Origin: Marinospirillum alkaliphilum DSM 21637 | GTDB lineage: Bacteria; Pseudomonadota; Gammaproteobacteria; Pseudomonadales; Halomonadaceae | Direction of reading: 5' to 3' | DNA: 64,000 bases | Assembly (NCBI RefSeq): GCF_900119735.1 | Contig: NZ_FPJW01000007.1 | Coordinates: 62,001 to 126,000, forward strand | In this document: piece by piece, positions 1 through 64,000 of the stretch | How the letters are laid out: each line of letters starts with the position of its first letter | How positions within the stretch are numbered: the first letter of the stretch is position 1 | The notes under the pieces: model-generated | What the model saw: the letters and a program-made list of their open reading frames with translations, nothing else | The model's database searches: none | Told to the model about the DNA's origin: nothing | Position numbers and translations under genes: made by a program

Positions 1-560
1 AGCAAATCCTGCAGTTCCAGCACACTCAAATTAGCTGTTAAAGCTGCACATAACAGGGATACCGGCTCCTCTACCTGCTGCATGCGCTGCACCACTACGG
101 CCAGCAATACGGCTGAACGCAGTGATTGCATTAAGCTGACAGACTGCCGGGCTACCGGCCAATGTGCAGCACCCAGCAGTGCATCAGGCATGCGTGCCGC
201 CAATAACAACAGGCGCTCAGCCATGTCACGGATGCCACGCGGCAAACCACCGGGTTTGCGGCCTTCATTCAGGGTGTGGTGCAATTTCAGCAGTTGCTGG
301 TAAAAACCCTCCAGCTCCAGAAAAGGGTTTAAATCACTGGTATAACGCTGGCTCTGAACTTCGGTGGTATCACCACCGCGGTTGATGCGTTTTTCATCAG
401 GGTCCAGATAACCCTGCATCAGCAGGGAAGCCACCTGCTGCTCATGTTCAACCTCAGCACCACGCGCCAACAGCAGCACCCGGCTGTGGGTATAAACATT
501 AAAGGGTGCCTTGTCTCCGACAATCAGTTCACCCTGCACCAGTTTTTTCAGCTTACCCAT
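1..560 (-). CDS. HD-GYP-like signalling protein, N-terminal part (runs off left edge)
   Basis: An open frame on the minus strand begins at ATG 558-560 and stays open to base 1, giving the first 186 residues of a longer protein. The N-terminus (LIVGDKAPFNVYTHSRVLLL, then a charged stretch) resembles the domain that precedes HD or HD-GYP phosphohydrolase domains in many gammaproteobacterial c-di-GMP proteins. The last residues seen (ALTANLSVLELQ) lie where an HD-GYP domain normally has its HDIG metal motif, but that motif is not present, so the visible part may be degenerate. A weak purine-rich site precedes the ATG. It diverges from the formate dehydrogenase operon. The catalytic region is outside the window, so the family call is tentative. 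Confidence 0.55.
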   Translation of the reverse strand, partial: MGKLKKLVQGELIVGDKAPFNVYTHSRVLLLARGAEVEHEQQVASLLMQGYLDPDEKRINRGGDTTEVQSQRYTSDLNPFLELEGFYQQLLKLHHTLNEGRKPGGLPRGIRDMAERLLLLAARMPDALLGAAHWPVARQSVSLMQSLRSAVLLAVVVQRMQQVEEPVSLLCAALTANLSVLELQDL

Positions 561-686
561 TCTGCAACGCCCTCACCGGCAACCCATCTGACAGCAGCTT
601 ACCCCATAACACACCAGGTCGCTGCATGACTCTGATGATCCAGCGTAGCCTGCATGCGACAAAAAGCCATGCCTCTCCAGAACACC

Positions 687-701
687 GGGTCAAAATGACC
701 C
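687..701. promoter_or_regulatory. Perfect palindrome GGGTCA-AAA-TGACCC, candidate activator site for the formate dehydrogenase operon
   Basis: Six-base arms are exact inverted copies around AAA. Its centre lies about 104 bp upstream of the start predicted from the -24/-12 element at 772-787, the usual distance for an enhancer-binding protein site. It could equally serve the divergent gene starting at 560. The regulator is unknown. Confidence 0.4.
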
Positions 702-771
702 ATCCACTCTTTTTCCATACCAGTCATACGGATTTCGGGCGGATTTTTCTTCCTCTTCCGCCTTCGATTTC

Positions 772-787
772 TGGCTCCCGGATTGCA
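772..787 (+). promoter_or_regulatory. Sigma-54 (RpoN) -24/-12 promoter candidate for fdhX-fdhA-fdhB-fdhC
   Basis: The sequence TGGCTCCCGGATTGCA matches the RpoN consensus TGGCACG-N4-TTGCW at 10 of 12 defined positions, including the essential GG and GC spaced by 10 bases. The -12 GC is about 50 bases before the fdhX start codon, leaving a normal leader. Formate metabolism genes under sigma-54 are known (E. coli fdhF), so the match is biologically sensible. Confidence 0.55.
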
Positions 788-835
788 AAAGAAAGAAGGT
801 TAAATGACAACTCAGAAGAAAGATGGGGATGAATC

Positions 836-1048
836 ATGCAAAACAATAACACCAGCGCAACGGTTCAGGCTGAACGCCGCCGTTTCCTGAAAGGCCTGGC
901 CAGTGCCTCGGCGGCTGCCGGTCTGGCTGCTGCTGCAGGCACCGCCATGGCCAGCAGCGAACCGGTTGAAACGCCTGTGATGGATGATCAGGTACAGGGT
1001 TACCGCGAATCCGATCACATCCGCGCTTATTACGCCAGTTGCCGCTGA
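836..1048 (+). CDS. fdhX: Formate dehydrogenase region Tat-signal protein (FdhX-type)
   Basis: A 70-residue protein with a twin-arginine signal: RRRFLKG near residues 14-20 followed by an alanine-rich hydrophobic stretch ending near AMA-SS, then a short polar tail containing DHIRAYYASCR. Small proteins of this kind lie immediately upstream of the catalytic subunit in many proteobacterial fdhA loci (for example in Shewanella), where they are described only as formate dehydrogenase region Tat targets; their role is not established. The start is supported by GGGGAT upstream. It is the first gene of the operon, with fdhA starting 26 bases after its stop. Confidence 0.85.
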   Translation: MQNNNTSATVQAERRRFLKGLASASAAAGLAAAAGTAMASSEPVETPVMDDQVQGYRESDHIRAYYASCR

Positions 1049-1074
1049 GCAGACCAGAACAAAGGGGAAACAAG

Positions 1075-3936
1075 ATGCGTTTAACCAGAAAAAAAACGGC
1101 TGCCGAAACCGAAGCAGCTCAGAGTGAAGGACTCGGCGTCTCGCGTCGCGGCTTTCTGAAAGGAACCGGTGTCGCTGCCGGTGGTCTGGCTGCCACCGGC
1201 CTGCTGGGTCAGGGCATGATTCGCAAGGCCGATGCACAGACAGCCAAATCCAGCGCTCCGGTGGAAGTGAAGCGCACCATCTGTACTCACTGCTCGGTAG
1301 GTTGTGGTGTTTATGCCCACGTGCAGGAAGGTGTCTGGACTTACCAGGAGGCCGCCTTTGACCACCCGATCAACAAGGGTGCCCACTGCGCCAAGGGTGC
1401 TGCACTGCGTTACCACGGTCACTCCACCCGTCGCCTGAAATACCCGATGAAGCTGGAAGGCGGCAAGTGGAAAAAACTCTCCTGGGAACAGGCCATCAAC
1501 GAAATCGGCGACAAGATGCTGCAGGTTCGCCAGGAATCCGGTCCTGATTCCATTTTCTGGCTGGGTTCTGCCAAGTTCAACAATGAACAGGCCTACATGT
1601 TCCGTAAAATGGGCTCCCTTTGGGGCACCAACAACGTGGAGCACCAGGCCCGTATCTGTCACTCCACCACAGTGGCCGGTGTAGCCAACACCTGGGGCTA
1701 CGGTGCAATGACCAACAGCTACAACGACATGCAGAACAGCAAGTCGATCCTGTTCATTGGTTCCAACGCCGCTGAAGCCCACCCGGTTTCCATGCAGCAC
1801 ACCCTGCTTGCCAAAGAGCGCAACAACTGCAAGGTGGTGGTGGTTGATCCGCGTTATACCCGTACTGCAGCCAAGGCTGATGAGTATGTACGCATTCGCT
1901 CCGGTTCTGACGTGGCCTTTATCTGGGGTCTGCTGTGGCACATTTTTGCCAACGGCTGGGAAGACAAGGAGTTCATCAAACAGCGTGTTTACGGCATGGA
2001 TGAAATCCGCCGTGAAGTGCAGCAATTCCCACCATCGGTCGTGGAAGACATCACCGGTGTGGGTGAAGCCCAGATGTATAAAGTGGCCAAGATGCTGGCC
2101 GACAACCGCCCCGGCTGTATTGTCTGGTGTATGGGTGGTACTCAGCACACCACCGGTAACAACAACACCCGCGCTTACTGCATTCTGGAGCTGGCACTGG
2201 GTAACGTGGGTAAATCCGGTGCCGGTGCCAACATCTACCGTGGTCACGACAACGTACAGGGTGCCACCGACTTTGGTGTACTGTCCGACTCGCTGCCCGG
2301 TTATTACGGTCTGGCCGAAGGTTCCTGGCGTCACTGGGCCGGTGTCTGGGGTCTGGATTACGAGTGGATTCAAAACCGTTTTGACCAGAACACCTACCGT
2401 GGTGGCAAACCCATGCACACCAGTGGTATCACTGTGTCTCGCTGGGTCGACGGGGTACTGGAAGACAAGGAAAAGATCTCCCAGAAAGACAACCTGCGTG
2501 TTGCCCTCTACTGGGGTCATGCAGTGAACTCCCAGACCCGTGGCCCGGAAATGCGCGAAGCCATGAAAAAGCTGGACATGATGGTGATTGTCGACCCCTA
2601 TCCGACGGTTGCCGCTGTCATGAACGACCGCACCGATGGTGTGTACCTGCTGCCGGCTTGTACCCAGTTTGAAACCTACGGCTCGGTGACTGCTTCCAAC
2701 CGCTCCATTCAATGGCGCGACAAGGTGATTGAGCCTCACTTTGAGTCCAAAACCGACCACGAGATCATGTATCTGCTGTCGAAAAAACTGGGCTACGAAA
2801 AAGAGCTGTTCAAGAACATCACCATCAATGGCAACGAGCCGCTGATTGAAGACATCGTGCGTGAATACAACCGTGGCATGTGGACCATCGGTTACACCGG
2901 TCAGAGCCCGGAGCGTCTGAAGTACCATCAGCAGAACTGGCATGCCTTTGACTTCACCAGCCTGCGTGCCGTTGGCACTGAAGCAGATGGTGATTTTTAC
3001 GGTCTGCCGTGGCCTTGCTGGGGTACGCCAGAAATGAAACACCCTGGCACCCACATCCTGTATGACACCAGCCTGGCCGTTAAGGACGGTGGCCTGGGCT
3101 TCCGTGCCAACTTCGGTGTGGAGCGTAACGGTGTCACCCTGCTGGCCGAAGGCTCCGCTCCGGTGGGTAACGAAATCGGTGACGGTCACCCGGAAATTTC
3201 TGCCAACCTGCTGAAACAGCTCGGCTGGTGGAATGATCTGACCGCCGAGGAAAAAGCAGCTGCTGAAGGCAAGGACTGGAAAACCGACCTCTCCGGTGGT
3301 ATCCAGCGTGTCTCCATCAAGCATGGTGTGGCGCCCTTTGGTAACGGCAAGGCCCGGACCATTGTGTGGACCTTCCCGGATGCCATTCCAAAACACCGCG
3401 AGCCGCTCTACACCACCCGTCGTGATCTGGTTGCCAAATACCCAACCTGGGATGACTTTGAAGCCCTGTACCGTCTGCCGACCCTCTACAAGTCGATTCA
3501 GCAGCGTGACACTTCAGCCGAATTCCCGATCATTCTGACCTCCGGTCGTCTGGTTGAGTATGAAGGTGGTGGTGATGAAACCCGCTCCAACCCCTGGCTG
3601 GCAGAACTGCAGCAGGACATGTTTGTGGAGATCAACCCCTTCAATGCCAACAGCCTGCGCATTCGTGATGGTCAGGATGTCTGGGTTTATGGGCCGGAAG
3701 GCGGCAAGGCCAGGGTCAAGGCACTGGTCACCAATCGGGTGGACCGCAACGTGGCCTTTATGCCTTTCCACTTTGGTGGTTTCTTCCAGGGCGAGAACCT
3801 GCGTAACCGCTATCCGGAAGGCAGTGCACCCTATGTATCCGGTGAAGCCGTGAATACCGTAACCACCTACGGTTACGACCCGGTCACCCTGATGCAGGAA
3901 ACCAAAACCACTGTCTGCCGTATTGAAGCAGCCTGA
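1075..3936 (+). CDS. fdhA: Formate dehydrogenase catalytic subunit alpha (molybdopterin, Tat-exported)
   Basis: This 953-residue molybdopterin oxidoreductase oxidises formate to CO2 in the periplasm and passes electrons to FdhB. The ATG at 1075 is preferred over upstream codons because AAAGGGGAAA precedes it and the Tat motif SRRGFLKG then falls at residues 23-30. A [4Fe-4S] site is formed by C70-x2-C73-x3-C77-x27-C105. At the Mo ligand position where E. coli FdnG has selenocysteine, this protein has Cys195 (in ARICHSTT), so no selenocysteine machinery is needed. The molybdopterin-binding and C-terminal dinucleotide-binding regions (TSGRLVEYEGGG, FHFGGFFQGENLR) are intact. It is followed 17 bases later by fdhB. 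Family assignment is firm; the length and neighbours fit the FDH3/FdhABC class rather than the 1015-residue FdnG. Confidence 0.95.
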   Translation: MRLTRKKTAAETEAAQSEGLGVSRRGFLKGTGVAAGGLAATGLLGQGMIRKADAQTAKSSAPVEVKRTICTHCSVGCGVYAHVQEGVWTYQEAAFDHPINKGAHCAKGAALRYHGHSTRRLKYPMKLEGGKWKKLSWEQAINEIGDKMLQVRQESGPDSIFWLGSAKFNNEQAYMFRKMGSLWGTNNVEHQARICHSTTVAGVANTWGYGAMTNSYNDMQNSKSILFIGSNAAEAHPVSMQHTLLAKERNNCKVVVVDPRYTRTAAKADEYVRIRSGSDVAFIWGLLWHIFANGWEDKEFIKQRVYGMDEIRREVQQFPPSVVEDITGVGEAQMYKVAKMLADNRPGCIVWCMGGTQHTTGNNNTRAYCILELALGNVGKSGAGANIYRGHDNVQGATDFGVLSDSLPGYYGLAEGSWRHWAGVWGLDYEWIQNRFDQNTYRGGKPMHTSGITVSRWVDGVLEDKEKISQKDNLRVALYWGHAVNSQTRGPEMREAMKKLDMMVIVDPYPTVAAVMNDRTDGVYLLPACTQFETYGSVTASNRSIQWRDKVIEPHFESKTDHEIMYLLSKKLGYEKELFKNITINGNEPLIEDIVREYNRGMWTIGYTGQSPERLKYHQQNWHAFDFTSLRAVGTEADGDFYGLPWPCWGTPEMKHPGTHILYDTSLAVKDGGLGFRANFGVERNGVTLLAEGSAPVGNEIGDGHPEISANLLKQLGWWNDLTAEEKAAAEGKDWKTDLSGGIQRVSIKHGVAPFGNGKARTIVWTFPDAIPKHREPLYTTRRDLVAKYPTWDDFEALYRLPTLYKSIQQRDTSAEFPIILTSGRLVEYEGGGDETRSNPWLAELQQDMFVEINPFNANSLRIRDGQDVWVYGPEGGKARVKALVTNRVDRNVAFMPFHFGGFFQGENLRNRYPEGSAPYVSGEAVNTVTTYGYDPVTLMQETKTTVCRIEAA

Positions 3937-3953
3937 TCCCTGAGGAGAACACC

Positions 3954-4592
3954 ATGGCTCGTATGAAATTTTTGTGTGACTCAGAGCGCTGCATCGACTG
4001 CAACGGTTGTGTCACGGCCTGTAAAAACGCCAACGAAACCGAATGGGGCATTCAGCGCCGCCGCGTGGTTACCCTGGATGACGGTGAAATCGGCAAGGAA
4101 GTTTCCATCTCCGTGGCCTGCATGCATTGTTCTGATGCACCCTGCATGGCCGTTTGCCCGACCAACTGTTTCTACCCCACTGAAGACGGTCTGATCCTGC
4201 ACAACAAGGACACCTGCATCGGTTGCGGTTACTGCCTCTACGCCTGCCCCTTCGGCGCTCCACAGTTCCCGAAACAGGGTGCCTTTGGTGCCCGCGGCAA
4301 GATGGACAAGTGCACCTTCTGTGCCGGTGGCCCGGAAGCCGATCCGGCACTGGAAGCCCAGAAGTACGGCGCCAACCGTCTGAAAGACGGCAAGTTGCCC
4401 CTCTGTGCCGAAATGTGCTCCACCAAGGCACTGCTGGCGGGTGATGCACAGGAAGTTTCAGACATCTTCCGTGAGCGGGTCGTTTACCGTGGTCACAGAA
4501 ATGGTGCCTGGGGTGCCACCCAGCAGGAACCCGGCCTGAGCGAGCTGGCTCGTCAGGCTGCCGAACTGGCCACTGATGCAGCGAGAAGCTAA
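3954..4592 (+). CDS. fdhB: Formate dehydrogenase iron-sulfur subunit beta (FDH3 type)
   Basis: A 212-residue ferredoxin-like electron-transfer subunit linking FdhA to the membrane cytochrome FdhC. Four [4Fe-4S] cluster motifs are visible: C13-x2-C16-x2-C19-x3-C23, C56-x2-C59-x4-C64-x3-C68, C88-x2-C91-x2-C94-x3-C98, and a fourth from C120/C123 plus the LPLCAEMC pair further on. Unlike E. coli FdnH it has no C-terminal membrane anchor, which is typical of the shorter FDH3 beta subunits. GAGGAG precedes the ATG. The gene is 17 bases after fdhA and 2 bases before fdhC, so the three are co-translated. Confidence 0.95.
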   Translation: MARMKFLCDSERCIDCNGCVTACKNANETEWGIQRRRVVTLDDGEIGKEVSISVACMHCSDAPCMAVCPTNCFYPTEDGLILHNKDTCIGCGYCLYACPFGAPQFPKQGAFGARGKMDKCTFCAGGPEADPALEAQKYGANRLKDGKLPLCAEMCSTKALLAGDAQEVSDIFRERVVYRGHRNGAWGATQQEPGLSELARQAAELATDAARS

Positions 4593-4594
4593 TC

Positions 4595-5659
4595 ATGAAA
4601 TACCGCAAGCGTAACCGCGGCTGGTTCAGCCTGGTTGCGCTGCTGCTGGCAGGCTGTTTATTCAGCTTGCCTTCAGTGGCCCAACCTCAGGGCGGCCCAC
4701 CCGCAGATGCCCGCAAGGAGCTGATGCAAACCTTGCCGGGTACCACATCCGACTACTGGCGGAATGTGCAGGGCGGCGTTACCGGTACCACCAGCTCCCG
4801 CAGCCCGGGTGCCGAAACGCTGATCATGGTTCAGGGTGAACAGTGGCGCAACTGGCGCAACCACTGGGTATCCCCCGGTGGCCTGATTGCGCTGGGTGGC
4901 AGTGCTGCCGGCATCCTGCTGTTCTGGCTGCTGGTCGGCCCGGTCAAGCTGGAGCATCCGCGCACCGGTCGCAAGATCGAGCGCTGGACCCGGATGGATC
5001 GCACCATTCACTGGTATGTGGCCAGCCTGTTCATCATCCTGGGTTTCACCGGGCTGATGCTCTTGTATGCCAAGTGGTTTCTGCAGCCGATCCTGCCCGG
5101 TGGAGTCTGGGCGGCCTTCATGACCGCAGCCAAGAACATCCACAACTACCTTGGGCCCCTGTTTGCACTGGGACTGCTGGCCATGATCCTGAAATGGATT
5201 CGCCACAATGCCTTTAACCGGGTGGACCTGAAGTGGTTTGCCAAGGGTGGCGGTATTGTCGGTAAAGGTCATCCCCAGGCTGGCTACCTGAATGGTGGTG
5301 AAAAGGTCTGGTTCTGGATTGTCACCTTTGTCGGCCTGACGGTGGTGATTTCCGGCTTGATTGCCGATTTCCCCAACTTCGGCCAGAGCCGTGAAACCAT
5401 GCAGATCACCCTGCTGGTGCATGGCATCGGCGCGCTGATTCTGATGGCTGCCTCTTTTGGCCACATCTACATCGGCACCGCCGGAACCGAGGGTGCTTTT
5501 GAAGGCATGAAAACCGGTTACGTGGATGAAAGCTGGGCCAAACAGCATCATGACCTCTGGTATCACGCTGTGAAGGATCAGGCCATCGACGAAGCCGAGC
5601 TGGAAGCCCGCAAAGCGGGTAACAGTCAGACAGCAGCCAATCCAACTCAGGCCTCCTGA
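4595..5659 (+). CDS. fdhC: Formate dehydrogenase cytochrome b556 subunit gamma
   Basis: A 354-residue integral membrane cytochrome b that anchors the complex and transfers electrons to quinone. It has an N-terminal signal-like segment (residues about 9-30), then about five hydrophobic helices from residue 90 onward. Candidate haem ligands are the histidines in TIHWYVASL, NIHNYLGPL and LLVHGIGAL, as in the FdnI/FdoI family; the protein is longer than E. coli FdnI (about 217 residues) because of the N-terminal extension typical of the FdhC class. It starts 2 bases after fdhB and is followed by a strong terminator at 5676, ending the operon. Confidence 0.93.
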   Translation: MKYRKRNRGWFSLVALLLAGCLFSLPSVAQPQGGPPADARKELMQTLPGTTSDYWRNVQGGVTGTTSSRSPGAETLIMVQGEQWRNWRNHWVSPGGLIALGGSAAGILLFWLLVGPVKLEHPRTGRKIERWTRMDRTIHWYVASLFIILGFTGLMLLYAKWFLQPILPGGVWAAFMTAAKNIHNYLGPLFALGLLAMILKWIRHNAFNRVDLKWFAKGGGIVGKGHPQAGYLNGGEKVWFWIVTFVGLTVVISGLIADFPNFGQSRETMQITLLVHGIGALILMAASFGHIYIGTAGTEGAFEGMKTGYVDESWAKQHHDLWYHAVKDQAIDEAELEARKAGNSQTAANPTQAS

Positions 5660-5675
5660 ACACTGCTGTTCCTCC

Positions 5676-5712
5676 AGGCTTCAGCCATTGATGAAATGGC
5701 TGAAGCCTTTTT
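5676..5712 (+). terminator. Rho-independent terminator of the formate dehydrogenase operon
   Basis: A perfect 14-bp stem (AGGCTTCAGCCATT at 5676-5689, complement at 5695-5708) with a 5-base loop is followed by TTTTT. It lies 17 bases after the fdhC stop codon. Confidence 0.9.
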
Positions 5713-5798
5713 ACTGGCTGTCATGGTCAGGCCTTTATGGCTATCATCCCGCAGATGGCTTTGCCTTTTCTTTTGATTGAGTACAGGAGTCCTGACTG

Positions 5799-6122
5799 AT
5801 GAAAGCCCTTGATCCCCAGATCCAGACTGAAATTGAAGCAGCAGCCTTCCGCCGCCTGCTGCAACACCTGGATAACAACAAAGACGTGCAGAACATCGAT
5901 CTGATGATTCTGGCGGACTTCTGCCGCAATTGCCTGGCCAAATGGCTGATGGCCGCCGCCGAAGATCAGGACGTGGAGCTCAACTACGATGAAGCCCGCG
6001 AAATGGTCTATGGCATGCCTTATGAAGAGTGGAAGGACTTGTATCAGCAACCGGCCACCGAAGCTCAGTTAAAGGCTTTTGCCGAGCGTGAAGCCGCCCG
6101 CAAGGCACGGGGTGATCACTGA
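5799..6122 (+). CDS. DUF1244 family protein
   Basis: A 107-residue acidic, soluble, helical protein with the conserved signature FCRNCLAKW and YGMPYEEWK of the DUF1244 family, whose function is unknown. The two cysteines of FCRNC may bind a metal, but this is inference. AGGAGT precedes the ATG. Its stop codon overlaps the start of moaB by one base, so it is co-translated with molybdenum cofactor genes; this association is worth noting because the family has no assigned role. Confidence 0.9.
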   Translation: MKALDPQIQTEIEAAAFRRLLQHLDNNKDVQNIDLMILADFCRNCLAKWLMAAAEDQDVELNYDEAREMVYGMPYEEWKDLYQQPATEAQLKAFAEREAARKARGDH

Positions 6123-6643
6123 TGGCACAGGACTTCATTCCGTTGCAGATTGCTGTACTGACCCTGTCCGACACCCGCACCCTGGCCGAAGACAAATCCG
6201 GTGACACCCTGATCAAGTTATTGCAGGAAGCCGGGCACCAACTGGCCGAGCGCCAGCTGATCCCGGATGATGTGTATCAGATGCGCGCCGTGGTCAGCCA
6301 GTGGATTGCTGATCCCGCCATTCAGGTGATCCTGACCACCGGCGGCACCGGTTTTACCGGTCGGGACTCCACCCCGGAAGCACTGCGCCCGCTGTTTGAT
6401 ACCGAAATTGAAGGTTTTGGTGAGCTGTTCCGTCAGGTGTCTTATGACGAAATCGGTTCATCCACCATCCAGTCTCGCTGCCTGGCCGGACTCGCTAATC
6501 GCACCGCCATCTTCTGCCTGCCCGGCTCCACCGGCGCCTGCAAAACCGGCTGGAACAACATCCTGCAGGAACAACTGGATGCCCGCCACAAACCCTGTAA
6601 CTTTGTTGGTATCCTGCTGCATGGCAAACAACTGCACAGCTGA
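6122..6643 (+). CDS. moaB: Molybdenum cofactor biosynthesis protein MoaB
   Basis: A 173-residue MoaB/MogA-family protein that binds molybdopterin and adenylylates it before metal insertion. The family signature TTGGTGFTGRDSTPEAL is present near residues 73-90, and CLPGSTGACKTGWNNIL near residues 135-151 matches the substrate-binding loop. Length agrees with E. coli MoaB (170). The start codon overlaps the stop of the DUF1244 gene (TGATG). The cofactor product is needed by FdhA encoded just upstream. Confidence 0.95.
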   Translation: MAQDFIPLQIAVLTLSDTRTLAEDKSGDTLIKLLQEAGHQLAERQLIPDDVYQMRAVVSQWIADPAIQVILTTGGTGFTGRDSTPEALRPLFDTEIEGFGELFRQVSYDEIGSSTIQSRCLAGLANRTAIFCLPGSTGACKTGWNNILQEQLDARHKPCNFVGILLHGKQLHS

Positions 6644-6664
6644 TTCACACTCAAGAGCCTCAAC

Positions 6665-7864
6665 ATGACCCAGACACCTGCCCTGATCCCCGTTGCCACT
6701 GCACTTGAACACATGCTGGAAACCCTGCACCCCTTGCAGGAAGTCGAGTGGTTGCCGCTGAGGCAGGTTGCCGGTCGGGTCACGGCGCAGTCCATCAACG
6801 CCACGGTGAATGTGCCACCGGCTGACAACTCCGGCATGGATGGTTATGCCCTGCATCACCGGGATGCCGGTCAGCCACTGCAGGTTTCACAGCGCATCAC
6901 CGCTGGCACTGCACCTCAGCCTTTGCAAGCGGGCACCTGTGCACGGATTTTCACCGGTGCGGAGATTCCGCCTGGAGCTGACTGTGTGGTGATGCAGGAA
7001 GTGGTCGAGATCAGTGCCGATGGCAAGGCAGTGATTCCGGCAGATATCCGTGCAGGGCAGAATGTTCGCCCTTGCGGGCAGGACATCAAAACCGGTGAAG
7101 AACTGCTGCCGGCAGGCACCCGGCTGGATTATCGGCACCTGGGGCTGCTGGCCAGCAGTGGTTTAAACAAGATTCTGGTATTCCGGCGTCCGAAAGTGGC
7201 ATTGCTGGCCACCGGTGATGAACTGGTGGAACCCGGCCAGCCGCTGTTGCCGGGGCAGATTTACAACTCCAATCGCCCATTGCTGACCGGCCTGCTGCAT
7301 GCGCTGGGCGCTGAAGTGCTGGATCTGGGACCGATTGCGGATACCCGCGCAGCAACCGAGCAGGCATTACGCCTGGCCGCTGAACAGGCAGACCTTATTT
7401 TATCCACAGGGGGTGTTTCGGTCGGCGAAGAGGATCACATCAAACCGGCGGTGGAAGCACTCGGGCAACTGAGGCTGTGGAAACTGGCCATGAAACCCGG
7501 TAAACCTGTGGCCTTCGGCCAGATCGGCAAGGCGGCCTTTCTGGGCTTGCCGGGTAATCCGGTGTCGGTGTTTGTCGGAGCCCAGGTGTTTTTACGCCCG
7601 CTGCTGGCTCGATTGGCCGGGCAAACTGCATCAGGAGCCCTGCCACTGGAGCAGGGAGTGGCCGGTTTCAGCGCCAGCACCCAGATCCGTCAGGAATACC
7701 TGCGAGTGCGTGCTGAACTGCATCAGGGCCAGTGGCAACTGCAGGCCTTCAGCAATCAGAACTCCGGTGTGCTCAGCTCAGTAGTCTGGGCCAATGCACT
7801 GGCCATTTTGCCACCGGGCAGCAACATCCAGCCCGGTGATCCAATAGCGTTCATGCGCTACTGA
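6665..7864 (+). CDS. moeA: Molybdopterin molybdenumtransferase MoeA
   Basis: A 399-residue enzyme that inserts molybdate into adenylylated molybdopterin to form Moco. Hallmarks are DNSGMDGYAL near residue 56, STGGVSVGEEDHIK near residue 245, MKPGKPVAFG and GLPGNPVSVFVG near residues 275-305, all in the order found in MoeA/gephyrin E domain proteins. It follows moaB by 21 bases. The gene ends at a repeat-like palindromic intergenic element shared with the convergent phosphoesterase gene. Confidence 0.96.
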   Translation: MTQTPALIPVATALEHMLETLHPLQEVEWLPLRQVAGRVTAQSINATVNVPPADNSGMDGYALHHRDAGQPLQVSQRITAGTAPQPLQAGTCARIFTGAEIPPGADCVVMQEVVEISADGKAVIPADIRAGQNVRPCGQDIKTGEELLPAGTRLDYRHLGLLASSGLNKILVFRRPKVALLATGDELVEPGQPLLPGQIYNSNRPLLTGLLHALGAEVLDLGPIADTRAATEQALRLAAEQADLILSTGGVSVGEEDHIKPAVEALGQLRLWKLAMKPGKPVAFGQIGKAAFLGLPGNPVSVFVGAQVFLRPLLARLAGQTASGALPLEQGVAGFSASTQIRQEYLRVRAELHQGQWQLQAFSNQNSGVLSSVVWANALAILPPGSNIQPGDPIAFMRY

Positions 7865-7990
7865 GAAACCTCAGAAGGTTAGGCAAGGCGAAATTGGCTG
7901 AAAAAGCGGAGTTTACACAGAGTAAATGAGCATTTTGAGGCCAATTTCAACACAGCATAAGCCAGCAAAGTAGTTAATCAGGGGTTTCTT
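7862..7990. repeat. Palindromic intergenic repeat-like element between moeA and a convergent gene
   Basis: Nested inverted repeats fill the convergent gap. AGAAACC-type outer arms lie near 7865 and 7983, GAAATTGGC at 7890-7898 pairs with GCCAATTTC at 7940-7948, and GTTTAC at 7911 pairs (one wobble) with GTAAAT at 7922. The core (GCGGAGTTTAC..GTAAATGAGC) resembles dispersed intergenic repeats I know from other gammaproteobacterial genomes; only one copy is seen here. It may act as a bidirectional transcription end. Confidence 0.5.
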
Positions 7991-8621
7991 AGAAGTCCAG
8001 CACCAATGGCGGGTTAAGTCCCGGATCGGCCCAGCGGCAGCTGCTGGCATTCACGGTGGTGTGTCGACCTGAACGGTCTGGGTAGATGCCGTAACCCTCA
8101 TGGATGTGGCCACAGACATGCAATCTGAGTTGCGGCAGCTGTTGCAGGCGCTGTTTTAAATCCTCACAACCGACATGTTCACCGGTGCTGGTCTGATCAG
8201 CCAGCCCATGGGGCGGGCCGTGAGTGATCAATAACTCCACATCATCAGGAATCCGCCGCCAGCGCTCAGCCAGGGGTTCACCACGTGACAACATGAAGGA
8301 AAAGTCAAAAAAACGCGGTGTCCAGGGGCTGCCCCAGACCCTTATGCCTTCCAGCTCACAAGCGGAATCCTGCAGATAGATCACTCCCTCGGGTATCAGC
8401 TGCAGCATCTGCTCCGGCAGGGCTTCAAAGCACCGATCATGGTTACCCGCAATCAGCAGTTTGTGGCGATGCGGCTGCCCGGCAAACCACTGCAAAAAAG
8501 CCGCCACATCCTCCAACTGCCAGCCGGAAGAAAAATCCCCGGCATGAATCAGGCAATCCCCTTCCGGCAACACCAGCTCTTCATGTCGTCCATGGGTATC
8601 ACTCACCAGTACCAATCGCAT
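7989..8621 (-). CDS. Calcineurin-like metallophosphoesterase
   Basis: A 210-residue metal-dependent phosphoesterase. Metal-binding motifs occur in family order: SDTHG (residues 7-11), HAGDF (near 27), GNHDR (near 59), THGPPHG and CGHIHEG. The ATG at 8621 is chosen because GAGGAAGG precedes it and the D-x-H motif then starts at residue 8; ten extra upstream codons lack support. The substrate is unknown; proteins of this kind (MPPED/UPF0046-like) hydrolyse phosphodiesters in vitro. It lies 51 bases downstream of the chemoreceptor gene and may be co-transcribed. Confidence 0.85.
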   Translation of the reverse strand: MRLVLVSDTHGRHEELVLPEGDCLIHAGDFSSGWQLEDVAAFLQWFAGQPHRHKLLIAGNHDRCFEALPEQMLQLIPEGVIYLQDSACELEGIRVWGSPWTPRFFDFSFMLSRGEPLAERWRRIPDDVELLITHGPPHGLADQTSTGEHVGCEDLKQRLQQLPQLRLHVCGHIHEGYGIYPDRSGRHTTVNASSCRWADPGLNPPLVLDF

Positions 8622-8672
8622 GCAACCTTCCTCAGCAACCTTCCTATGCACTCACTGCTTCCCTGCATGGCA

Positions 8673-10538
8673 TCATACCTTGAAGCTGTCGGTCAAGTTC
8701 CTTAAACCGGTCACTGCAGCACGCAGTTGCTCAGACCGGCGGCGCCCGGCCTCTGCCTGTTCGGCCAACTGGTCAGATGCAGTACGGATTTTTTCAGTAT
8801 TGCCGGAAATTTCCGAAGTCACTGCATTCTGCTCTTCCACAGCGCTGGCAATCTGAACCGCCATGTCACTGATGTGGGTGTTGGCCTGATCAATCATCTT
8901 CAAGCGCTCGGCAGCACGAACACTGTCTTCAACACTGCTGCCTGCCTGTTGATGGCAGGCCTGCATGCGCGCCACTGCTTCATCCGTTGATTTCTGCAGG
9001 GCATCAATCATCTGGCGAATTTCTTCCGTGGCACCCTGGGTGCGTTGTGACAAGGCCCGCACCTCGTCAGCCACCACCGCAAAACCGCGACCATGATCAC
9101 CGGCGCGAGCTGCTTCAATGGCTGCATTCAGTGCCAACAGGTTGGTTTGTTCTGCCACCCCCTGGATGGTGACCAGAATACCGGTGATCTGCTGCACCTG
9201 ATCATCCACCTGCTGCAGTGTCTGCATGCCCTGGGTCAACTGACCAGCCAGATCGGATACCCCCTGACGATTGGCTTCCACCAGCTTTAACCCTTCACGA
9301 GTGGAGGAGGCTGCATCTTGTGCCTGACTGGCGGTGCTTTCTGCATTACCGGCTATTTCTTCAGTGGCGACCGACATCTGGTGTGCGGCGCTGGCAAGCT
9401 GGGTGATTTCCATCTGCTGGCCTTCGAGTTGCTGCAGATTTTCTGCGGCGGCCCGACGTCCGGCTTCAGCGTCCTGATCCAGCTGGTGTGTCAGTTGGGT
9501 TACCTGCTGCATGATGTGCTGCAGGCGCTCCACAAAGCGGTTAAACGCCTGACTCATGCGCCCGAATTCATCATCCCGATCCGCTTCCAGACGACGGGTT
9601 AAATCAGCCTCACCTTCGGAAATCTGCTCCAGTGCCACTGCCAGCCGCTTGACCGGCTGAATCAACAGATTCACCAGCAGGAACAGCAAGCCACAACTGA
9701 TCAGAATGATCACCACCGAAAAAACCACCACACGCCAGGCCAGGGCCACCAGACCGGCTCGCGCCTCCGCTTCATCAACCAGCAGCAGAAACGTCCAGCC
9801 GGCCTCCGGCACACTGATGCTGGCTGCCATCCAGTCTCGCCCTTCGTAACGCACTTCCAACTGCTGCCCTTGTGCTGGCGGAGCCACGCCACCCAATAAC
9901 TCCGTGGCATTGCGGCTCAGATAAACCGCATCAGGATGGGCCAGTACCTGCTGCTGTCGATCCAGCATCCACACCTGTGAAGTCCAGCGCAGATCGGTTG
10001 CCAGCAGCTCCTGTACCACCGCCGTGATGGCCAGGTCACTGCCGATCACATCCCGGTCATTGGCTCGACGTGGCATGGCCATGGAAATCACCAGATCCCC
10101 GGTACCAGCATCCAGATAGGGAGGGGTCACCACCAGACCACGCCGCTCTCGCGCCTGTTGATACCAGGGTCTGACACGCGGATCAAAACCTGCTGGTAAG
10201 GAAACACTGGGGCGGGACTGAATCATTTCACCCTGTTCCGTGCCTACATACACCAGACCAAACCCTCCGGCTTCACGTGCCAGCGTCAGGGCTGTGGGCC
10301 ATTGTGACTGGTCATCAGGCAGGTGGGCAGCAAGGGATTCAATCAGGGCTGACTTGCCTTCCAGCCAGGCCGAGGCGCGACTGTGGATCAGGCGCAGGTT
10401 GTTGTTGATTTCACTGCGCAGCCCCTGGTTCAGTTCACTGCGCAGCAGGTGCCCCGCCAGCCCGCCGAGCAGCAATAACGCCAGCAATAACAGCGCTGCA
10501 ACGGAAAGCAGTAACTTGTTCTGAAAGGAGAGTTTCAT
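8673..10538 (-). CDS. Methyl-accepting chemotaxis protein with periplasmic dCache-type sensor
   Basis: A 621-residue transmembrane chemoreceptor. One membrane helix lies near residues 7-29, followed by a roughly 240-residue periplasmic region resembling a double-Cache ligand sensor ([19 protein letters not shown] is typical of Cache receptors for amino or organic acids), a second helix near residues 270-293, a HAMP domain, and a cytoplasmic coiled coil with the conserved tip [20 protein letters not shown] that binds CheA/CheW. The start at 10538 is preferred over 10568 because AGGAC precedes it and the signal anchor begins at once. The ligand cannot be named from sequence. Confidence 0.93.
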
Positions 10539-10656
10539 TTTGTTTGTCCTGAAAGTAGTGCCTTCCATGACGTATCAAACAAACTTCTGTCCTGTTTCTT
10601 TAAAAGGAATAGTTCAAAAACCACAAAAGCACGAAGTATTTTTTGCCAGAAGCATT

Positions 10657-11541
10657 TCAGGCTGATGAAAGCGAAGTGGCCGCCTGCCGGATGACAGCCT
10701 GACGCAACAAGGCCAGCAGCGGACTTTCCGTCTGCCAGCAATGCCAGTACAAGGGAATATCCAGCCAGCGACCGGGTATCAGATCCACCAGCGCACCACT
10801 GGCCAGCAGGGCTTGCACCTGCAGCTCCGGCACCATGCCAAACCCCAGCCCGGCCCGGGCCATCTGCACAAAACCTTCAGAGGAAGGGCAAAGATGGATC
10901 TGCTGGGGTTCCTGCTCCAGACCCAGTTGCTCTTTCAGAAATCGATGTTGCAGACGGTCATCCCGGTTGAACACCAGACAGGGAATCTGATGCACCGCAT
11001 CCGGGATGAGGGCCGCCGAAGCCTGCCTTAATCCAGGGCTCAGCAAGGCGCGATAACGCATGCTGCCCAATGCTGCAACCTTGCCACCATTCACCGGCTG
11101 GGCGCTGCTGCACAGGCAAGCCATCACTTCGCCACGTTTCATGCGCCGCAACCCAACATCCTGATCTTCCACCACCAGTTCATACTGCACCTGGATACCA
11201 CTTTCAGACTCAACCTCAGCCAGGGCCGCAGGCAACCAGGTGGCCAGCGAGTCTGCATTGGTGGTTAAACGGATCACCTGCTGTGCAGAGGCTTCTGCAT
11301 CCAGCCCCAGACCGGCTTCAAGCTGGCGTACCTGTTGGAAGTGGTTGCACAGCCGTAATCCTAAAGCGGTTGGTTCCGGTGGTGTGCTGCGCAACAGAAC
11401 CGGCTGACCCAGTTGCTCTTCCAGCTGACGAATCCGCTGACTGATGGCCGATTGGGTTAAGTGCAACTGCCGGGCAGCACGCTCAAAACCACCCTGTTGG
11501 ACCACTGCCACCAGCGCCTGCAACAACCGATAGTCAATCAT
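10657..11541 (-). CDS. argP: LysR-family regulator ArgP
   Basis: A 294-residue LysR regulator: winged helix-turn-helix at residues 1-60 (LQALVAVVQQGGFERAARQL, then LTQSAISQRIRQLE) and a periplasmic-binding-like effector domain after. ArgP senses arginine/lysine and activates argO, which lies divergently here with the same arrangement as in other bacteria; the context makes the ArgP assignment stronger than homology alone. ATG 11541 is chosen over an upstream TTG. A T-N11-A palindrome lies in the intergenic gap at 11569-11583. Confidence 0.88.
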   Translation of the reverse strand: MIDYRLLQALVAVVQQGGFERAARQLHLTQSAISQRIRQLEEQLGQPVLLRSTPPEPTALGLRLCNHFQQVRQLEAGLGLDAEASAQQVIRLTTNADSLATWLPAALAEVESESGIQVQYELVVEDQDVGLRRMKRGEVMACLCSSAQPVNGGKVAALGSMRYRALLSPGLRQASAALIPDAVHQIPCLVFNRDDRLQHRFLKEQLGLEQEPQQIHLCPSSEGFVQMARAGLGFGMVPELQVQALLASGALVDLIPGRWLDIPLYWHCWQTESPLLALLRQAVIRQAATSLSSA

Positions 11542-11568
11542 TAGCAACTCTTATGAATCAGTAAATTT

Positions 11569-11583
11569 ATTCGTTAGACGAAT
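11569..11583. promoter_or_regulatory. LysR-type operator (ATTCGT-TAG-ACGAAT) between argP and argO
   Basis: A perfect 6-bp inverted repeat with a 3-bp centre gives the T-N11-A pattern that LysR proteins bind. It sits 28 bases upstream of the argP start and 72 bases upstream of the argO start, as expected for a site used for both autoregulation and argO activation. Confidence 0.6.
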
Positions 11584-11654
11584 AGATTAACCCACTGGAC
11601 AATCTTCAACCAGCCAATCGCTTGCACACTGCATTACCACTGAGGAGTTTCAGC

Positions 11655-12263
11655 ATGTCCCCCGTCATCACTGCCTTGCTCACCGGTTATCTGGTCACCA
11701 TCAGCCTGATAGTGGCAATTGGTGCACAGAACGCCTGGGTGATGGGTAAAAGCATGCGCGGTGAACATCCTGCGGTGATTGCAGCGGTTTGCATCACCCT
11801 GGACACCCTGTTGATTGCCCTTGGTGTATTCGGTCTGGCACAGGTTCAATCCTTACTGCCGGAACTGGTGCCGGTGCTGACCTGGCTGGGTGTGTTGTTA
11901 TTATTGTGGCTGGCCAGCCAGTCCTTGCTGCGTGCCTGGCAAGGGTCTGGTGGGCTGGTGGCCAGCAGCGGTCCTTCCGGTGCCAGCGCATTGCAGCTGG
12001 CCGGCCAGGCGGCTTTGATTTCGCTGATCAATCCTCATGTGTATCTGGATACACTGGTATTGATTGGCAGTGTGGGTGCCCAGCAGGCTGATCCCTTTGC
12101 TTTTGTGGTGGGTGCTGCAGCCGCTTCCGCCAGCTGGTTCACCTTGCTGACCCGTGGCTCACGCCATCTGGCGAGCTGGCTGAAATCACCCGCCCATTGG
12201 CGAGTGTTTGATCTGGTGATGGGGCTGTTGCTGGTTGTGATAGCACTGTCTTTAGTGCTCTGA
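11655..12263 (+). CDS. argO: Arginine/lysine exporter of the LysE/ArgO family
   Basis: A 202-residue inner-membrane protein with about six hydrophobic helices and the family motif VAIGAQNAWVMG near residues 20-31 plus LINPHVYLDTLVLIG near the middle. LysE/ArgO proteins export basic amino acids or toxic analogues such as canavanine. The start at 11655 is fixed by GAGGAG eight bases upstream. The gene is divergent from argP, its probable activator, and its 3' end is only 2 bases from the convergent Amt-GGDEF-EAL gene. Confidence 0.9.
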   Translation: MSPVITALLTGYLVTISLIVAIGAQNAWVMGKSMRGEHPAVIAAVCITLDTLLIALGVFGLAQVQSLLPELVPVLTWLGVLLLLWLASQSLLRAWQGSGGLVASSGPSGASALQLAGQAALISLINPHVYLDTLVLIGSVGAQQADPFAFVVGAAAASASWFTLLTRGSRHLASWLKSPAHWRVFDLVMGLLLVVIALSLVL

Positions 12264-12265
12264 CA

Positions 12266-15200
12266 TCAGCGCGGCATCACCCGAACATTGCCCAGTTGCT
12301 CCAGCGGTTGCGGCTGCCCCAGATAAAAACCCTGGGCAAAGTCCACATCCAGTTGCTGCAGCACCTCCAGGGTTGCTGCATTTTCAACAAACTCGGCAAT
12401 GGTTTTCAGCCCCATGATGTGACCGATGTTGTTGATGGATGCCACCATCGCCTGGTCAATGGGGTTATCGGCCAGCTCCCGGATGAAAATGCCGTCAATT
12501 TTCAAATAGTCCACCGGCAGCTGTTTCAGATAGCCAAAAGAAGACAGACCACTGCCGAAGTCATCCAGCGCAAAACGACAGCCGAGTTTTTTTAATTCGG
12601 TAATAAAATCCCGCGCCAGCATCAGATCAGCCATGGCGGTGGTTTCAGTGATTTCAAAGCAGATGTAATGGGCGGGCACCCGATGCCGCTCAATCTGCTC
12701 ACGAATGACCTGCAGGCAATGGGGATCACCGATGGAGGCACCGGACAGGTTGATGGCACACAACAGCGGTCGATTGCTGGAGCGCAACTGATCGCCCATC
12801 CAGGCCAGGGTATTACGAATCACCCAGGCGTCAATTTGTGGCATCAGGTTAAAGCGCTCTGCCGAGGGTATGAAGGCACCCGGTGGCACCACCTGCCCCT
12901 GTGGGTCTTGCAAGCGCAACAGGATTTCGTAGTGGGGCAACAGTGGTTCTGTCGTATTTAATGGCAACACTGGCTGACAATAAAGGCGAAACAGATCCTG
13001 ATCCAGGGCTTGCTGGATGCGATTCACCCATTGCACCTGCTGGGTCTGCTGTTGTACTTCACTGCTATCCGGGGTGTACAGGTGCACCCGGTTGCGCCCC
13101 AGATTTTTAGCCGCATAACAGGCTGTGTCTGCCCAGGTCAGCACTTCATCCAGATCACCACAGGGTGACTGCAAGGGCACCAGCCCGATACTGACTCCGA
13201 CACTGAACACTCGCCCTTCCCAGCTGAAGCGGAAATCACACACCACCTGACGCAGTTTCTCGGCTATATCCTGGCCGCGCTGCAGTGGGCAATGACTCAG
13301 CAGCACACCAAACTCATCGCCCCCCAGCCGAGCCAGCGTATCGCTCTGGCGCAGCAGTGGTTTCAGCGTGTCCGCCAGTTGCCGCAACAACAGATCACCG
13401 GCGCGGTGACCACAGGTGTCGTTCACAATCTTGAACTGATCCAGATCCATGTAACACAGGATGTGCTCACTCTGGTTTTGACCAACATCCTGAATCATCG
13501 CCTGTAACCGATGCTCAAATTCACGGCGATTGACCAGACCCGTCAAGGTGTCATGGATCGCCTGAAAACTCAGTTGCTGCTGCAGATGGTTGCTGTGGGT
13601 AACATCCTGCAGCACCAGCACCCAACCGATTGGATGCCCCTGATGGTCATGCAAGGGAGCAGGAGTCACTTCCACATCCGCACGTGCGCCTTTACTGGAT
13701 AGCAACTGCAAACACTGTTTGCGACGACTCTGACACAGTGACTCCAGATTCAGCGGCTCTTGATCGCCTCCCTGCAGTGACAACACCTGCTGCAGGGGCT
13801 TGCCATAAGCCTGGCGTGATGGCCATCCGGTCAACTGGGCTGCCACCGGGTTCAGGTAGATGGTTTGAAACAGCGCATCACAGGTGATGACGCCTTCGGT
13901 AATGGCCTCCAGTGTCACCTGAGCCAGCTCAGAATGGCGATGTAACTGTGCCTCCATGCGCTTGCGTTCACTGATATCACGAATCACAGCGCTGTATTGC
14001 ACCCCGCCTTCGGTCGGGCTGGCGGCAGTGGTGATTTCAACATAAAAAGCTGAACCATCTTGCCTGCGCACCACCAACTCATGAGGCCCTTCGCTGGCAC
14101 CGGCAGCCAGTGCCGGGAACAGCTGGTCCGGCTGAATGCGCGGGTAAAGATGCTGGCAATCCTGATGCAACAACATACGGGTCGGCTGACCAACCAGCTC
14201 ATGCCGGGCTTTACCGAACAGATGTTCTGCCCCGGGATTGATACTGGTGATGATGCCCTGCCCGGTGAAGGTGATCACCCCGTCACGGATATCCCGCACA
14301 ATCAGACGGGTACGACTCACCATGCGATTAAGCTTGTCCATCACCCGGTTGTACTGGGCGGCAATCTGACCCACTTCGGTAAAAGGCTCCACCGGCACCC
14401 GCTGCTGCAGGTCCTCACTTTTTTCCTGCCTGGCCATGGCCATCAGCAGTTCATTCAGCTCGGTACGCGCCCCGTGTTCAGACACATTCAGGCCTTCCTG
14501 TTCACCGGTTGCACTGACGCGCAAAGGAATCCAGCGGCGCAGCACCAGCAGAAACACCAGCGCCAGGGTGAAAGAGTAAAGGCCGATGGCCAGCACACCC
14601 AGTAACTGCACTTGCAACTGGGCAAACCACCCCAGCCCCGTATCCAGTTGTTCGGCCCGGCCAAACAAGGCTACGGCCAGTGTTCCCCAGATGCCTGCCG
14701 CCAGATGCACCGGCACCGCAGAAATGGCGTCGTCCAGTCGCCAGCGTAATAACAATCGCTCTGCCAGCAGCATACAAAGGCTGCCAATCACACCAATCAA
14801 TAAAGCCGCAGGCGTTGAAACGGCATGTGCAGAAGCCGTGACTGCCACCAGTCCTGCCAGGGTGCCGTTAATGGTCAAGGGGGTAACACGCTGCCCTTCC
14901 TGCCATCGCTGACTCACCAGCAACGCCACGATGCCACCGGCAGCACCGGCCAGCAGGGTGTTGATGATGATACCGGGGACGGCAGCAGTGAAGGCCAGGG
15001 TGCTGCCACCATTAAAACCCAGCCAACCAAAGATGAAGAACAGCATCCCCAGCATCGCCAACGGCAGATTGCTGCCTGGAATCTCCTGCACGCGACCTTC
15101 GGCATCAAAACGCCCTTGCCTGGGACCAATCACCAGCACCGCAGCCAGGGCCACCCAACCACCCACACTGTGCACCACGGTACTGCCCGCAAAATCCACA

Positions 15201-15667
15201 AACCCCAGGCGCTCCAACCAGCCTTCATGGCCATTGAATGCGCTGCTCCAGGCCCAGTGCCCAACCACTGGGTAGACCAGCACCGTAATTAATACGGTTA
15301 ACATCACGTAGGTGAAAAAACGGCTGCGCTCAGCAATGGCACCTGAAACAATGGTTGCCGCCGTGGCACAGAAGGTCAGTTGAAAAAAGAAAAACCCGGC
15401 TTCATGCCAACCCAGCTGACTGAAGTCGGCCGCAATCCAGCGTGCTTCCGGCCACCAGCCGGAAGGATTACCAAACATCAAAGCAAAACCAACCAGCCAG
15501 TAGAGCACCACAACCACCAGCAGATCGAAGGCATTTTTCAAGGCAACATTGATGGCGTTCTTGCTACGAGTCAGCCCCGACTCCAGACACAAAAACCCAC
15601 CCTGCATCAGCAAAACCAGTATCGCCGCCAACAACAACCACAGCGCATCAATTGCTTCCTTTTCCAT
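12266..15667 (-). CDS. Ammonium channel (Amt) fused to PAS-PAS-GGDEF-EAL, predicted ammonium-sensing c-di-GMP enzyme
   Basis: A 1133-residue fusion. Residues 1 to about 390 form an 11-helix Amt/Rh channel: ESGLTRSKN near residue 28, DFAGSTVVHSVGGW with the first pore histidine near residue 170, and AVPVHLAAGIWG with the second pore histidine near residue 320. Then come a linker, two PAS domains (about 455-560 and 575-690), a GGDEF domain with intact LARLGGDEFG near residue 780, and an EAL domain in which EAL reads EIL near residue 914 but the catalytic FEITET, DDFGSG and LKID motifs remain. Amt-kinase fusions that sense ammonium are known (Kuenenia Amt5), so ammonium-controlled c-di-GMP turnover is the likely role. 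GGGAG precedes the ATG. A sigma-54 element lies upstream at 15753. Confidence 0.93.
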   Translation of the reverse strand: MEKEAIDALWLLLAAILVLLMQGGFLCLESGLTRSKNAINVALKNAFDLLVVVVLYWLVGFALMFGNPSGWWPEARWIAADFSQLGWHEAGFFFFQLTFCATAATIVSGAIAERSRFFTYVMLTVLITVLVYPVVGHWAWSSAFNGHEGWLERLGFVDFAGSTVVHSVGGWVALAAVLVIGPRQGRFDAEGRVQEIPGSNLPLAMLGMLFFIFGWLGFNGGSTLAFTAAVPGIIINTLLAGAAGGIVALLVSQRWQEGQRVTPLTINGTLAGLVAVTASAHAVSTPAALLIGVIGSLCMLLAERLLLRWRLDDAISAVPVHLAAGIWGTLAVALFGRAEQLDTGLGWFAQLQVQLLGVLAIGLYSFTLALVFLLVLRRWIPLRVSATGEQEGLNVSEHGARTELNELLMAMARQEKSEDLQQRVPVEPFTEVGQIAAQYNRVMDKLNRMVSRTRLIVRDIRDGVITFTGQGIITSINPGAEHLFGKARHELVGQPTRMLLHQDCQHLYPRIQPDQLFPALAAGASEGPHELVVRRQDGSAFYVEITTAASPTEGGVQYSAVIRDISERKRMEAQLHRHSELAQVTLEAITEGVITCDALFQTIYLNPVAAQLTGWPSRQAYGKPLQQVLSLQGGDQEPLNLESLCQSRRKQCLQLLSSKGARADVEVTPAPLHDHQGHPIGWVLVLQDVTHSNHLQQQLSFQAIHDTLTGLVNRREFEHRLQAMIQDVGQNQSEHILCYMDLDQFKIVNDTCGHRAGDLLLRQLADTLKPLLRQSDTLARLGGDEFGVLLSHCPLQRGQDIAEKLRQVVCDFRFSWEGRVFSVGVSIGLVPLQSPCGDLDEVLTWADTACYAAKNLGRNRVHLYTPDSSEVQQQTQQVQWVNRIQQALDQDLFRLYCQPVLPLNTTEPLLPHYEILLRLQDPQGQVVPPGAFIPSAERFNLMPQIDAWVIRNTLAWMGDQLRSSNRPLLCAINLSGASIGDPHCLQVIREQIERHRVPAHYICFEITETTAMADLMLARDFITELKKLGCRFALDDFGSGLSSFGYLKQLPVDYLKIDGIFIRELADNPIDQAMVASINNIGHIMGLKTIAEFVENAATLEVLQQLDVDFAQGFYLGQPQPLEQLGNVRVMPR

Positions 15668-15752
15668 TCTGTTACGCTCCCGTTGCCACTGCCTGGTTCA
15701 TATCACAGACCTGCAACACTGACTCACAACAACCAGAATTCATGTCCTTTGA

Positions 15753-15768
15753 AGCAATCTTTATGCCA
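15753..15768 (-). promoter_or_regulatory. Sigma-54 (RpoN) -24/-12 promoter candidate for the Amt-GGDEF-EAL gene
   Basis: Read on the minus strand, TGGCATAAAGATTGCT matches TGGCACG-N4-TTGCW at 10 of 12 positions with the obligatory GG-N10-GC. The predicted start is about 75 bases upstream of the ATG at 15667. Ammonium channel genes are classically NtrC/sigma-54 controlled, which supports the call. The palindrome at 15784-15797 is upstream of it but is not a clear NtrC box. Confidence 0.55.
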
Positions 15769-16051
15769 TACATGATTTTATATACTGCACATGCAGTGAA
15801 GCAACGAATCAAAAATATGGAGCAACAGTCATATTAAGATAAACAAATGAACAGCTTGCATTAAATCAGAATAAGATCACCATCCACCTTACAAAAGGTT
15901 CATCCACCACCATCCTCTGCAACCACCGAATAACCACAAGATGAAAGGGTTTAATTCAGGTGCATACCGCTCATCACGCACCACAAATGAACATTCGGTC
16001 AGAAAAAATTAATGAAAAATCATAAAAAAGTAATATCCGCCAGACCAACAT

Positions 16052-16079
16052 ATTAAAGGCATTGATAAAAGCCTTTAAT
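16052..16079 (+). promoter_or_regulatory. Leader hairpin upstream of the HATPase gene
   Basis: ATTAAAGGC at 16052-16060 pairs exactly with GCCTTTAAT at 16071-16079 around a 10-base loop. It ends 66 bases before the start codon at 16146. With no following T-run it is not an obvious terminator; it may be an operator or an RNA element. Confidence 0.35.
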
Positions 16080-16145
16080 TGAATTATAAACTCCACTTTG
16101 CTTTAAGAAGCCTTGGATCAACACGGAAGATTAAAGGACCTATCC

Positions 16146-16682
16146 ATGAATGCGGTGTTCAGCCCCATTGCAACCAATAAGGCGCTCTCACCCTGCGGCG
16201 CAGGCAGTCTGCTGCGTGTCTGCTCAGGTCAATCCCTGACACAGCAGCAAATCCACCATCATTTTGCTGACACCCTGCAGCAACAAGGCTTCCCACTGCC
16301 CATCTGCCAGAAAGTCTTTACCCTGGCCTCAGAAATGATCAACAACGCCATTGATCATGGTTTACTGGAGTTACCTTCTTCACTCAAGGATCAGGAAGAC
16401 GGTTTTTCTCGCTTTTACCACCTGCGGCAGCAACGCCTGCAACAGCTGGAGCAACACCGTCAGATCACCACCAGTCTGTGCTGGACAGCTCCGCACATGC
16501 CCGGATTTCTGCAATTGCAGGTCAGTCACAATGGCCGTGGCTGGCACGCATACAACAATACCGCTGCAACCAACAACAACTTACAGGCCAGTGGTCGTGG
16601 GCTATTACTGATCAAAGCCCTGTCCAGTCACTTTGAAAGCCTTGAAGGTGGACGGCTGACACGTATCCGACTGGACTATTGA
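16146..16682 (+). CDS. HATPase_c (RsbW-like) ATP-binding protein
   Basis: A 178-residue GHKL ATPase. The N box is EMINNAIDHG near residues 63-72, a G1-like box with NGRGW near residue 128, and a G2-like box ASGRGLLLIKAL near residue 155, the pattern of RsbW/SpoIIAB-type serine kinases and of response-regulator-associated anti-sigma proteins. No receiver, phosphatase or STAS partner is next to it, so its target is unknown. ATG 16146 is preferred to an upstream TTG because AAAGGA precedes it. A 30-residue glutamine-rich insertion (QQRLQQLEQHRQ) lies between the N and G1 boxes. Confidence 0.75.
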   Translation: MNAVFSPIATNKALSPCGAGSLLRVCSGQSLTQQQIHHHFADTLQQQGFPLPICQKVFTLASEMINNAIDHGLLELPSSLKDQEDGFSRFYHLRQQRLQQLEQHRQITTSLCWTAPHMPGFLQLQVSHNGRGWHAYNNTAATNNNLQASGRGLLLIKALSSHFESLEGGRLTRIRLDY

Positions 16683-16770
16683 TCTGAGGTATCTGATCCG
16701 AAGCACCTGATCTGACGCATTTGATTCCGGGCTTCTGAAGCAACTCCTCCCTGTGTGGCTTTTTTATCCC

Positions 16771-16799
16771 TTGGGCTGATCGGCCTGATCCGCTAAGAT
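16771..16799 (+). promoter_or_regulatory. Sigma-70 promoter of rapA
   Basis: TTGGGC at 16771-16776 and TAAGAT at 16794-16799 are spaced by 17 bases and followed by GCGCCC, a GC-rich discriminator like those seen before tkt and epd. The start codon is 40 bases downstream of the -10 box. Confidence 0.6.
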
Positions 16800-16838
16800 A
16801 GCGCCCTTTTTCCCCGCAAGCCCCGCTGGAGTGTATTG

Positions 16839-19778
16839 ATGTCCGTCCGTTCTGCTGCCCGCCCTTCCTATATTCCCGGTCAACGCTGGATCAGTGATGC
16901 CGAGGTGGAGCTGGGACTAGGCACCATCCTGCAGTGTGATCGTCGCAGCGTGACGTTATTGTTCCCAGGCAAGGGCGAAACCCGTGTCTACTCCACCAGC
17001 AGCGCACCACTGACTCGTGTGGCTTTCAGTGAAGGTGACACCCTCAGCCATCAGGACGGCTGGACAATGCGGGTGGAAGACAGCAAGGAAGTGGACGGAC
17101 TACTGGTGTATCTGGGTGAAAACCCGGAGGGTGCGTGGGTCGAAGTACAGGAAACCCAGTTGGATGCCAGCATCAGCTTTCAGGGACCGCGTGAGCGACT
17201 GCTTACCGGCCAGTTGGATCGCAACAATGAATACCTGCTGCGTGCCCTCAGCCGTCAGGCCCAGACACGGCTGGCCGGTGACCCGTTACGCGGGCTGCGC
17301 GGCCCCCGTGTGGGTCTGATTCCTCACCAGCTTTATATTGCCCATGAAGTGGGGCAGCGTCTGGCACCCCGCGTATTGCTGGCCGATGAGGTGGGACTGG
17401 GTAAAACCATTGAAGCCGGTATGATCCTGCACCAGCAACTGATCACCGGACGCGCCCGTCGTGCGCTGATTCTGGTGCCCGGCAGCCTCTGCCACCAGTG
17501 GCTGGTTGAGCTGCTGCGCCGCTTCGGATTACCGGTCACACTGGTGGATGCTGACCGGGTGGCAGCCACTGAAGCCGCCTTTGCTGATGCACCCATTGCC
17601 CTCGCCAGCCTGACCTGGCTGGAACAGGACCCAACCGCCTTTGCTCAGGTGTTGAACGAATCCTGGGATCTGCTGATTGTTGATGAAGCTCACCACCTGA
17701 ACTGGTCCCCGGATGAGGCCAGCCCGGCTTATGAGTGTGTTCGGCAACTGGCTGAGCAGGTTCCCGGCCTGTTGTTGCTGACCGCCACCCCGGAACAATC
17801 CGGTGAAGCGGGCTTTTTTGCCCAATTACACCTGCTGGACCCGGCACGCTACCCTGAACTGGATCGTTTTCTGGCCGAAGAGGCTGGTTACCGCAGCTGC
17901 GCTGAAGCCATCACCCGACTGGAGCGCAAGGAGCCTCTGACAGACCAGGAACGTCAACTGCTGCTTGAGCGCCTGAGTCAGGACAGCCAGGCCTTGCTGA
18001 GCCTGCTGGAGCACCCCCAAAGCAGTGATGAACAACGCGATCAGGCACGTCAGCAGTTGATTGAACAACTGCTGGATCGTTACGGCACCGGGCGGGTACT
18101 GTTCCGCAACCGCCGCGCCAGTGTCCCTGGCTTTCCTGAACGCCAACTGCATGCCTCACCTCTGGAGTGCCCGGAAGTCTACCGGGAAGTACTGAACCAG
18201 TTTGACCAGCCTCACAAACAATTGATGGCCGCAGCCCTGACCGGCCATCCCTGGCCCTATGCCGGTCTTTATCCCGAGCGCCTTTATGCCACCCAACAGC
18301 GGGAAGAAGGCCAGTGGTGGCAATTTGATCCGCGTGTTGACTGGCTACTGGAAAAGCTGGATACCCTGCGCGATGAAAAAGTGCTGCTGATCTGCGCCCA
18401 CGCCGACACCGCACTGGAGCTGAGTGAAGCGCTGCGACGTCGTAGTGGTCTGCTGGCGGCCGTGTTCCATGAAGACATGCCACTGATTGAGCGGGATCGT
18501 GCTGCTGCCTGGTTTGCGGATGAAGACGATGGTGCACCGCTGTTGATCTGCTCGGAAATCGGCAGTGAAGGGCGCAACTTCCAGTTTGCCTGCCACTTGA
18601 TCCTGTTTGACCTGCCAGCCCACCCCGACCTGCTGGAACAACGCATTGGTCGCCTGGACCGCATCGGCCAGACCCGCAGCGTGCAGATTTACCTACCCTA
18701 CCTGCTGGATACCCCCCAGGCAGCCTGGCTGGCCTGGTGTGATCGTGGACTGGACCAGTTTACCGGCCCACGTCCGGTCGGTGCAGCACTGTGGCAGACA
18801 TTCCGCGAACCCTTGCACAACCTGCTGGAAGGTGTGATGGATACCGAAGATCTGATTCCAGAAGTGCAGGCTGCCCGCCAGGCCGCTGAAATTGAGCTGG
18901 AAGCAGGGCGTCACCGTCTGCTTGAGCTGGCTTCCCATCGCCCCGAAATCAGTGCACAGCTGATCGAGCAACTGGCAGATGCCAGCTTTGACAAGGAATT
19001 ACGCCAGTATCTGGAAGTAGCGCTGGATGTTTACCGCATCCAGAACGAGGATCTAGACGAACATACCTGGTACCTGAAACCGGGACAAGAATCCGACACA
19101 GCAGTATTCAATGATGTGCACTTTGATATGGAAGAAGGCAGCTCCGGCACCTTCCTGCGTGACAAGGCACTGGCCCGTGATGACCTGCACTTCCTGACCT
19201 GGGAACACCCGCTCACCCGCAACTGCCTGGAAGCTGCCACCACCACAGTACAGGGCAATGCCACCGTGGCACTGCTGAAAAATCAGGCACTGCCGCCAGG
19301 CACCCTGCTGATGGAGGTGTTTTTCTGCCTGGATACACCTCAACAGCACGGCCTGAATGTTGAGCGCCACCTGCCCCCACAAAGCCTGCGGCTGCTGCTT
19401 GATGCCAGTGGCAACGACCTGAGCGGCAAGGTGGGCTTTAAAGGCCTGTCAAAACAGCTGCTGAAAATGAAAAAGAGCCTGGCGCGTGAAGTGGTTAAAC
19501 AACGCCAGGAAAAACTGCGCCAGTTGCTGGACAAGGCTGATAACCTGGCGCAAGATCACCTGCCATCCCTGCTGGAAAGTGCCCAGCAACAAATGCGTGC
19601 CCTGCTGGACCCTGAAATTGCCCGTCTGAAGGCTCTGACTGAAAAGAATCCAGCCCTGCGCCCGGAAGAAATCACCCGACTGGAACAACTGCGCCAACAG
19701 TTGGATCAGGCACTCAACTGCGCCACCCTGCGTATGGACGCCGTACGAGTGATTGTCACCACTACTGGACAGGAATGA
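16839..19778 (+). CDS. rapA: RNA polymerase-associated SWI2/SNF2 ATPase RapA
   Basis: A 979-residue Swi2/Snf2 translocase that recycles stalled RNA polymerase after transcription. The N-terminus (PGQRWISDAEVELGLGTI) closely follows E. coli RapA (968 residues). Walker A lies at DEVGLGKTIEAG near residue 186, Walker B VDEAHHLNW near residue 281, and the second helicase lobe has ICSEIGSEGRNFQFA and EQRIGRLDRIGQ. The ATG at 16839, rather than the TTG one codon before it, follows GGAG. The stop overlaps the start of the pldA-like gene. Confidence 0.96.
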   Translation: MSVRSAARPSYIPGQRWISDAEVELGLGTILQCDRRSVTLLFPGKGETRVYSTSSAPLTRVAFSEGDTLSHQDGWTMRVEDSKEVDGLLVYLGENPEGAWVEVQETQLDASISFQGPRERLLTGQLDRNNEYLLRALSRQAQTRLAGDPLRGLRGPRVGLIPHQLYIAHEVGQRLAPRVLLADEVGLGKTIEAGMILHQQLITGRARRALILVPGSLCHQWLVELLRRFGLPVTLVDADRVAATEAAFADAPIALASLTWLEQDPTAFAQVLNESWDLLIVDEAHHLNWSPDEASPAYECVRQLAEQVPGLLLLTATPEQSGEAGFFAQLHLLDPARYPELDRFLAEEAGYRSCAEAITRLERKEPLTDQERQLLLERLSQDSQALLSLLEHPQSSDEQRDQARQQLIEQLLDRYGTGRVLFRNRRASVPGFPERQLHASPLECPEVYREVLNQFDQPHKQLMAAALTGHPWPYAGLYPERLYATQQREEGQWWQFDPRVDWLLEKLDTLRDEKVLLICAHADTALELSEALRRRSGLLAAVFHEDMPLIERDRAAAWFADEDDGAPLLICSEIGSEGRNFQFACHLILFDLPAHPDLLEQRIGRLDRIGQTRSVQIYLPYLLDTPQAAWLAWCDRGLDQFTGPRPVGAALWQTFREPLHNLLEGVMDTEDLIPEVQAARQAAEIELEAGRHRLLELASHRPEISAQLIEQLADASFDKELRQYLEVALDVYRIQNEDLDEHTWYLKPGQESDTAVFNDVHFDMEEGSSGTFLRDKALARDDLHFLTWEHPLTRNCLEAATTTVQGNATVALLKNQALPPGTLLMEVFFCLDTPQQHGLNVERHLPPQSLRLLLDASGNDLSGKVGFKGLSKQLLKMKKSLAREVVKQRQEKLRQLLDKADNLAQDHLPSLLESAQQQMRALLDPEIARLKALTEKNPALRPEEITRLEQLRQQLDQALNCATLRMDAVRVIVTTTGQE

Positions 19779-20641
19779 TGAAAAAACATGCTCACCTGTT
19801 GCTGGCGCTGCATGCCTTCACGGTACTTGCATCCACAGCTCAAGCAACAGGTGACGCCTTACCGGCAGCTGTAACCTTGCCGAGCCATATTGATCGGCAA
19901 CAGGCCAGTGTGCTGGATACATTTAACAGTGACGAGGTCCCGGCACTGAGTGTCTTTGAGCCCATGTACCTGATTGCCGGCGGCGAGTACGGGGAAGACA
20001 TCAAAGCCCAATTTCAGTTCAGCTTCAAATACCGTATTTTTGACCTGCAATCACCCATGGTGGCAGGCAGACCCTGGCTGGAAAACTTCTACCTCAGCTA
20101 CACCCAGACCAGCCTGTGGAACTGGTCAGCGGATTCCCTGCCATTTGAAGACACCAGCTACAAACCCTCTTTCTTCTGGGCACTTACAGATACAGCCTTT
20201 ACCGACTTGGTCGCTTTTGGTTACGCCCATGAATCCAATGGTCAGGATGCTGAACTTTCGCGTAGCACCGATGCCCTCTTTCTGCAGCCCGCCTGGAGCT
20301 GGACCCTGGCCGATCGTGAACTGGTCGCCTTTCCACGTTTATTACTTTATCTGCGTAAAGGCCTCGAAAACCCAGACATCACCGACTACCGAGGTTATGG
20401 TGAGTTAAATCTGCGTTATGGTAGTGAAGACGGCTGGGTGATGCATAGCCAGTATCGCTACGGCAAGGCTGGACATCACAGCCTGCAACTGGACTTTACT
20501 TATCCCATCCGCACCCCGATTGCACTCCGCACAGGTGGTTTTTTGTTCATCCGGTATTTTCATGGCTACGGTGAAAGCCTGCTGACTTACGATGAGAAAA
20601 CCGGGCCAATCCTTCGTATTGGACTGGCCATCGTTCGCTGA
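19775..20641 (+). CDS. pldA: Outer-membrane phospholipase A (PldA-like)
   Basis: A 288-residue protein with a cleavable signal peptide (about residues 1-25, ending AQA) and a beta-barrel pattern of alternating hydrophobic and polar residues. The catalytic signature of OMPLA, YAHESNGQ, is present near residue 147, giving the active-site His and Ser. The enzyme hydrolyses misplaced phospholipids in the outer leaflet. A terminal arginine rather than aromatic residue is slightly unusual for a barrel. The first codon overlaps the rapA stop (ATGATGA) with AGGA just upstream; ATG at 19778 is an equally possible start. Confidence 0.85.
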   Translation: MMKKHAHLLLALHAFTVLASTAQATGDALPAAVTLPSHIDRQQASVLDTFNSDEVPALSVFEPMYLIAGGEYGEDIKAQFQFSFKYRIFDLQSPMVAGRPWLENFYLSYTQTSLWNWSADSLPFEDTSYKPSFFWALTDTAFTDLVAFGYAHESNGQDAELSRSTDALFLQPAWSWTLADRELVAFPRLLLYLRKGLENPDITDYRGYGELNLRYGSEDGWVMHSQYRYGKAGHHSLQLDFTYPIRTPIALRTGGFLFIRYFHGYGESLLTYDEKTGPILRIGLAIVR

Positions 20642-20650
20642 TCAGCAGGC

Positions 20651-21538
20651 TTAACGCAGGATGGCTCGCAAAGCCTGATTCAGTTCGGGATACTGAAAGC
20701 GATAACCCTCCTGCAGCAACCTTTGAGGCAACATCCGGTCACTGACCAGCAGCAACTCGGCCAGCTCACCGAACAGCAGCCGCAGCATTTTTTCCGGCAT
20801 GGGGAAAAGGGTTGGCCGGTGCAATGCCTTACCCAGTGCCCGGGTGAATGCTTCATTGGTCACTGGCTGAGGTGCACTGGCATTGTAAGCTCCCCGCGCC
20901 TCATCCTGCTTCAGCAACCAGGCATAAATCGCTGCAATATCCTGACGATGAATCCAGGGAAACCAGTGCTGCCCGTTACCCAGTCGTCCTCCCAGACCCA
21001 GTCGGAAGGGCAACAACATCCTTCCCAGAGAGCCGCCCCCTTGATCCAGGACCACCCCGGTGCGCACCAGACACACGCGTATACCTGCTGCTTCAGCCTG
21101 CAAAGCTTCCTGCTCCCAGGCCCGGCATAAATCATGGGTGAAGCCGGGTATTGGCGGTGTTGCTTCGGTGATTTCTGCATCACCCTGCTCACCGTAATAA
21201 CCCACTGCTGAAGCGGAAATCAGTACCTTGGGTGGCAGAGACTGCTCCTTCATCCAGTCAACCAGTTGCCGGGTGGTGTTCACGCGGGAATCCACCAGCT
21301 CCTGCTTGCGCTCAGGTGTCCAGCGCTGATCGGCAATACCTGCACCGGCCAGATTAATCACGGCCTGGACCGAATCCCGCTCCAGTGCATCCAGTTTCTG
21401 CACATGATCGGTCACCCCTCGTGGCAAACGAGGTTTTTGCTGACGTGACAACAGCACCAACTGATGTCCCTGCCCAGCCAACAGGGGACAAAGAGCCTGC
21501 CCAATAAAACCTGTACCACCGGTGATGAGTATGCGCAT
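20651..21538 (-). CDS. yfcH: TIGR01777-type NAD-dependent epimerase (YfcH-like)
   Basis: A 295-residue extended short-chain dehydrogenase-like protein. The Rossmann motif ILITGGTGFIG lies at residues 3-13 and the family motifs SASAVGYYG (near 108) and GGSLGRMLLPFRLGLGG are present; length matches E. coli YfcH (297). The reaction is not established. ATG 21538 follows GGAGG, so the ten extra upstream codons are not used. It diverges from the FAD oxidoreductase gene and forms part of the photolyase neighbourhood seen in many light-regulated loci. Confidence 0.88.
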   Translation of the reverse strand: MRILITGGTGFIGQALCPLLAGQGHQLVLLSRQQKPRLPRGVTDHVQKLDALERDSVQAVINLAGAGIADQRWTPERKQELVDSRVNTTRQLVDWMKEQSLPPKVLISASAVGYYGEQGDAEITEATPPIPGFTHDLCRAWEQEALQAEAAGIRVCLVRTGVVLDQGGGSLGRMLLPFRLGLGGRLGNGQHWFPWIHRQDIAAIYAWLLKQDEARGAYNASAPQPVTNEAFTRALGKALHRPTLFPMPEKMLRLLFGELAELLLVSDRMLPQRLLQEGYRFQYPELNQALRAILR

Positions 21539-21561
21539 AACTGCCTCCAACGCGAACAAGA

Positions 21562-21578
21562 CGTACAATAACTATACA
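21562..21578 (-). promoter_or_regulatory. TGTACA-type paired box upstream of yfcH
   Basis: On the minus strand two hexamers, TGTATA and TGTACG, are separated by 5 bases. The same spacing and similar hexamers recur at 22586-22602 before the MerR gene. Class II LitR (PplR) regulators of Pseudomonas are reported to bind similar TGTACA-like pairs. Confidence 0.45.
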
Positions 21579-21647
21579 ATACTTGAACAAAAAGCACATT
21601 CATTCTAAGCTTACAGCAGACACTCTTACTTCGGAAGCCAGTTTAAG

Positions 21648-22595
21648 ATGCATTTATCCACTCCCCATCACGCCATTATTGGTGCTGGCCTGGCCGGCCT
21701 GAGCTGTGCACTGAAACTGCAGGGGCAGGGGCATCGGGTCACCCTGTTTGAAAAGGCTCGCGGCCCCGGTGGTCGCCTGTCCAGTCGGCGACGCCTGGAA
21801 ACCACCTTTGATCTGGGGTGTCAGTCGCTTGGCGCTGAATCAGAAACCTTCCAGCTTCAACTTGAGGTATGGCAGAAACAAGGCTGGCTGACAAGTGAAG
21901 ACCAGTTGCACTTTTACCCACCCGGGCGGATGAGCCATCTGACACGCCAACTGGCGGAATCCCTTGCCACCCCTGATGCACTTCAGTGCCAGACACGCAT
22001 TGTACAACTGCAGCAACACCCAGATGGCTGGTGGCTGACGGATGATCAAGGTCAGCAGCATGGCCCCTTTGATCAGGTGACACTGGCAATTCCAGCCACT
22101 CAGGCACTGGCGCTGCTGGAAACCTGCGGCAGCAGTCTTGCGACCGCGCTGCAGCAGGCACAACAACAAGCGGTGTGGGTTGCTTATTTTGTTTTACCAG
22201 CAGGGCTCCACACCCGGAAAACCCAGTCGCCTGCTGTGCCACTGAGGCGTTGCACCCTGTTGAATGACAAACCAGGACAAGCACATCACCTGCAGCGCTG
22301 GGTGATCGAAGCAGACTGTCAGTGGAGTGAAGCACACCAGCACTTGCCTGCCGAGCAGGTGGCCAGACAGCTTTTTGAGCTTTGGGCGGCATGCCAGCAA
22401 ACCCCTGAGCCGCTGCTGCTGGAAGCACATCGCTGGCTGTATGGCTTCACCACTCAGGCGCTGAAACAACCTTTTCTGCTTGATAACCAGACAGGCTTGG
22501 CCCTCTGCGGCGACTTCTGTCTGGGTGACCAGGCTGAACATGCCTGGTTATCCGGCAACTTGTTGGCCCGGGCCTTAAGCAGACCTGTACAATAG
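21648..22595 (+). CDS. FAD-dependent amine-oxidase/renalase-like oxidoreductase
   Basis: A 315-residue flavoprotein. The dinucleotide-binding motif IIGAGLAGLSCAL lies at residues 10-22, followed by FEKARGPGGRLSSRR, the FAD-contacting motif of the renalase-like NAD(P)-binding family, and a C-terminal LCGDFCLGDQAEHAWLSG stretch typical of the isoalloxazine site. The substrate is unknown. In many gammaproteobacteria this gene accompanies photolyase and a LitR-type regulator, as here. No strong ribosome binding site is visible at the ATG. Its 3' end contains the regulatory box for the next gene. Confidence 0.85.
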   Translation: MHLSTPHHAIIGAGLAGLSCALKLQGQGHRVTLFEKARGPGGRLSSRRRLETTFDLGCQSLGAESETFQLQLEVWQKQGWLTSEDQLHFYPPGRMSHLTRQLAESLATPDALQCQTRIVQLQQHPDGWWLTDDQGQQHGPFDQVTLAIPATQALALLETCGSSLATALQQAQQQAVWVAYFVLPAGLHTRKTQSPAVPLRRCTLLNDKPGQAHHLQRWVIEADCQWSEAHQHLPAEQVARQLFELWAACQQTPEPLLLEAHRWLYGFTTQALKQPFLLDNQTGLALCGDFCLGDQAEHAWLSGNLLARALSRPVQ

Positions 22596-22602
22596 CTGTA
22601 CC
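22586..22602 (+). promoter_or_regulatory. TGTACA-N5-TGTACC box upstream of merR-phr
   Basis: TGTACA at 22586-22591 and TGTACC at 22597-22602 lie 11 bp apart, one helical turn, 76 bases before the regulator start. It overlaps the last codons of the FAD gene. An extended -10 (TGTAAACT) lies downstream near 22628. Confidence 0.5.
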
Positions 22603-22677
22603 CACACTGCAGTAGTGACCTTTTTAATGTAAACTGCGCAACAACCCAAAATCACCGGTACCCAAATGGAGGCAAAC

Positions 22678-23493
22678 ATGGCACACGAAAACCAGGAGGA
22701 GCAGGGTAACAGCCCCCTGTACCCAATTCGTGAAGTGTCACGCCTGACCGGTGTTAATACCGTCACCCTGCGTGCCTGGGAAAGGCGTTACGGCCTGGTC
22801 ATTCCGCAGCGCACCCCCAAGGGGCACCGGCTTTATTCCGCAGAGGACATTGAAAACGTACGCCGCATCCTGCAATGGCTGGACAAAGGCGTCAGTGTCA
22901 GCCAGGTCGGTGACCTGCTTGATCAGCCACCGGAAATGCCCATGCCGGTGCAACCAGCGGGCGACTGGGAGACCTTGCAACAACAACTGCGCAACAGCCT
23001 TGAGCAGCTTGACGAGGAACGCCTCGACCTGTTGTTTTGTGATGCTTACCTGCGCTGGCCCGGTCACCAACTGGTCAGCGAGCTGTTACGCCCACTGATC
23101 AACACCCTGCCCGCAGCATCGGCTGCATTCAGTTTATTGCTGCGTTACCTGCGCAGCCGTATCGGTGAACGCCTGCAGCACCGCTGCCGCACCCTGTCAG
23201 GCCCCAGAGTACTGCTGTTGAGCCAGGACAATCCTGCCGAACAACTCTTTGCACTGCTGGCACTGTCTGACACGGACTTTCAGGTATTCTGGCTGGATCA
23301 ACCGGTGAACTTTGAAGCCATGTGCCACTGCGCCGAAAAATACCGCCCGCAATTGATCCTGCTGGCAGATCAGCAGTTATCAGCATCACAGCAGCAACAG
23401 CTGCAACAAGTTGGCCGCGGCCCACTGGTGCTGCTAAGTCCTGAACAACCACTGGATGCCACCAGCCTCTACAACCTGCTGCGCAACCCATGA
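22678..23493 (+). CDS. MerR-family regulator, LitR/PplR-like without cobalamin motif
   Basis: A 271-residue regulator with an N-terminal MerR DNA-binding domain (IREVSRLTGVNTVTLRAWER, then GHRLYSAEDIENVRRI). The C-terminal two thirds have the helical-bundle plus Rossmann-like layout of CarH/LitR photoreceptors, but the E-x-H and D-x-H-x-x-G cobalamin-binding motifs are not visible. It thus looks like the non-cobalamin class of LitR homologues, which in Pseudomonas act with a separate light sensor. ATG 22678 follows GGAGG directly; ATG 22666 would overlap that site. It overlaps phr by 4 bases, so both are co-translated. Confidence 0.85.
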   Translation: MAHENQEEQGNSPLYPIREVSRLTGVNTVTLRAWERRYGLVIPQRTPKGHRLYSAEDIENVRRILQWLDKGVSVSQVGDLLDQPPEMPMPVQPAGDWETLQQQLRNSLEQLDEERLDLLFCDAYLRWPGHQLVSELLRPLINTLPAASAAFSLLLRYLRSRIGERLQHRCRTLSGPRVLLLSQDNPAEQLFALLALSDTDFQVFWLDQPVNFEAMCHCAEKYRPQLILLADQQLSASQQQQLQQVGRGPLVLLSPEQPLDATSLYNLLRNP

Positions 23494-24926
23494 CCAATGC
23501 ACGCCAGTTGGTGTGGTTCCGTTCGGATTTACGCACCCTCGATCACCCGGCACTTTATCAGGCACGCCAGCAGGGTGAAGTGCTGGCGGCATTTGTCATT
23601 ACCCCAGCACAGTGGCAACAACATGGCTGGGGGGCATTAAAAACGGCCTTTGTGCTGCACAATCTGGCGGCCCTGCAGCAGCAACTGCAAACACTGAACA
23701 TTCCGCTGAAGATCCTGCAGCTGCAAACCTTTGCAGAAACACCTGCTGCCTTGCTGCAACTGGCACAACAGCATCAGGTCAGTAACCTGCTGTTTAATGA
23801 TGAATACGAGTGGAACGAGCAACAGCGGGATCAACAGGTTGAACAGGTCTTTCTTTCTTCAGGCATTGCTGTGCAACGCTTCACCGATCAACTGCTGTTG
23901 CCGCCGGGTAGCCTGCTGACCGGCAAGGGTGAAGCCTACAGTGTGTTCACCCCCTTCTGGCGTCGCTGGTTGCAGGCCTTACCCACGGCAAAGCTGCATC
24001 CCCTGCCGGAACCCCAGCCGCAGCATCCAGGCCAACTGACAACAGATCCGCTGCCGGTTTTACCGCAACATCCTGCCCTGCACCTCTGGCCTGCCGGACA
24101 GGCAGCAGCCCTGCAACGCCTGCAGGATTTCTCCGGTCAGCGCCTGATGGCTTATCAGCAACAAAGGGATTTCCCGGCGCTGGATGGCACCAGCAGCCTG
24201 TCACCCTGGCTGGCGGTGGGTGCTCTGTCGGTCCGCCAGTGTCTGGCTGCGGCACTCCATGTCAGCCACGGTCAGATCAGTGATAAAAACACTGGTCCGG
24301 GCTGCTGGGTTTCTGAACTGGTGTGGCGAGAGTTTTATCGCAATCTGCTGCTGGCTTTTCCGCGTCTCAGCAGAGGCCGCACTTTCAAGCCGGAAACCGA
24401 ACGCCTGCCCTGGCGATCACTGAACAACAGCAAGGTACAGCGTGACCTGCAAGCCTGGCAAAGCGGCCAGACCGGCTTCCCGCTGGTGGATGCAGCCATG
24501 CGCCAGTTACTTGCCACCGGCTGGATGCACAACCGCCTGCGGATGCTGACCGCCATGTTCCTGAGCAAACACCTGTTGATCGACTGGCGGGTGGGTGAGG
24601 CTTTTTTCATGCAGCACCTGGTGGATGGTGACCTGGCTTCCAACAACGGCGGCTGGCAATGGGCAGCGTCCACCGGCACCGATGCCGTGCCCTACTTCCG
24701 GCTGTTCAACCCCTACAGCCAGTCGCAGAAGTTTGATCCTCAGGGTGATTTCATCCGGAACTGGTTACCGGAACTGGCTCACCTGGATCACAAGGCCATT
24801 CATCAACCCCCTGTGGATAAAATGGACCTGTTTGGCAGTTCAAACTACCCACAACCCATCGTTGATTTAAAAATGGCCAGAGACCGTGTCATGGCTGCTT
24901 TTGAATCCCTTCGAAGCAGCCCTTAA
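23490..24926 (+). CDS. phrB: Deoxyribodipyrimidine photolyase (class I CPD)
   Basis: A 478-residue DNA photolyase that splits cyclobutane pyrimidine dimers using blue light and FADH-. The N-terminal alpha/beta antenna domain starts [16 protein letters not shown]; the FAD-binding region contains [37 protein letters not shown] and [20 protein letters not shown], all hallmark motifs. Length equals E. coli PhrB (472). It overlaps the upstream regulator by 4 bases and its 3' end overlaps the convergent yjdM by 4 bases. Confidence 0.96.
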
Positions 24927-25270
24927 CCGGCTGATGCCTTTTTGACAAACTCAGATTTCAGTTTCATGGCACCGATACCATCAATCTTGCAGTCGATGTC
25001 ATGATCACCATCCACCAGACGGATGTTCTTGACCTTGGTGCCCACCTTGACCACCAATGAGCTGCCTTTGACTTTCAGGTCCTTGATCACGGTGACGGTA
25101 TCGCCATCAGCCAGTGGATTGCCATTGGCATCCTTGATGACTTTTTCTGCTTCATCGCTGGCACCCTCACCAGCAGTCCACTCATGAGCACATTCCGGGC
25201 AGACGTATTGCACGCCATCTTCATAGGTGTATTCAGAGCCGCAGGCAGGGCAGGGGGGCAGGGTACTCAT
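24923..25270 (-). CDS. yjdM: Zinc-ribbon protein YjdM (PhnA family)
   Basis: A 115-residue protein with an N-terminal zinc ribbon ([10 protein letters not shown] and CPECAHEW, residues 8-31) and the family C-terminal domain ([43 protein letters not shown]). It was once called alkylphosphonate utilisation protein PhnA but is not required for phosphonate use and its role is unresolved. AAGG precedes the ATG. Converges on phr with a 4-base overlap and no terminator between them. Confidence 0.93.
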
Positions 25271-25360
25271 GGCATCAACCTTGTGTTGTGGGTGAAAAGC
25301 GGACCATGATGCCAGAGCAGGACGGCATCACCAAGTCCGCTATCCGATCAACCGCTGCCT

Positions 25361-27514
25361 TCAGGCTGGCAAGTCCGGATGGTTGTGCTGGAACAACGAG
25401 CGCCAGTACTGGTTTTCGTTCGACAGGATGGTGGAAGCCGCTTCCACCAACTCCCGCAGTTGCTGGGTGCGCTGCCAACTGGTGGCACGCCCGGCCAGAT
25501 GCTCATGCAGCTCAAAGGCCTCTTTTAATGTGGTGAGTTCACGCCACACCTGTGCAGCCATTGAAGACACCCGCACCACTTCGTTCTGACTGAGGATGCC
25601 ATGAATGGCTGCACCCCAAGCCGGGAAAAAAGCGGTGAAAATCAGGATCGCCGGCAAGGTGAAAAAGAAGTGAATGGTCACCGCAAAAAAGGTCAGGGTG
25701 AACAGGCCAAACGCCAGCCGGTGCAGGTAGGTGTGTTCACGGTGCAAGTGATGGTAGCTGCTGAGGTAATAATGCCGGTGCTCTTCCAGCACCGCCCGGA
25801 TGTACTGCAGGGTTTCAGTGTTGTGTTCTGTCATGGCATACACCGGTTGACCCGATGCACAACGCGGCAGGCCTTCAGCAATCAACAGGCGTTGCAACAT
25901 CCAGGCTTCTGCCGATTTCAGCCGCAACTCCATGCGCCCCCGCTCCACCACCGGCTCCCATACCGGTACCGAGTAACTGTTCGGCAGTACCAGCAGTGGG
26001 TATCCCAATCGCAGATAACGCACCTGCTCGGCAATGAAACGGAAACTCATCCAACGGCCATGATAATTGCGGAAACGCGATTGCAGCACCCGCCGCACAA
26101 TGAAGTGCAGCAACACAAACTCCAGAAATACCCAGATGAAGGGAATACCCTGACTGGGTGCTGGCCACAGGTGAATAGCACCGGCCACAGCACAGAACAC
26201 GGCAAAAGCCGCTGCGTAATAAATCAGCCAGGTATCATCCCGATAACGGGTGGCAAACACCCGAGCCTGGGTATCCGACCAGTTGAACACCTGCTCCAGC
26301 TTTGGCTCCTGAATCGGGTTGGGCACGCCGGCCATGGCGTCGGCACTGATGTTGCCATAGCCCTGATAACAGGGCGGCCGGATCAGTGCCTGCAAGGCAG
26401 AACCCAGATCCAGTTTGGCCAGCCCGGAAAAAAAGCCATGGGCACGACTGATCATCCGTTCCTGACGGGTGTACTGGCGCACCTCGGTATGCAGGATTTC
26501 CATCAGGCGCACCGACTGACTCTTCTGGGGTGGGTTCAACATGATGTTCAGCCACAACCAGCTGCCACGAATCCATTCTACTAAAGGCAGCGGCCGTTCG
26601 ACCGGCGTTTTGCGCCAGCCACGCTGCAACAACCACCAGAACAACCACTGCAGCAGGTAACGGCTCACTGAGCGCTGCTGCTCAATGCGCTTTAACAAGG
26701 CCAGCTCAGGGTTGTCCGGTTGTAATGCCGGACGGAAGGGTATCAACAGAATATCCATCCACTGCTGCAACCGCTGAGCCGTCACCCCTGCATCCAACGG
26801 CAACTCATCAAACACCTGCAGCAACAGATCGGTGGTGCAGCCCAATACCTGCACCTCGGTCAACCAGGCATCGGTGAGTTTCTGCAAGTCCAGCCACAAC
26901 AGCTGCGGGGCTTCAGCGTCCGGCGGTAACAGCAGAATGCAGGTAGGTGTACGGCGCAGCAGGGCTTCACGGATCATCAGTGAAGTGCCACTACCCAGAT
27001 GCTGTGGTTCACGGCCATCCCACACCGCCACCAGCAGATCACTGAAACTCAGTGCCAGGCGGTCTCGCAGCCGATACTCACTTTCCGGCAGGTCATTGGC
27101 ACCCTCCTGTGGCTGCATCTGCATCGCCACACCTCGGGCAGCATCAGGTGCATCAATCGCTGTCTGACTGGCCCTTGGTAATAGATAGTCCAGCTCATAA
27201 CCACATTCTTGCGCCAAACGAGCACCCAGGGCATCAGCACCCGTTGCTGATCCGGTAATCAGGCGTGTCAGCGGCGGCACCTCAGCATAAACCTCCTGCA
27301 CTCGATCGAAGGTTTCTGTCGCCACCGCTTTAAGGCGGCTCAACAAGTCTCGCATCAAGTGCTCAAGTGCCTGCTGCCGTTGTGCCAACAACTCAAGTGC
27401 CAGCTCTGGTGGCTGCAAACGCTGCTGACGATGCCCACTAACCAGCACACTAAACACTGGCTGCAGTCGCGGCGCATGATCCTGCGGCTCTGGAATATCG
27501 CTGACCTGTGACAT
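25361..27514 (-). CDS. Large SLOG-domain protein with SLATT-like C-terminal membrane module
   Basis: A 717-residue protein I do not recognise as a named family. The N-terminal domain carries VLVSGHR (near residue 22) and LITGSATGADALGARLA (near 86), the pattern of SLOG/YspA-like nucleotide-binding Rossmann domains, followed by DRLALSFSDLLVAVWDG and GTSLMIREAL, also typical. Two hydrophobic helices lie near residues 425-447 and 455-477, and two more near 600-625 and 627-650, followed by a helical tail (QVWRELTTLKEAFELHEHL). That two-helix plus tail layout resembles SLATT effector domains, predicted to form pores in nucleotide-activated conflict systems. No nucleotide cyclase partner is adjacent. 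GGGAG precedes the ATG. Confidence 0.6.
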   Translation of the reverse strand: MSQVSDIPEPQDHAPRLQPVFSVLVSGHRQQRLQPPELALELLAQRQQALEHLMRDLLSRLKAVATETFDRVQEVYAEVPPLTRLITGSATGADALGARLAQECGYELDYLLPRASQTAIDAPDAARGVAMQMQPQEGANDLPESEYRLRDRLALSFSDLLVAVWDGREPQHLGSGTSLMIREALLRRTPTCILLLPPDAEAPQLLWLDLQKLTDAWLTEVQVLGCTTDLLLQVFDELPLDAGVTAQRLQQWMDILLIPFRPALQPDNPELALLKRIEQQRSVSRYLLQWLFWWLLQRGWRKTPVERPLPLVEWIRGSWLWLNIMLNPPQKSQSVRLMEILHTEVRQYTRQERMISRAHGFFSGLAKLDLGSALQALIRPPCYQGYGNISADAMAGVPNPIQEPKLEQVFNWSDTQARVFATRYRDDTWLIYYAAAFAVFCAVAGAIHLWPAPSQGIPFIWVFLEFVLLHFIVRRVLQSRFRNYHGRWMSFRFIAEQVRYLRLGYPLLVLPNSYSVPVWEPVVERGRMELRLKSAEAWMLQRLLIAEGLPRCASGQPVYAMTEHNTETLQYIRAVLEEHRHYYLSSYHHLHREHTYLHRLAFGLFTLTFFAVTIHFFFTLPAILIFTAFFPAWGAAIHGILSQNEVVRVSSMAAQVWRELTTLKEAFELHEHLAGRATSWQRTQQLRELVEAASTILSNENQYWRSLFQHNHPDLPA

Positions 27515-27563
27515 GACTCACTCCCTGACCTTCAAAACAACACACAAAACCGCAGCGGACAGT

Positions 27564-27600
27564 GCAAAAAAATACCCTGAGGCCTTGGCTTCAGGGTATC
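27564..27600 (-). terminator. Rho-independent terminator of metK
   Basis: On the minus strand a 9-bp perfect stem (arms 27572-27580 and 27591-27599, ATACCCTGA) with a 10-base loop is followed by a run of seven T. It lies 37 bases beyond the metK stop. Confidence 0.88.
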
Positions 27601-27636
27601 AAGCATAACAAATAGCTGAAAGGATTTTACAGTCTA

Positions 27637-28827
27637 TTACAAACCGGCATCAGCCTTTAATGCTGCAGCCTTGTCGGTTTTTTCCCAGGGGAAGGTTGTG
27701 AACGTGTCATTACCCACGGTCATTTCAACCGGCTCACGTCCAAAGTGACCATAAGCCGCAGTCAAACGGTACATGGGGTGCAGCAGATCAAGCATCCGAG
27801 TGATGGCATAAGGGCGCAGATCAAAATGCTGACGCACCAGTTGGATGATCTTGTCGTCTGAGATTTTACCCGTACCAAAGGTGTTGATGGACACCGAAGT
27901 CGGTTCGGCCACACCAATCGCATAAGACACCTGGATTTCACAACGATCAGCCAGACCGGCTGCGACCAGGTTTTTGGCCACATAACGACCGGCGTAAGCG
28001 GCTGAGCGATCCACCTTGGATGGATCCTTGCCGGAGAAGGCACCACCACCGTGACGCGCCATGCCACCGTAGGTATCCACAATGATCTTGCGTCCGGTCA
28101 GACCACAGTCACCCACCGGGCCACCAATCACAAACTTGCCGGTTGGATTGATGTGGTACTGAGTATTCTTGTGCAGCAGCTCAGCAGGCAGCACCTGATT
28201 GATGATCAGCTCACGCACCGCTTCCTGCAGATCCTTCTGAGATACCTCGGGATTATGCTGGGTGGACAACACCACTGCATCAATACCCACCACCTTGCCG
28301 TGCTCATAACGGCAGGTGACCTGGCTTTTGGCATCCGGACGCAGCCAGTTCAGCAGACCACTTTTACGAATCTCGGCCTGACGCTCCACCAGACGGTGAG
28401 CAAAAGTAATGGGGGCAGGCATCAGCACATCGGTTTCATTGGAAGCATAACCAAACATCAGACCCTGATCACCAGCGCCCTGATCTTCTGGCTTCTGACG
28501 ATCCACACCCTGAGCAATATCCACCGACTGTTTGCCGATGATGTTGATCACACCACAGGTATCACCATCAAACCCCACTTCGGATGAGGTGTAACCAATA
28601 TCCTTGATGACACCGCGTACCAGATCCTCAAGATCCACCCAGGCTGATGTGGTGATCTCGCCACCCACAATCGCCACCCCGGTTTTCACCATGGTTTCAC
28701 AGGCGACACGGGCATGCTTGTCTTCAGCAATGATGGCATCCAATACAGCATCGGAAATCTGATCTGCCAGCTTGTCCGGATGACCTTCGGAAACGGATTC
28801 GGAAGTGAAAAGGGAATATTCGCTCAT
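27637..28827 (-). CDS. metK: S-adenosylmethionine synthase
   Basis: A 396-residue enzyme that makes S-adenosylmethionine from methionine and ATP. Family motifs are all present: [42 protein letters not shown] (near residue 118) and [19 protein letters not shown] (near 260). Length matches E. coli MetK (384) with a few extra residues. The 5' region (28828-29094) shows no SAM riboswitch that I can recognise. Terminator at 27564. Confidence 0.98.
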
Positions 28828-29094
28828 GGACGAGCTGCTCCTGTTGCTTGTCTTTGATGTGCAGGGATTCTAACCCCGATGTGCTGCTGATGCACCCGAA
28901 TTCAATACCCATGCGCCAATTCAGGAACGCACTGGAACAAGGCATCATGCGCCACAACAAAACAAAGCATATTCCCACTTTTTGCATGGATTTTTGCATA
29001 AAAAAATGGCGTGACAGCCTCTTTGCGGTTGTTTAATCTACCGAACCGAAAAACAACAGGCTATTTTCTGATCAAACAAACCAGAGGTTCAGGC

Positions 29095-30078
29095 ATGCTG
29101 AAATCATCCGTTTTTGCAAAAGCAACGACAGCCCTGCTGCTGGCAGGTCTTCTGGCAGGATGCTCAAAAAGTGACGACGCGGCAGAAGCCGACAACCGTG
29201 AGCGTCTTGATACCCGCATGGTGACCATTGCCACCGGCGGTGCTTCCGGCCCCTACAACATCATCGCCACCACCCTGGCCGAGGTTTACAACCGTACCCA
29301 TGGCGTGAACTCCCGCACCCAGACCACCGGTGCCTCGGTTGAGAACATGAACCTGCTGGCTCAGGAAAAAGTGGAAATGGCCTTTGTCATGAGTGATGTG
29401 CTCAGCGATGCCCTGGCTGGCAGTAACAGCTTCCGCGCTCCCATTGAGAATGTGCAGCAGGTGGCCGCACTCTATCCGAACTACGTTCAGGTCGTGACAT
29501 CCAAGCGCACCGGCATCAAGACACTGGATGACCTGCGTGGCAAGCGTGTTGCCGTTGGCGCCCAGAACTCAGGCGTGGAAGTGAATGCCCGCAACCTGCT
29601 GAATGGCCATGGCATCACTTACAACGACATCCGCGTGGATTACCTGGGTTACGCTGAAGCAGCCGATGCACTGCGCGCCGGTCGTCTGGATGCAGCCTTC
29701 CTGACCAGTGGTATGCCCAACGCCTCACTGATGGAACTGGCACAGAGCTTCGATCTGCAACTGGTTGCCATCCAGCGTGAAAAGGTGGAGGCCATTGCCC
29801 AGGATCAAAGCTACTTTGTTTCCCTGGAAATCCCAGCCGGCACTTACGGCAACGAAGAAGCCATTCCCACTGCAGCCATCATGAATGCACTGGTGGTACG
29901 TGCAGACCTGAGTGAAAGTGATGTTTATCAACTCACCAAAACCTTCTTTGACAGCCTGCCGCAGCTGCTGACCGCTCACCAGGCGGTTCGCGATGTTTCC
30001 CTGGAAAACGCCCAGCAAGGGCTGGTGGCACCGCTGCATCCGGGTGCACAGCGTTATTACGATGAGGTTGCCCAGTAA
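29095..30078 (+). CDS. TAXI-family TRAP transporter solute-binding lipoprotein
   Basis: A 327-residue extracytoplasmic binding protein. The N-terminus is a lipoprotein signal with lipobox LLAGC (residues 18-22), so it is tethered to the membrane. The TAXI signature MVTIATGGASGPYNIIATTLA lies near residue 43 (read in two parts) and LRGKRVAVGAQNSGVEVNAR near 145. It captures a small organic acid (often glutamate or 2-oxoglutarate in this family, ligand here unknown) for the permease encoded downstream. ATG 29095 follows AGAGG. The stop overlaps the next gene by 17 bases. Confidence 0.92.
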   Translation: MLKSSVFAKATTALLLAGLLAGCSKSDDAAEADNRERLDTRMVTIATGGASGPYNIIATTLAEVYNRTHGVNSRTQTTGASVENMNLLAQEKVEMAFVMSDVLSDALAGSNSFRAPIENVQQVAALYPNYVQVVTSKRTGIKTLDDLRGKRVAVGAQNSGVEVNARNLLNGHGITYNDIRVDYLGYAEAADALRAGRLDAAFLTSGMPNASLMELAQSFDLQLVAIQREKVEAIAQDQSYFVSLEIPAGTYGNEEAIPTAAIMNALVVRADLSESDVYQLTKTFFDSLPQLLTAHQAVRDVSLENAQQGLVAPLHPGAQRYYDEVAQ

Positions 30079-30571
30079 GCGCCTGCGCTACGGGAGTGCA
30101 GCTGCAGGTTTGCTGCTGACAGCAATCCTGCACTGGCCCGTGAAAGGAACTGCACTGATCCTCGAAGAGGGTCAGTGCTTTTTCAATCCGGGGCATTTCA
30201 CCCTCCACTGGCTGCACTCGGTGGAACATGAGGTCTGGCAGGAAGACTATCAGCGCAAAGATTCAGGTTTTCTACTGACCACAACGCGCTTTCGAACGTT
30301 TGGAGCGGGTGTGCCTCATGATGGTGACCTGGAACTGGATGCGCAGGGTTACATCAACCGTAGCGTCCATATTCATTTACCTGAAATCAACCGAACCGTC
30401 TCCCGATTGACCGAAACAACCCTGCTGGTCGGTGAACAACCCTGGCCGCTTTTCAGATGGACCGGGGACTACACCAACCTGCAACTGCACCCGGCTCGCC
30501 AGGTGCTGTGGCGCCACCTATTCATCAAGGACTACTGTCATGAACAGCTCGGTAACAACGCCAGCCGCTGA
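30062..30571 (+). CDS. DUF1850 protein of the TAXI-TRAP operon
   Basis: A 169-residue protein with one N-terminal hydrophobic segment (about residues 11-27, possibly a signal or anchor) and the DUF1850 core FTLHWLHSVEHEVWQEDYQ and TRFRTFGAGVPHDGD. DUF1850 genes lie between TAXI binding proteins and TRAP permeases in many bacteria; the function is unknown. It overlaps both neighbours (17 bases upstream, 32 bases downstream), so it is translationally coupled with the transporter. The start at 30062 is the best guess; other in-frame starts exist. Confidence 0.85.
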   Translation: MRLPSKRLRYGSAAAGLLLTAILHWPVKGTALILEEGQCFFNPGHFTLHWLHSVEHEVWQEDYQRKDSGFLLTTTRFRTFGAGVPHDGDLELDAQGYINRSVHIHLPEINRTVSRLTETTLLVGEQPWPLFRWTGDYTNLQLHPARQVLWRHLFIKDYCHEQLGNNASR

Positions 30572-32549
30572 AGGTGCAACGTCACCGGAACAGCAACAGC
30601 TGCTGGAAAAATTTGACCGCCAGTCAGTGACCCGCAACCTGACCAACCGCCCGCTGGCACTGCTGGTGACCGGACTGGCCATTGCCTATTCCCTGTTTCA
30701 CCTTTACATCACCTATTACCCACTGCCTGAACTGCTGCAGCGTGCCACTCACGTGGGCATCGGTCTGGCACTGATTTTTCTGCTTTATCCGGCACGCAAG
30801 GGTTCACGACGCGACAGTGTTCCGCTGACTGACTGGCTGTGGGTGCTGGCATCAATCGGCTCACTCGGTTATCTGTTTGTCGAATACCAGGCCATCATGA
30901 CCACTCGCGGCGGCATTCCAGATACAGCCGACGTTGTCATGGCTGGCGTGACACTGGTACTGGTGATTGAAGCTGCACGTCGCACCATGGGACTGGCCCT
31001 GCCAATCCTGGCGCTGGTGTTCCTGATCTATCCCTTTGTCAGTCACATGGATTTCATGCCGGACCGACTGCTGACCCGCCCCTTTGATCTGGGCGACATC
31101 CTCGGGCACATGTACCTGAAAACCGAAGGCCTCTACTCTTCAGCCATTGGCGCTTCAGTCAACTTCATTTTCCTGTTCATCCTGTTCGGTGCCTTTCTGG
31201 CCAAATCCGGCATGGGTCAGCTGTTCAATGATCTGGCCATGGCACTCGCCGGTCACAAACAGGGTGGCCCGGCCAAGGTGGCGGTGATTTCCAGCGGTTT
31301 CATGGGCAGCATCAACGGTACCGCCGTTGCCAACGTGGTGGGTACCGGCGCTTTCACCATTCCACTGATGAAACGCATCGGTTATCACAGGAATTTTGCC
31401 GGAGCCGTGGAAGCCAGTGCCTCGGTCGGTGGCCAGATCCTGCCCCCGATCATGGGAGCCAGTGCCTTCATCATGGCTGAAACCACCGGTGTCAGTTACG
31501 GCACCATTGTACTGGCCGCCATTCTGCCGGCCTTCCTTTATTACCTGGGCGTGATCACTCAGGTGCACCTGCGTGCCGGCAAGGAAAACCTGAAAGGCAT
31601 TCCCCGTGCCGACCTGCCCCGTGCCTGGGAAGTCCTGAAGGAACGCGGCCATCTGCTGCTGCCGATCTTTGCACTGATTTATTTCCTGTATCAGTCGGTT
31701 CCGGTCAGTTATGCCGCCTTTTACACCATCCTGCTGACTGTTGTTGTCAGCTCCCTGCGCAAGAGCACCCGCATGTCCATCAGGAACATCCTGGATGCCC
31801 TGGCCGATGGTGCCCGCCAGTCCCTGTCGGTGATGGCTGCCTGTGCCGTGGTGGGTGTCATCATTGGCGTGGTGGGGCTGACCAGCTTCGGCACCGTGAT
31901 GACCTCCTCGATCATGAGCATCGGTGCAGGCTCCCTGTTTCTGACCCTGTTCTTCACCATGATTGCCTCCATGATTCTGGGCATGGGCCTGCCGTCCATT
32001 CCGGCTTACATCATCACTGCCACCATGGCCGCACCGGCACTGGCTCACTTTGACATTCCGGTGCTGGTGGCACACATGTTCGTCTTCTACTTCGGGTTGT
32101 TTGCCAACATCACACCTCCGGTTGCCCTGGCAGCCTTTGCCGGTGCTGGCATTGCCGGAGGTGATCCGATGAAAACCGGTTTCCAGTCACTGAAGCTGGC
32201 ACTGGCCGGATTCATCATTCCCTTCATGTTTGTCTACAACCCGGCCATGCTGATGATTGATGTAACCGGGCTGGATGTGACCGCACGCAGCTTCCCGCTG
32301 CCGCACTGGACAGTGATCCTGTCGATCACACTCACTTCGATTCTCGGTATCGTGGCACTCAGTGCAGCCGTGGAGGGTTATCTGAAAACCTGGATGAACC
32401 CACTGCTGCGTGTTCTGATGGCAGCAGGCGCCATGATGCTGATCGTGCCGGAAGCTCAGACCGATGTGTACGGCATGGTACTGGTGGGCAGTCTGATGAC
32501 CTGGAACTGGTTCCAGGCACGCCGACAAGCCGGCGCACTGGTCAGCTGA
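30540..32549 (+). CDS. TRAP transporter fused permease, TAXI system (4TM plus 12TM)
   Basis: A 669-residue membrane protein containing about 16 hydrophobic helices, fusing the small DctQ-like (4TM) and large DctM-like (12TM) permeases, as is usual for TAXI-type TRAP transporters. Recognisable are [27 protein letters not shown] (in parts) and [11 protein letters not shown], matching the DctM family; it imports substrate using an ion gradient. ATG 30540 follows AAGGA. A strong terminator at 32564 ends the operon. Confidence 0.93.
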
Positions 32550-32563
32550 ACGCCGCAAAACTG

Positions 32564-32598
32564 AAAAAACCCCGCTGAATCTTTCGGCGGGGTTTTTC
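32564..32598 (+). terminator. Rho-independent terminator after the TRAP permease
   Basis: CCCCGC (32570-32575) pairs with GCGGGG (32587-32592), extended by AAAAA/TTTTT. The T-run ends only 5 bases before the shared promoter of tktA begins. It works in plus orientation and could also stop minus transcripts. Confidence 0.88.
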
Positions 32599-32602
32599 TT
32601 TG

Positions 32603-32640
32603 GGTTTGCTACCAACTCAAAGATGCGGGAAAATAGCGCC
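32603..32640 (+). promoter_or_regulatory. tktA promoter sharing its architecture with epd
   Basis: TTGCTA (-35) and GAAAAT (-10) are spaced by 17 bases and followed by the GC-rich discriminator AGCGCC. Outside a variable 10-base spacer the 38-base window is nearly identical to 38924-38961 before epd, with the same outer GGTTTGC and CGGGAAAATAGCGCC. Confidence 0.7.
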
Positions 32641-32694
32641 CAATTTTATTTCCTTGATGACCAACACCCTCACCGGGGCAGGAGAGCACCACCC

Positions 32695-34701
32695 ATGACT
32701 TCACGTTTCGATCGCGCCAATGCCATTCGTGCACTGGCCATGGATGCCGTACAGAAAGCAAAATCCGGCCATCCGGGCGCGCCGATGGGCATGGCGGACA
32801 TCGCCGAAGTACTGTGGAACGACTACCTGAAACACAGCCCGCAGAACCCTGAGTGGGCCGATCGTGACCGCTTTGTGCTCTCCAACGGCCACGGCTCCAT
32901 GCTGATTTATGCCCTGTTGCACCTGTCCGGTTACGATCTCTCAATCGAAGATCTGAAAAACTTCCGTCAGCTGCACAGCAAAACCCCTGGTCACCCGGAA
33001 TACGGCTACACCCCCGGCGTGGAAACCACCACTGGCCCACTGGGTCAGGGCATTGCCAATGCCGTGGGCATGGCGCTGGCTGAGAAAACCCTGGCTGCCC
33101 AGTTCAACCGCCCCGGCCATGACATCGTGAATCACTACACCTACACCTTCCTGGGTGATGGCTGCATGATGGAAGGCATTTCCCATGAAGTCTGCTCACT
33201 GGCCGGCACCCTGGGTCTGGGTAAACTGATTGCCTTTTATGATGACAACGGCATCTCCATTGATGGCGAAGTGGAAGGCTGGTTCACCGACAACACCGCC
33301 CAGCGTTTTGAAGCCTACAACTGGCAGGTACTGAAGGTTGATGGCCACAAGCCGGATGAAATCAAGGCCGCGATTGAAACCGCCCGTCAGGAAGAAGAAC
33401 GCCCGACCCTGATCATCTGCAAAACCATCATCGGTTTTGGTTCACCCAACAAGGGTGGCAAGGAAGACTGCCACGGTGCCCCGCTGGGTGATGATGAAAT
33501 TGCCCTGACCCGTCAGCAACTGGGCTGGAACCACGCACCCTTTGAAATTCCTGCGGATATCGCCGCGGAATGGAATGCACAGGAAAAAGGCCAGCAGGCT
33601 GAAAGCGCCTGGAACAAGGCTTTTGCCGCTTACCAGCAGGCCCATCCTGAGCTGGCTGCCGAGTTCACCCGCCGCATGAAAGGGGATCTGCCCGCCGATT
33701 TCACTGCCACCGTGGATGCCTACATCCAGCAACTGCAACAGGCCGGTGAAACCGTGGCCAGCCGCAAGGCCAGCCAGAACGTACTCAACACCCTGGCACC
33801 GAAACTGCCGGAACTGCTGGGTGGTTCTGCCGACCTGGCACCGTCCAACCTGACCTTCTGGAAGGGCGCCAAAGCCATCAGCCGCGAAGATGCATCCGGC
33901 AATTATGTGCACTACGGTGTGCGTGAATTCGGCATGGCCGCCATCATCAACGGTGTGGCGCTGCACGGTGGTTTCATTCCCTACGGTGCCACCTTCCTGA
34001 TTTTCATGGAATACGCCCGCAATGCCCTGCGCATGGCGGCACTGATGAAACAGCAGCACATTGAAGTGTTCACTCACGACTCCATCGGTCTGGGTGAAGA
34101 CGGCCCCACCCACCAACCGATTGAACAGCTGGCCAGCCTGCGCGGCACCCCCAACATGAGCGTCTGGCGTCCGGCGGATGCAGTGGAAACCGCAGTGGCG
34201 TGGAAGTCTGCGCTGCAACGCAAGGACGGCCCAACTGCACTGATTCTGTCCCGTCAGAACCTGCCGCACCAGCAGCGCAGCGCCGAACAACTGGCCAACA
34301 TCGCCCGTGGTGGTTACATCCTCAAAGACTGCAGCGGCGAACCGGAAGCCATCCTGATCGCCACCGGCTCGGAAATCGGTCTGGTGATGCAGGCCGCAGA
34401 ACAACTGGCAGCACAGGGCAAACAGGTGCGTGTGGTCAGCCTGCCCTCCACCGATGTGTTTGAGCAACAGGACGCCGCCTACCGTCAGTCAGTACTGCCT
34501 GCCGAAGTGGCTGCCCGCGTGGTGGTGGAAGCCTCCCACAAAGACTGGTGGTACAAGTATGCCGGTCTGGAAGGCGCCATCATCGGCATGGAAAGCTTTG
34601 GTGAATCCGCCCCGGCAGAACAACTCTTTGCCGAATTCGGCTTCACCGTGGAAAACGTGGTGGCCACCGTTGAAGAACTGCTGGAAAGCCTCGACGACTG
34701 A
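32695..34701 (+). CDS. tktA: Transketolase
   Basis: A 668-residue thiamine-diphosphate enzyme that transfers two-carbon units between sugar phosphates in the pentose phosphate pathway. N-terminal region has [20 protein letters not shown]; the ThDP motif [14 protein letters not shown] lies near residue 155 and the Pyr domain has the [12 protein letters not shown] stretch near residue 470. Length agrees with E. coli TktA (663). ATG 32695 follows AGGAG. It is separated from epd-pgk-fba by an accessory patch, but shares a promoter with epd. Confidence 0.97.
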
Positions 34702-34729
34702 GGCTTGAATTAAAGCCGGTCGTTAAATA

Positions 34730-34766
34730 AAAAGCGGAGCCTCTGGATAACCTGGGGCTTCGTTTT
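34730..34766 (+). terminator. Terminator after tktA
   Basis: CGGAGCC (34735-34741) pairs with GGCTTCG (34756-34762) with one G-T pair, flanked by AAAA and TTTT. The 14-base loop is long but can fold further. Confidence 0.6.
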
Positions 34767-34797
34767 GCTTTAGAAGGACTAAAAGGTTTCCGATACT

Positions 34798-35106
34798 CTA
34801 GTGGTAATCGGACTCCCGCTGATGACGGATAGCCAGGATAGTCACCAACTCATCTGGCTCTATTTCATATAAAGCCACATAGCCAGCTGAGCCAAAACTG
34901 ATGATCAGCTCCCGAAGGTAGGGATTATCCGGCAAGGCTTTACGACAGGTATAAGGAAAAGTCTGCAATAACTCAACAGCCTGTCTAACCGCAGCCAGAG
35001 CACGGCCAGCAAGATCTCCTTGAGGATCTTGTTCAAGAAGGTAATCATAAAGCCGCAGCAAGTCTGTCTCAGCCTCTTCAGTGAAGCGAACAGAATAGGT
35101 GCTCAT
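34798..35106 (-). CDS. RelE/ParE-family toxin
   Basis: A 102-residue toxin of the RelE/ParE fold: SVRFTEEAETDLLRLYDYLLE at residues 5-25, the usual helical start, then TFPYTCRKALPDN and RELIISFGSAGYVALYEIE, and a C-terminal IRHQRESDYH. ParE proteins inhibit gyrase and RelE proteins cleave mRNA; the alignment alone does not decide which. It is coupled by a 4-base overlap to the antitoxin upstream. Probably stabilises this accessory patch. Confidence 0.85.
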   Translation of the reverse strand: MSTYSVRFTEEAETDLLRLYDYLLEQDPQGDLAGRALAAVRQAVELLQTFPYTCRKALPDNPYLRELIISFGSAGYVALYEIEPDELVTILAIRHQRESDYH

Positions 35107-35363
35107 GCCTTCCTGGCCTCTAACTTGGCGTTTAGTTTTTTCAGTACATCTTCAGCCTGAATATAGCGCCCCGTTTGCCGTGCCTTATCTCGCGATGCCA
35201 ACCCTCGCGCAAGGAACTCCGCATTGGCTTTACGAAGTGCAATCTGACTGCGCAGCGCTGTTTCAATAAACTGAGACAGGCTCTCTCCCGCTTCCAGTAA
35301 TTTCTCTGCATCCTGCCGCAGCTCAGGCTCAACTCTCAAAGAAGGAAAGGTTGCTGTTTTCAT
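35103..35363 (-). CDS. YlcI/YnfO-like antitoxin
   Basis: An 87-residue protein with a ribbon-helix-helix type N-terminus (TATFPSLRVEPELRQDAEKLL, in parts) and a helical C-terminus (IQAEDVLKKLNAKLEARK) that would bind the toxin. It resembles the YlcI/YnfO family of ParE partners. ATG 35363 follows GAGGTG; an 11-codon upstream extension is not supported. Stop overlaps the toxin start by 4 bases. The promoter and a palindrome lie just upstream in the end of the Fic gene. Confidence 0.8.
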   Translation of the reverse strand: MKTATFPSLRVEPELRQDAEKLLEAGESLSQFIETALRSQIALRKANAEFLARGLASRDKARQTGRYIQAEDVLKKLNAKLEARKA

Positions 35364-35394
35364 AAACACCTCGATCGCATCGCTTTTGCAATAC

Positions 35395-35432
35395 ATTATA
35401 ACCTATTCGAACTCACAAGTATTTCTTGTGAG
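35395..35432 (-). promoter_or_regulatory. Toxin-antitoxin promoter with operator palindrome
   Basis: On the minus strand the palindrome CTCACAAG-N5-CTTGTGAG (35412-35432) is followed 11 bases later by a consensus TATAAT -10 box (35395-35400) about 30 bases before the antitoxin start. This is the expected place for autoregulatory binding by the ribbon-helix-helix antitoxin. No T-run follows, so it is not a normal terminator. It overlaps the last codons of the Fic gene. Confidence 0.55.
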
Positions 35433-36551
35433 CTGACTTCCTGAGTTGCAAACCACATACCGCGTACTCCGCCCGCCGCCGGGCAATTGCTGCAAACAGC
35501 CTTTTTCCACCAGGTCGGCCAGATCACGGGTTGCGGTGGCTTTACTGACGCTGGCCAGCGACTGGTATTTGCGGGCATTAATGCCTTCCTTGAACTCTTC
35601 ACCGGCTGTATCCAGCAGTCGGTTCAGCACTTTGATCTGGCGTTCATTCAGCAGGGTCTGGGCATGGGTTTGCCAGAAACGGGCTTTTTCCAGCACCTTG
35701 TCTACGCGTGTGAGCGCCTGCTCTAAAGCCAGTTGCAGGGTTTCCAGAAACCAGACCAGCCAGTGGGTGATATCCAGATCACCCTTCTGGGTCTGCTCCA
35801 GCAGTTCGTAATAGCTGCTGCGCCTGGCCATGATGGCGGCACTGAGGGAGTAAAAACGCACGGTCTGACCTTCGGCCTGTGCCAGCGCTCGATCCGTGAC
35901 TGCGCGGGTGACCCGCCCATTACCATCATCAAAGGAGTGCAGGGTGATCAACCAGAGGTGGGCAATGCCTGCCCGTAACAAGGCATCCAGTTCTTCAGGG
36001 GGTTGGTTGAACCAGTCAATGAAGCGGTTTAACTCTGCTTCAAGGTGGCTGCGTGGCGGTGCTTCAAAATGCACGGCGGGGCGGTCCAACTGCCCGGATA
36101 CCACCTGCATCGGGTGATCACCCCGCAACTGGCCCACCAACACTTTGGACACCAGTCCTGCCCCCGCAGGAAACAACAGCGCCTGCCAGTGACAAAGAAG
36201 CTGGGCGGAAAGAGACTGTTGTGGTTGATGAGTGGCTTCCAGCAAAAGCTTCACCAGCGATTCGGATTCCGGGGTGGCTCTGCCGGAAAGACCGACTTTT
36301 TCCAGGCCAAGTTGCCGTGCAACAGCGGAACGCACCGAGCCAACATCCAGATGCTCACCTTCAATCTCACTGGTGCGAATGGCATTCTGGATCAAGGCAT
36401 CCATTTCCACCGCAAGGTCTGTGTGTTCCGGTGCCACCTCCGTTCGGCCCAATAATCGCCCTTGCAGCAGGCGTACAGCATCCAGATAAGGCTTGATGCG
36501 TGCCTCATTCCAGTAAAATCTCGGCCAATCCTGTTGCTGCCAGATGTACAT
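35403..36551 (-). CDS. Fic-family AMP-transferase with inhibitory helix and winged-helix C-terminus
   Basis: A 382-residue Fic protein. An N-terminal DUF4172-type region (residues 1-80) contains the inhibitory motif SEIEGE near residue 62, which normally blocks the ATP site. The catalytic Fic motif HSFDDGNGRVTR lies near residue 210, with all key residues present. The C-terminal 100 residues look like a winged helix (ASVSKATATRDLADLV), suggesting DNA binding. Fic proteins AMPylate targets such as gyrase or topoisomerase IV. It lies 40 bases upstream of the antitoxin, but the palindrome-bearing promoter suggests separate expression. Confidence 0.93.
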   Translation of the reverse strand: MYIWQQQDWPRFYWNEARIKPYLDAVRLLQGRLLGRTEVAPEHTDLAVEMDALIQNAIRTSEIEGEHLDVGSVRSAVARQLGLEKVGLSGRATPESESLVKLLLEATHQPQQSLSAQLLCHWQALLFPAGAGLVSKVLVGQLRGDHPMQVVSGQLDRPAVHFEAPPRSHLEAELNRFIDWFNQPPEELDALLRAGIAHLWLITLHSFDDGNGRVTRAVTDRALAQAEGQTVRFYSLSAAIMARRSSYYELLEQTQKGDLDITHWLVWFLETLQLALEQALTRVDKVLEKARFWQTHAQTLLNERQIKVLNRLLDTAGEEFKEGINARKYQSLASVSKATATRDLADLVEKGCLQQLPGGGRSTRYVVCNSGSQLTRNTCEFE

Positions 36552-36706
36552 GAGCCGAATACCTCGATCAATCGGATCAGTTATTGAGCCGATTATGCTT
36601 TATATTCGGCTCAACGGCCAACACCCAAGACGCCTGCCACCAAAATCAGGATAATGGCGGCCATTTCTTCCTGATCATCCACACCCTTTCACTCGGTACC
36701 CACTGC

Positions 36707-38914
36707 ATGGAAATCAAGGTTAATTTTCTCGACAATCTGCGTCTGGAAGCAAAGTTTGACGACTTCACCGTCATTGCTGACCAGCCCATCCGTTACAAGG
36801 GTGATGGTTCAGCACCCAGCCCCTTTGATTATTTTCTGGCCTCTTCGGCGCTGTGTGCGGCCTATTTTGTGAAGGTCTACTGCAACACCCGCAACCTGCC
36901 AACAGACAATATCCGGCTGTCGCAGAACAACCTGGTGGACCCGGAAGATCGTTACAACCAGATCTTCAAGATTCAGGTGGAGTTGCCGGAGCATTTTTCC
37001 GACAAGGACAAACAGGGCATCCTGCGCTCGATTGAACGATGCACGGTGAAAAAGGTGGTGCAGACCGGCCCGGAGTTTCGCATCGAACAGGTGGACAATC
37101 TGGATGAGGACGCCCAGGCCCTGCTGATGGCCATGCCGGAAGGTGAAAACCGCACCTGGATTGAAGGCAAGGATGCACCACTGGAAGACACCATCGCCCG
37201 CATGACCGGCATTCTGTCCGACCTTGGCATGAAAATTGAAATTGCCTCCTGGCGCAATATCGTGCCACACGTCTGGTCACTGCACATTCGTGACGCCGCT
37301 TCCCCCATGTGTTTCACCAACGGCAAGGGTGCCACCAAGGAAGCGGCCCTGTGTTCAGCGCTGGGTGAGTTCATTGAGCGCCTGAGCTGCAATTTCTTTT
37401 ACAACGATCAGTTCTTTGGCACCGAAATCGCCAACAGTGCCTTTGTGCACTACCCGAATGAACAATGGTTCAAGCCGGGACCCAGGGATCAGTTGCCCAA
37501 AGGGTTGCTGGACGCCCACTGCCTGAGCATTTACAACCCGGAAGGCGAGCTGCGCGCATCGCACCTGATTGACACCAATTCCGGTCGTGCTGATCGAGGC
37601 ATCTGTGCATTGCCTTTTGTGCGCCATTCCGATGGTGAAACGGTTTATTTTCCTTCCAACCTGATTGAAAACCTGTTTCTCAGCAATGGCATGAGTGCCG
37701 GTAACACCCTGGCGGAAGCGCAGGTACAGTGCCTGTCGGAAATTTTTGAGCGCGCAGTGAAAAAGGCTGTGATCGAAAACGAGCTGGCCTTGCCGGATGT
37801 GCCCGAGTCGGTGTTGCAGCAATACCCCGGTATCGTGGAAGGGGTTCGTGCACTGGAGCAGCAGGGCTTCCCGGTACTGATCAAGGATGCCTCACTGGGC
37901 GGCCAGTTCCCGGTGGCCTGTGTCACCCTGATGAACCCGCGCACCGGCGGTGTATTTGCTTCTTTTGGCGCCCATCCCAGCATGCACATCGCCATTGAAC
38001 GCAGCCTCACCGAGCTGTTGCAGGGACGCAGTTTTGAAGGGTTGAACGACCTGCCACCACCCACCTTCAACTCGATGGAGGTGACGGAACCCAACAACTT
38101 TGTGGAACACTTCATCGATTCATCCGGGCTGGTGTCCTGGCGCTTTTTCAGCAGCCGTTCCGAATATGACTTCTGCCACTGGGATTTTTCCGGTGATGGA
38201 GAGGCGGGTAGCAATGAAGCAGAAGCAACGACCCTGTTTGGCATTCTCGAGGAGCTGGAGCTGGAAAGCTACATGGCCGTTCACCAGGATCTCGGTGCAC
38301 CGGTCTGCCGCATTCTGGTGCCGGGTTATTCGGAAATCTATCCGGTTGAAGACCTGATCTGGGACAACACCAACAAGGCGCTGATGTTCCGTGAGGACAT
38401 TCTCAACCTGCACCAGTTGGATGATCAACAGCTGCAGGATCTGCTTGAGCGACTGGAAGAAAGTCAGCTTGATCCCTACATGGATATCATCACCCTGATC
38501 GGTATCGAGTTTGATGAAAACACGGCCTGGGGACAACTCACCATCCTGGAACTGAAACTGCTGATCCAACTGGCCTTGCAAGACCATGAAGGTGCGCTGG
38601 AAGGCGTGGAAAGCTTCCTGCAATACAACACCAACACGGTGGAGCGCGGCCTTTTTTATCGGGCAGTCCAGGCGGTGCTGGAAATCACCCTGGATGAAGA
38701 GCTGGCGCTGGACGACTTTTTACCCAACCTGCAACGCATGTTTGGTGAAGCCGTGATGGCAGCAGTGGTGGGCTCGGTGGCCGGTGAAGTGCGTTTTCAT
38801 GGTTTAACGCCAACCAGCCTGCAACTGGAAGGCCTGGACAGGCACCAGCGCCTGATCGCCAGCTACCAGAAACTCCATGCGGCACGGGCAGCACGCGCGG
38901 GCATTAATGGCTGA
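36707..38914 (+). CDS. ycaO: OsmC-domain/YcaO-domain fusion protein
   Basis: A 735-residue protein. Residues 1-140 form an OsmC-like domain (MEIKVNFLDNLRLEAKFDDF in parts, then the SSALCAAYFVKVYC cysteine motif), and residues about 170-580 are a YcaO domain with FTNGKGATKEAALCSALGEFIERLS and AQVQCLSEIFERAVKKAV, the ATP-binding signatures. YcaO enzymes activate backbone amides with ATP; E. coli YcaO (586 residues) promotes S12 methylthiolation with RimO. The extra N-terminal OsmC domain occurs in several Vibrio and Shewanella relatives. The start at 36707 has only a weak upstream site. Confidence 0.92.
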   Translation: MEIKVNFLDNLRLEAKFDDFTVIADQPIRYKGDGSAPSPFDYFLASSALCAAYFVKVYCNTRNLPTDNIRLSQNNLVDPEDRYNQIFKIQVELPEHFSDKDKQGILRSIERCTVKKVVQTGPEFRIEQVDNLDEDAQALLMAMPEGENRTWIEGKDAPLEDTIARMTGILSDLGMKIEIASWRNIVPHVWSLHIRDAASPMCFTNGKGATKEAALCSALGEFIERLSCNFFYNDQFFGTEIANSAFVHYPNEQWFKPGPRDQLPKGLLDAHCLSIYNPEGELRASHLIDTNSGRADRGICALPFVRHSDGETVYFPSNLIENLFLSNGMSAGNTLAEAQVQCLSEIFERAVKKAVIENELALPDVPESVLQQYPGIVEGVRALEQQGFPVLIKDASLGGQFPVACVTLMNPRTGGVFASFGAHPSMHIAIERSLTELLQGRSFEGLNDLPPPTFNSMEVTEPNNFVEHFIDSSGLVSWRFFSSRSEYDFCHWDFSGDGEAGSNEAEATTLFGILEELELESYMAVHQDLGAPVCRILVPGYSEIYPVEDLIWDNTNKALMFREDILNLHQLDDQQLQDLLERLEESQLDPYMDIITLIGIEFDENTAWGQLTILELKLLIQLALQDHEGALEGVESFLQYNTNTVERGLFYRAVQAVLEITLDEELALDDFLPNLQRMFGEAVMAAVVGSVAGEVRFHGLTPTSLQLEGLDRHQRLIASYQKLHAARAARAGING

Positions 38915-38923
38915 GCAAAAACA

Positions 38924-38961
38924 GGTTTGCGACTTGCCGCCGGATACGGGAAAATAGCGCC
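38924..38961 (+). promoter_or_regulatory. epd promoter sharing its architecture with tktA
   Basis: TTGCGA (-35) and GAAAAT (-10) are spaced by 17 bases and followed by AGCGCC. GGTTTGC at one end and CGGGAAAATAGCGCC at the other are identical to the tktA promoter at 32603-32640. It begins 10 bases after the ycaO stop codon. Confidence 0.7.
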
Positions 38962-38993
38962 TTTCTTTGGGTATCCGGCGGAGTTTTTCCCAG

Positions 38994-40022
38994 TTGAGCC
39001 AGCCACGTCTTGCCATCAATGGTTACGGTCGTATCGGTCAGTGCATCCTGCGCGCCTGGGCCGAGCGTGAAGACTGCCGTGGCCTGCAACTGGTGGCCCT
39101 GAATGAATTGTCAGATCTGGATACCCTGGCTTACCTGACCCGTTACGACACCATTCATGGCCGTTTTCCCGGTCAGGTTGACGCCAGAGACGGTTGTTTG
39201 TGGATCAACGGCCAGCCGATTCAGGTGTTGTGCAGCGAAACCCCGGAAGGCCTGCCTTGGGGTGAACTGGGCATCGACCTGCTGCTGGAATGCACCGGCA
39301 GCTTCCGGGATCGCGCCACTGCCGAGCGCCATCTGGCCGCCGGAGCCAAACGCCTGCTGTTTTCTCATCCGGCTGAAGCCGATGTCGATGCCACCTTGGT
39401 CAAGGGTGTGAATCTGGAGCAACTGACGGCGGAGATGCAGATTGTATCGGCTGCCTCCTGCACCACCAATTGCGTGGTTCCGGTGCTGAAACTGCTGGAT
39501 GAAACCTTTGGCATCGAACACGGCACCACCACTACCATCCATTCCGCCATGAATGACCAGCCGGTGAGTGATGCCTACCACAAACACAACCTGCGCCTGA
39601 CCCGCTCAGCCATGGCCTCGATCATTCCAGTGGAAACCGGGCTGGCACGCGGTATCAATCGTCTGTTGCCGCATCTTGAAGGCCGCATTGAGTGCCTGCA
39701 TCTGCGGGTACCCACCCTGAATGTCTCGGCCATGGATCTGACCCTGTGCCTGCAACAGGACACCTCCGTTGAAGCCATCAACCGATTGTTGCGCGACGCC
39801 AGCGAAGGTGCATTAAAAGGCATCCTGGGTTACACCGAAGAGCCCCATGCCTCAGTGGATTTTAACCATGACCCACGCTCCGGCATTGTTGATGCCACCC
39901 AGACACGGGTGTCCGGCAAGCGTCTGGTGAAGCTGCTGTGCTGGTTTGATAACGAGTGGGGCTTTGCCAACCGCATGCTGGATGTGGCCAGTCACTGGCT
40001 GAGCCTGACCAACAAACACTGA
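38994..40022 (+). CDS. epd: Erythrose-4-phosphate dehydrogenase
   Basis: A 342-residue GAPDH-family enzyme. The Rossmann motif [10 protein letters not shown] starts at residue 7; the active-site cysteine is in SAASCTTNC near residue 155 and the histidine in [16 protein letters not shown]. The His-tag-like HSAM and VRVPT-type loops and the gene order epd-pgk-fba match E. coli Epd (339 residues) rather than GapA. It supplies 4-phosphoerythronate for pyridoxal phosphate synthesis, although some homologues act as GAPDH. The start is a TTG at 38994 with GGAG ten bases upstream; no better ATG exists. Confidence 0.85.
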
Positions 40023-40060
40023 ACAATCCTGATAAAACTTTGAACCCGCGAGGAGCCACC

Positions 40061-41224
40061 ATGCAAGTGATCAAGATGACCGACCTGGACCTGGCCGGAA
40101 AACGCGTACTGATTCGTGAAGACCTGAACGTGCCGGTGAAAGATGGCAAGGTCACCTCCGATGCCCGCATCCGTGCCAGTCTGCCCACCATTCAGGCAGC
40201 CGTGAAGGCCGGTGGCAAGGTGATGCTGATGTCCCACCTGGGACGCCCGGAAGAAGGGATTTATGACGAAGCCAGCTCACTGGCACCGGTGGCGGCCCAC
40301 CTGTCCGGCTTGCTGGGTCAACCGGTACGCCTGGTGAAAGATTACCTGACCGGTGTTGAAGTGGCCGAAGGTGAAGTGGTGCTGCTGGAAAACGTGCGCT
40401 TCAACAGCGGCGAAAAGAAAGACAAGGACGAGCTGTCCAAAGCCTATGCCGCCCTGTGTGACGTGTTTGTGATGGATGCCTTTGGAACAGCTCACCGCGC
40501 CCAGGCCTCTACCCACGGCGTGGCTCGCTTTGCTCCTGTGGCCTGCGCCGGTCCGCTGCTGGCTGCCGAACTGGATGCCCTGCAAAAGGCACTGGCCCAA
40601 CCGGCTCGCCCGATGCTGGCGATTGTGGGTGGCTCCAAAGTTTCCACCAAGCTGGAAGTACTGACCTCCCTGTCAGAAAAATGCGACCAGATCATTGTTG
40701 GTGGCGGCATTGCCAACACCTTCCTGGCAGCAGCTGGCAAGCCGGTGGGCAAGTCCCTGTATGAAGCAGACCTGCTGGATCAGGCTCGTTCCCTGATGGA
40801 TAAGGTCAACATCCCGCTGCCTTCTGATGTGGTGGTTGCCAAGGAGTTTTCCGAAAATGCCGAAGCCACCATCAAGTCGGTGGATGATGTGGCTGAAGAC
40901 GACATGATTCTGGACATTGGCCCTGACTCCGCTGCCGCGCTGGCCCTGCTGCTGAAAGATGCCCAGACCATCCTGTGGAATGGCCCGGTGGGGGTGTTTG
41001 AAATCCAGCAGTTCAGCAGTGGTACAGAGGTTCTTTCCAAGGCAATTGCTGCCAGCCCGGCCTTCTCCATTGCCGGTGGTGGTGATACCCTTGCTGCCAT
41101 CGACAAATATGGCATTGCTGAGCAGGTTTCCTATATTTCCACTGGTGGTGGCGCTTTCCTTGAGTATGTGGAAGGCAAGGTACTGCCTGCTGTGGCAGCT
41201 CTGGAAGCGGCAGCAAAGAAATAA
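40061..41224 (+). CDS. pgk: Phosphoglycerate kinase
   Basis: A 387-residue glycolytic enzyme interconverting 1,3-bisphosphoglycerate and 3-phosphoglycerate. Motifs [15 protein letters not shown] near residue 13, MLMSHLGRP near 55, [12 protein letters not shown] near 190 and the C-terminal [13 protein letters not shown] are all present. ATG 40061 follows GAGGAG. It starts 38 bases after epd and belongs to the same operon. Length equals E. coli Pgk (387). Confidence 0.98.
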
Positions 41225-41242
41225 CAGGTCATCTGGCGGCTC

Positions 41243-41330
41243 AGGGGTTGCCGGATCAGGACGCGTGAATACATCCATGTAAGCTCTGGCCGCAACGTCC
41301 TGTTGCGGACAGCCTGATCCCGACAACCCA
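41243..41330. repeat. Palindromic intergenic repeat-like element between pgk and fba
   Basis: GGGTTG and CGGATCAGG near 41245-41260 pair imperfectly with CCTGATCC and CAACCC near 41313-41329; a perfect hairpin CCGCAAC-GTCCT-GTTGCGG (41290-41308) sits inside. The core GTGAATACATCCATGTAAGC resembles a dispersed intergenic repeat I know from other gammaproteobacterial genomes. It lies inside the pgk-fba transcript and may stabilise or attenuate it. Confidence 0.5.
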
Positions 41331-41401
41331 CTGCGCCTCCATGCAATACCTGCGGCAGCATCCAAAACAGTTTTCAAGCACTCAATCAAAAGGTAAACAC
41401 C

Positions 41402-42466
41402 ATGGCTCTGATCACCATGCGCCAGTTGCTGGACCACGCCGCCGAATACGGTTACGGCGTTCCAGCCTTTAACGTTAACAATCTGGAGCAGATGCGCGCC
41501 ATCATGGAAGCCGCCAATCGCACCGATTCTCCGGTGATTGTGCAGGCTTCTGCCGGTGCCCGTAAGTATGCCGGTGCGCCTTTCCTGCGCCACCTGATTC
41601 TGGCTGCCATTGAAGAGTTTCCGCACATTCCGGTCTGCATGCACCAGGATCATGGCACCAGCCCCGGCGTTTGTCAGCGCTCCATCCAGTTGGGTTTCAG
41701 CTCGGTGATGATGGATGGTTCACTGCGTGAAGATGGCAAAACCCCGGCTGACTACGCCTACAACGTGGACGTGACGCGTCGCACCGTGGACATGGCCCAT
41801 GCCTGTGGTGTGTCCGTTGAAGGTGAGCTGGGCTGTCTCGGCAGCCTGGAAACCGGTCAGGCCGGTGAAGAAGATGGTGTCGGTGCTGAAGGTATCCTGT
41901 CGCATGACCAGATGCTGACCGACCCGGAAGAAGCGGCTGATTTTGTCAAAAAGACTCAGGTGGATGCACTGGCGATTGCCATCGGCACCAGCCACGGTGC
42001 TTACAAGTTCACCAAACCACCAACCGGCGACATTCTGGCGATTGATCGCATCAAGGCCATTCATGCCCGTATCCCCAACACCCACCTGGTGATGCACGGA
42101 TCTTCTTCGGTGCCGCAGGAGTGGCTGGAAGTCATCAATGAATACGGTGGCAAGATTCCGGAAACCTACGGTGTGCCAGTGGAAGAAATTGTGGAAGGCA
42201 TCAAGTACGGTGTGCGCAAGGTCAACATCGACACCGATCTGCGCCTGGCCTCAACCGGCGCCATTCGCCGCTTTCTGGCGAAAAACCCGGCTGAATTTGA
42301 TCCGCGCAAATACCTGAAGGAATCACAGCATGCCATGGCAGAAGTGTGCATCGCCCGTTATGAGGCCTTTGGTACAGCCGGTCATGCCAGCAAGATCCGC
42401 GCAATCAGCCTGGACGACATGGCTGAGCGCTACCTGAAAGGTGAGCTGCTGCCACAGGTGAAATAA
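41402..42466 (+). CDS. fba: Fructose-bisphosphate aldolase, class II (Calvin-cycle subtype)
   Basis: A 354-residue metal-dependent aldolase cleaving fructose-1,6-bisphosphate. The zinc ligands and motifs [11 protein letters not shown] (residues 79-89), [10 protein letters not shown] near 140, and VMHGSSSVP near 222 are present, and the sequence opening [20 protein letters not shown] is typical of the IIB or Calvin-cycle subtype rather than the E. coli FbaA type. It follows pgk by 177 bases containing a repeat-like element, so it may be partly uncoupled from pgk. Terminator at 42491. Confidence 0.96.
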
Positions 42467-42490
42467 TCACTCGTCATACAGCAAAACAAT

Positions 42491-42520
42491 AAACCGGCCC
42501 GCTTTGATGCGGGCCGGTTT
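42491..42520. terminator. Bidirectional terminator between fba and the Aer-like receptor
   Basis: A perfect 12-bp stem AAACCGGCCCGC with a 6-base loop is flanked by T-rich sequence on both strands (TTTATTTATT on plus, GTTTATTGTTTT on minus), so it can end both convergent transcripts. Confidence 0.92.
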
Positions 42521-42522
42521 AT

Positions 42523-44073
42523 TTATTGGCGAAAACGCACAACCAACTCATGTAATTCATCCGAAACATCACGACTCTGCTGAATACGATTTGCAGCCTG
42601 ACAGGTCTTTTCCAGGCTGGAGCTGGCCAACCCGGCAATCTGGTCGATTTGTTCATTTACGCTATCAGCCACATGGCTCTGTTCTTCCACTGCTGTCGCC
42701 ATTTGAGCTGCCATAGCGGTAATTTGCTCTACCTGGTCAGCAATGTGTCCCAGCATTTTTTCCGCCTCAGTGACACACTGCACACTTTCTTCAGCAGTAG
42801 CAGCCCCCTGGCTGGCCACCCGCACCGAGGTTTCTGCCTCAGCTGCCAGGCGGCTTACCACATCACGGATAGTCTCTGTTGAGTCACGGGTACTGCTGGC
42901 AAGACTGCGCACCTCATCAGCCACCACTGAAAAGCCTCTCCCCTGATCACCCGCTCGCGCTGCTTCAATCGAGGCATTCAAAGCCAGAAGATTGGTCTGC
43001 TCAGCTATCTTTTCAATGATTTCGGCTGTTGCCGTAATTGCCTGGGTCTGATCCGCCAGATTCACCACCGCCTGACTGATACCTGCCACGGTGTCTCGCA
43101 ACCGGGTAATCGCCTGCTGGGTGTTTAACGCCACAGTCCGACCCTGCAATGACAGCTGGCGGGTCTGCTCTGCAGTTGCAGCCGTTGCCTGAACATTCTG
43201 TGAGATATCATTAATCGCAACAGTCATCTGGTGCATGGCGGTAGCAGCCAGACGTGTCTGCTCATGCTGCTGGCTGATTTGTTGCTGAGCCGTTTCAGCC
43301 AACTCCAGTCCGGTCAGACACTGGCGAGCCACAGCCGCGGAGGCATCCTCCATGCGTGTCAACACCGTATCCAGATGAGCCTTCATGCTCATCACTCCCG
43401 TTTGCAAGCGGGCTACCTGCCCGCTGGCATCGGTATAGCTGGCCACCGCCAGGGGATGCATAAAACTCCCGGCCAGCTCGCGTTCCAGCTGCCCCAGTTG
43501 CCTGCGTTGTTGCAGATAAGCAAAAAAGGCTAATAGCGGCAAAGCCAACAACAGCGCTATCTGCCCGATCAATGGTGCCATCCAGCCCATCAGTTGAACT
43601 GCTATCAGCAAGATCAAAGCAAGGCCGAATAATGGCAGATAATCCGGCAAAACAACCTTGCGTTTACCCGCCCGCAGCCGTTGGTAAAGGCGCTCGGCAC
43701 GCTCCACATCTACCCGAGCCGGGCAGGATCTGACCGATTCATAACCCACAACCTTGCCGTTTTCAGTCACTGGGGTGACATAAGCACTAACCCAGTAGTG
43801 GTCACCATTTTTACAACGATTTTTCACCAGGCCCATCCAGGGTCGGCCAGCTTGCAAATGCTGCCACAACACAGCAAAGGCTTCCGGGGGCATGTCTGGG
43901 TGACGAACAAGATTATGGTTCTGGCCAATCAGCTCTTCGCGGCTGAATCCACTGATGCACACAAAATCATCATTACAATGACGAATGATGCCGCGCAAAT
44001 CAGTAGTGGAAATCAGTTTCTGGTGGGGTTTCAGCAGGCGCTCCTGCTGGGTAACGGGTCCGTTGTTTCTCAT
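42523..44073 (-). CDS. PAS-domain methyl-accepting chemotaxis protein, Aer-like
   Basis: A 516-residue receptor. The N-terminal PAS domain (residues about 15-125; [27 protein letters not shown]-type [38 protein letters not shown]) is typical of Aer, which binds FAD and senses redox state. Two close hydrophobic segments around residues 155-190 anchor it, then a signalling coiled coil with the tip [20 protein letters not shown]. Predicted to steer energy taxis. It has no periplasmic sensor. Confidence 0.93.
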
Positions 44074-44098
44074 GTTGATTCTGCCTTATCTTCCCATG

Positions 44099-44179
44099 AT
44101 CCAGTTGGAAGTTAGAGCAGGATATCGATACCAGCCAATAGAGGTTATTAATGGTCAGAACAAGTCTGACCAACTGGAT
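44099..44179. repeat. Nested inverted repeat between the Aer-like receptor and truncated haemoglobin genes
   Basis: ATCCAGTTGG (44099-44108) and CCAACTGGAT (44170-44179) are exact 10-base inverted copies enclosing TGGTCAGA-ACAAG-TCTGACCA (44152-44172 region). The inner hairpin lies just beyond the haemoglobin stop and could end transcription, but no T-run is present. Confidence 0.4.
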
Positions 44180-44182
44180 ATA

Positions 44183-44611
44183 TCAATCACGGGTACGACA
44201 AAGCTCCGCAGGCATCCACAGGCTCTGCATCAGGTAAGTCTTGAACGCATCACTATAGGGCTGCTGTTCCAGTGCAACTTCCATGCATTTCATCCAGGCA
44301 TCCCGCTCTGCCGGACCGATATCCAGATGGGCATGGGCCTGGGGAATGATGATCGGTCCATAACGATCCCGATAGCGCATCGGACCACCCAACCAGCCGC
44401 ATAAAAATAATGTCAGCTTTTCTGTCAGTTCACTCAGGTCAGCCTTGTGCATGGCGCGGATGGTGGCTGCTTCTGGCAGGCTATCCATCGCTTCATAAAA
44501 AGCTTCCACCAGGCGTCGAATACCCTCCTGACCACCAGCCGCCTGATAAGAGGTGTCTTCGTCCCCGAAATAACGGCCAGACACAGGATCAAGAATTTTT
44601 GGCTTTTGCAT
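44183..44611 (-). CDS. Group II truncated haemoglobin
   Basis: A 142-residue haem protein. AAGGQEGIRRLVEAFYEAM near residues 24-42 is the B-helix with the FY pair, FLCGWLGGPMRYRDRYG precedes the F region, and AHAHLDIG carries the proximal histidine with a downstream Trp (AWMKCM), the group II pattern. Such globins bind O2 and may detoxify NO. The ATG at 44611 is inside the preceding PAS-GGDEF-EAL gene, so expression is coupled. Confidence 0.88.
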   Translation of the reverse strand: MQKPKILDPVSGRYFGDEDTSYQAAGGQEGIRRLVEAFYEAMDSLPEAATIRAMHKADLSELTEKLTLFLCGWLGGPMRYRDRYGPIIIPQAHAHLDIGPAERDAWMKCMEVALEQQPYSDAFKTYLMQSLWMPAELCRTRD

Positions 44612-46346
44612 GTTTAAGCAACTCAATCAGTTCATTCAGCGGTACAGGATAGCCAATATAATAACCCTGGCCGACATGGCAACCCGCCTGCTCCAGCAGA
44701 CGACGCTGCAGCGCGGTTTCCACACCCTCAGCAACCACCTGCATACCCAGGCCACGGCCCAGACCAATCACCGCTTCAATGATACTGGCATTGCTGTCTT
44801 CTGATACCAGATCCCGGACAAAGGTCTGATCAATTTTCAGGGTATTGACCGGAAAGTTGCGCAGATAAGCCATGGAGGAATAACCCGTACCAAAGTCATC
44901 AATGGCCAGCTGCACACCCAGTTCACGCAAGCTGCGCATTGTGCTGATGGCTTCATCCACCCGTTCCACTACCATGCTTTCGGTGATTTCCAGCTCGACC
45001 AGGGATGGATCGATACCACTGCGCTCAATGGCCTGTTGCACCAGTTCACTGAGACCCGGCCGCTGAAACTGTCGCATCGAGAGGTTCACAGCAATTTGCA
45101 GCGGATAACCCACTGCCCTGGCAACCTGCACTGCATCACTGAGTGCACGATTCAGGATCCAGCGACCCAGAGGGTTAATCAATCCGGTATCTTCCGCCAG
45201 CGGGATAAATTCACCAGGAGCAATCATGCCTTCTTCCGTTGGCCAGCGTACCAGCGCTTCCATACCGGTGATGCGTCCGGTGGACAACTCCTGCTTGGGC
45301 TGGTAATGCAGCATAAAACCTTCATTAGCCAGGGCATTCCGCATCCAGGCTTCCATACGCACCCGGCGGGCACTACTGATGTTCAGCTCCTCGGAAAAAA
45401 AACGATAACCGCCACGCCCTTCCCGCTTGACCCTTTTTAAAGCCGACTCGGCACACTGCAAGAGGGCATCCTCATCTGCAGCATTATCCGGGTAAACCGC
45501 CAGCCCCAGACTGGCGGAAACATAAATTTCTTCGCCATTCACTTCAAAAGGATCGTCCAGGCATTTCAGCAGGCGTTCTGCCACTATGCCCGCATCATCC
45601 GGTCGCCTTAATTCACTGAGAATAAAAGAAAAATCATCGCCGCCGATGCGGGACAGCAGATCCGCATCCCGTTCCTGACGCTGTTCCTGACGCGCCAGCA
45701 GATCAGTACGGCGAATACCGCCCTGCAAACGCTGGGCAATTTCCACCAGAAGCCGGTCACCCGCTGCAAAACCAAAGGCATCATTAATCAGCTTGAAGCG
45801 GTCAATGTTCAGCAACACCAGACCGGTGCGGGAATTGTGGCGGTTGGAGATATTAAATTCATGGCCCAGACGGTTACGGAACAACACGCGATTAGGTAGG
45901 GCGGTCAAGGGGTCATAGTGGGTCAGACGCTCCAGCTCGGCCTCGCTGCGGTGCTGATCAGACAGGTCGCTGAAAATGGCAAAATAATTTTCTATTCTGC
46001 CCGCATCATCACGCACCACTTCAATGCTCAGGTGTTTGAGGTAGGCAGTGCCATCCGCACGATAGTCCCATACCTCTCCCTCCCAGATATCCTGCTGCTC
46101 CAACTTTTTCCAGAGTGACTGATGCAGCTCGACCTGCCGACGGCCAGCACGTTTTACTGCCGGTGTGTGGCCAATCGCATCGGCCAGAGAAACACCGGTC
46201 ATCTGTTCATAAGCAGCGTTCACATAAATAATGCGCTGCTGACTGTCTGTGACAACCAAGGCATGCTTAACCTTGCTGATCACCGCAGCCAATAGCCTGA
46301 CCTGCAAAGCAGCAGGTAGGTGTCTGGTCGGTGGCATGAATTCCAT
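44589..46346 (-). CDS. PAS-GGDEF-EAL c-di-GMP signalling protein
   Basis: A 585-residue soluble hybrid. A PAS domain covers residues about 15-125, the GGDEF domain about 135-310 and the EAL domain about 330-575. The GGDEF site reads RIGGDDFSF, with Asp replacing the second acid, so cyclase activity is uncertain; an insert (ARQEQRQERDADLLSRI) precedes it. The EAL site is intact (GMEALVRW, LEITES, AIDDFGTGYSS, LKIDQTFV, AEGVET), so phosphodiesterase activity is likely. Its 3' end overlaps the truncated haemoglobin gene. A 24-bp tandem repeat abuts the ribosome binding site. Confidence 0.93.
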   Translation of the reverse strand: MEFMPPTRHLPAALQVRLLAAVISKVKHALVVTDSQQRIIYVNAAYEQMTGVSLADAIGHTPAVKRAGRRQVELHQSLWKKLEQQDIWEGEVWDYRADGTAYLKHLSIEVVRDDAGRIENYFAIFSDLSDQHRSEAELERLTHYDPLTALPNRVLFRNRLGHEFNISNRHNSRTGLVLLNIDRFKLINDAFGFAAGDRLLVEIAQRLQGGIRRTDLLARQEQRQERDADLLSRIGGDDFSFILSELRRPDDAGIVAERLLKCLDDPFEVNGEEIYVSASLGLAVYPDNAADEDALLQCAESALKRVKREGRGGYRFFSEELNISSARRVRMEAWMRNALANEGFMLHYQPKQELSTGRITGMEALVRWPTEEGMIAPGEFIPLAEDTGLINPLGRWILNRALSDAVQVARAVGYPLQIAVNLSMRQFQRPGLSELVQQAIERSGIDPSLVELEITESMVVERVDEAISTMRSLRELGVQLAIDDFGTGYSSMAYLRNFPVNTLKIDQTFVRDLVSEDSNASIIEAVIGLGRGLGMQVVAEGVETALQRRLLEQAGCHVGQGYYIGYPVPLNELIELLKHAKAKNS

Positions 46347-46354
46347 CAGTCTCT

Positions 46355-46426
46355 CCCTGAAATAACAACTGCTGCGCGCCCTGAAATAACAACTGCTGCA
46401 CGCCCTGAGGTAACAACAGCTGTGCG
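46355..46426. repeat. Three tandem 24-bp repeats in the leader of the PAS-GGDEF-EAL gene
   Basis: Copies are at 46355-46378, 46379-46402 and 46403-46426; the first two differ at one base, the third at four. On the minus strand each copy ends TTTCAGGG or similar, so the copy nearest the start provides part of the AGGGAG site. No stop falls within the array in the gene's frame, but no ATG precedes it. Confidence 0.9.
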
Positions 46427-46489
46427 ATGTGACAGCATGCAGACTTGTGCGGCAGTTTATACGCTAAAAGAGCATCTAAGCCACTGTTT

Positions 46490-47392
46490 TCAGGCCTGCC
46501 CCTTTAACTCCTTGCGCAACCGGTCAATCTTTTCATCCTTCTGTTGCCAGAGCTGGTTGATCCACTGCTGGAACATCTCACGGAAGGCTTCATCCTCCTG
46601 ATAATCACCCTGCTTCATGATTTCAGGGATGGGATGTTTCTCAACATCAATAATGACATGCCCCACCTTGCCCGTCAGTAACTCAACAAAGGTTGGTGGC
46701 CGTTCACCCGCATAAACCACGGTGACATCCAGCAACTGATGCAACTGATCACCCATCGCGGAAAGGGTAAAAGCCACCCCGCCGGATTTGGGCTTTAACA
46801 AATAGCGGTAGGGTGACTGCTGGGCCTGGTGTTTGGCTAGAGTAAAACGTGTGCCTTCCAGATAATTGACCAGTGACACCGGGCGACCTTGCAAGCGATC
46901 ACAGGCCTTGCGGGTAATCTCCAGATCCTTGCCACGCAGCGCGGGATTTTTTTCCAGCTGCTGGCGAGAATAACGCCGCATAAAAGGGTATTCCAATGCC
47001 CACCAGGCCAACCCCAGAAAAGGCACCCAAATCAGTTCGCGCTTCAGGAAAAAGGTAAAAAAGGGTGCCTTGCCATGAATCGCTGCCATCAACGCCGGAA
47101 TATCCACCCAGCTCTGATGATTACTGATCACCAGCAAGGACTCCTTGCGACTTAATGCCTGCTGGCCACGAACATCCCAGCGAGTGGGGGTAAGCAAACG
47201 AAAAATGTGCGCATTGATACTGGCCCAGGTTGATGCAATCCAGCGTACCGCCTCAAAGCAGCCACTTTGTACCGGGCGCCAGGGTATGAGCAATTTAATC
47301 AGTGACAACACCAGCATCGGCAGAATACCTGCCAGGGTATTCAGAAACAGCAGGGTTGAGGTTGCCACTCCAGTCAGCAAGGCACGCATCAT
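46490..47392 (-). CDS. yihG: Inner-membrane acyltransferase, YihG-like
   Basis: A 300-residue member of the PlsC acyltransferase superfamily with an N-terminal hydrophobic region (residues about 5-40). The H-x4-D motif NHQSWVD is near residue 88, and LNYLEGTRF-type NYLEGTRFT near 155. Residue pattern follows E. coli YihG, a poorly characterised lysophospholipid acyltransferase. The start 47392 (or 47389) follows AGGA; the upstream TTG is not used. Reaction and substrate are not established. Confidence 0.85.
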   Translation of the reverse strand: MMRALLTGVATSTLLFLNTLAGILPMLVLSLIKLLIPWRPVQSGCFEAVRWIASTWASINAHIFRLLTPTRWDVRGQQALSRKESLLVISNHQSWVDIPALMAAIHGKAPFFTFFLKRELIWVPFLGLAWWALEYPFMRRYSRQQLEKNPALRGKDLEITRKACDRLQGRPVSLVNYLEGTRFTLAKHQAQQSPYRYLLKPKSGGVAFTLSAMGDQLHQLLDVTVVYAGERPPTFVELLTGKVGHVIIDVEKHPIPEIMKQGDYQEDEAFREMFQQWINQLWQQKDEKIDRLRKELKGQA

Positions 47393-47510
47393 CCGATCCT
47401 GATGTGTTTTCTGCAAATTTGGTTAAAGATTTGTTGAGCCATGGGTTTAACCCTACCTCAAATATGTTATTTTAGTTTACCTTGTTTGAAACACTGATGG
47501 TGAAGTTCAC

Positions 47511-47885
47511 ATGGCATCCCTGCAGCAACAGTTGAGTCGTCTGGTCTATTCTACTGAGCAAGGCCAGCTCTGTCCTGCCTGTCGCGAAGCATTGGACGCC
47601 TGTCGCTGTGACGATTTGGCTGACGAAGCCCGCCTGGCAACCCTTGATGGTGTCGTGCGCATCCGCAGGGAAACTGCTGGTCGCAAAGGTAAAGGGGTCA
47701 CCACCATCAGTGGCATTCCATTAAAACGGGAAGCATTAAAACAGCTGGCCGCCGAACTGAAAAAACGCTGCGGCACCGGCGGTGCCCTCAAGGACGATGT
47801 TATTGAAATACAGGGAGATCAGCGCGAAACCCTGAAAGCACTGCTGGAAAGCAAAGGCTTTCGAGTCAAACTCAGTGGCGGATAA
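47511..47885 (+). CDS. yciH: SUI1-family translation factor YciH
   Basis: A 124-residue protein with an N-terminal cysteine cluster (CPACREALDACRC, near residues 21-33) that may bind zinc, and the eIF1/SUI1 domain (GVVRIRRETAGRKGKGVTTI in parts, KKRCGTGGALKDDVIEIQGDQ). YciH influences start-site fidelity under stress in E. coli. GGTGAAG precedes the ATG. It is 9 bases upstream of a PAS-GGDEF-EAL gene and probably co-transcribed with it. Confidence 0.94.
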   Translation: MASLQQQLSRLVYSTEQGQLCPACREALDACRCDDLADEARLATLDGVVRIRRETAGRKGKGVTTISGIPLKREALKQLAAELKKRCGTGGALKDDVIEIQGDQRETLKALLESKGFRVKLSGG

Positions 47886-47894
47886 CAGCCCTTT

Positions 47895-50195
47895 ATGACC
47901 CTGAAAAAACTGTCCAGAACAACAAAAACACTACTCGTTGGACTCATGTTATCCGGCCTGGGTTTTATTCTCACTCAGGCCGCCGGCCAATCCCTGGCAT
48001 CCCAGCTGCCCGCCCGTTTTTTTGAAGAATACGGTGCCGTGATGCTGGTTATAGAACCCTCCAGCGGTCGCATCCGCGAAGCCAATCGTGCTGCTGCCAA
48101 CTTCTATGGCTACAGTATTCAGCAGTTACAACGCATGTCGATTCAGGATATCAATGCACTGGACCCTGCAGATGTAGCGCTTGAGCGGGAGCTGGCCAGA
48201 CGGGAAAACCGCAACTATTTTGTGTTTCCACACCGGCTGGCCAATGGCGAAATCCGTACTGTTGAGGTTTACTCCTGGCCACTGGTAACGGATGACGGCG
48301 AGACCCTGCTGTTTTCAGTGATTCTGGATATCACCGGTAAAAAAATTGCTGAAGCTTCGGTACTGGAGTACAAGGACAGGCTGGAACGCCTGGCAGAAAG
48401 CCGTTATCAACAACTCCTGACAACCCAGAAACTGATCAATCGCATCATGTGGGCCACCCTGCTGATCCAGCTGGTGGTGATTACCCTGCTGATCTGGAAC
48501 ATTCTGATTCGCCGCAAAACCCAGCGCTCACTGCTGGAAAAAACCACCATGCTGGAAGGTCTGCTCAACTCTATTCCGGACCTGATTTTTTTCAAGAACA
48601 AGGCGGGGGTGTACCTGGGATGTAATGCCCAGTTTGCCCGTTATGTCGGCAAAAAACCGCAAGACATCACCGGACAAACCGATTACCAGTTGTTTGATAA
48701 TCGTCAGGCTGGCTACTTCCATAAAACTGACTTGCAAGTACTGGCCGGACAACAGCAGGTTCACACCGAAGAGTGGACCCAGTTTCCGGACGGCTCCGAA
48801 CGTCTGTTGGATAAAATCAAGGCACCGCTGGTCAGCAGTAATAATGAGCTGATCGGAGTACTGGGTGTAAGTCGTGATATCACTGAACGCTATCAGACCG
48901 AGCAGCGCATCAAGTTTCTGGCTTATTTTGATCCGCTGACCAACCTGCCCAACCGCTATTTGTTTCAGGAGCGTTTTGTAGAAACCTGCAACTCTCTGGT
49001 TCGTGGCCAGGCTCTGGCAGCACTGGCCATTCTCGACCTGGATCACTTCAAAAACATCAATGATGCCCTGGGCCACAACAAGGGTGACGAGTTGTTGGTT
49101 GCCATTGCCCGCCGGTTGAACAATCTGTTGCGGGATAACGAGGCCCTGGCTCGTTTTGGTGGTGATGAGTTTGTATTGTTGCTGGTTGAACAGGGTGGAG
49201 ATGCGGACAGCTGTGCAACCCTGATGGACGCCCGCATTCAACAGTTCCAGAACACGCTGGCCCAGCCACTGCGACTGGGCGAAAGTGAATTCCTGTTGGG
49301 CAGCAGCCTGGGTGCCAGCTTTACCACCAGCTTTGATCGCTCGTTTGATGAGCTGTTAAAAGAAGCGGACATTGCCTTGTATGCTGCCAAAGAAGCGGGA
49401 CGCAGCACTTGGCGACGCTTTGTACCAAGCATGCAGGCACGGGTGGAAAGCCGTTTTGAGCTGGAAGGTGAACTACGTAAAGCGCTGGATCTGCAACAAC
49501 TGCGACTTTACCTGCAGCCCAAAACCAACCGTGAAGGGCAGGTTTACGGCACTGAATCCCTGGTGCGCTGGGAACACCCGGAAAAGGGGCTGATACCACC
49601 GGACCGCTTTATCCCGCTGGCCGAAGACACCGGCATGATTCTGCCACTGGGCGAGTGGGTGTTAAAAGAAACCCTGCAACTGATGACTGAATACCCGCAG
49701 CTGAGTTTTGCGGTGAATATCAGTCCGCGCCAGTTCCGTAACCCCGATTTTGTGGCCAGGATCAAAACCCTGATTCAAGAAACCGGTGCCAATCCACAAA
49801 GGTTAACGCTGGAAGTGACCGAGGGGCTGCTGATCACCGATTTCAATCAGTCTTCACGCCGCATGCTTGAACTGCAACAACTGGGTATCAGCTTTTCCAT
49901 TGATGACTTTGGTACCGGTTATTCTTCCTTGTCCTACCTGAAAAAACTGCCGATCAACGAGCTGAAGATTGATCGTTCGTTTGTGAAGGACTTACCGGAA
50001 GATTCCAGCGACGCCCTGCTGGTTGAAACCATGATGGCAGTGGCCAAACACTTGCAACTTTCTGTGGTTGCCGAGGGTGTGGAGACACAGGCCCAGCGCG
50101 ACTATCTCTATTCAGTTGATTGCAACCTGCATCAGGGGTATTTTTACGGCAAACCAGAGCCAGCACGGCAACTTCTTGAGCGCCTAAAACCCTGA
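47895..50195 (+). CDS. Membrane PAS-PAS-GGDEF-EAL c-di-GMP signalling protein
   Basis: A 766-residue protein. A signal anchor is near residues 10-32, a PAS domain (VIEPSSGRIREANRAAANFYGY) follows, then a helix near 195-215, a second PAS domain (about 230-340), GGDEF (intact ARFGGDEFVLLL near 420) and EAL. The EAL reads ESL in TESLVRW, but LEVTEG, SIDDFGTGYSSLS, LKIDRSFV and AEGVET are intact. Both activities are possible. The last TGA is 4 bases from the mscK-like start, so the genes are coupled. Confidence 0.93.
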   Translation: MTLKKLSRTTKTLLVGLMLSGLGFILTQAAGQSLASQLPARFFEEYGAVMLVIEPSSGRIREANRAAANFYGYSIQQLQRMSIQDINALDPADVALERELARRENRNYFVFPHRLANGEIRTVEVYSWPLVTDDGETLLFSVILDITGKKIAEASVLEYKDRLERLAESRYQQLLTTQKLINRIMWATLLIQLVVITLLIWNILIRRKTQRSLLEKTTMLEGLLNSIPDLIFFKNKAGVYLGCNAQFARYVGKKPQDITGQTDYQLFDNRQAGYFHKTDLQVLAGQQQVHTEEWTQFPDGSERLLDKIKAPLVSSNNELIGVLGVSRDITERYQTEQRIKFLAYFDPLTNLPNRYLFQERFVETCNSLVRGQALAALAILDLDHFKNINDALGHNKGDELLVAIARRLNNLLRDNEALARFGGDEFVLLLVEQGGDADSCATLMDARIQQFQNTLAQPLRLGESEFLLGSSLGASFTTSFDRSFDELLKEADIALYAAKEAGRSTWRRFVPSMQARVESRFELEGELRKALDLQQLRLYLQPKTNREGQVYGTESLVRWEHPEKGLIPPDRFIPLAEDTGMILPLGEWVLKETLQLMTEYPQLSFAVNISPRQFRNPDFVARIKTLIQETGANPQRLTLEVTEGLLITDFNQSSRRMLELQQLGISFSIDDFGTGYSSLSYLKKLPINELKIDRSFVKDLPEDSSDALLVETMMAVAKHLQLSVVAEGVETQAQRDYLYSVDCNLHQGYFYGKPEPARQLLERLKP

Positions 50196-50199
50196 GGGC

Positions 50200-52647
50200 A
50201 TGATGCCTCGATTTCTTCTGATTCTTCTGCTGCTGTTGATCACAACCCTGCATGCCACAGCAGGCACAACGTCTTATGATTCTGCCTACCAGCAATTCAG
50301 CCAGCACTTGCAGGATGTCCGGCGTCAGCATGAGCAGCTACGCAGCAATGAAGCTGAGCTGCATGAACAACTACAAGCACTGGAAGGCAGCCCGCTGCTT
50401 TATCGGGTGCTGCAACAGCAGCGTTTATCTCTGCCGCAGATAGAAAATGATCCCTTCCTGCCGGATGTGATTGCCCAGATTCGCCTGCAACAATTTGAAG
50501 TGAATCAGGCGTTACGCCAGGCCAGGCGCGAACACCGCCAAGAGCCACAGCTGGAAGCGGATCAACAGCGACTGCAGTTATTGCTGAATCTGCTGGTGGA
50601 GCTGCAGCAGGAACAGCGTGAACTGTTAAACACCAGCAACCGGTTGAACCAGGTACTGGATGAACGCCTGTTCTGGGTTAACAGCAGCCCACCCGTCAAT
50701 AGCCAGTGGTTTTTGCTGCTACCACAACGCCTTACTCAACAGTTCCAGTCATTCAGTACTGGGGCGTTATTACCAACACCCGAACAATTATCTTCCAGCT
50801 TCTGGCGAACCCTGTTGTTGATGCTGCTGGCCGTAGTGCTCTGGTGGTTGCGTCAACACATCGAAAGACACCTGGCGACTTGCAACCAGCAGTTGGAAGG
50901 TTTCCAGGCCGCGCATCAAGCATGCAACCTGGAAGGCAACTGTGCACCACCGCCACCTGCACCCTGGTTAACACCAGTCAGCCTGTTGTTAACAGGCTTG
51001 TTGTGTCTGCCTCGCCCCCTGTTGTTATTAAGTGCTGCCAGCTTGTTAAGCAACCCGGACAGTGATCTGATCAATCCTGCGGCAGGCTTGGCTGCTCTGG
51101 CTCTGAGTGGCTTTATGCTGCTATTCATGCACCGGGTACTCACGTCTGCCCGAATTGCTGAACTCCACTTCGCCTGGCCGGAAACCACGCGCCAGCGCCT
51201 TTTGAGTTTTGTGCGTCATCTGGCCTGGGTGTTGCTGCCCGCCAGCTTTATCCTGGCACTGGCAGAACAACAAACGCTTTCCTTGCCTGCCGACGTGCTG
51301 GGTGTGCTGGTGTTGTTATGCAGTGGCCTGGCGCTCTGCTGGCTGTTTGCCCGACTCATGTGGCAAACCCCACCCTTGTATAACTCGCTGTTACTGCACT
51401 GGACCATTACCGGACTCCTGATTCTGATGCCACTGTTGCTGGTGGTGATCACAGCCATGGGTTATTACTTTGCCGGTCTGAAATTGACCAGTCGTTTGTT
51501 GATCAGCCTCTATGTGGTGGTTGGCTGGGTGGTCACTGAAACCAGTGTGTACCGCATGATTCTGTTGGCCACTGAACGCATTCGCCACCAACGCGAACAA
51601 GAACATCAATTACTGGTGGTTGAAGCTTCCGGAGAAGAGCTGGCTGATGTAAAACCCCTGCCACGACTGGAAGTTGAACAGATTTACCAGCAATCCATGC
51701 GTCTGGCGCGCTTCCTGCTGCTGCTCGGGTTTGGTGGTCTCTTGTGGTGGGTCTGGTCCGATTTGCTGACCGCCTTCCGTTATCTGGATACCCTGGTCCT
51801 GTGGCAATACTCCAGCGGGGATAGCCTGCAACCGATTAGCCTGGCAGATTTTCTGGCAGCAACCTTTATTCTCGGTTTTGCACTGTTTCTTGCCGCCAAC
51901 CTGCCTGGTCTGCTGGAAATTCTGGTGTTGTCCCGCCTGCAGTTACAGCAAGGTAGTGCTTACGCCATCACCACCCTGTTGAATTACGCCATCACCGCCA
52001 CAGGTCTGGTGATGATGCTGTCCGCCCTGGGGGTCAGTTGGGACAAGCTGCAATGGCTGGTTGCCGCGCTAACCGTCGGACTGGGGTTTGGTCTACAGGA
52101 GATTTTTGCCAACTTTGTGTCTGGCCTGATCCTGTTGTTTGAACGTCCGGTGCGTATTGGTGACGTGGTCACCCTGGGCAACCTGTCTGGACGGGTACGC
52201 CAAATCCGCATCCGCGCCACCACCATTACCGATTTTGATCGCAAAGACATCATTGTTCCCAACAAGAACTTTATCACCGGGCAGTTGATCAACTGGTCAC
52301 TGACCGATACCGTCACCCGTGTGATCGTGAAAGTAGGTGTGGCTTATGGCTCGGATCTGGATAAAACCCGTGAAATCCTGCTGGCCGCCGCCGAAGCCAA
52401 CCCTCGAGTGCTTGAAGATCCCAAACCCCAGGTGCTCTTCCTGAACTTCGGTGACAGCACCCTGGATCATGAACTGCGCATTCACGTCAAAGAGCTGAGT
52501 GACCGTAACCCATCAATCGATGAGATCAACCGCTACATTGATCAGCGCTTCCGTGAAGAAGGCATTGAAATTGCCTTCCGCCAACTGGATATCCATCTGC
52601 GTAATAGTGAAGGGGTGGAAAAGCTGGTGCAGACCCGAATGGGATAA
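50200..52647 (+). CDS. MscK/KefA-like mechanosensitive channel
   Basis: An 815-residue protein. A signal peptide (residues 1-20), a helical periplasmic domain rich in glutamine (about 25-175), multiple membrane helices from about 190 to 620, and a C-terminal MscS pore and cytoplasmic domain. The MscS hallmark is VGLGFGLQEIFANFVSGLILLFERPVRIGD (read in parts) near residue 625-655, followed by GRVRQIRIRATTI and VPNKNFITGQLINW. Opens under membrane tension to protect from hypo-osmotic shock. It overlaps the regulation of two flanking c-di-GMP genes. Confidence 0.92.
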   Translation: MMPRFLLILLLLLITTLHATAGTTSYDSAYQQFSQHLQDVRRQHEQLRSNEAELHEQLQALEGSPLLYRVLQQQRLSLPQIENDPFLPDVIAQIRLQQFEVNQALRQARREHRQEPQLEADQQRLQLLLNLLVELQQEQRELLNTSNRLNQVLDERLFWVNSSPPVNSQWFLLLPQRLTQQFQSFSTGALLPTPEQLSSSFWRTLLLMLLAVVLWWLRQHIERHLATCNQQLEGFQAAHQACNLEGNCAPPPPAPWLTPVSLLLTGLLCLPRPLLLLSAASLLSNPDSDLINPAAGLAALALSGFMLLFMHRVLTSARIAELHFAWPETTRQRLLSFVRHLAWVLLPASFILALAEQQTLSLPADVLGVLVLLCSGLALCWLFARLMWQTPPLYNSLLLHWTITGLLILMPLLLVVITAMGYYFAGLKLTSRLLISLYVVVGWVVTETSVYRMILLATERIRHQREQEHQLLVVEASGEELADVKPLPRLEVEQIYQQSMRLARFLLLLGFGGLLWWVWSDLLTAFRYLDTLVLWQYSSGDSLQPISLADFLAATFILGFALFLAANLPGLLEILVLSRLQLQQGSAYAITTLLNYAITATGLVMMLSALGVSWDKLQWLVAALTVGLGFGLQEIFANFVSGLILLFERPVRIGDVVTLGNLSGRVRQIRIRATTITDFDRKDIIVPNKNFITGQLINWSLTDTVTRVIVKVGVAYGSDLDKTREILLAAAEANPRVLEDPKPQVLFLNFGDSTLDHELRIHVKELSDRNPSIDEINRYIDQRFREEGIEIAFRQLDIHLRNSEGVEKLVQTRMG

Positions 52648-52717
52648 ATCCTGTTAAGGTAGCTATACTGGTAATCCACAGTAAGATCAGGGTCATTACA
52701 CAAGGAGCAGAGGCAGC

Positions 52718-55501
52718 ATGAACAAACTGCTGTGTATTGGATTACTGTTGCTCAGCAGTACGCTGGCCATGGGTAATACCATCAACACCCCGCCCTTGCC
52801 AGCCAGTGAGCCACCACTGCATCTGGGCGTACTGGCCTTCCGTCCACTGCCGGAAACCTTGCATCGCTGGCAACCCCTGCAACAGGAGCTCAGTCGAGCG
52901 CTGGGTGGGCGCGAAGTTCGCCTACTGCCTGCCAGCTATGAAGACCTCGAAATGCTGCTGGCAGGTGACCAGCTCGACTTTGTACTCACCAATCCCAGTC
53001 ACTACATTCAACTGCGTAACCGCAATCCTCTTTCCGGTGCACTGGCAACCCTGGTTGTGGAAGAGCAGGGGTATGCATTAACGGGTTTTGGTGGTGTCAT
53101 CCTGACCCGTGCTGACCGTAACGACCTGCAACATCTCAGTGATTTGCGCGGCAAGCGCCTGGCGGCAGTGTCCACCAGTTCGCTGGGTGGTTATCAGGCA
53201 CAGGCTCTGGAGCTGATGAATGCCGGGTTGCGACTGCCCTATGATGTGGAACTGACCCTGACCGGCATGCCACATGATGCAGCCATTCACGCACTGTTGG
53301 CAGACAAGGCAGACGTTGCACTGGTGCGCAGTGGCGTTTATGAGTCCATGCTGGCTGAAAATCTCATCCCGGCTGATGCCTTGCGGCAACTCAATCCACT
53401 GAATCAGCCACGTTATCCATTTATCTTATCCACACCCCTTTACCCGGAATGGCCTTTTATTGCGCTGGAACAAGTGGATCAAAAACTGGCTGCCCAGGTG
53501 ACTGCTGCGTTGTTATTGATGGAGCTGACACCGGAGCAACAGCAGCAAACCGGTATCCTCGGTTTCAGCATTCCGGCTGATTACCACCTGGTGGAAACCC
53601 TGGCCCGACAACTGCGTCTGCCGCCTTTTGACCAGACCCCGGTGATCACACTGCAGGACTTGTGGGAGCAGTATGCTGTGCTGATCCTGTTCGGTACTGG
53701 TATTCCTCTGCTGCTTTTTCTGCTGGTGCTGCTGCGCCACAACCGAGAACTGAATCGCAGCAATCACCAACTGCGTATTGAGCAACAAAAAAGCCAGCTG
53801 GCCGCCAGTGTATTCAGCCATGCCAGTGAAGGCATTATCATCACTGCACCGGATGGCAGCATTCTCGATGTCAATCAGGCCTTCAGTGATATCACCGGTT
53901 ACAGTCGTGATGAAGTGCTGGGGCAGAATCCACGCCTGCTTAAATCTGACCGCCAACCCGCCGAGTTTTATCAGCAGATGTGGCAAACGCTGTTAACTCA
54001 GGACTACTGGTTTGGTGAGATCTGGAACCGCAACAAGGAAGGCGAGGTTTTTGCTGAACAATTGGCCATCAATGCCGTGCGGGATGACACAGGGCAAATC
54101 AGCCACTTTGTCGGGCTGTTTTCTGATGTGACCCACCAGAAGCTCCAGCAGCAACAGCTGGAATACATTGCCCATTATGACGTGCTCACCGGCCTGCCCA
54201 ACCGGGTTCTGCTGGCCGAAAAAATGCGTTCGGCCATGCGCCAGGCACAACAACAGGATGCCTGTCTGGCAGTCAGCTTTATCGACCTGGATGGCTTCAA
54301 GGAGATCAACGATCTCTACACCCATGAAGTGGGTGACCAACTGTTGGCGGCACTGGCCAGCCGCATGCAGAAAAACCTGCGGGACGGTGACATCGTGGCA
54401 CGACTGGGTGGCGATGAGTTTGTGGCGCTGTTCACACTGCTGGACAAACCCGAAGACAGCCTGCACCGTGTTGAAGAACTGCTGGAGGTGTTACGCCAGC
54501 CAGTACGACTGGGGCAACGTCACCTGCAGGTTTCGGCCAGTGCAGGGTTAACCTTCTTCCCTCAGGATGATGCCACCGAAGCGGATCAGCTGCTGCGCCA
54601 GGCTGATCAGGCCATGTACCAGGCCAAACTGTCTGGTAAAAACCGCTGGCAGCTGTTTGATGCCGAGCGGGATCGCAACCTGCGCGGGCACAATGAAAAT
54701 CTGGATCGGATTCGGCTGGGCTTGGAGCAGCAGGAGTTTGTGCTTTATTACCAGCCCAAGGTCAACCTGCGCACTGGCGCGGTGATCGGTGCCGAAGCTT
54801 TAATTCGCTGGCAACACCCGGAACGGGGTCTGCTGGCCCCGGGGCAGTTCTTGCCGGACATTGAAGGCTACAGCCTGGACATCAGTGTGGGTGAATGGGT
54901 GCTGGAAACGGCCTTGAAGCAATTGCGCCAATGGCTGGCACTGGGCATTGAGCTGCCGATCAGCGTCAACATTGCCGGGCATCACCTGCAGCAGGCCAAC
55001 TTTGAAGACCGCCTGGTTGAGCTGTTGCAAGACTATCCTGACGTGCCCACCCGGCTGCTGGAGCTAGAAGTGCTGGAAACCAGTGCACTGCAGGATATTG
55101 AGCACGTATCCAGTGTGATTCGCTCCTGTTCACGACTCGGCATTGAGTTTGCGCTGGATGATTTTGGCACTGGCTATTCGTCATTGACCTATTTAAAGCG
55201 TCTGCCGGCCCACTCCTTGAAAATCGATCAGAGCTTTGTCCGGGACATGCTGGATAACGAAGATGATCTGGCCATACTGCAAGGCATCCTGGGATTGGCC
55301 AAAGCCTTCCAGCGTCAGGTGATTGCAGAAGGCATGGAAACCGCTGAACACGGCAGCCTGCTGTTAAAACTTGGCTGTGAGCTGGCCCAGGGTTACGGCA
55401 TTGCCCGCCCGATGCCAGCGCACCTTATGGCTGACTGGCTAAAAAACTGGCAGCCTCACCCGGACTGGGCAGCACAAGCTGATTCAAACACATTCTTGTG
55501 A
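52718..55501 (+). CDS. PhnD-like binding domain fused to PAS-GGDEF-EAL
   Basis: A 927-residue hybrid. After a signal peptide (about residues 1-18), residues 30-300 form a periplasmic substrate-binding domain of the PhnD/phosphonate-phosphite class (FVLTNPSHYIQLRNRNP, LRGKRLAAVSTSSLGGYQAQ), then a membrane helix near 320-342, a PAS domain (about 360-470), GGDEF with intact RLGGDEFVAL near 565, and EAL with intact EALIRW, LEVLETSAL, ALDDFGTGYSS, LKIDQSFV and AEGMET. It likely couples phosphonate or another ligand outside to c-di-GMP inside. The ligand is inferred from fold only. Confidence 0.9.
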   Translation: MNKLLCIGLLLLSSTLAMGNTINTPPLPASEPPLHLGVLAFRPLPETLHRWQPLQQELSRALGGREVRLLPASYEDLEMLLAGDQLDFVLTNPSHYIQLRNRNPLSGALATLVVEEQGYALTGFGGVILTRADRNDLQHLSDLRGKRLAAVSTSSLGGYQAQALELMNAGLRLPYDVELTLTGMPHDAAIHALLADKADVALVRSGVYESMLAENLIPADALRQLNPLNQPRYPFILSTPLYPEWPFIALEQVDQKLAAQVTAALLLMELTPEQQQQTGILGFSIPADYHLVETLARQLRLPPFDQTPVITLQDLWEQYAVLILFGTGIPLLLFLLVLLRHNRELNRSNHQLRIEQQKSQLAASVFSHASEGIIITAPDGSILDVNQAFSDITGYSRDEVLGQNPRLLKSDRQPAEFYQQMWQTLLTQDYWFGEIWNRNKEGEVFAEQLAINAVRDDTGQISHFVGLFSDVTHQKLQQQQLEYIAHYDVLTGLPNRVLLAEKMRSAMRQAQQQDACLAVSFIDLDGFKEINDLYTHEVGDQLLAALASRMQKNLRDGDIVARLGGDEFVALFTLLDKPEDSLHRVEELLEVLRQPVRLGQRHLQVSASAGLTFFPQDDATEADQLLRQADQAMYQAKLSGKNRWQLFDAERDRNLRGHNENLDRIRLGLEQQEFVLYYQPKVNLRTGAVIGAEALIRWQHPERGLLAPGQFLPDIEGYSLDISVGEWVLETALKQLRQWLALGIELPISVNIAGHHLQQANFEDRLVELLQDYPDVPTRLLELEVLETSALQDIEHVSSVIRSCSRLGIEFALDDFGTGYSSLTYLKRLPAHSLKIDQSFVRDMLDNEDDLAILQGILGLAKAFQRQVIAEGMETAEHGSLLLKLGCELAQGYGIARPMPAHLMADWLKNWQPHPDWAAQADSNTFL

Positions 55502-55502
55502 T

Positions 55503-55522
55503 CCGCTGGATCAATCCAGCGG
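55503..55522. terminator. Hairpin shared by convergent PhnD-GGDEF-EAL and uvrD genes
   Basis: CCGCTGGAT-CA-ATCCAGCGG is a perfect 9-bp hairpin with a 2-base loop, overlapping the uvrD stop. No T-run follows on either strand, so its terminator role is uncertain. Confidence 0.4.
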
Positions 55523-57775
55523 TGTCAGGGGAGCAAAACCCAGCACCAGCCACTTTTCACCGGCATCATCAAAGTTGATCAGCAGGCGCGTACGATCTCC
55601 TTCACCTTCAGCATGCAGAATAATGCCCACCCCAAACTTCTTGTGCTCCACCCGCTGACCAATACGCAGGCTGGCTGCGGCAGCACTCTGCTGGCCGCTG
55701 ACCGCACGATCCAGCGGATTACCCGCACCACCAATGCGTGCAGCAGCCGGGCGCGGCCGTAATGCCGGACTGCTCATCGGTCGACTGACTGCTGCACGCA
55801 GGCGCACCTCATGCAACAGTTCGGTCGGCAGCTCATTTAAAAAGCGTGACGGGCGGCAGAAGTTTTCACGGCCATAAATGCGACGACTTTCAGCATAGGT
55901 CAGGTACAGGGTTTTCATCGCACGGGTGATACCGACATAACAAAGGCGGCGCTCTTCCTCCAACCCATCCAGCGAGCTGTCCAGCGCCATCTGGTGCGGG
56001 AACAGGCCTTCTTCCACTCCAGCCAGAAACACCAGTGGAAACTCCAGCCCCTTGGCCGTGTGCAGGGTCATCAGCTGCACGGCATCCTGATCTTCTTCAG
56101 CCTGATTATCACCGGCATCCAGGCTGGCTTCGGTCAAGAACACTGCCAGCGCCTGACGTCCTTCCAGATTGATTTCTTCTCCGTTTTCAGCACTCAACGG
56201 CAGAATCGGCTCGTATTGCTGTACGGCAGTGATCAGCTCTTTAAGGTTTTCCACCCGTGCCTGGCCCTTTTCACCTTTTTCACGAGCATGGAAGTCCTTC
56301 AGCTCGGTCAGCTCCAGCATCACTTCCACACTTTCATGCAGGCTTAACGGCAGGGTCTGTTCATCCAGCTGTTCAACCAGTTCAATAAACACCTGCACGG
56401 TGGTGGCCGCCCGGCCTGTCAGCAGGCGTTTGCTGATCATTTCCACTGCAGCATCCCACAGGCCCAGCCCTTCATCCCGGGCATAAGCGCGCAATTTTTC
56501 CACCGTGGTGGTACCGATGCCACGCGTGGGAGTGTTGATCACCCGCTCAAAGGCGGCATCATCCTGACGATTGACCATCAACTTCAGGTAGGCCAGCGCA
56601 TTCTTGATTTCCATCCGCTCGTAGAAGCGGTGACCGCCATACACCCGATAGGGCATGCCCTGGCGCAAAAAGGCTTCTTCCAGTGCCCGCGACTGGGCAT
56701 TGGAGCGATAAAGTACCGCACATTCACTGCGCAGGCCGCCATCACGCACATGCTGCAGGATGATATCCACAATAAAACGGGCTTCATCCTGTTCGTTAAA
56801 AGCAGCATAAACACGTATCGGATCACCGCGACTGCCTTCGGTCCAAAGGGACTTGCCCAGACGACCACTGTTGTTGCTGATTAATGCATTGGCAGCATCC
56901 AGAATGGTGGCAGTGGAACGGTAGTTCTGTTCCAGCCGCAACAACTGGGCGCCCTTCAGATCCTGGGTGAAGTTCTGGATATTTTCGATACGGGCACCGC
57001 GCCAGCCATAAATCGACTGGTCATCATCACCCACCGCCATGATGCAACCACTGCTGCCCCGCAATAACCGCAACCAGGCATATTGCAGGTTGTTGGTGTC
57101 CTGAAACTCGTCCACCAGCAGATGAGAGAAACGCTGTTGGTAATGGCGCAGCAGCGCAGGTGTATCACGCAGCAACTCCAGCGAACGCAGCAGCAATTCA
57201 GCAAAATCCACCAGCCCCTGACGCTGACAGAGGGCTTCATAAGCCTGATAGAGTTCCAGCAGACGCCGCTCAAAATCACCACTGGGCAACACGTGGGCCG
57301 CGCGACGCCCTTCATCCTTGTGGCCATTGATGAAGGCCTGCACCTGTTTCGGCGGTGTGCTGTCGGTATCCACACCCAGTTCTTTCATCAACCGCTTGAT
57401 CAGTCCCAGTTGATCATCACTGTCGAGGATCTGAAAGTGTTCCGGTAACCCGGCCTCTTTCCAGTGGGTACGCAGCAACCGGTGTGACAGACCGTGAAAG
57501 GTGCCCACCCACATACTGCGCAGACTCATGTTCAGGCTGGTTTCCAAACGCAGGCGCATTTCCTTGGCGGCTTTGTTGGTAAAGGTGACCGCCAGAATTT
57601 CATGAGGCGACAAACCCTGCTCACGCACCAGCCAGACAATACGCTGCACCAATACCCGTGTTTTACCGCTACCCGCACCAGCCAGTACCAGCAGATCCTG
57701 TGAAGGTGCAGCCACCACTTCAGCCTGAGCCGGATTAAGTCCCTGCAGCAGCGGGTGGGAGTTTGAGGTTTGCAT
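55511..57775 (-). CDS. uvrD: DNA helicase II UvrD
   Basis: A 754-residue superfamily 1 helicase for nucleotide excision and mismatch repair. Walker A LVLAGAGSGKTRVL lies near residue 30, motif II is LVDEFQDTNNLQ near 215, and further motifs QNYRSTATILDAAN, LYRSNAQSRALEEA and LMTLHTAKGLEF follow. Length and the opening LNPAQAEVVAAP match E. coli UvrD (720) with a slightly longer C-terminus. It diverges from a PAS-GGDEF-EAL gene. Confidence 0.96.
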   Translation of the reverse strand: MQTSNSHPLLQGLNPAQAEVVAAPSQDLLVLAGAGSGKTRVLVQRIVWLVREQGLSPHEILAVTFTNKAAKEMRLRLETSLNMSLRSMWVGTFHGLSHRLLRTHWKEAGLPEHFQILDSDDQLGLIKRLMKELGVDTDSTPPKQVQAFINGHKDEGRRAAHVLPSGDFERRLLELYQAYEALCQRQGLVDFAELLLRSLELLRDTPALLRHYQQRFSHLLVDEFQDTNNLQYAWLRLLRGSSGCIMAVGDDDQSIYGWRGARIENIQNFTQDLKGAQLLRLEQNYRSTATILDAANALISNNSGRLGKSLWTEGSRGDPIRVYAAFNEQDEARFIVDIILQHVRDGGLRSECAVLYRSNAQSRALEEAFLRQGMPYRVYGGHRFYERMEIKNALAYLKLMVNRQDDAAFERVINTPTRGIGTTTVEKLRAYARDEGLGLWDAAVEMISKRLLTGRAATTVQVFIELVEQLDEQTLPLSLHESVEVMLELTELKDFHAREKGEKGQARVENLKELITAVQQYEPILPLSAENGEEINLEGRQALAVFLTEASLDAGDNQAEEDQDAVQLMTLHTAKGLEFPLVFLAGVEEGLFPHQMALDSSLDGLEEERRLCYVGITRAMKTLYLTYAESRRIYGRENFCRPSRFLNELPTELLHEVRLRAAVSRPMSSPALRPRPAAARIGGAGNPLDRAVSGQQSAAAASLRIGQRVEHKKFGVGIILHAEGEGDRTRLLINFDDAGEKWLVLGFAPLTPLD

Positions 57776-57910
57776 GAGTCAGCCTGTGGGTCCTGTAGCA
57801 AGGGAAAGTAATACAAAATATTAACATAGTGCTGATGGCATGCCTGCACCAAGTCTGATATACATTCTTTATTACAAAACCTACAAGAACAATGAACAGC
57901 TGAGACCAGC

Positions 57911-60244
57911 ATGACGCAACCCCTCCAAACCCGGAAGGCCCCGGATGGCCGTCAGGTTTTCCTGTTACTGCTTACAGCAGCCTTGCTGGCTACCCTGGCC
58001 CTCTGGTGGCTGTTATTAAAAACTTCAGCCTTATCACCCTTGCTGGCACTGCTGTTCAGCAGTCTACCTCTGGTGGCGCTGGCCTTGCTGGTGCTGCGGC
58101 TTCGGCAGGAACAACAGCAACTGGTCAGCCTGCTGGAAGAGCGTGATCAGGCACTGGAGCAGGCACAACAGCTTTATCAGCGATCCACTGGTGAACTGGG
58201 CGATCAACGCCGACGCTTCAGCCAGGCCATCGAGGCCAGTCGTCTGGGTTTATGGGACTGGGATCTGGAAACCGACTCCATTTACCACTCCCATTTCCGT
58301 GAAATTTTCGGTTATGAGGAAAATGAAATTCCTCACTTTATGGGCCACTTGCAACCACTGGTGCATCCTGACGATTACCCCCGCCTGCGCCAGACCCTGA
58401 TTGAAGCCTTGAAAGGTCATACCGCACACTTTCAGTGTCGCTTTCGCATTCGTCATAAATCGGGAGAGTGGCGTTGGCTGGAAGACCACGGCGAGGTGGT
58501 GGATCGCCATGAAAAAACCGGTACGGCCCGACGCATGCTCGGCACCCGCCGGGATATTACCGAAGAGCAGGAAAAAGATGATTACCTGCAACTGGCCTGG
58601 CGTGCCTTTGAAGCTTCTGCTGAAGCCACCTACATTGTCAGCCATGACAGCCGGGTGATTTTTGTAAACCAGGCCTTTGTGGATATCACCGGTTATTCAC
58701 GTCAGGACATCCTGAATCAGAACTTCTGGACCCTGCCCTGCTTTGCCGAAAGCCTGGACACCTACAAGGCCATTTCCCGCAGTCTGCGTCATGAAGGTCG
58801 CTGGGAAGGGGAGCTGCAGCAAAAACGCCAGAATGGTGAAAGCTACCCACAATGGTTAAGAGTGGTCCGGGTCACCAGTGGCTTCCGTCAGGACCCCTAC
58901 ACCATCGGCATCTTCTCTGACATGACACAACGCCGTGCTGTGGAAGCACGCCTGACCTACCTGGCCCAGTATGACGAACTGACTGGACTGGCCAATCGCA
59001 GCCAGTTTTATGATCGGATGCACCAGGTGATCAGCCAGGTACGCCTGACCGGTGATCCCCTGACCTTGCTGGTGTTCGACATTGATCGTTTCAAGGCCTA
59101 CAACAACTCGCTGGGGCATCACGCGGGGGACCGGCTGCTGCGCCTGGTGGCCGAAAGGATTTCCGGGGTATTGCCGGATGCAGAAATCATTGCCCGCACC
59201 GGCAGTAACGAGTTTGCCGTGTTATTAAAAACAACTCAGCATCAGGGATTAATTGCAGCGACAGAACTGCAGGAACAGTTGCATCAACCCTTTTATCTGG
59301 ATCACCAGGAGTTACGCCTGACACTCAGTATCGGCGTCAGCTGTTATCCCGAACACACCCATGAGCTGCAAGTGCTGGTGAATCAGGCCGATCAGGCTCG
59401 CCTGCGTTGCAAAACACTCGGTGGCAACCGTATTCAGGTGTACAACGATGAAATCCGTCAAAGCAGTCTGGAACAGTTGCGCCTGGAGCAGGATCTGCGT
59501 CGAGCACTGGAGGAGCGCAGCATCAGTGTTTATTTCCAGCCCAAACTGGAGCTGATCACCGGTGAAATCCGCGCAGCCGAAGCACTGGCGCGCTGGCATC
59601 ATCCCGAACAAGGCAATATTCCACCGTCGGTATTTATTCCGCTGGCTGAGCGCACCGGCTTGATCGATCAACTGGGATTACTGGTACTGGAGCTTTCCTG
59701 TGAACAGGCGGCTCGCTGGTATCGTGAGGGTTACAACATCCAGGTCGCCGTTAATATTGCCGCACAACAGGTCGAAAGCGGCAGCCTGGTGCGTCAGGTT
59801 GATCGACTGCTGACAGAACATGAACTCCCCGCCAGGTTGCTGGAGCTGGAGCTGACCGAAAGCACCCTGATGGAAGATGCTGAAGCTGCCATCATGGAAA
59901 TGCAGAGTTTGCGCAATCGGGGCGTTTCCCTGGCCATTGATGACTTTGGTACGGGTTATTCATCCCTCAGTTACCTGCAGCGTTTCCCGCTGGATGTGCT
60001 CAAGATAGATCGCAGTTTTCTGGTGTCGGATCATGGCAGCAAAAACCAGGGCACCCTGACGCGTGCCATCATTGCCCTGGGGCATGGATTGGGAATGCAG
60101 GTGGTCGCAGAAGGCGTTGAAGAAACCGAACAGCTGGAAGAGTTAAAACTGCTCGGTTGTGATTTTGCACAGGGATTTGTGATCAGCCGCCCCGTACCGG
60201 CAGCCGATTTCACACAGCTCCTGCAGAACAGAAAGTCCGATTAA
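57911..60244 (+). CDS. Membrane PAS-PAS-GGDEF-EAL protein with degenerate cyclase site
   Basis: A 777-residue protein. Two close membrane helices (residues about 15-60) precede a short coiled coil, two PAS domains (FGYEENEIPHF region and YIVSHDSRVIFVNQAF region), and then GGDEF and EAL. The cyclase site reads TGSNEFAVLL, so GGDEF is GSNEF and catalysis is unlikely. The EAL site is intact: AAEALARWHH, LELTES, AIDDFGTGYSS, LKIDRSF and AEGVEE. It therefore looks like a c-di-GMP phosphodiesterase whose GGDEF may bind GTP as a regulator. Confidence 0.92.
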   Translation: MTQPLQTRKAPDGRQVFLLLLTAALLATLALWWLLLKTSALSPLLALLFSSLPLVALALLVLRLRQEQQQLVSLLEERDQALEQAQQLYQRSTGELGDQRRRFSQAIEASRLGLWDWDLETDSIYHSHFREIFGYEENEIPHFMGHLQPLVHPDDYPRLRQTLIEALKGHTAHFQCRFRIRHKSGEWRWLEDHGEVVDRHEKTGTARRMLGTRRDITEEQEKDDYLQLAWRAFEASAEATYIVSHDSRVIFVNQAFVDITGYSRQDILNQNFWTLPCFAESLDTYKAISRSLRHEGRWEGELQQKRQNGESYPQWLRVVRVTSGFRQDPYTIGIFSDMTQRRAVEARLTYLAQYDELTGLANRSQFYDRMHQVISQVRLTGDPLTLLVFDIDRFKAYNNSLGHHAGDRLLRLVAERISGVLPDAEIIARTGSNEFAVLLKTTQHQGLIAATELQEQLHQPFYLDHQELRLTLSIGVSCYPEHTHELQVLVNQADQARLRCKTLGGNRIQVYNDEIRQSSLEQLRLEQDLRRALEERSISVYFQPKLELITGEIRAAEALARWHHPEQGNIPPSVFIPLAERTGLIDQLGLLVLELSCEQAARWYREGYNIQVAVNIAAQQVESGSLVRQVDRLLTEHELPARLLELELTESTLMEDAEAAIMEMQSLRNRGVSLAIDDFGTGYSSLSYLQRFPLDVLKIDRSFLVSDHGSKNQGTLTRAIIALGHGLGMQVVAEGVEETEQLEELKLLGCDFAQGFVISRPVPAADFTQLLQNRKSD

Positions 60245-60273
60245 AATCAGCTAATCAGGAAACCGCTGATTAA

Positions 60274-61128
60274 TTAGCGCAGGCGGTCTGGCAGTCGCAA
60301 CCCTTGCAAACTACGCTTAACAGCCTGCAGGTGCTCCACCAGTTTTGGACCGCGCAACTTGGCCACACCCACCGCCAGCACATCAATCACCACCAGATGT
60401 ACAATGCGTGAGCTCATCGGTGTGTAGATTTCGGTATCTTCCGGAACATCCATAAACAAGGGCAGGGTCACCATATCTGCCAGCGGCGAACCGGATGGGC
60501 ATAAACCGATGACACTGGCACCCACTTCCTTGGCCAGCTGCACACTCTGCATCAAAGCCTTGGTGCGGCCGGTCTGGGAAATGGCCACCACCACATCACC
60601 TGGTGTCAGGGTCACTGCAGACATGTTCTGCATGTGGGGGTCAGAATAGGCTGCAGTGGACATCTGCAAACGGAAAAACTTGTGCTGGGCATCCACGGCT
60701 ACAGCGCCGGAAGCACCAAAGCCGTAAAACTCAACCCGATTGGCATTGGTCAACAACTGGATGGCTTCCTGCAGACGCGCAGTATCCAGCTTGTCACGCA
60801 CCTGCAGCAGCACCCCAATGGTGGAGTCAAAAATACTGCGGGAAAACTCCGCCACCGTGTCGCCATCATTCATCGAGAACTGGGCAAAACTGCTGTCGGT
60901 GGCCAGCACCTGAGCCAGGCGCAATTTAAAGTCCTGAAAACCGTCACAACCCAGTGCACGACAAAAGCGCACCACGGTGGGTTCACTGACATGGGCCTCG
61001 GTAGCCAGATCCACAATTCGCATGTGAATCACTTCATTGGGATACTTCAGCACATAGTTGCCCACCTTCTGCTCGGAGCGGCGAAAGGTGTCCATGGTCT
61101 TGCGCAGATGTTCGAGGATATTGATCAC
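60274..61128 (-). CDS. hexR: HexR-like regulator of central carbon metabolism (RpiR/MurR family)
   Basis: A 284-residue regulator with an N-terminal helix-turn-helix (AHVSEPTVVRFCRALG) and a SIS sugar-phosphate domain (FYGFGASGAVAVDAQHKFFR, VVAISQTGRTKALM, DTEIYTPMSSRIVHL). It closely follows HexR, which responds to 2-keto-3-deoxy-6-phosphogluconate and controls Entner-Doudoroff and glycolytic genes. The start is a GTG at 61128, supported by alignment length. Its gluconate genes are not in the window, but tkt, epd and pgk are. Confidence 0.85.
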   Translation of the reverse strand: MINILEHLRKTMDTFRRSEQKVGNYVLKYPNEVIHMRIVDLATEAHVSEPTVVRFCRALGCDGFQDFKLRLAQVLATDSSFAQFSMNDGDTVAEFSRSIFDSTIGVLLQVRDKLDTARLQEAIQLLTNANRVEFYGFGASGAVAVDAQHKFFRLQMSTAAYSDPHMQNMSAVTLTPGDVVVAISQTGRTKALMQSVQLAKEVGASVIGLCPSGSPLADMVTLPLFMDVPEDTEIYTPMSSRIVHLVVIDVLAVGVAKLRGPKLVEHLQAVKRSLQGLRLPDRLR

Positions 61129-61318
61129 GATTGGGTCAGTTCTTGTCAGCGATACATAAAGCCTATTCTACCCGCCTGAGGGCCTTGGCATGAACCCATT
61201 TTTTACCCACCGGGCAAAAAGCCACAGGTGGCTTGCAATATTGGCGTAAAAAATGCAGTGTAATTTATGTCACGCAAGACATCCGAATCTGATGTACGGC
61301 TTTTGGAGGACATCCATC

Positions 61319-61522
61319 ATGCGCCATCATTCGTCAACCGATCAGGTTAAAGCTGACATTCTCAGTATCTTTAAAACCCTTACAGATACTGAGCGAGAAA
61401 TACGCCAGCGTAACGAAGCCCGTCGCCTGCGCCAGGCACGCCAGACCATAGAGGAAAGGCGAGAGCAGAAACGCTTGCAGCAGGAGCTCAGCGACGGCTG
61501 GGATCTGGAAGAAATTCACTAA
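61319..61522 (+). CDS. Small basic hypothetical protein
   Basis: A 67-residue, highly charged, helical protein: HHSSTDQVKADILSIFKTL, then a dense arginine/glutamate stretch (REIRQRNEARRLRQARQTI) predicted as a coiled coil, ending WDLEEIH. A strong GGAGGA site ten bases upstream of ATG 61319 supports translation. I do not recognise the family with certainty. It lies between hexR and dsbB with its own leader. It may bind nucleic acid, but that is only a charge-based guess. Confidence 0.7.
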   Translation: MRHHSSTDQVKADILSIFKTLTDTEREIRQRNEARRLRQARQTIEERREQKRLQQELSDGWDLEEIH

Positions 61523-61610
61523 AACATAAGCGCAGGGAACTTGCAGAAAGTTGCAGGGTTTAAGACACTGACTTTTTGCCAGTATTGACCATCAACCGGG
61601 AACCCTGCCC

Positions 61611-62114
61611 TTGAACACCTCATCCATAATGGTGCTATTCCAGCGCCATGGTTTACTTCTCACTCTAATCGGCTCTCTGGTCATCGTTGCAGCCGCTTTT
61701 GCCTATGAAAAAATCACCGGCCTGCTGCCTTGCCATCTGTGCTGGCTACAACGCTGGGTGTTTATTGGTTTTGCTGCACTGAGCCTGTGCGGGCTGGCAT
61801 TACAACGCTTCAGGCTGGTGCGCTGGCTGCTGGCACTGGTGTTTGCCCTGTTAATACTGGTCGGCAGCGGCATTGCCCTGCGCCATCTGTACATCAAACT
61901 GAACCCCCAGACCGTCAGCTGCGGCATGGATGTACAAACGCTGCTGGACTTTTTTCCGTTATGGGAAGCGGTCAGCCACATGCTGATCGGCAGCTCAGAC
62001 TGTGCACAGGCCGCAGACTTTTTAGGGCTACCCTTGCCGACCTGGAGTTTGACCGGTTATCTGCTACTGGGCAGCCTGGCCATCTACAGCCTGCTGTCAC
62101 GCAAAACCCAGTGA
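61611..62114 (+). CDS. dsbB: Disulfide bond formation protein DsbB
   Basis: A 167-residue inner-membrane oxidase with four hydrophobic helices that reoxidises DsbA using quinone. The first redox pair CHLC is near residue 37, and the second-loop cysteines SCGMD (near 104) and SDCAQ (near 128) match DsbB. The start is uncertain: a TTG at 61611 with GGGAA upstream, or ATG 61629. It is downstream of the small basic protein and convergent with the glycosyltransferase gene. Confidence 0.93.
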   Translation: MNTSSIMVLFQRHGLLLTLIGSLVIVAAAFAYEKITGLLPCHLCWLQRWVFIGFAALSLCGLALQRFRLVRWLLALVFALLILVGSGIALRHLYIKLNPQTVSCGMDVQTLLDFFPLWEAVSHMLIGSSDCAQAADFLGLPLPTWSLTGYLLLGSLAIYSLLSRKTQ

Positions 62115-62183
62115 AAAGGTTGACGGATCAGTGACCAGACACCCAGGCGGTTGAGCTGACAACAAACTTCTCGATCCAGGCTT

Positions 62184-63377
62184 TCAAGCCTTGCGATCCA
62201 ACCTGGAAAAACGTCTGACGGACTGCGTTTTGGATTCATGACCCGGCGCCTTGTTCAGACTGGTTTGTAATAACCGATAAAAACTCTCACTGATCTGCTC
62301 CCAACCCTGCCCCTGCATTCCTTGGGTGGCACGATGCCCCATTGCCAGCAGCTGCTGATCATTAACTGCCAGCGCCACACTGCGAGCCACAAACAAGATG
62401 TCGCGCTGCGTTGACTGACAAGGGATCAGGCAGCCATTTTCCTGATCCCGGATCAACTCACTGGCTGCTGCCCGATCAAAAGCAACCACCGGCAAACCGG
62501 AAGCCAGGGCTTCACCCACCACATTGCCCCAGGTCTCTGTCAGACTCGGAAATAAAAACAGATCCATGCAGGCATAGTGACGGGCCAGGGATTCACCCCT
62601 TTGATTACCCACCAGCAACACATCCGGGCAAGCCTTACGCACCTCCAGCATCCAGGGACCATCACCCACCAATAACAACCTAGCATCAGACCGCTGTGCA
62701 CGAATGGCTGCAAAAGCCTGCAGCAACAATGGCAGGTTTTTTTCGGCTGCCACACGTCCGACATAACCCACCAGCAACTGCTCAGGCCGCACACCCAGTT
62801 GCTCACGCAAGTCATTACAACGTCTGGTCGGAGAAAACAAGCGGGTATCCACCCCTCGGCCCAGCACCTGCACCCGCTGATAACCTTCTGCCTGCAATAG
62901 TTGTTGCTGTTGTCGGCAGGGCGTTAAGGTCAGGTTGGACGCATTGTGGAACCAGCGTAAATAACGCCGCGCCAAGCCCTTTAACCATCCCAGCCGATAG
63001 TGCTGCAGATACTGCTCAAAATTGGTGTGGTAACCACTGATGACAGGGATGCCATGACGCCTTGCATAAGACAGCGCATGCCAACCCAAAGGACCTTCAG
63101 TTGCAATATAAAATGCATCCGGTGGTGTCAGTTGCCACTGCTGCAACACCCGCTCCGGCAAGCGCCAGCCAAAACGCAGCTGCGGGTAACCCGGCAAGGA
63201 ATGTCCGGCAGCCTGCCAATATTGCAATCGCTCTGCAGCAACACCGGCACCGTGGCCGGGGCATACCAGATCCACCTGCACGCCATGGCGCAGCACACCA
63301 CGACTCAAGTGGTCGAGTGTCAAAGCAACTCCGTTTACATCGGGAACAAAGGTTTCGGTTACCAGGGCCAGGCGCAT
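62184..63377 (-). CDS. Family 4-type glycosyltransferase (GT-B)
   Basis: A 397-residue GT-B glycosyltransferase. The N-terminal domain opens LALVTETFVPDVNGVALTLD with an ISGYHTNFEQYLQHY motif near residue 113, and the C-terminal domain has GYVGRVAAEKNLPLLLQAF, LLLVGDGPW and FPSLTETWGNVVGEALASGLP, the donor-binding signatures of the mannosyl/glucosyltransferase group that modify glycolipids. Substrate unknown. Adjacent to a lysophospholipid acyltransferase gene, which suggests a lipid or envelope role. Confidence 0.9.
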   Translation of the reverse strand: MRLALVTETFVPDVNGVALTLDHLSRGVLRHGVQVDLVCPGHGAGVAAERLQYWQAAGHSLPGYPQLRFGWRLPERVLQQWQLTPPDAFYIATEGPLGWHALSYARRHGIPVISGYHTNFEQYLQHYRLGWLKGLARRYLRWFHNASNLTLTPCRQQQQLLQAEGYQRVQVLGRGVDTRLFSPTRRCNDLREQLGVRPEQLLVGYVGRVAAEKNLPLLLQAFAAIRAQRSDARLLLVGDGPWMLEVRKACPDVLLVGNQRGESLARHYACMDLFLFPSLTETWGNVVGEALASGLPVVAFDRAAASELIRDQENGCLIPCQSTQRDILFVARSVALAVNDQQLLAMGHRATQGMQGQGWEQISESFYRLLQTSLNKAPGHESKTQSVRRFSRLDRKA

Positions 63378-63544
63378 GGCGTCACATCATCCATCAACAG
63401 GAAACATCCATGCAGACTGTCAGCCCTGTATGACATTTCTGAGGCGAGGTGTTGAAGCTTGTGTGACGTCATCCGGGTGTCACGCTTTTGCCATGCTGGC
63501 GTCATGACAGGAGCCTAGCCTGCGGCAAACAACGGAGGTGCACC

Positions 63545-64000
63545 ATGATTGATGTTGAACAACTGACTCGTAACAAATACCCGGCTCTGGATCGCAAACC
63601 TGCCATCATTCGCCAACCGCTGCTCTCCCTGCTGAAAAACCTGTTCCACGAAAGTGAAATCAACCGTTTTCTGGATGCTCATGGTCAACTGGGCCCTTTT
63701 GAATTTGTGGATCGGGTGTTGGAGCACTTCCAGTTCAGCTACCTGGTTTCAGCAAGGGACAAGGAACGTATCCCTGCTGAAGGGCGGGTGGTGATTGTGG
63801 CCAATCATCCGCTGGGCACTCTGGATGGCCTGGTGTTACTGAAACTGATTGGCGAGGTTCGCCCTGATGTGCGAATAGTGACCAACGATCTGTTGTGGCA
63901 GTTTGAGCCACTACGCCCACTGTTGCTGCCGGTGGATATTCTCGGCCAGAAAAGTTACCGCCAGTCACTGCAACAGGTGACTGAAGCCCTGATGCAGGAG
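63545..64000 (+). CDS. Lysophospholipid acyltransferase-family protein, N-terminal part (runs off right edge)
   Basis: The first 152 residues of an open frame. The motif NHPLGTLDG near residue 90 is the H-x4-D acyltransferase site. The sequence resembles the N-terminal domain of OlsF-like bifunctional ornithine-lipid enzymes or of a lysophospholipid acyltransferase family; which one depends on the missing C-terminus (a GNAT domain would indicate OlsF). GGAGG seven bases before ATG 63545 fixes the start. A cluster of TGAC/GTCA elements lies upstream. Confidence 0.75.
   Translation, partial: MIDVEQLTRNKYPALDRKPAIIRQPLLSLLKNLFHESEINRFLDAHGQLGPFEFVDRVLEHFQFSYLVSARDKERIPAEGRVVIVANHPLGTLDGLVLLKLIGEVRPDVRIVTNDLLWQFEPLRPLLLPVDILGQKSYRQSLQQVTEALMQE

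Follow-up and report, generated by a model that had tools for sequence, protein, structure and literature searches.

A likely sigma-54 promoter with an upstream activator site before the fdhXABC formate dehydrogenase operon of Marinospirillum alkaliphilum, and its probable two-component activator

Here we analysed a 64-kb stretch of the Marinospirillum alkaliphilum genome (C21:62001-126000, hereafter the window; the genome itself is called the host), near the left edge of which lies a formate dehydrogenase (FDH) operon, fdhX-fdhA-fdhB-fdhC, spanning 836-5659 on the plus strand. The genes and elements on which the following analysis is based are these:

1..560, minus strand: HD_5-domain gene (Pfam), running past the left window edge, with its start-codon end at 560
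655..672, plus strand: 18-bp block TGCGACAAAAAGCCATGC, identical in the host and in its relative G004, about 31 bp upstream of the next feature
687..701, plus strand: inverted repeat GGGTCA-AAA-TGACCC (GGGTCAAAATGACCC), the upstream activator site (UAS), a putative dimer site for a tup-linked response-regulator bEBP
772..787, plus strand: sigma-54 -24/-12 element TGGCTCCCGGATTGCA, 10/12 matches, with a start predicted near 798
836..1048, plus strand: fdhX, small formate dehydrogenase region TAT target (TIGR02811 over cut-off)
1075..3936, plus strand: fdhA, molybdopterin (Mo or W) formate dehydrogenase large subunit (Pfam domains over cut-off)
3954..4592, plus strand: fdhB, FDH3 beta iron-sulfur subunit (NF038355 over cut-off)
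4595..5659, plus strand: fdhC, cytochrome b gamma subunit (TIGR01583 over cut-off)

The NCBIfam FDH alpha models rank best for fdhA but score below their cut-off, and the protein shares 86-87% identity with the FdhA of three named Nitrincola species. In the host the HD_5 gene sits between TorD and fdhX (also L025, 13400-14560), while the three Nitrincola loci have their TorD and fdhX matches close together with no match to the HD_5 gene, which likewise had no match in the 80 FDH loci examined (the best 80 of at least 593 FDH matches). Downstream of fdhC, a DUF1244 gene (Pfam) followed by MoaB/MogA-like and MoeA-like genes (named by eye) occupies 5799-7864 on the plus strand, the latter two looking like further cofactor genes adjoining the operon. 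Two other proteins of the window were noted by eye: one of 1133 aa (12266-15667, minus strand) resembles an Amt ammonium transporter joined to PAS, GGDEF and EAL domains, and the other, OsmC-like and 776 aa long (36584-38914, plus strand), has a fused part resembling YcaO.

The 275-bp gap between the HD_5 gene and fdhX holds both the UAS and the -24/-12 element. A preliminary description of this DNA had read the element as GG-N10-GC with 10 of 12 consensus positions, and re-reading of the sequence bears this out: GG lies at 773-774 and GC at 785-786 with ten nucleotides between, and the agreement with the consensus used (TGGCACG-N4-TTGCW) is 10/12. Its perfect 15-bp palindrome needs a slight correction, as the two 6-bp arms are indeed perfect but the 3-nt AAA spacer is not self-complementary. 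The enhancer position about 100 bp upstream stands as well, the centre of the UAS (694) being 91 bp away from the -12 GC and some 103 bp from the start expected near 798, within the 70-200 bp range. An activator site should be a dyad some 70-200 bp upstream that is repeated at co-regulated sigma-54 promoters, and we found this one again before DUF3305 and, in relatives, before the FeS gene and tupA. The host has one rpoN match (PF04552, E 3.5e-71), and a sigma-70-type promoter scan of window positions 1-2000 gave 0 matches against 1.1 in shuffled sequences. Block 655-672 is possibly a weak second half-site, although a scan allowing up to 3 mismatches did not pick it up as a UAS; neither of the two UAS of the host fdh region has a further site within 80 bp at that threshold.

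How much of this could arise by chance depends on what is counted. In the 275-bp gap the expected number is 1.3e-5 for the exact UAS arms, 0.055 for any perfect 6-N3-6 repeat and 0.016 for a GG-N10-GC element of at least 10/12 on one strand. Over 64 kb about 17 perfect 6-N3-6 repeats are expected, the window has 8 sigma-54 elements of at least 10/12 on both strands, and a sigma-54 scan at up to 2 mismatches found 16 against 21.7 expected. In the host genome GGGTCANNNTGACCC at up to 1 mismatch occurs 11 times against 9 for the reversed control and exact GGGWCANNNTGWCCC twice against 3 in the control, and over 58 relatives GGGWCAAAATGACCC at up to 1 mismatch gave 45 matches against 36 for the reversed control and exact GGGWCANNNTGWCCC 66 against 37 per strand (summed). 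With host totals no higher than expected from the controls and the 58-genome totals weak as evidence, we dropped palindrome counts, and the case is built on position and conservation instead.

The preliminary description had proposed searching the genome for further copies of the palindrome and for bEBP genes. In the 3.14-Mb host genome there is one other exact GGGWCANNNTGWCCC site, GGGACAAAATGACCC at C21:57707, and it precedes DUF3305-DUF3306-FeS-TorD, an accessory operon 5 kb upstream of the fdhX module that has its own GG-N10-GC sigma-54 element (CGGCACATGGCTTGCT, 10/12). Among the seven genus members searched, one other genome bears FdhA (G004), and it has kept a UAS-like site (CAAAATGACCC) and a GG-N10-GC element before both fdhX and DUF3305, so that the 11-mer CAAAATGACCC is present in four promoters of the two species. 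The G004 sequence aligned with the host fdhX -24/-12 element is TGGCCTCTTGCTTGCA (9/12), and the left arm of its fdhX palindrome has decayed, with 2 mismatches. Before fdhX the UAS centre is 91 bp from the -12 GC in the host and 92 bp in G004; before DUF3305 this distance is 125 bp in either genome. FdhA and DUF3305 are 30 kb apart in G004, and the upstream neighbour of fdhX is a 2-isopropylmalate synthase-like frame (by eye) rather than the HD gene of the host; the regulatory module thus stays with the fdh operon although the upstream neighbour changes.

Examination of more distant loci placed the same elements before other genes. Our sample was the best 80 of at least 593 FDH matches, from which loci were left out of the upstream counts (15 for DUF3305, 10 for FeS, 32 for FdhX and 1 for FdhA) when the gene could not be identified on the plus strand or was preceded by less than 200 bp. 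At up to 1 mismatch the UAS is found upstream of DUF3305 in 26/65 loci and upstream of FeS in 17/70, against 1.0% and 1.8%, respectively, of random control windows taken within the same 80 loci; these include many related Vibrio and Shewanella, and the counts are of non-independent events. The site is absent from the other 39/65 DUF3305 and 53/70 FeS upstreams, and the reversed pattern occurs in 0/65 and 0/70. Sigma-54 elements of at least 10/12 precede DUF3305 in 29/65 loci (2.4% of control windows) and FeS in 23/70 (2.2%). Spacing is tight where both elements occur, the UAS centre lying 71-73 bp from the -12 GC for 10 of the 15 DUF3305 pairs and 90-91 bp from it for 12 of the 15 FeS pairs. 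At five loci (L071, L101, L114, L203 and L205) additional UAS-like copies with 0-2 mismatches stand 21-35 or 61 bp away from the principal site, a pattern suggestive of binding by two or more dimers. A search for a regular tandem second UAS around 30 sites turned up additional copies at 30-35 or 61 bp for some of them. For the remaining fdhX genes of the best 80 loci the UAS was found at up to 1 mismatch in 0/48 upstreams and a sigma-54 element in 1/48, and since the UAS is missing there the host fdhX promoter appears to be an older module that was relocated in this lineage.

The statement that no FhlA-type regulator lies in the window can be extended to the genome: the window has no bEBP match, and none of the nine bEBPs of the host passes the FhlA cut-off. 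Only one strong bEBP match, at C21:9399, is on the contig of the window. On NCBIfam the NifA, NtrC and NorR models were passed, and the other six bEBPs had no over-cut-off match among those listed. The protein that we propose as activator is the following:

G000:C10:66513-67913: candidate activator bEBP, receiver-AAA+-Fis (PF00072, PF00158, PF02954)

Its AAA+ domain carries GAFTGA. It scores 251 bits on the FhlA model, whose cut-off is 830 (the other eight have no FhlA match at E<=1e-120), and its best models are AtoC and NtrC, all 25 models shown of 110 being below their cut-offs. It adjoins a sensor kinase with HisKA/HATPase, an sCache_3_3 domain and HAMP, and the two genes are divergent from tupABC-like genes, mobA, mobB, moeA, moaC/D and moaE (the cofactor genes named by eye). 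TupA is the sole model matched by its protein (203 bits, cut-off 400), while TupB scores 197 bits against a cut-off of 320 and TupC, not the best match of its protein, 102 against 400; by these scores the genes would encode a transporter related to TupABC, perhaps for tungstate or molybdate. A receiver-type bEBP, of which the candidate is the homologue in the host, also occurs within 10 kb of fdhA in some of the best 80 loci, in Nitrincola, Vibrio and Neptuniibacter as well as in Ferrimonas, Thioalkalivibrio and uncultured Gammaproteobacteria. Two PAS-type bEBPs of the host, L004 on the contig of the window and the Cys-rich L009 beside sulfate-type transport genes, were set aside because no fdh or cofactor genes surround them (by eye) and also because the fdh-neighbouring bEBPs are of another type. 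With its Cys-rich PAS-like N-terminus (by eye; G000:C20:45358-45861, minus strand) and no NCBIfam match at E<=1e-120, L009 is possibly a redox- or metal-sensing regulator. A further bEBP, L001 (G000:C13:10160), is over the NifA cut-off, which suggests that nitrogen fixation is possible in the host.

The candidate (the C10-type bEBP) was then followed across 58 relatives. Calling it at 52% identity or more (lowest kept G037 at 52%, next match G021 at 47%), we found it in nine genomes (G000, G004, G008, G010, G012, G031, G033, G035 and G037), all of them among the 22 with FdhA, and the same 22 of 58 carry both FdhA and DUF3305. In the host genus bEBP, DUF3305 and FdhA are all present in G000 and G004 and all absent from six other members, two of which are only 77-87% complete. 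A UAS at up to 1 mismatch lies before DUF3305 or between the DUF3306 and FeS matches in 9/9 genomes with the regulator and in at most 1/13 FDH-positive genomes without it, the one being G055, which has one possible site and, like G050, no recognised FeS gene; three other UAS matches in the 13 fall inside gene matches. Exact UAS sites within 10 kb of bEBP, DUF3305 or fdhA were found in 7/9 against 0/13 genomes, or 11/16 against 0/20 sites, the other 5/16 of the nine genomes lying elsewhere, and as these nine are related, Fisher p-values overstate the independence of the comparison. The kinase and tup-like genes adjoin the bEBP in 8/9 genomes; for G037 the 16 kb surrounding the bEBP gave no match to a kinase or a tup gene. 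In four of the genomes (G008, G010, G031 and G033) the tupA-bEBP gap holds the UAS and a sigma-54 element directed toward tupA. The host tupA promoter has an 11/12 element with the UAS only at 2 mismatches, and the G004 gap a 9/12 element with the UAS at 3 mismatches. A single TGA interrupts the bEBP frame of G031, and that of G012 is split.

Taken together, the two-species footprint, the second host promoter and the recurrence in other Gammaproteobacteria support the sigma-54 promoter and enhancer proposed in the preliminary description: a sigma-54 promoter with an upstream activator site is likely to precede fdhX, and its activator is probably the tup-linked two-component bEBP. We hold with considerable confidence the whole reading, in which sigma-54 and this bEBP at the UAS would drive fdhXABC, the accessory operon and probably tupABC. 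Under such a scenario fdhXABC would be transcribed by sigma-54 RNA polymerase from 772-787, and a response-regulator bEBP bound at the 687-701 palindrome would switch it on, the most likely one being that of G000:C10:66513-67913 with its Cache-HAMP-HisKA kinase. The same protein would drive DUF3305-DUF3306-FeS-TorD from the second UAS and sigma-54 promoter, and with tupABC probably in the regulon, formate oxidation, enzyme maturation and W/Mo cofactor supply would respond jointly. Most of the relatives looked at have no such promoter at fdhX, which is probably reached there by read-through from the upstream ones; in this lineage fdhXABC stands apart from the accessory genes, with its own copy of the module. 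As for the signal, the Cache domain may sense a small ligand, conceivably formate, and from the neighbouring genes we would guess at formate or metal supply.

Other explanations for the same sequences must be weighed. We consider it unlikely that the promoter belongs to sigma-54 while a different bEBP, such as PAS-type L004 or L009, or a regulator outside the bEBP family occupies the palindrome: the host does encode nine bEBPs, neither L004 nor L009 could be assigned over cut-off at E<=1e-120 and L004 is about 53 kb from the palindrome on the same contig, yet the palindrome is present in the tupA-bEBP gap of four genomes and tracks the C10-type regulator across the 22 FDH-positive genomes, in a presence/absence profile that covers this one type of the nine host bEBPs. 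Mere coincidence of a random palindrome with a random GG-N10-GC near an fdh operon would agree with the many 6-N3-6 repeats expected in 64 kb and with pattern counts equal to controls in the host genome, but it is barely credible given an 11-mer shared by four promoters of two species and a UAS in 26/65 DUF3305 upstreams of the best 80 of at least 593 matches, against 1% of control windows.

A mobility-shift assay using sigma-54 without core polymerase is generally a weak test of promoter recognition. This bears on the view that sigma-54 acts indirectly only, fdhX being read from a sigma-70 promoter and the elements being remnants. Such a view draws on the fdhX element being only 10/12 and on the lack of any shift of the VP1510 promoter by purified RpoN in V. 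parahaemolyticus, from which the authors infer indirect control (PMC9817140). The empty sigma-70-type scan and the position-specific, tightly spaced recurrence in distant genera speak against it, and we judge it very improbable. Beyond the direct sigma-54 reading lies a broader proposal that we believe about as readily as we doubt it, namely that an ancient gammaproteobacterial sigma-54 regulon, governed by one Cache two-component system that senses an external signal, formate or W/Mo supply, and acts through RGGWCA-N3-TGWCCY enhancers, co-induces metal uptake, cofactor synthesis, maturation and FDH, and that fdhXABC broke away carrying or gaining a copy of the module. If true, formate respiration would be tied to tungsten/molybdenum uptake under one signal.

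Placing these results among known systems requires taking several regulators into account. In E. coli, FhlA activates formate-metabolism genes with sigma-54 from a distal UAS and senses formate via GAF domains, whereas our candidate belongs to the receiver type and the FDH of this operon is respiratory. In its receiver, AAA+ with GAFTGA and Fis HTH it resembles the AtoC/NtrC/ZraR-type bEBPs, but its neighbourhood of tupABC-like and Moco genes is different. In V. nereis a bEBP 55% identical to the candidate adjoins, with a kinase, the FDH cluster, and may be the counterpart of the VC1521/VC1522 two-component system, which we take to be located beside fdh in V. cholerae. VC1522 appears in a response-regulator list and is divergent from VC1523, and the accessible portions of these sources (PMC4441509, PMC6855506) give no target or function for it.

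The closest precedent is in V. parahaemolyticus, where deletion of rpoN lowers VP1510-VP1515 by log2 3.17-4.75, and where VP1508 and VP1510, both with -24/-12 motifs, are flagged as peaks from V. cholerae ChIP-seq (PMC9817140). Like the host genes, VP1508 and VP1510-VP1515 comprise an FeS protein, a chaperone, a hypothetical protein and the FDH large, FeS and cytochrome subunits, but no activator or UAS is named for the Vibrio cluster in that text (PMC9817140), whereas the host fdhX has its own promoter and UAS. Two other sources treat sigma-54 and formate enzymes in general terms as far as their accessible text goes (PMC12316311, PMC3162934), and the literature covered, mostly outside subscription journals and in part accessible, names no activator or UAS for this FDH. 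Sigma-54 control of this FDH is already reported from Vibrio. Within the literature searched, what seems to be new lies in the UAS, in assigning the activator and in the relocation of the module; for an RpoN-linked FDH the comparison supplies an activator open to testing, together with a DNA site and more targets.
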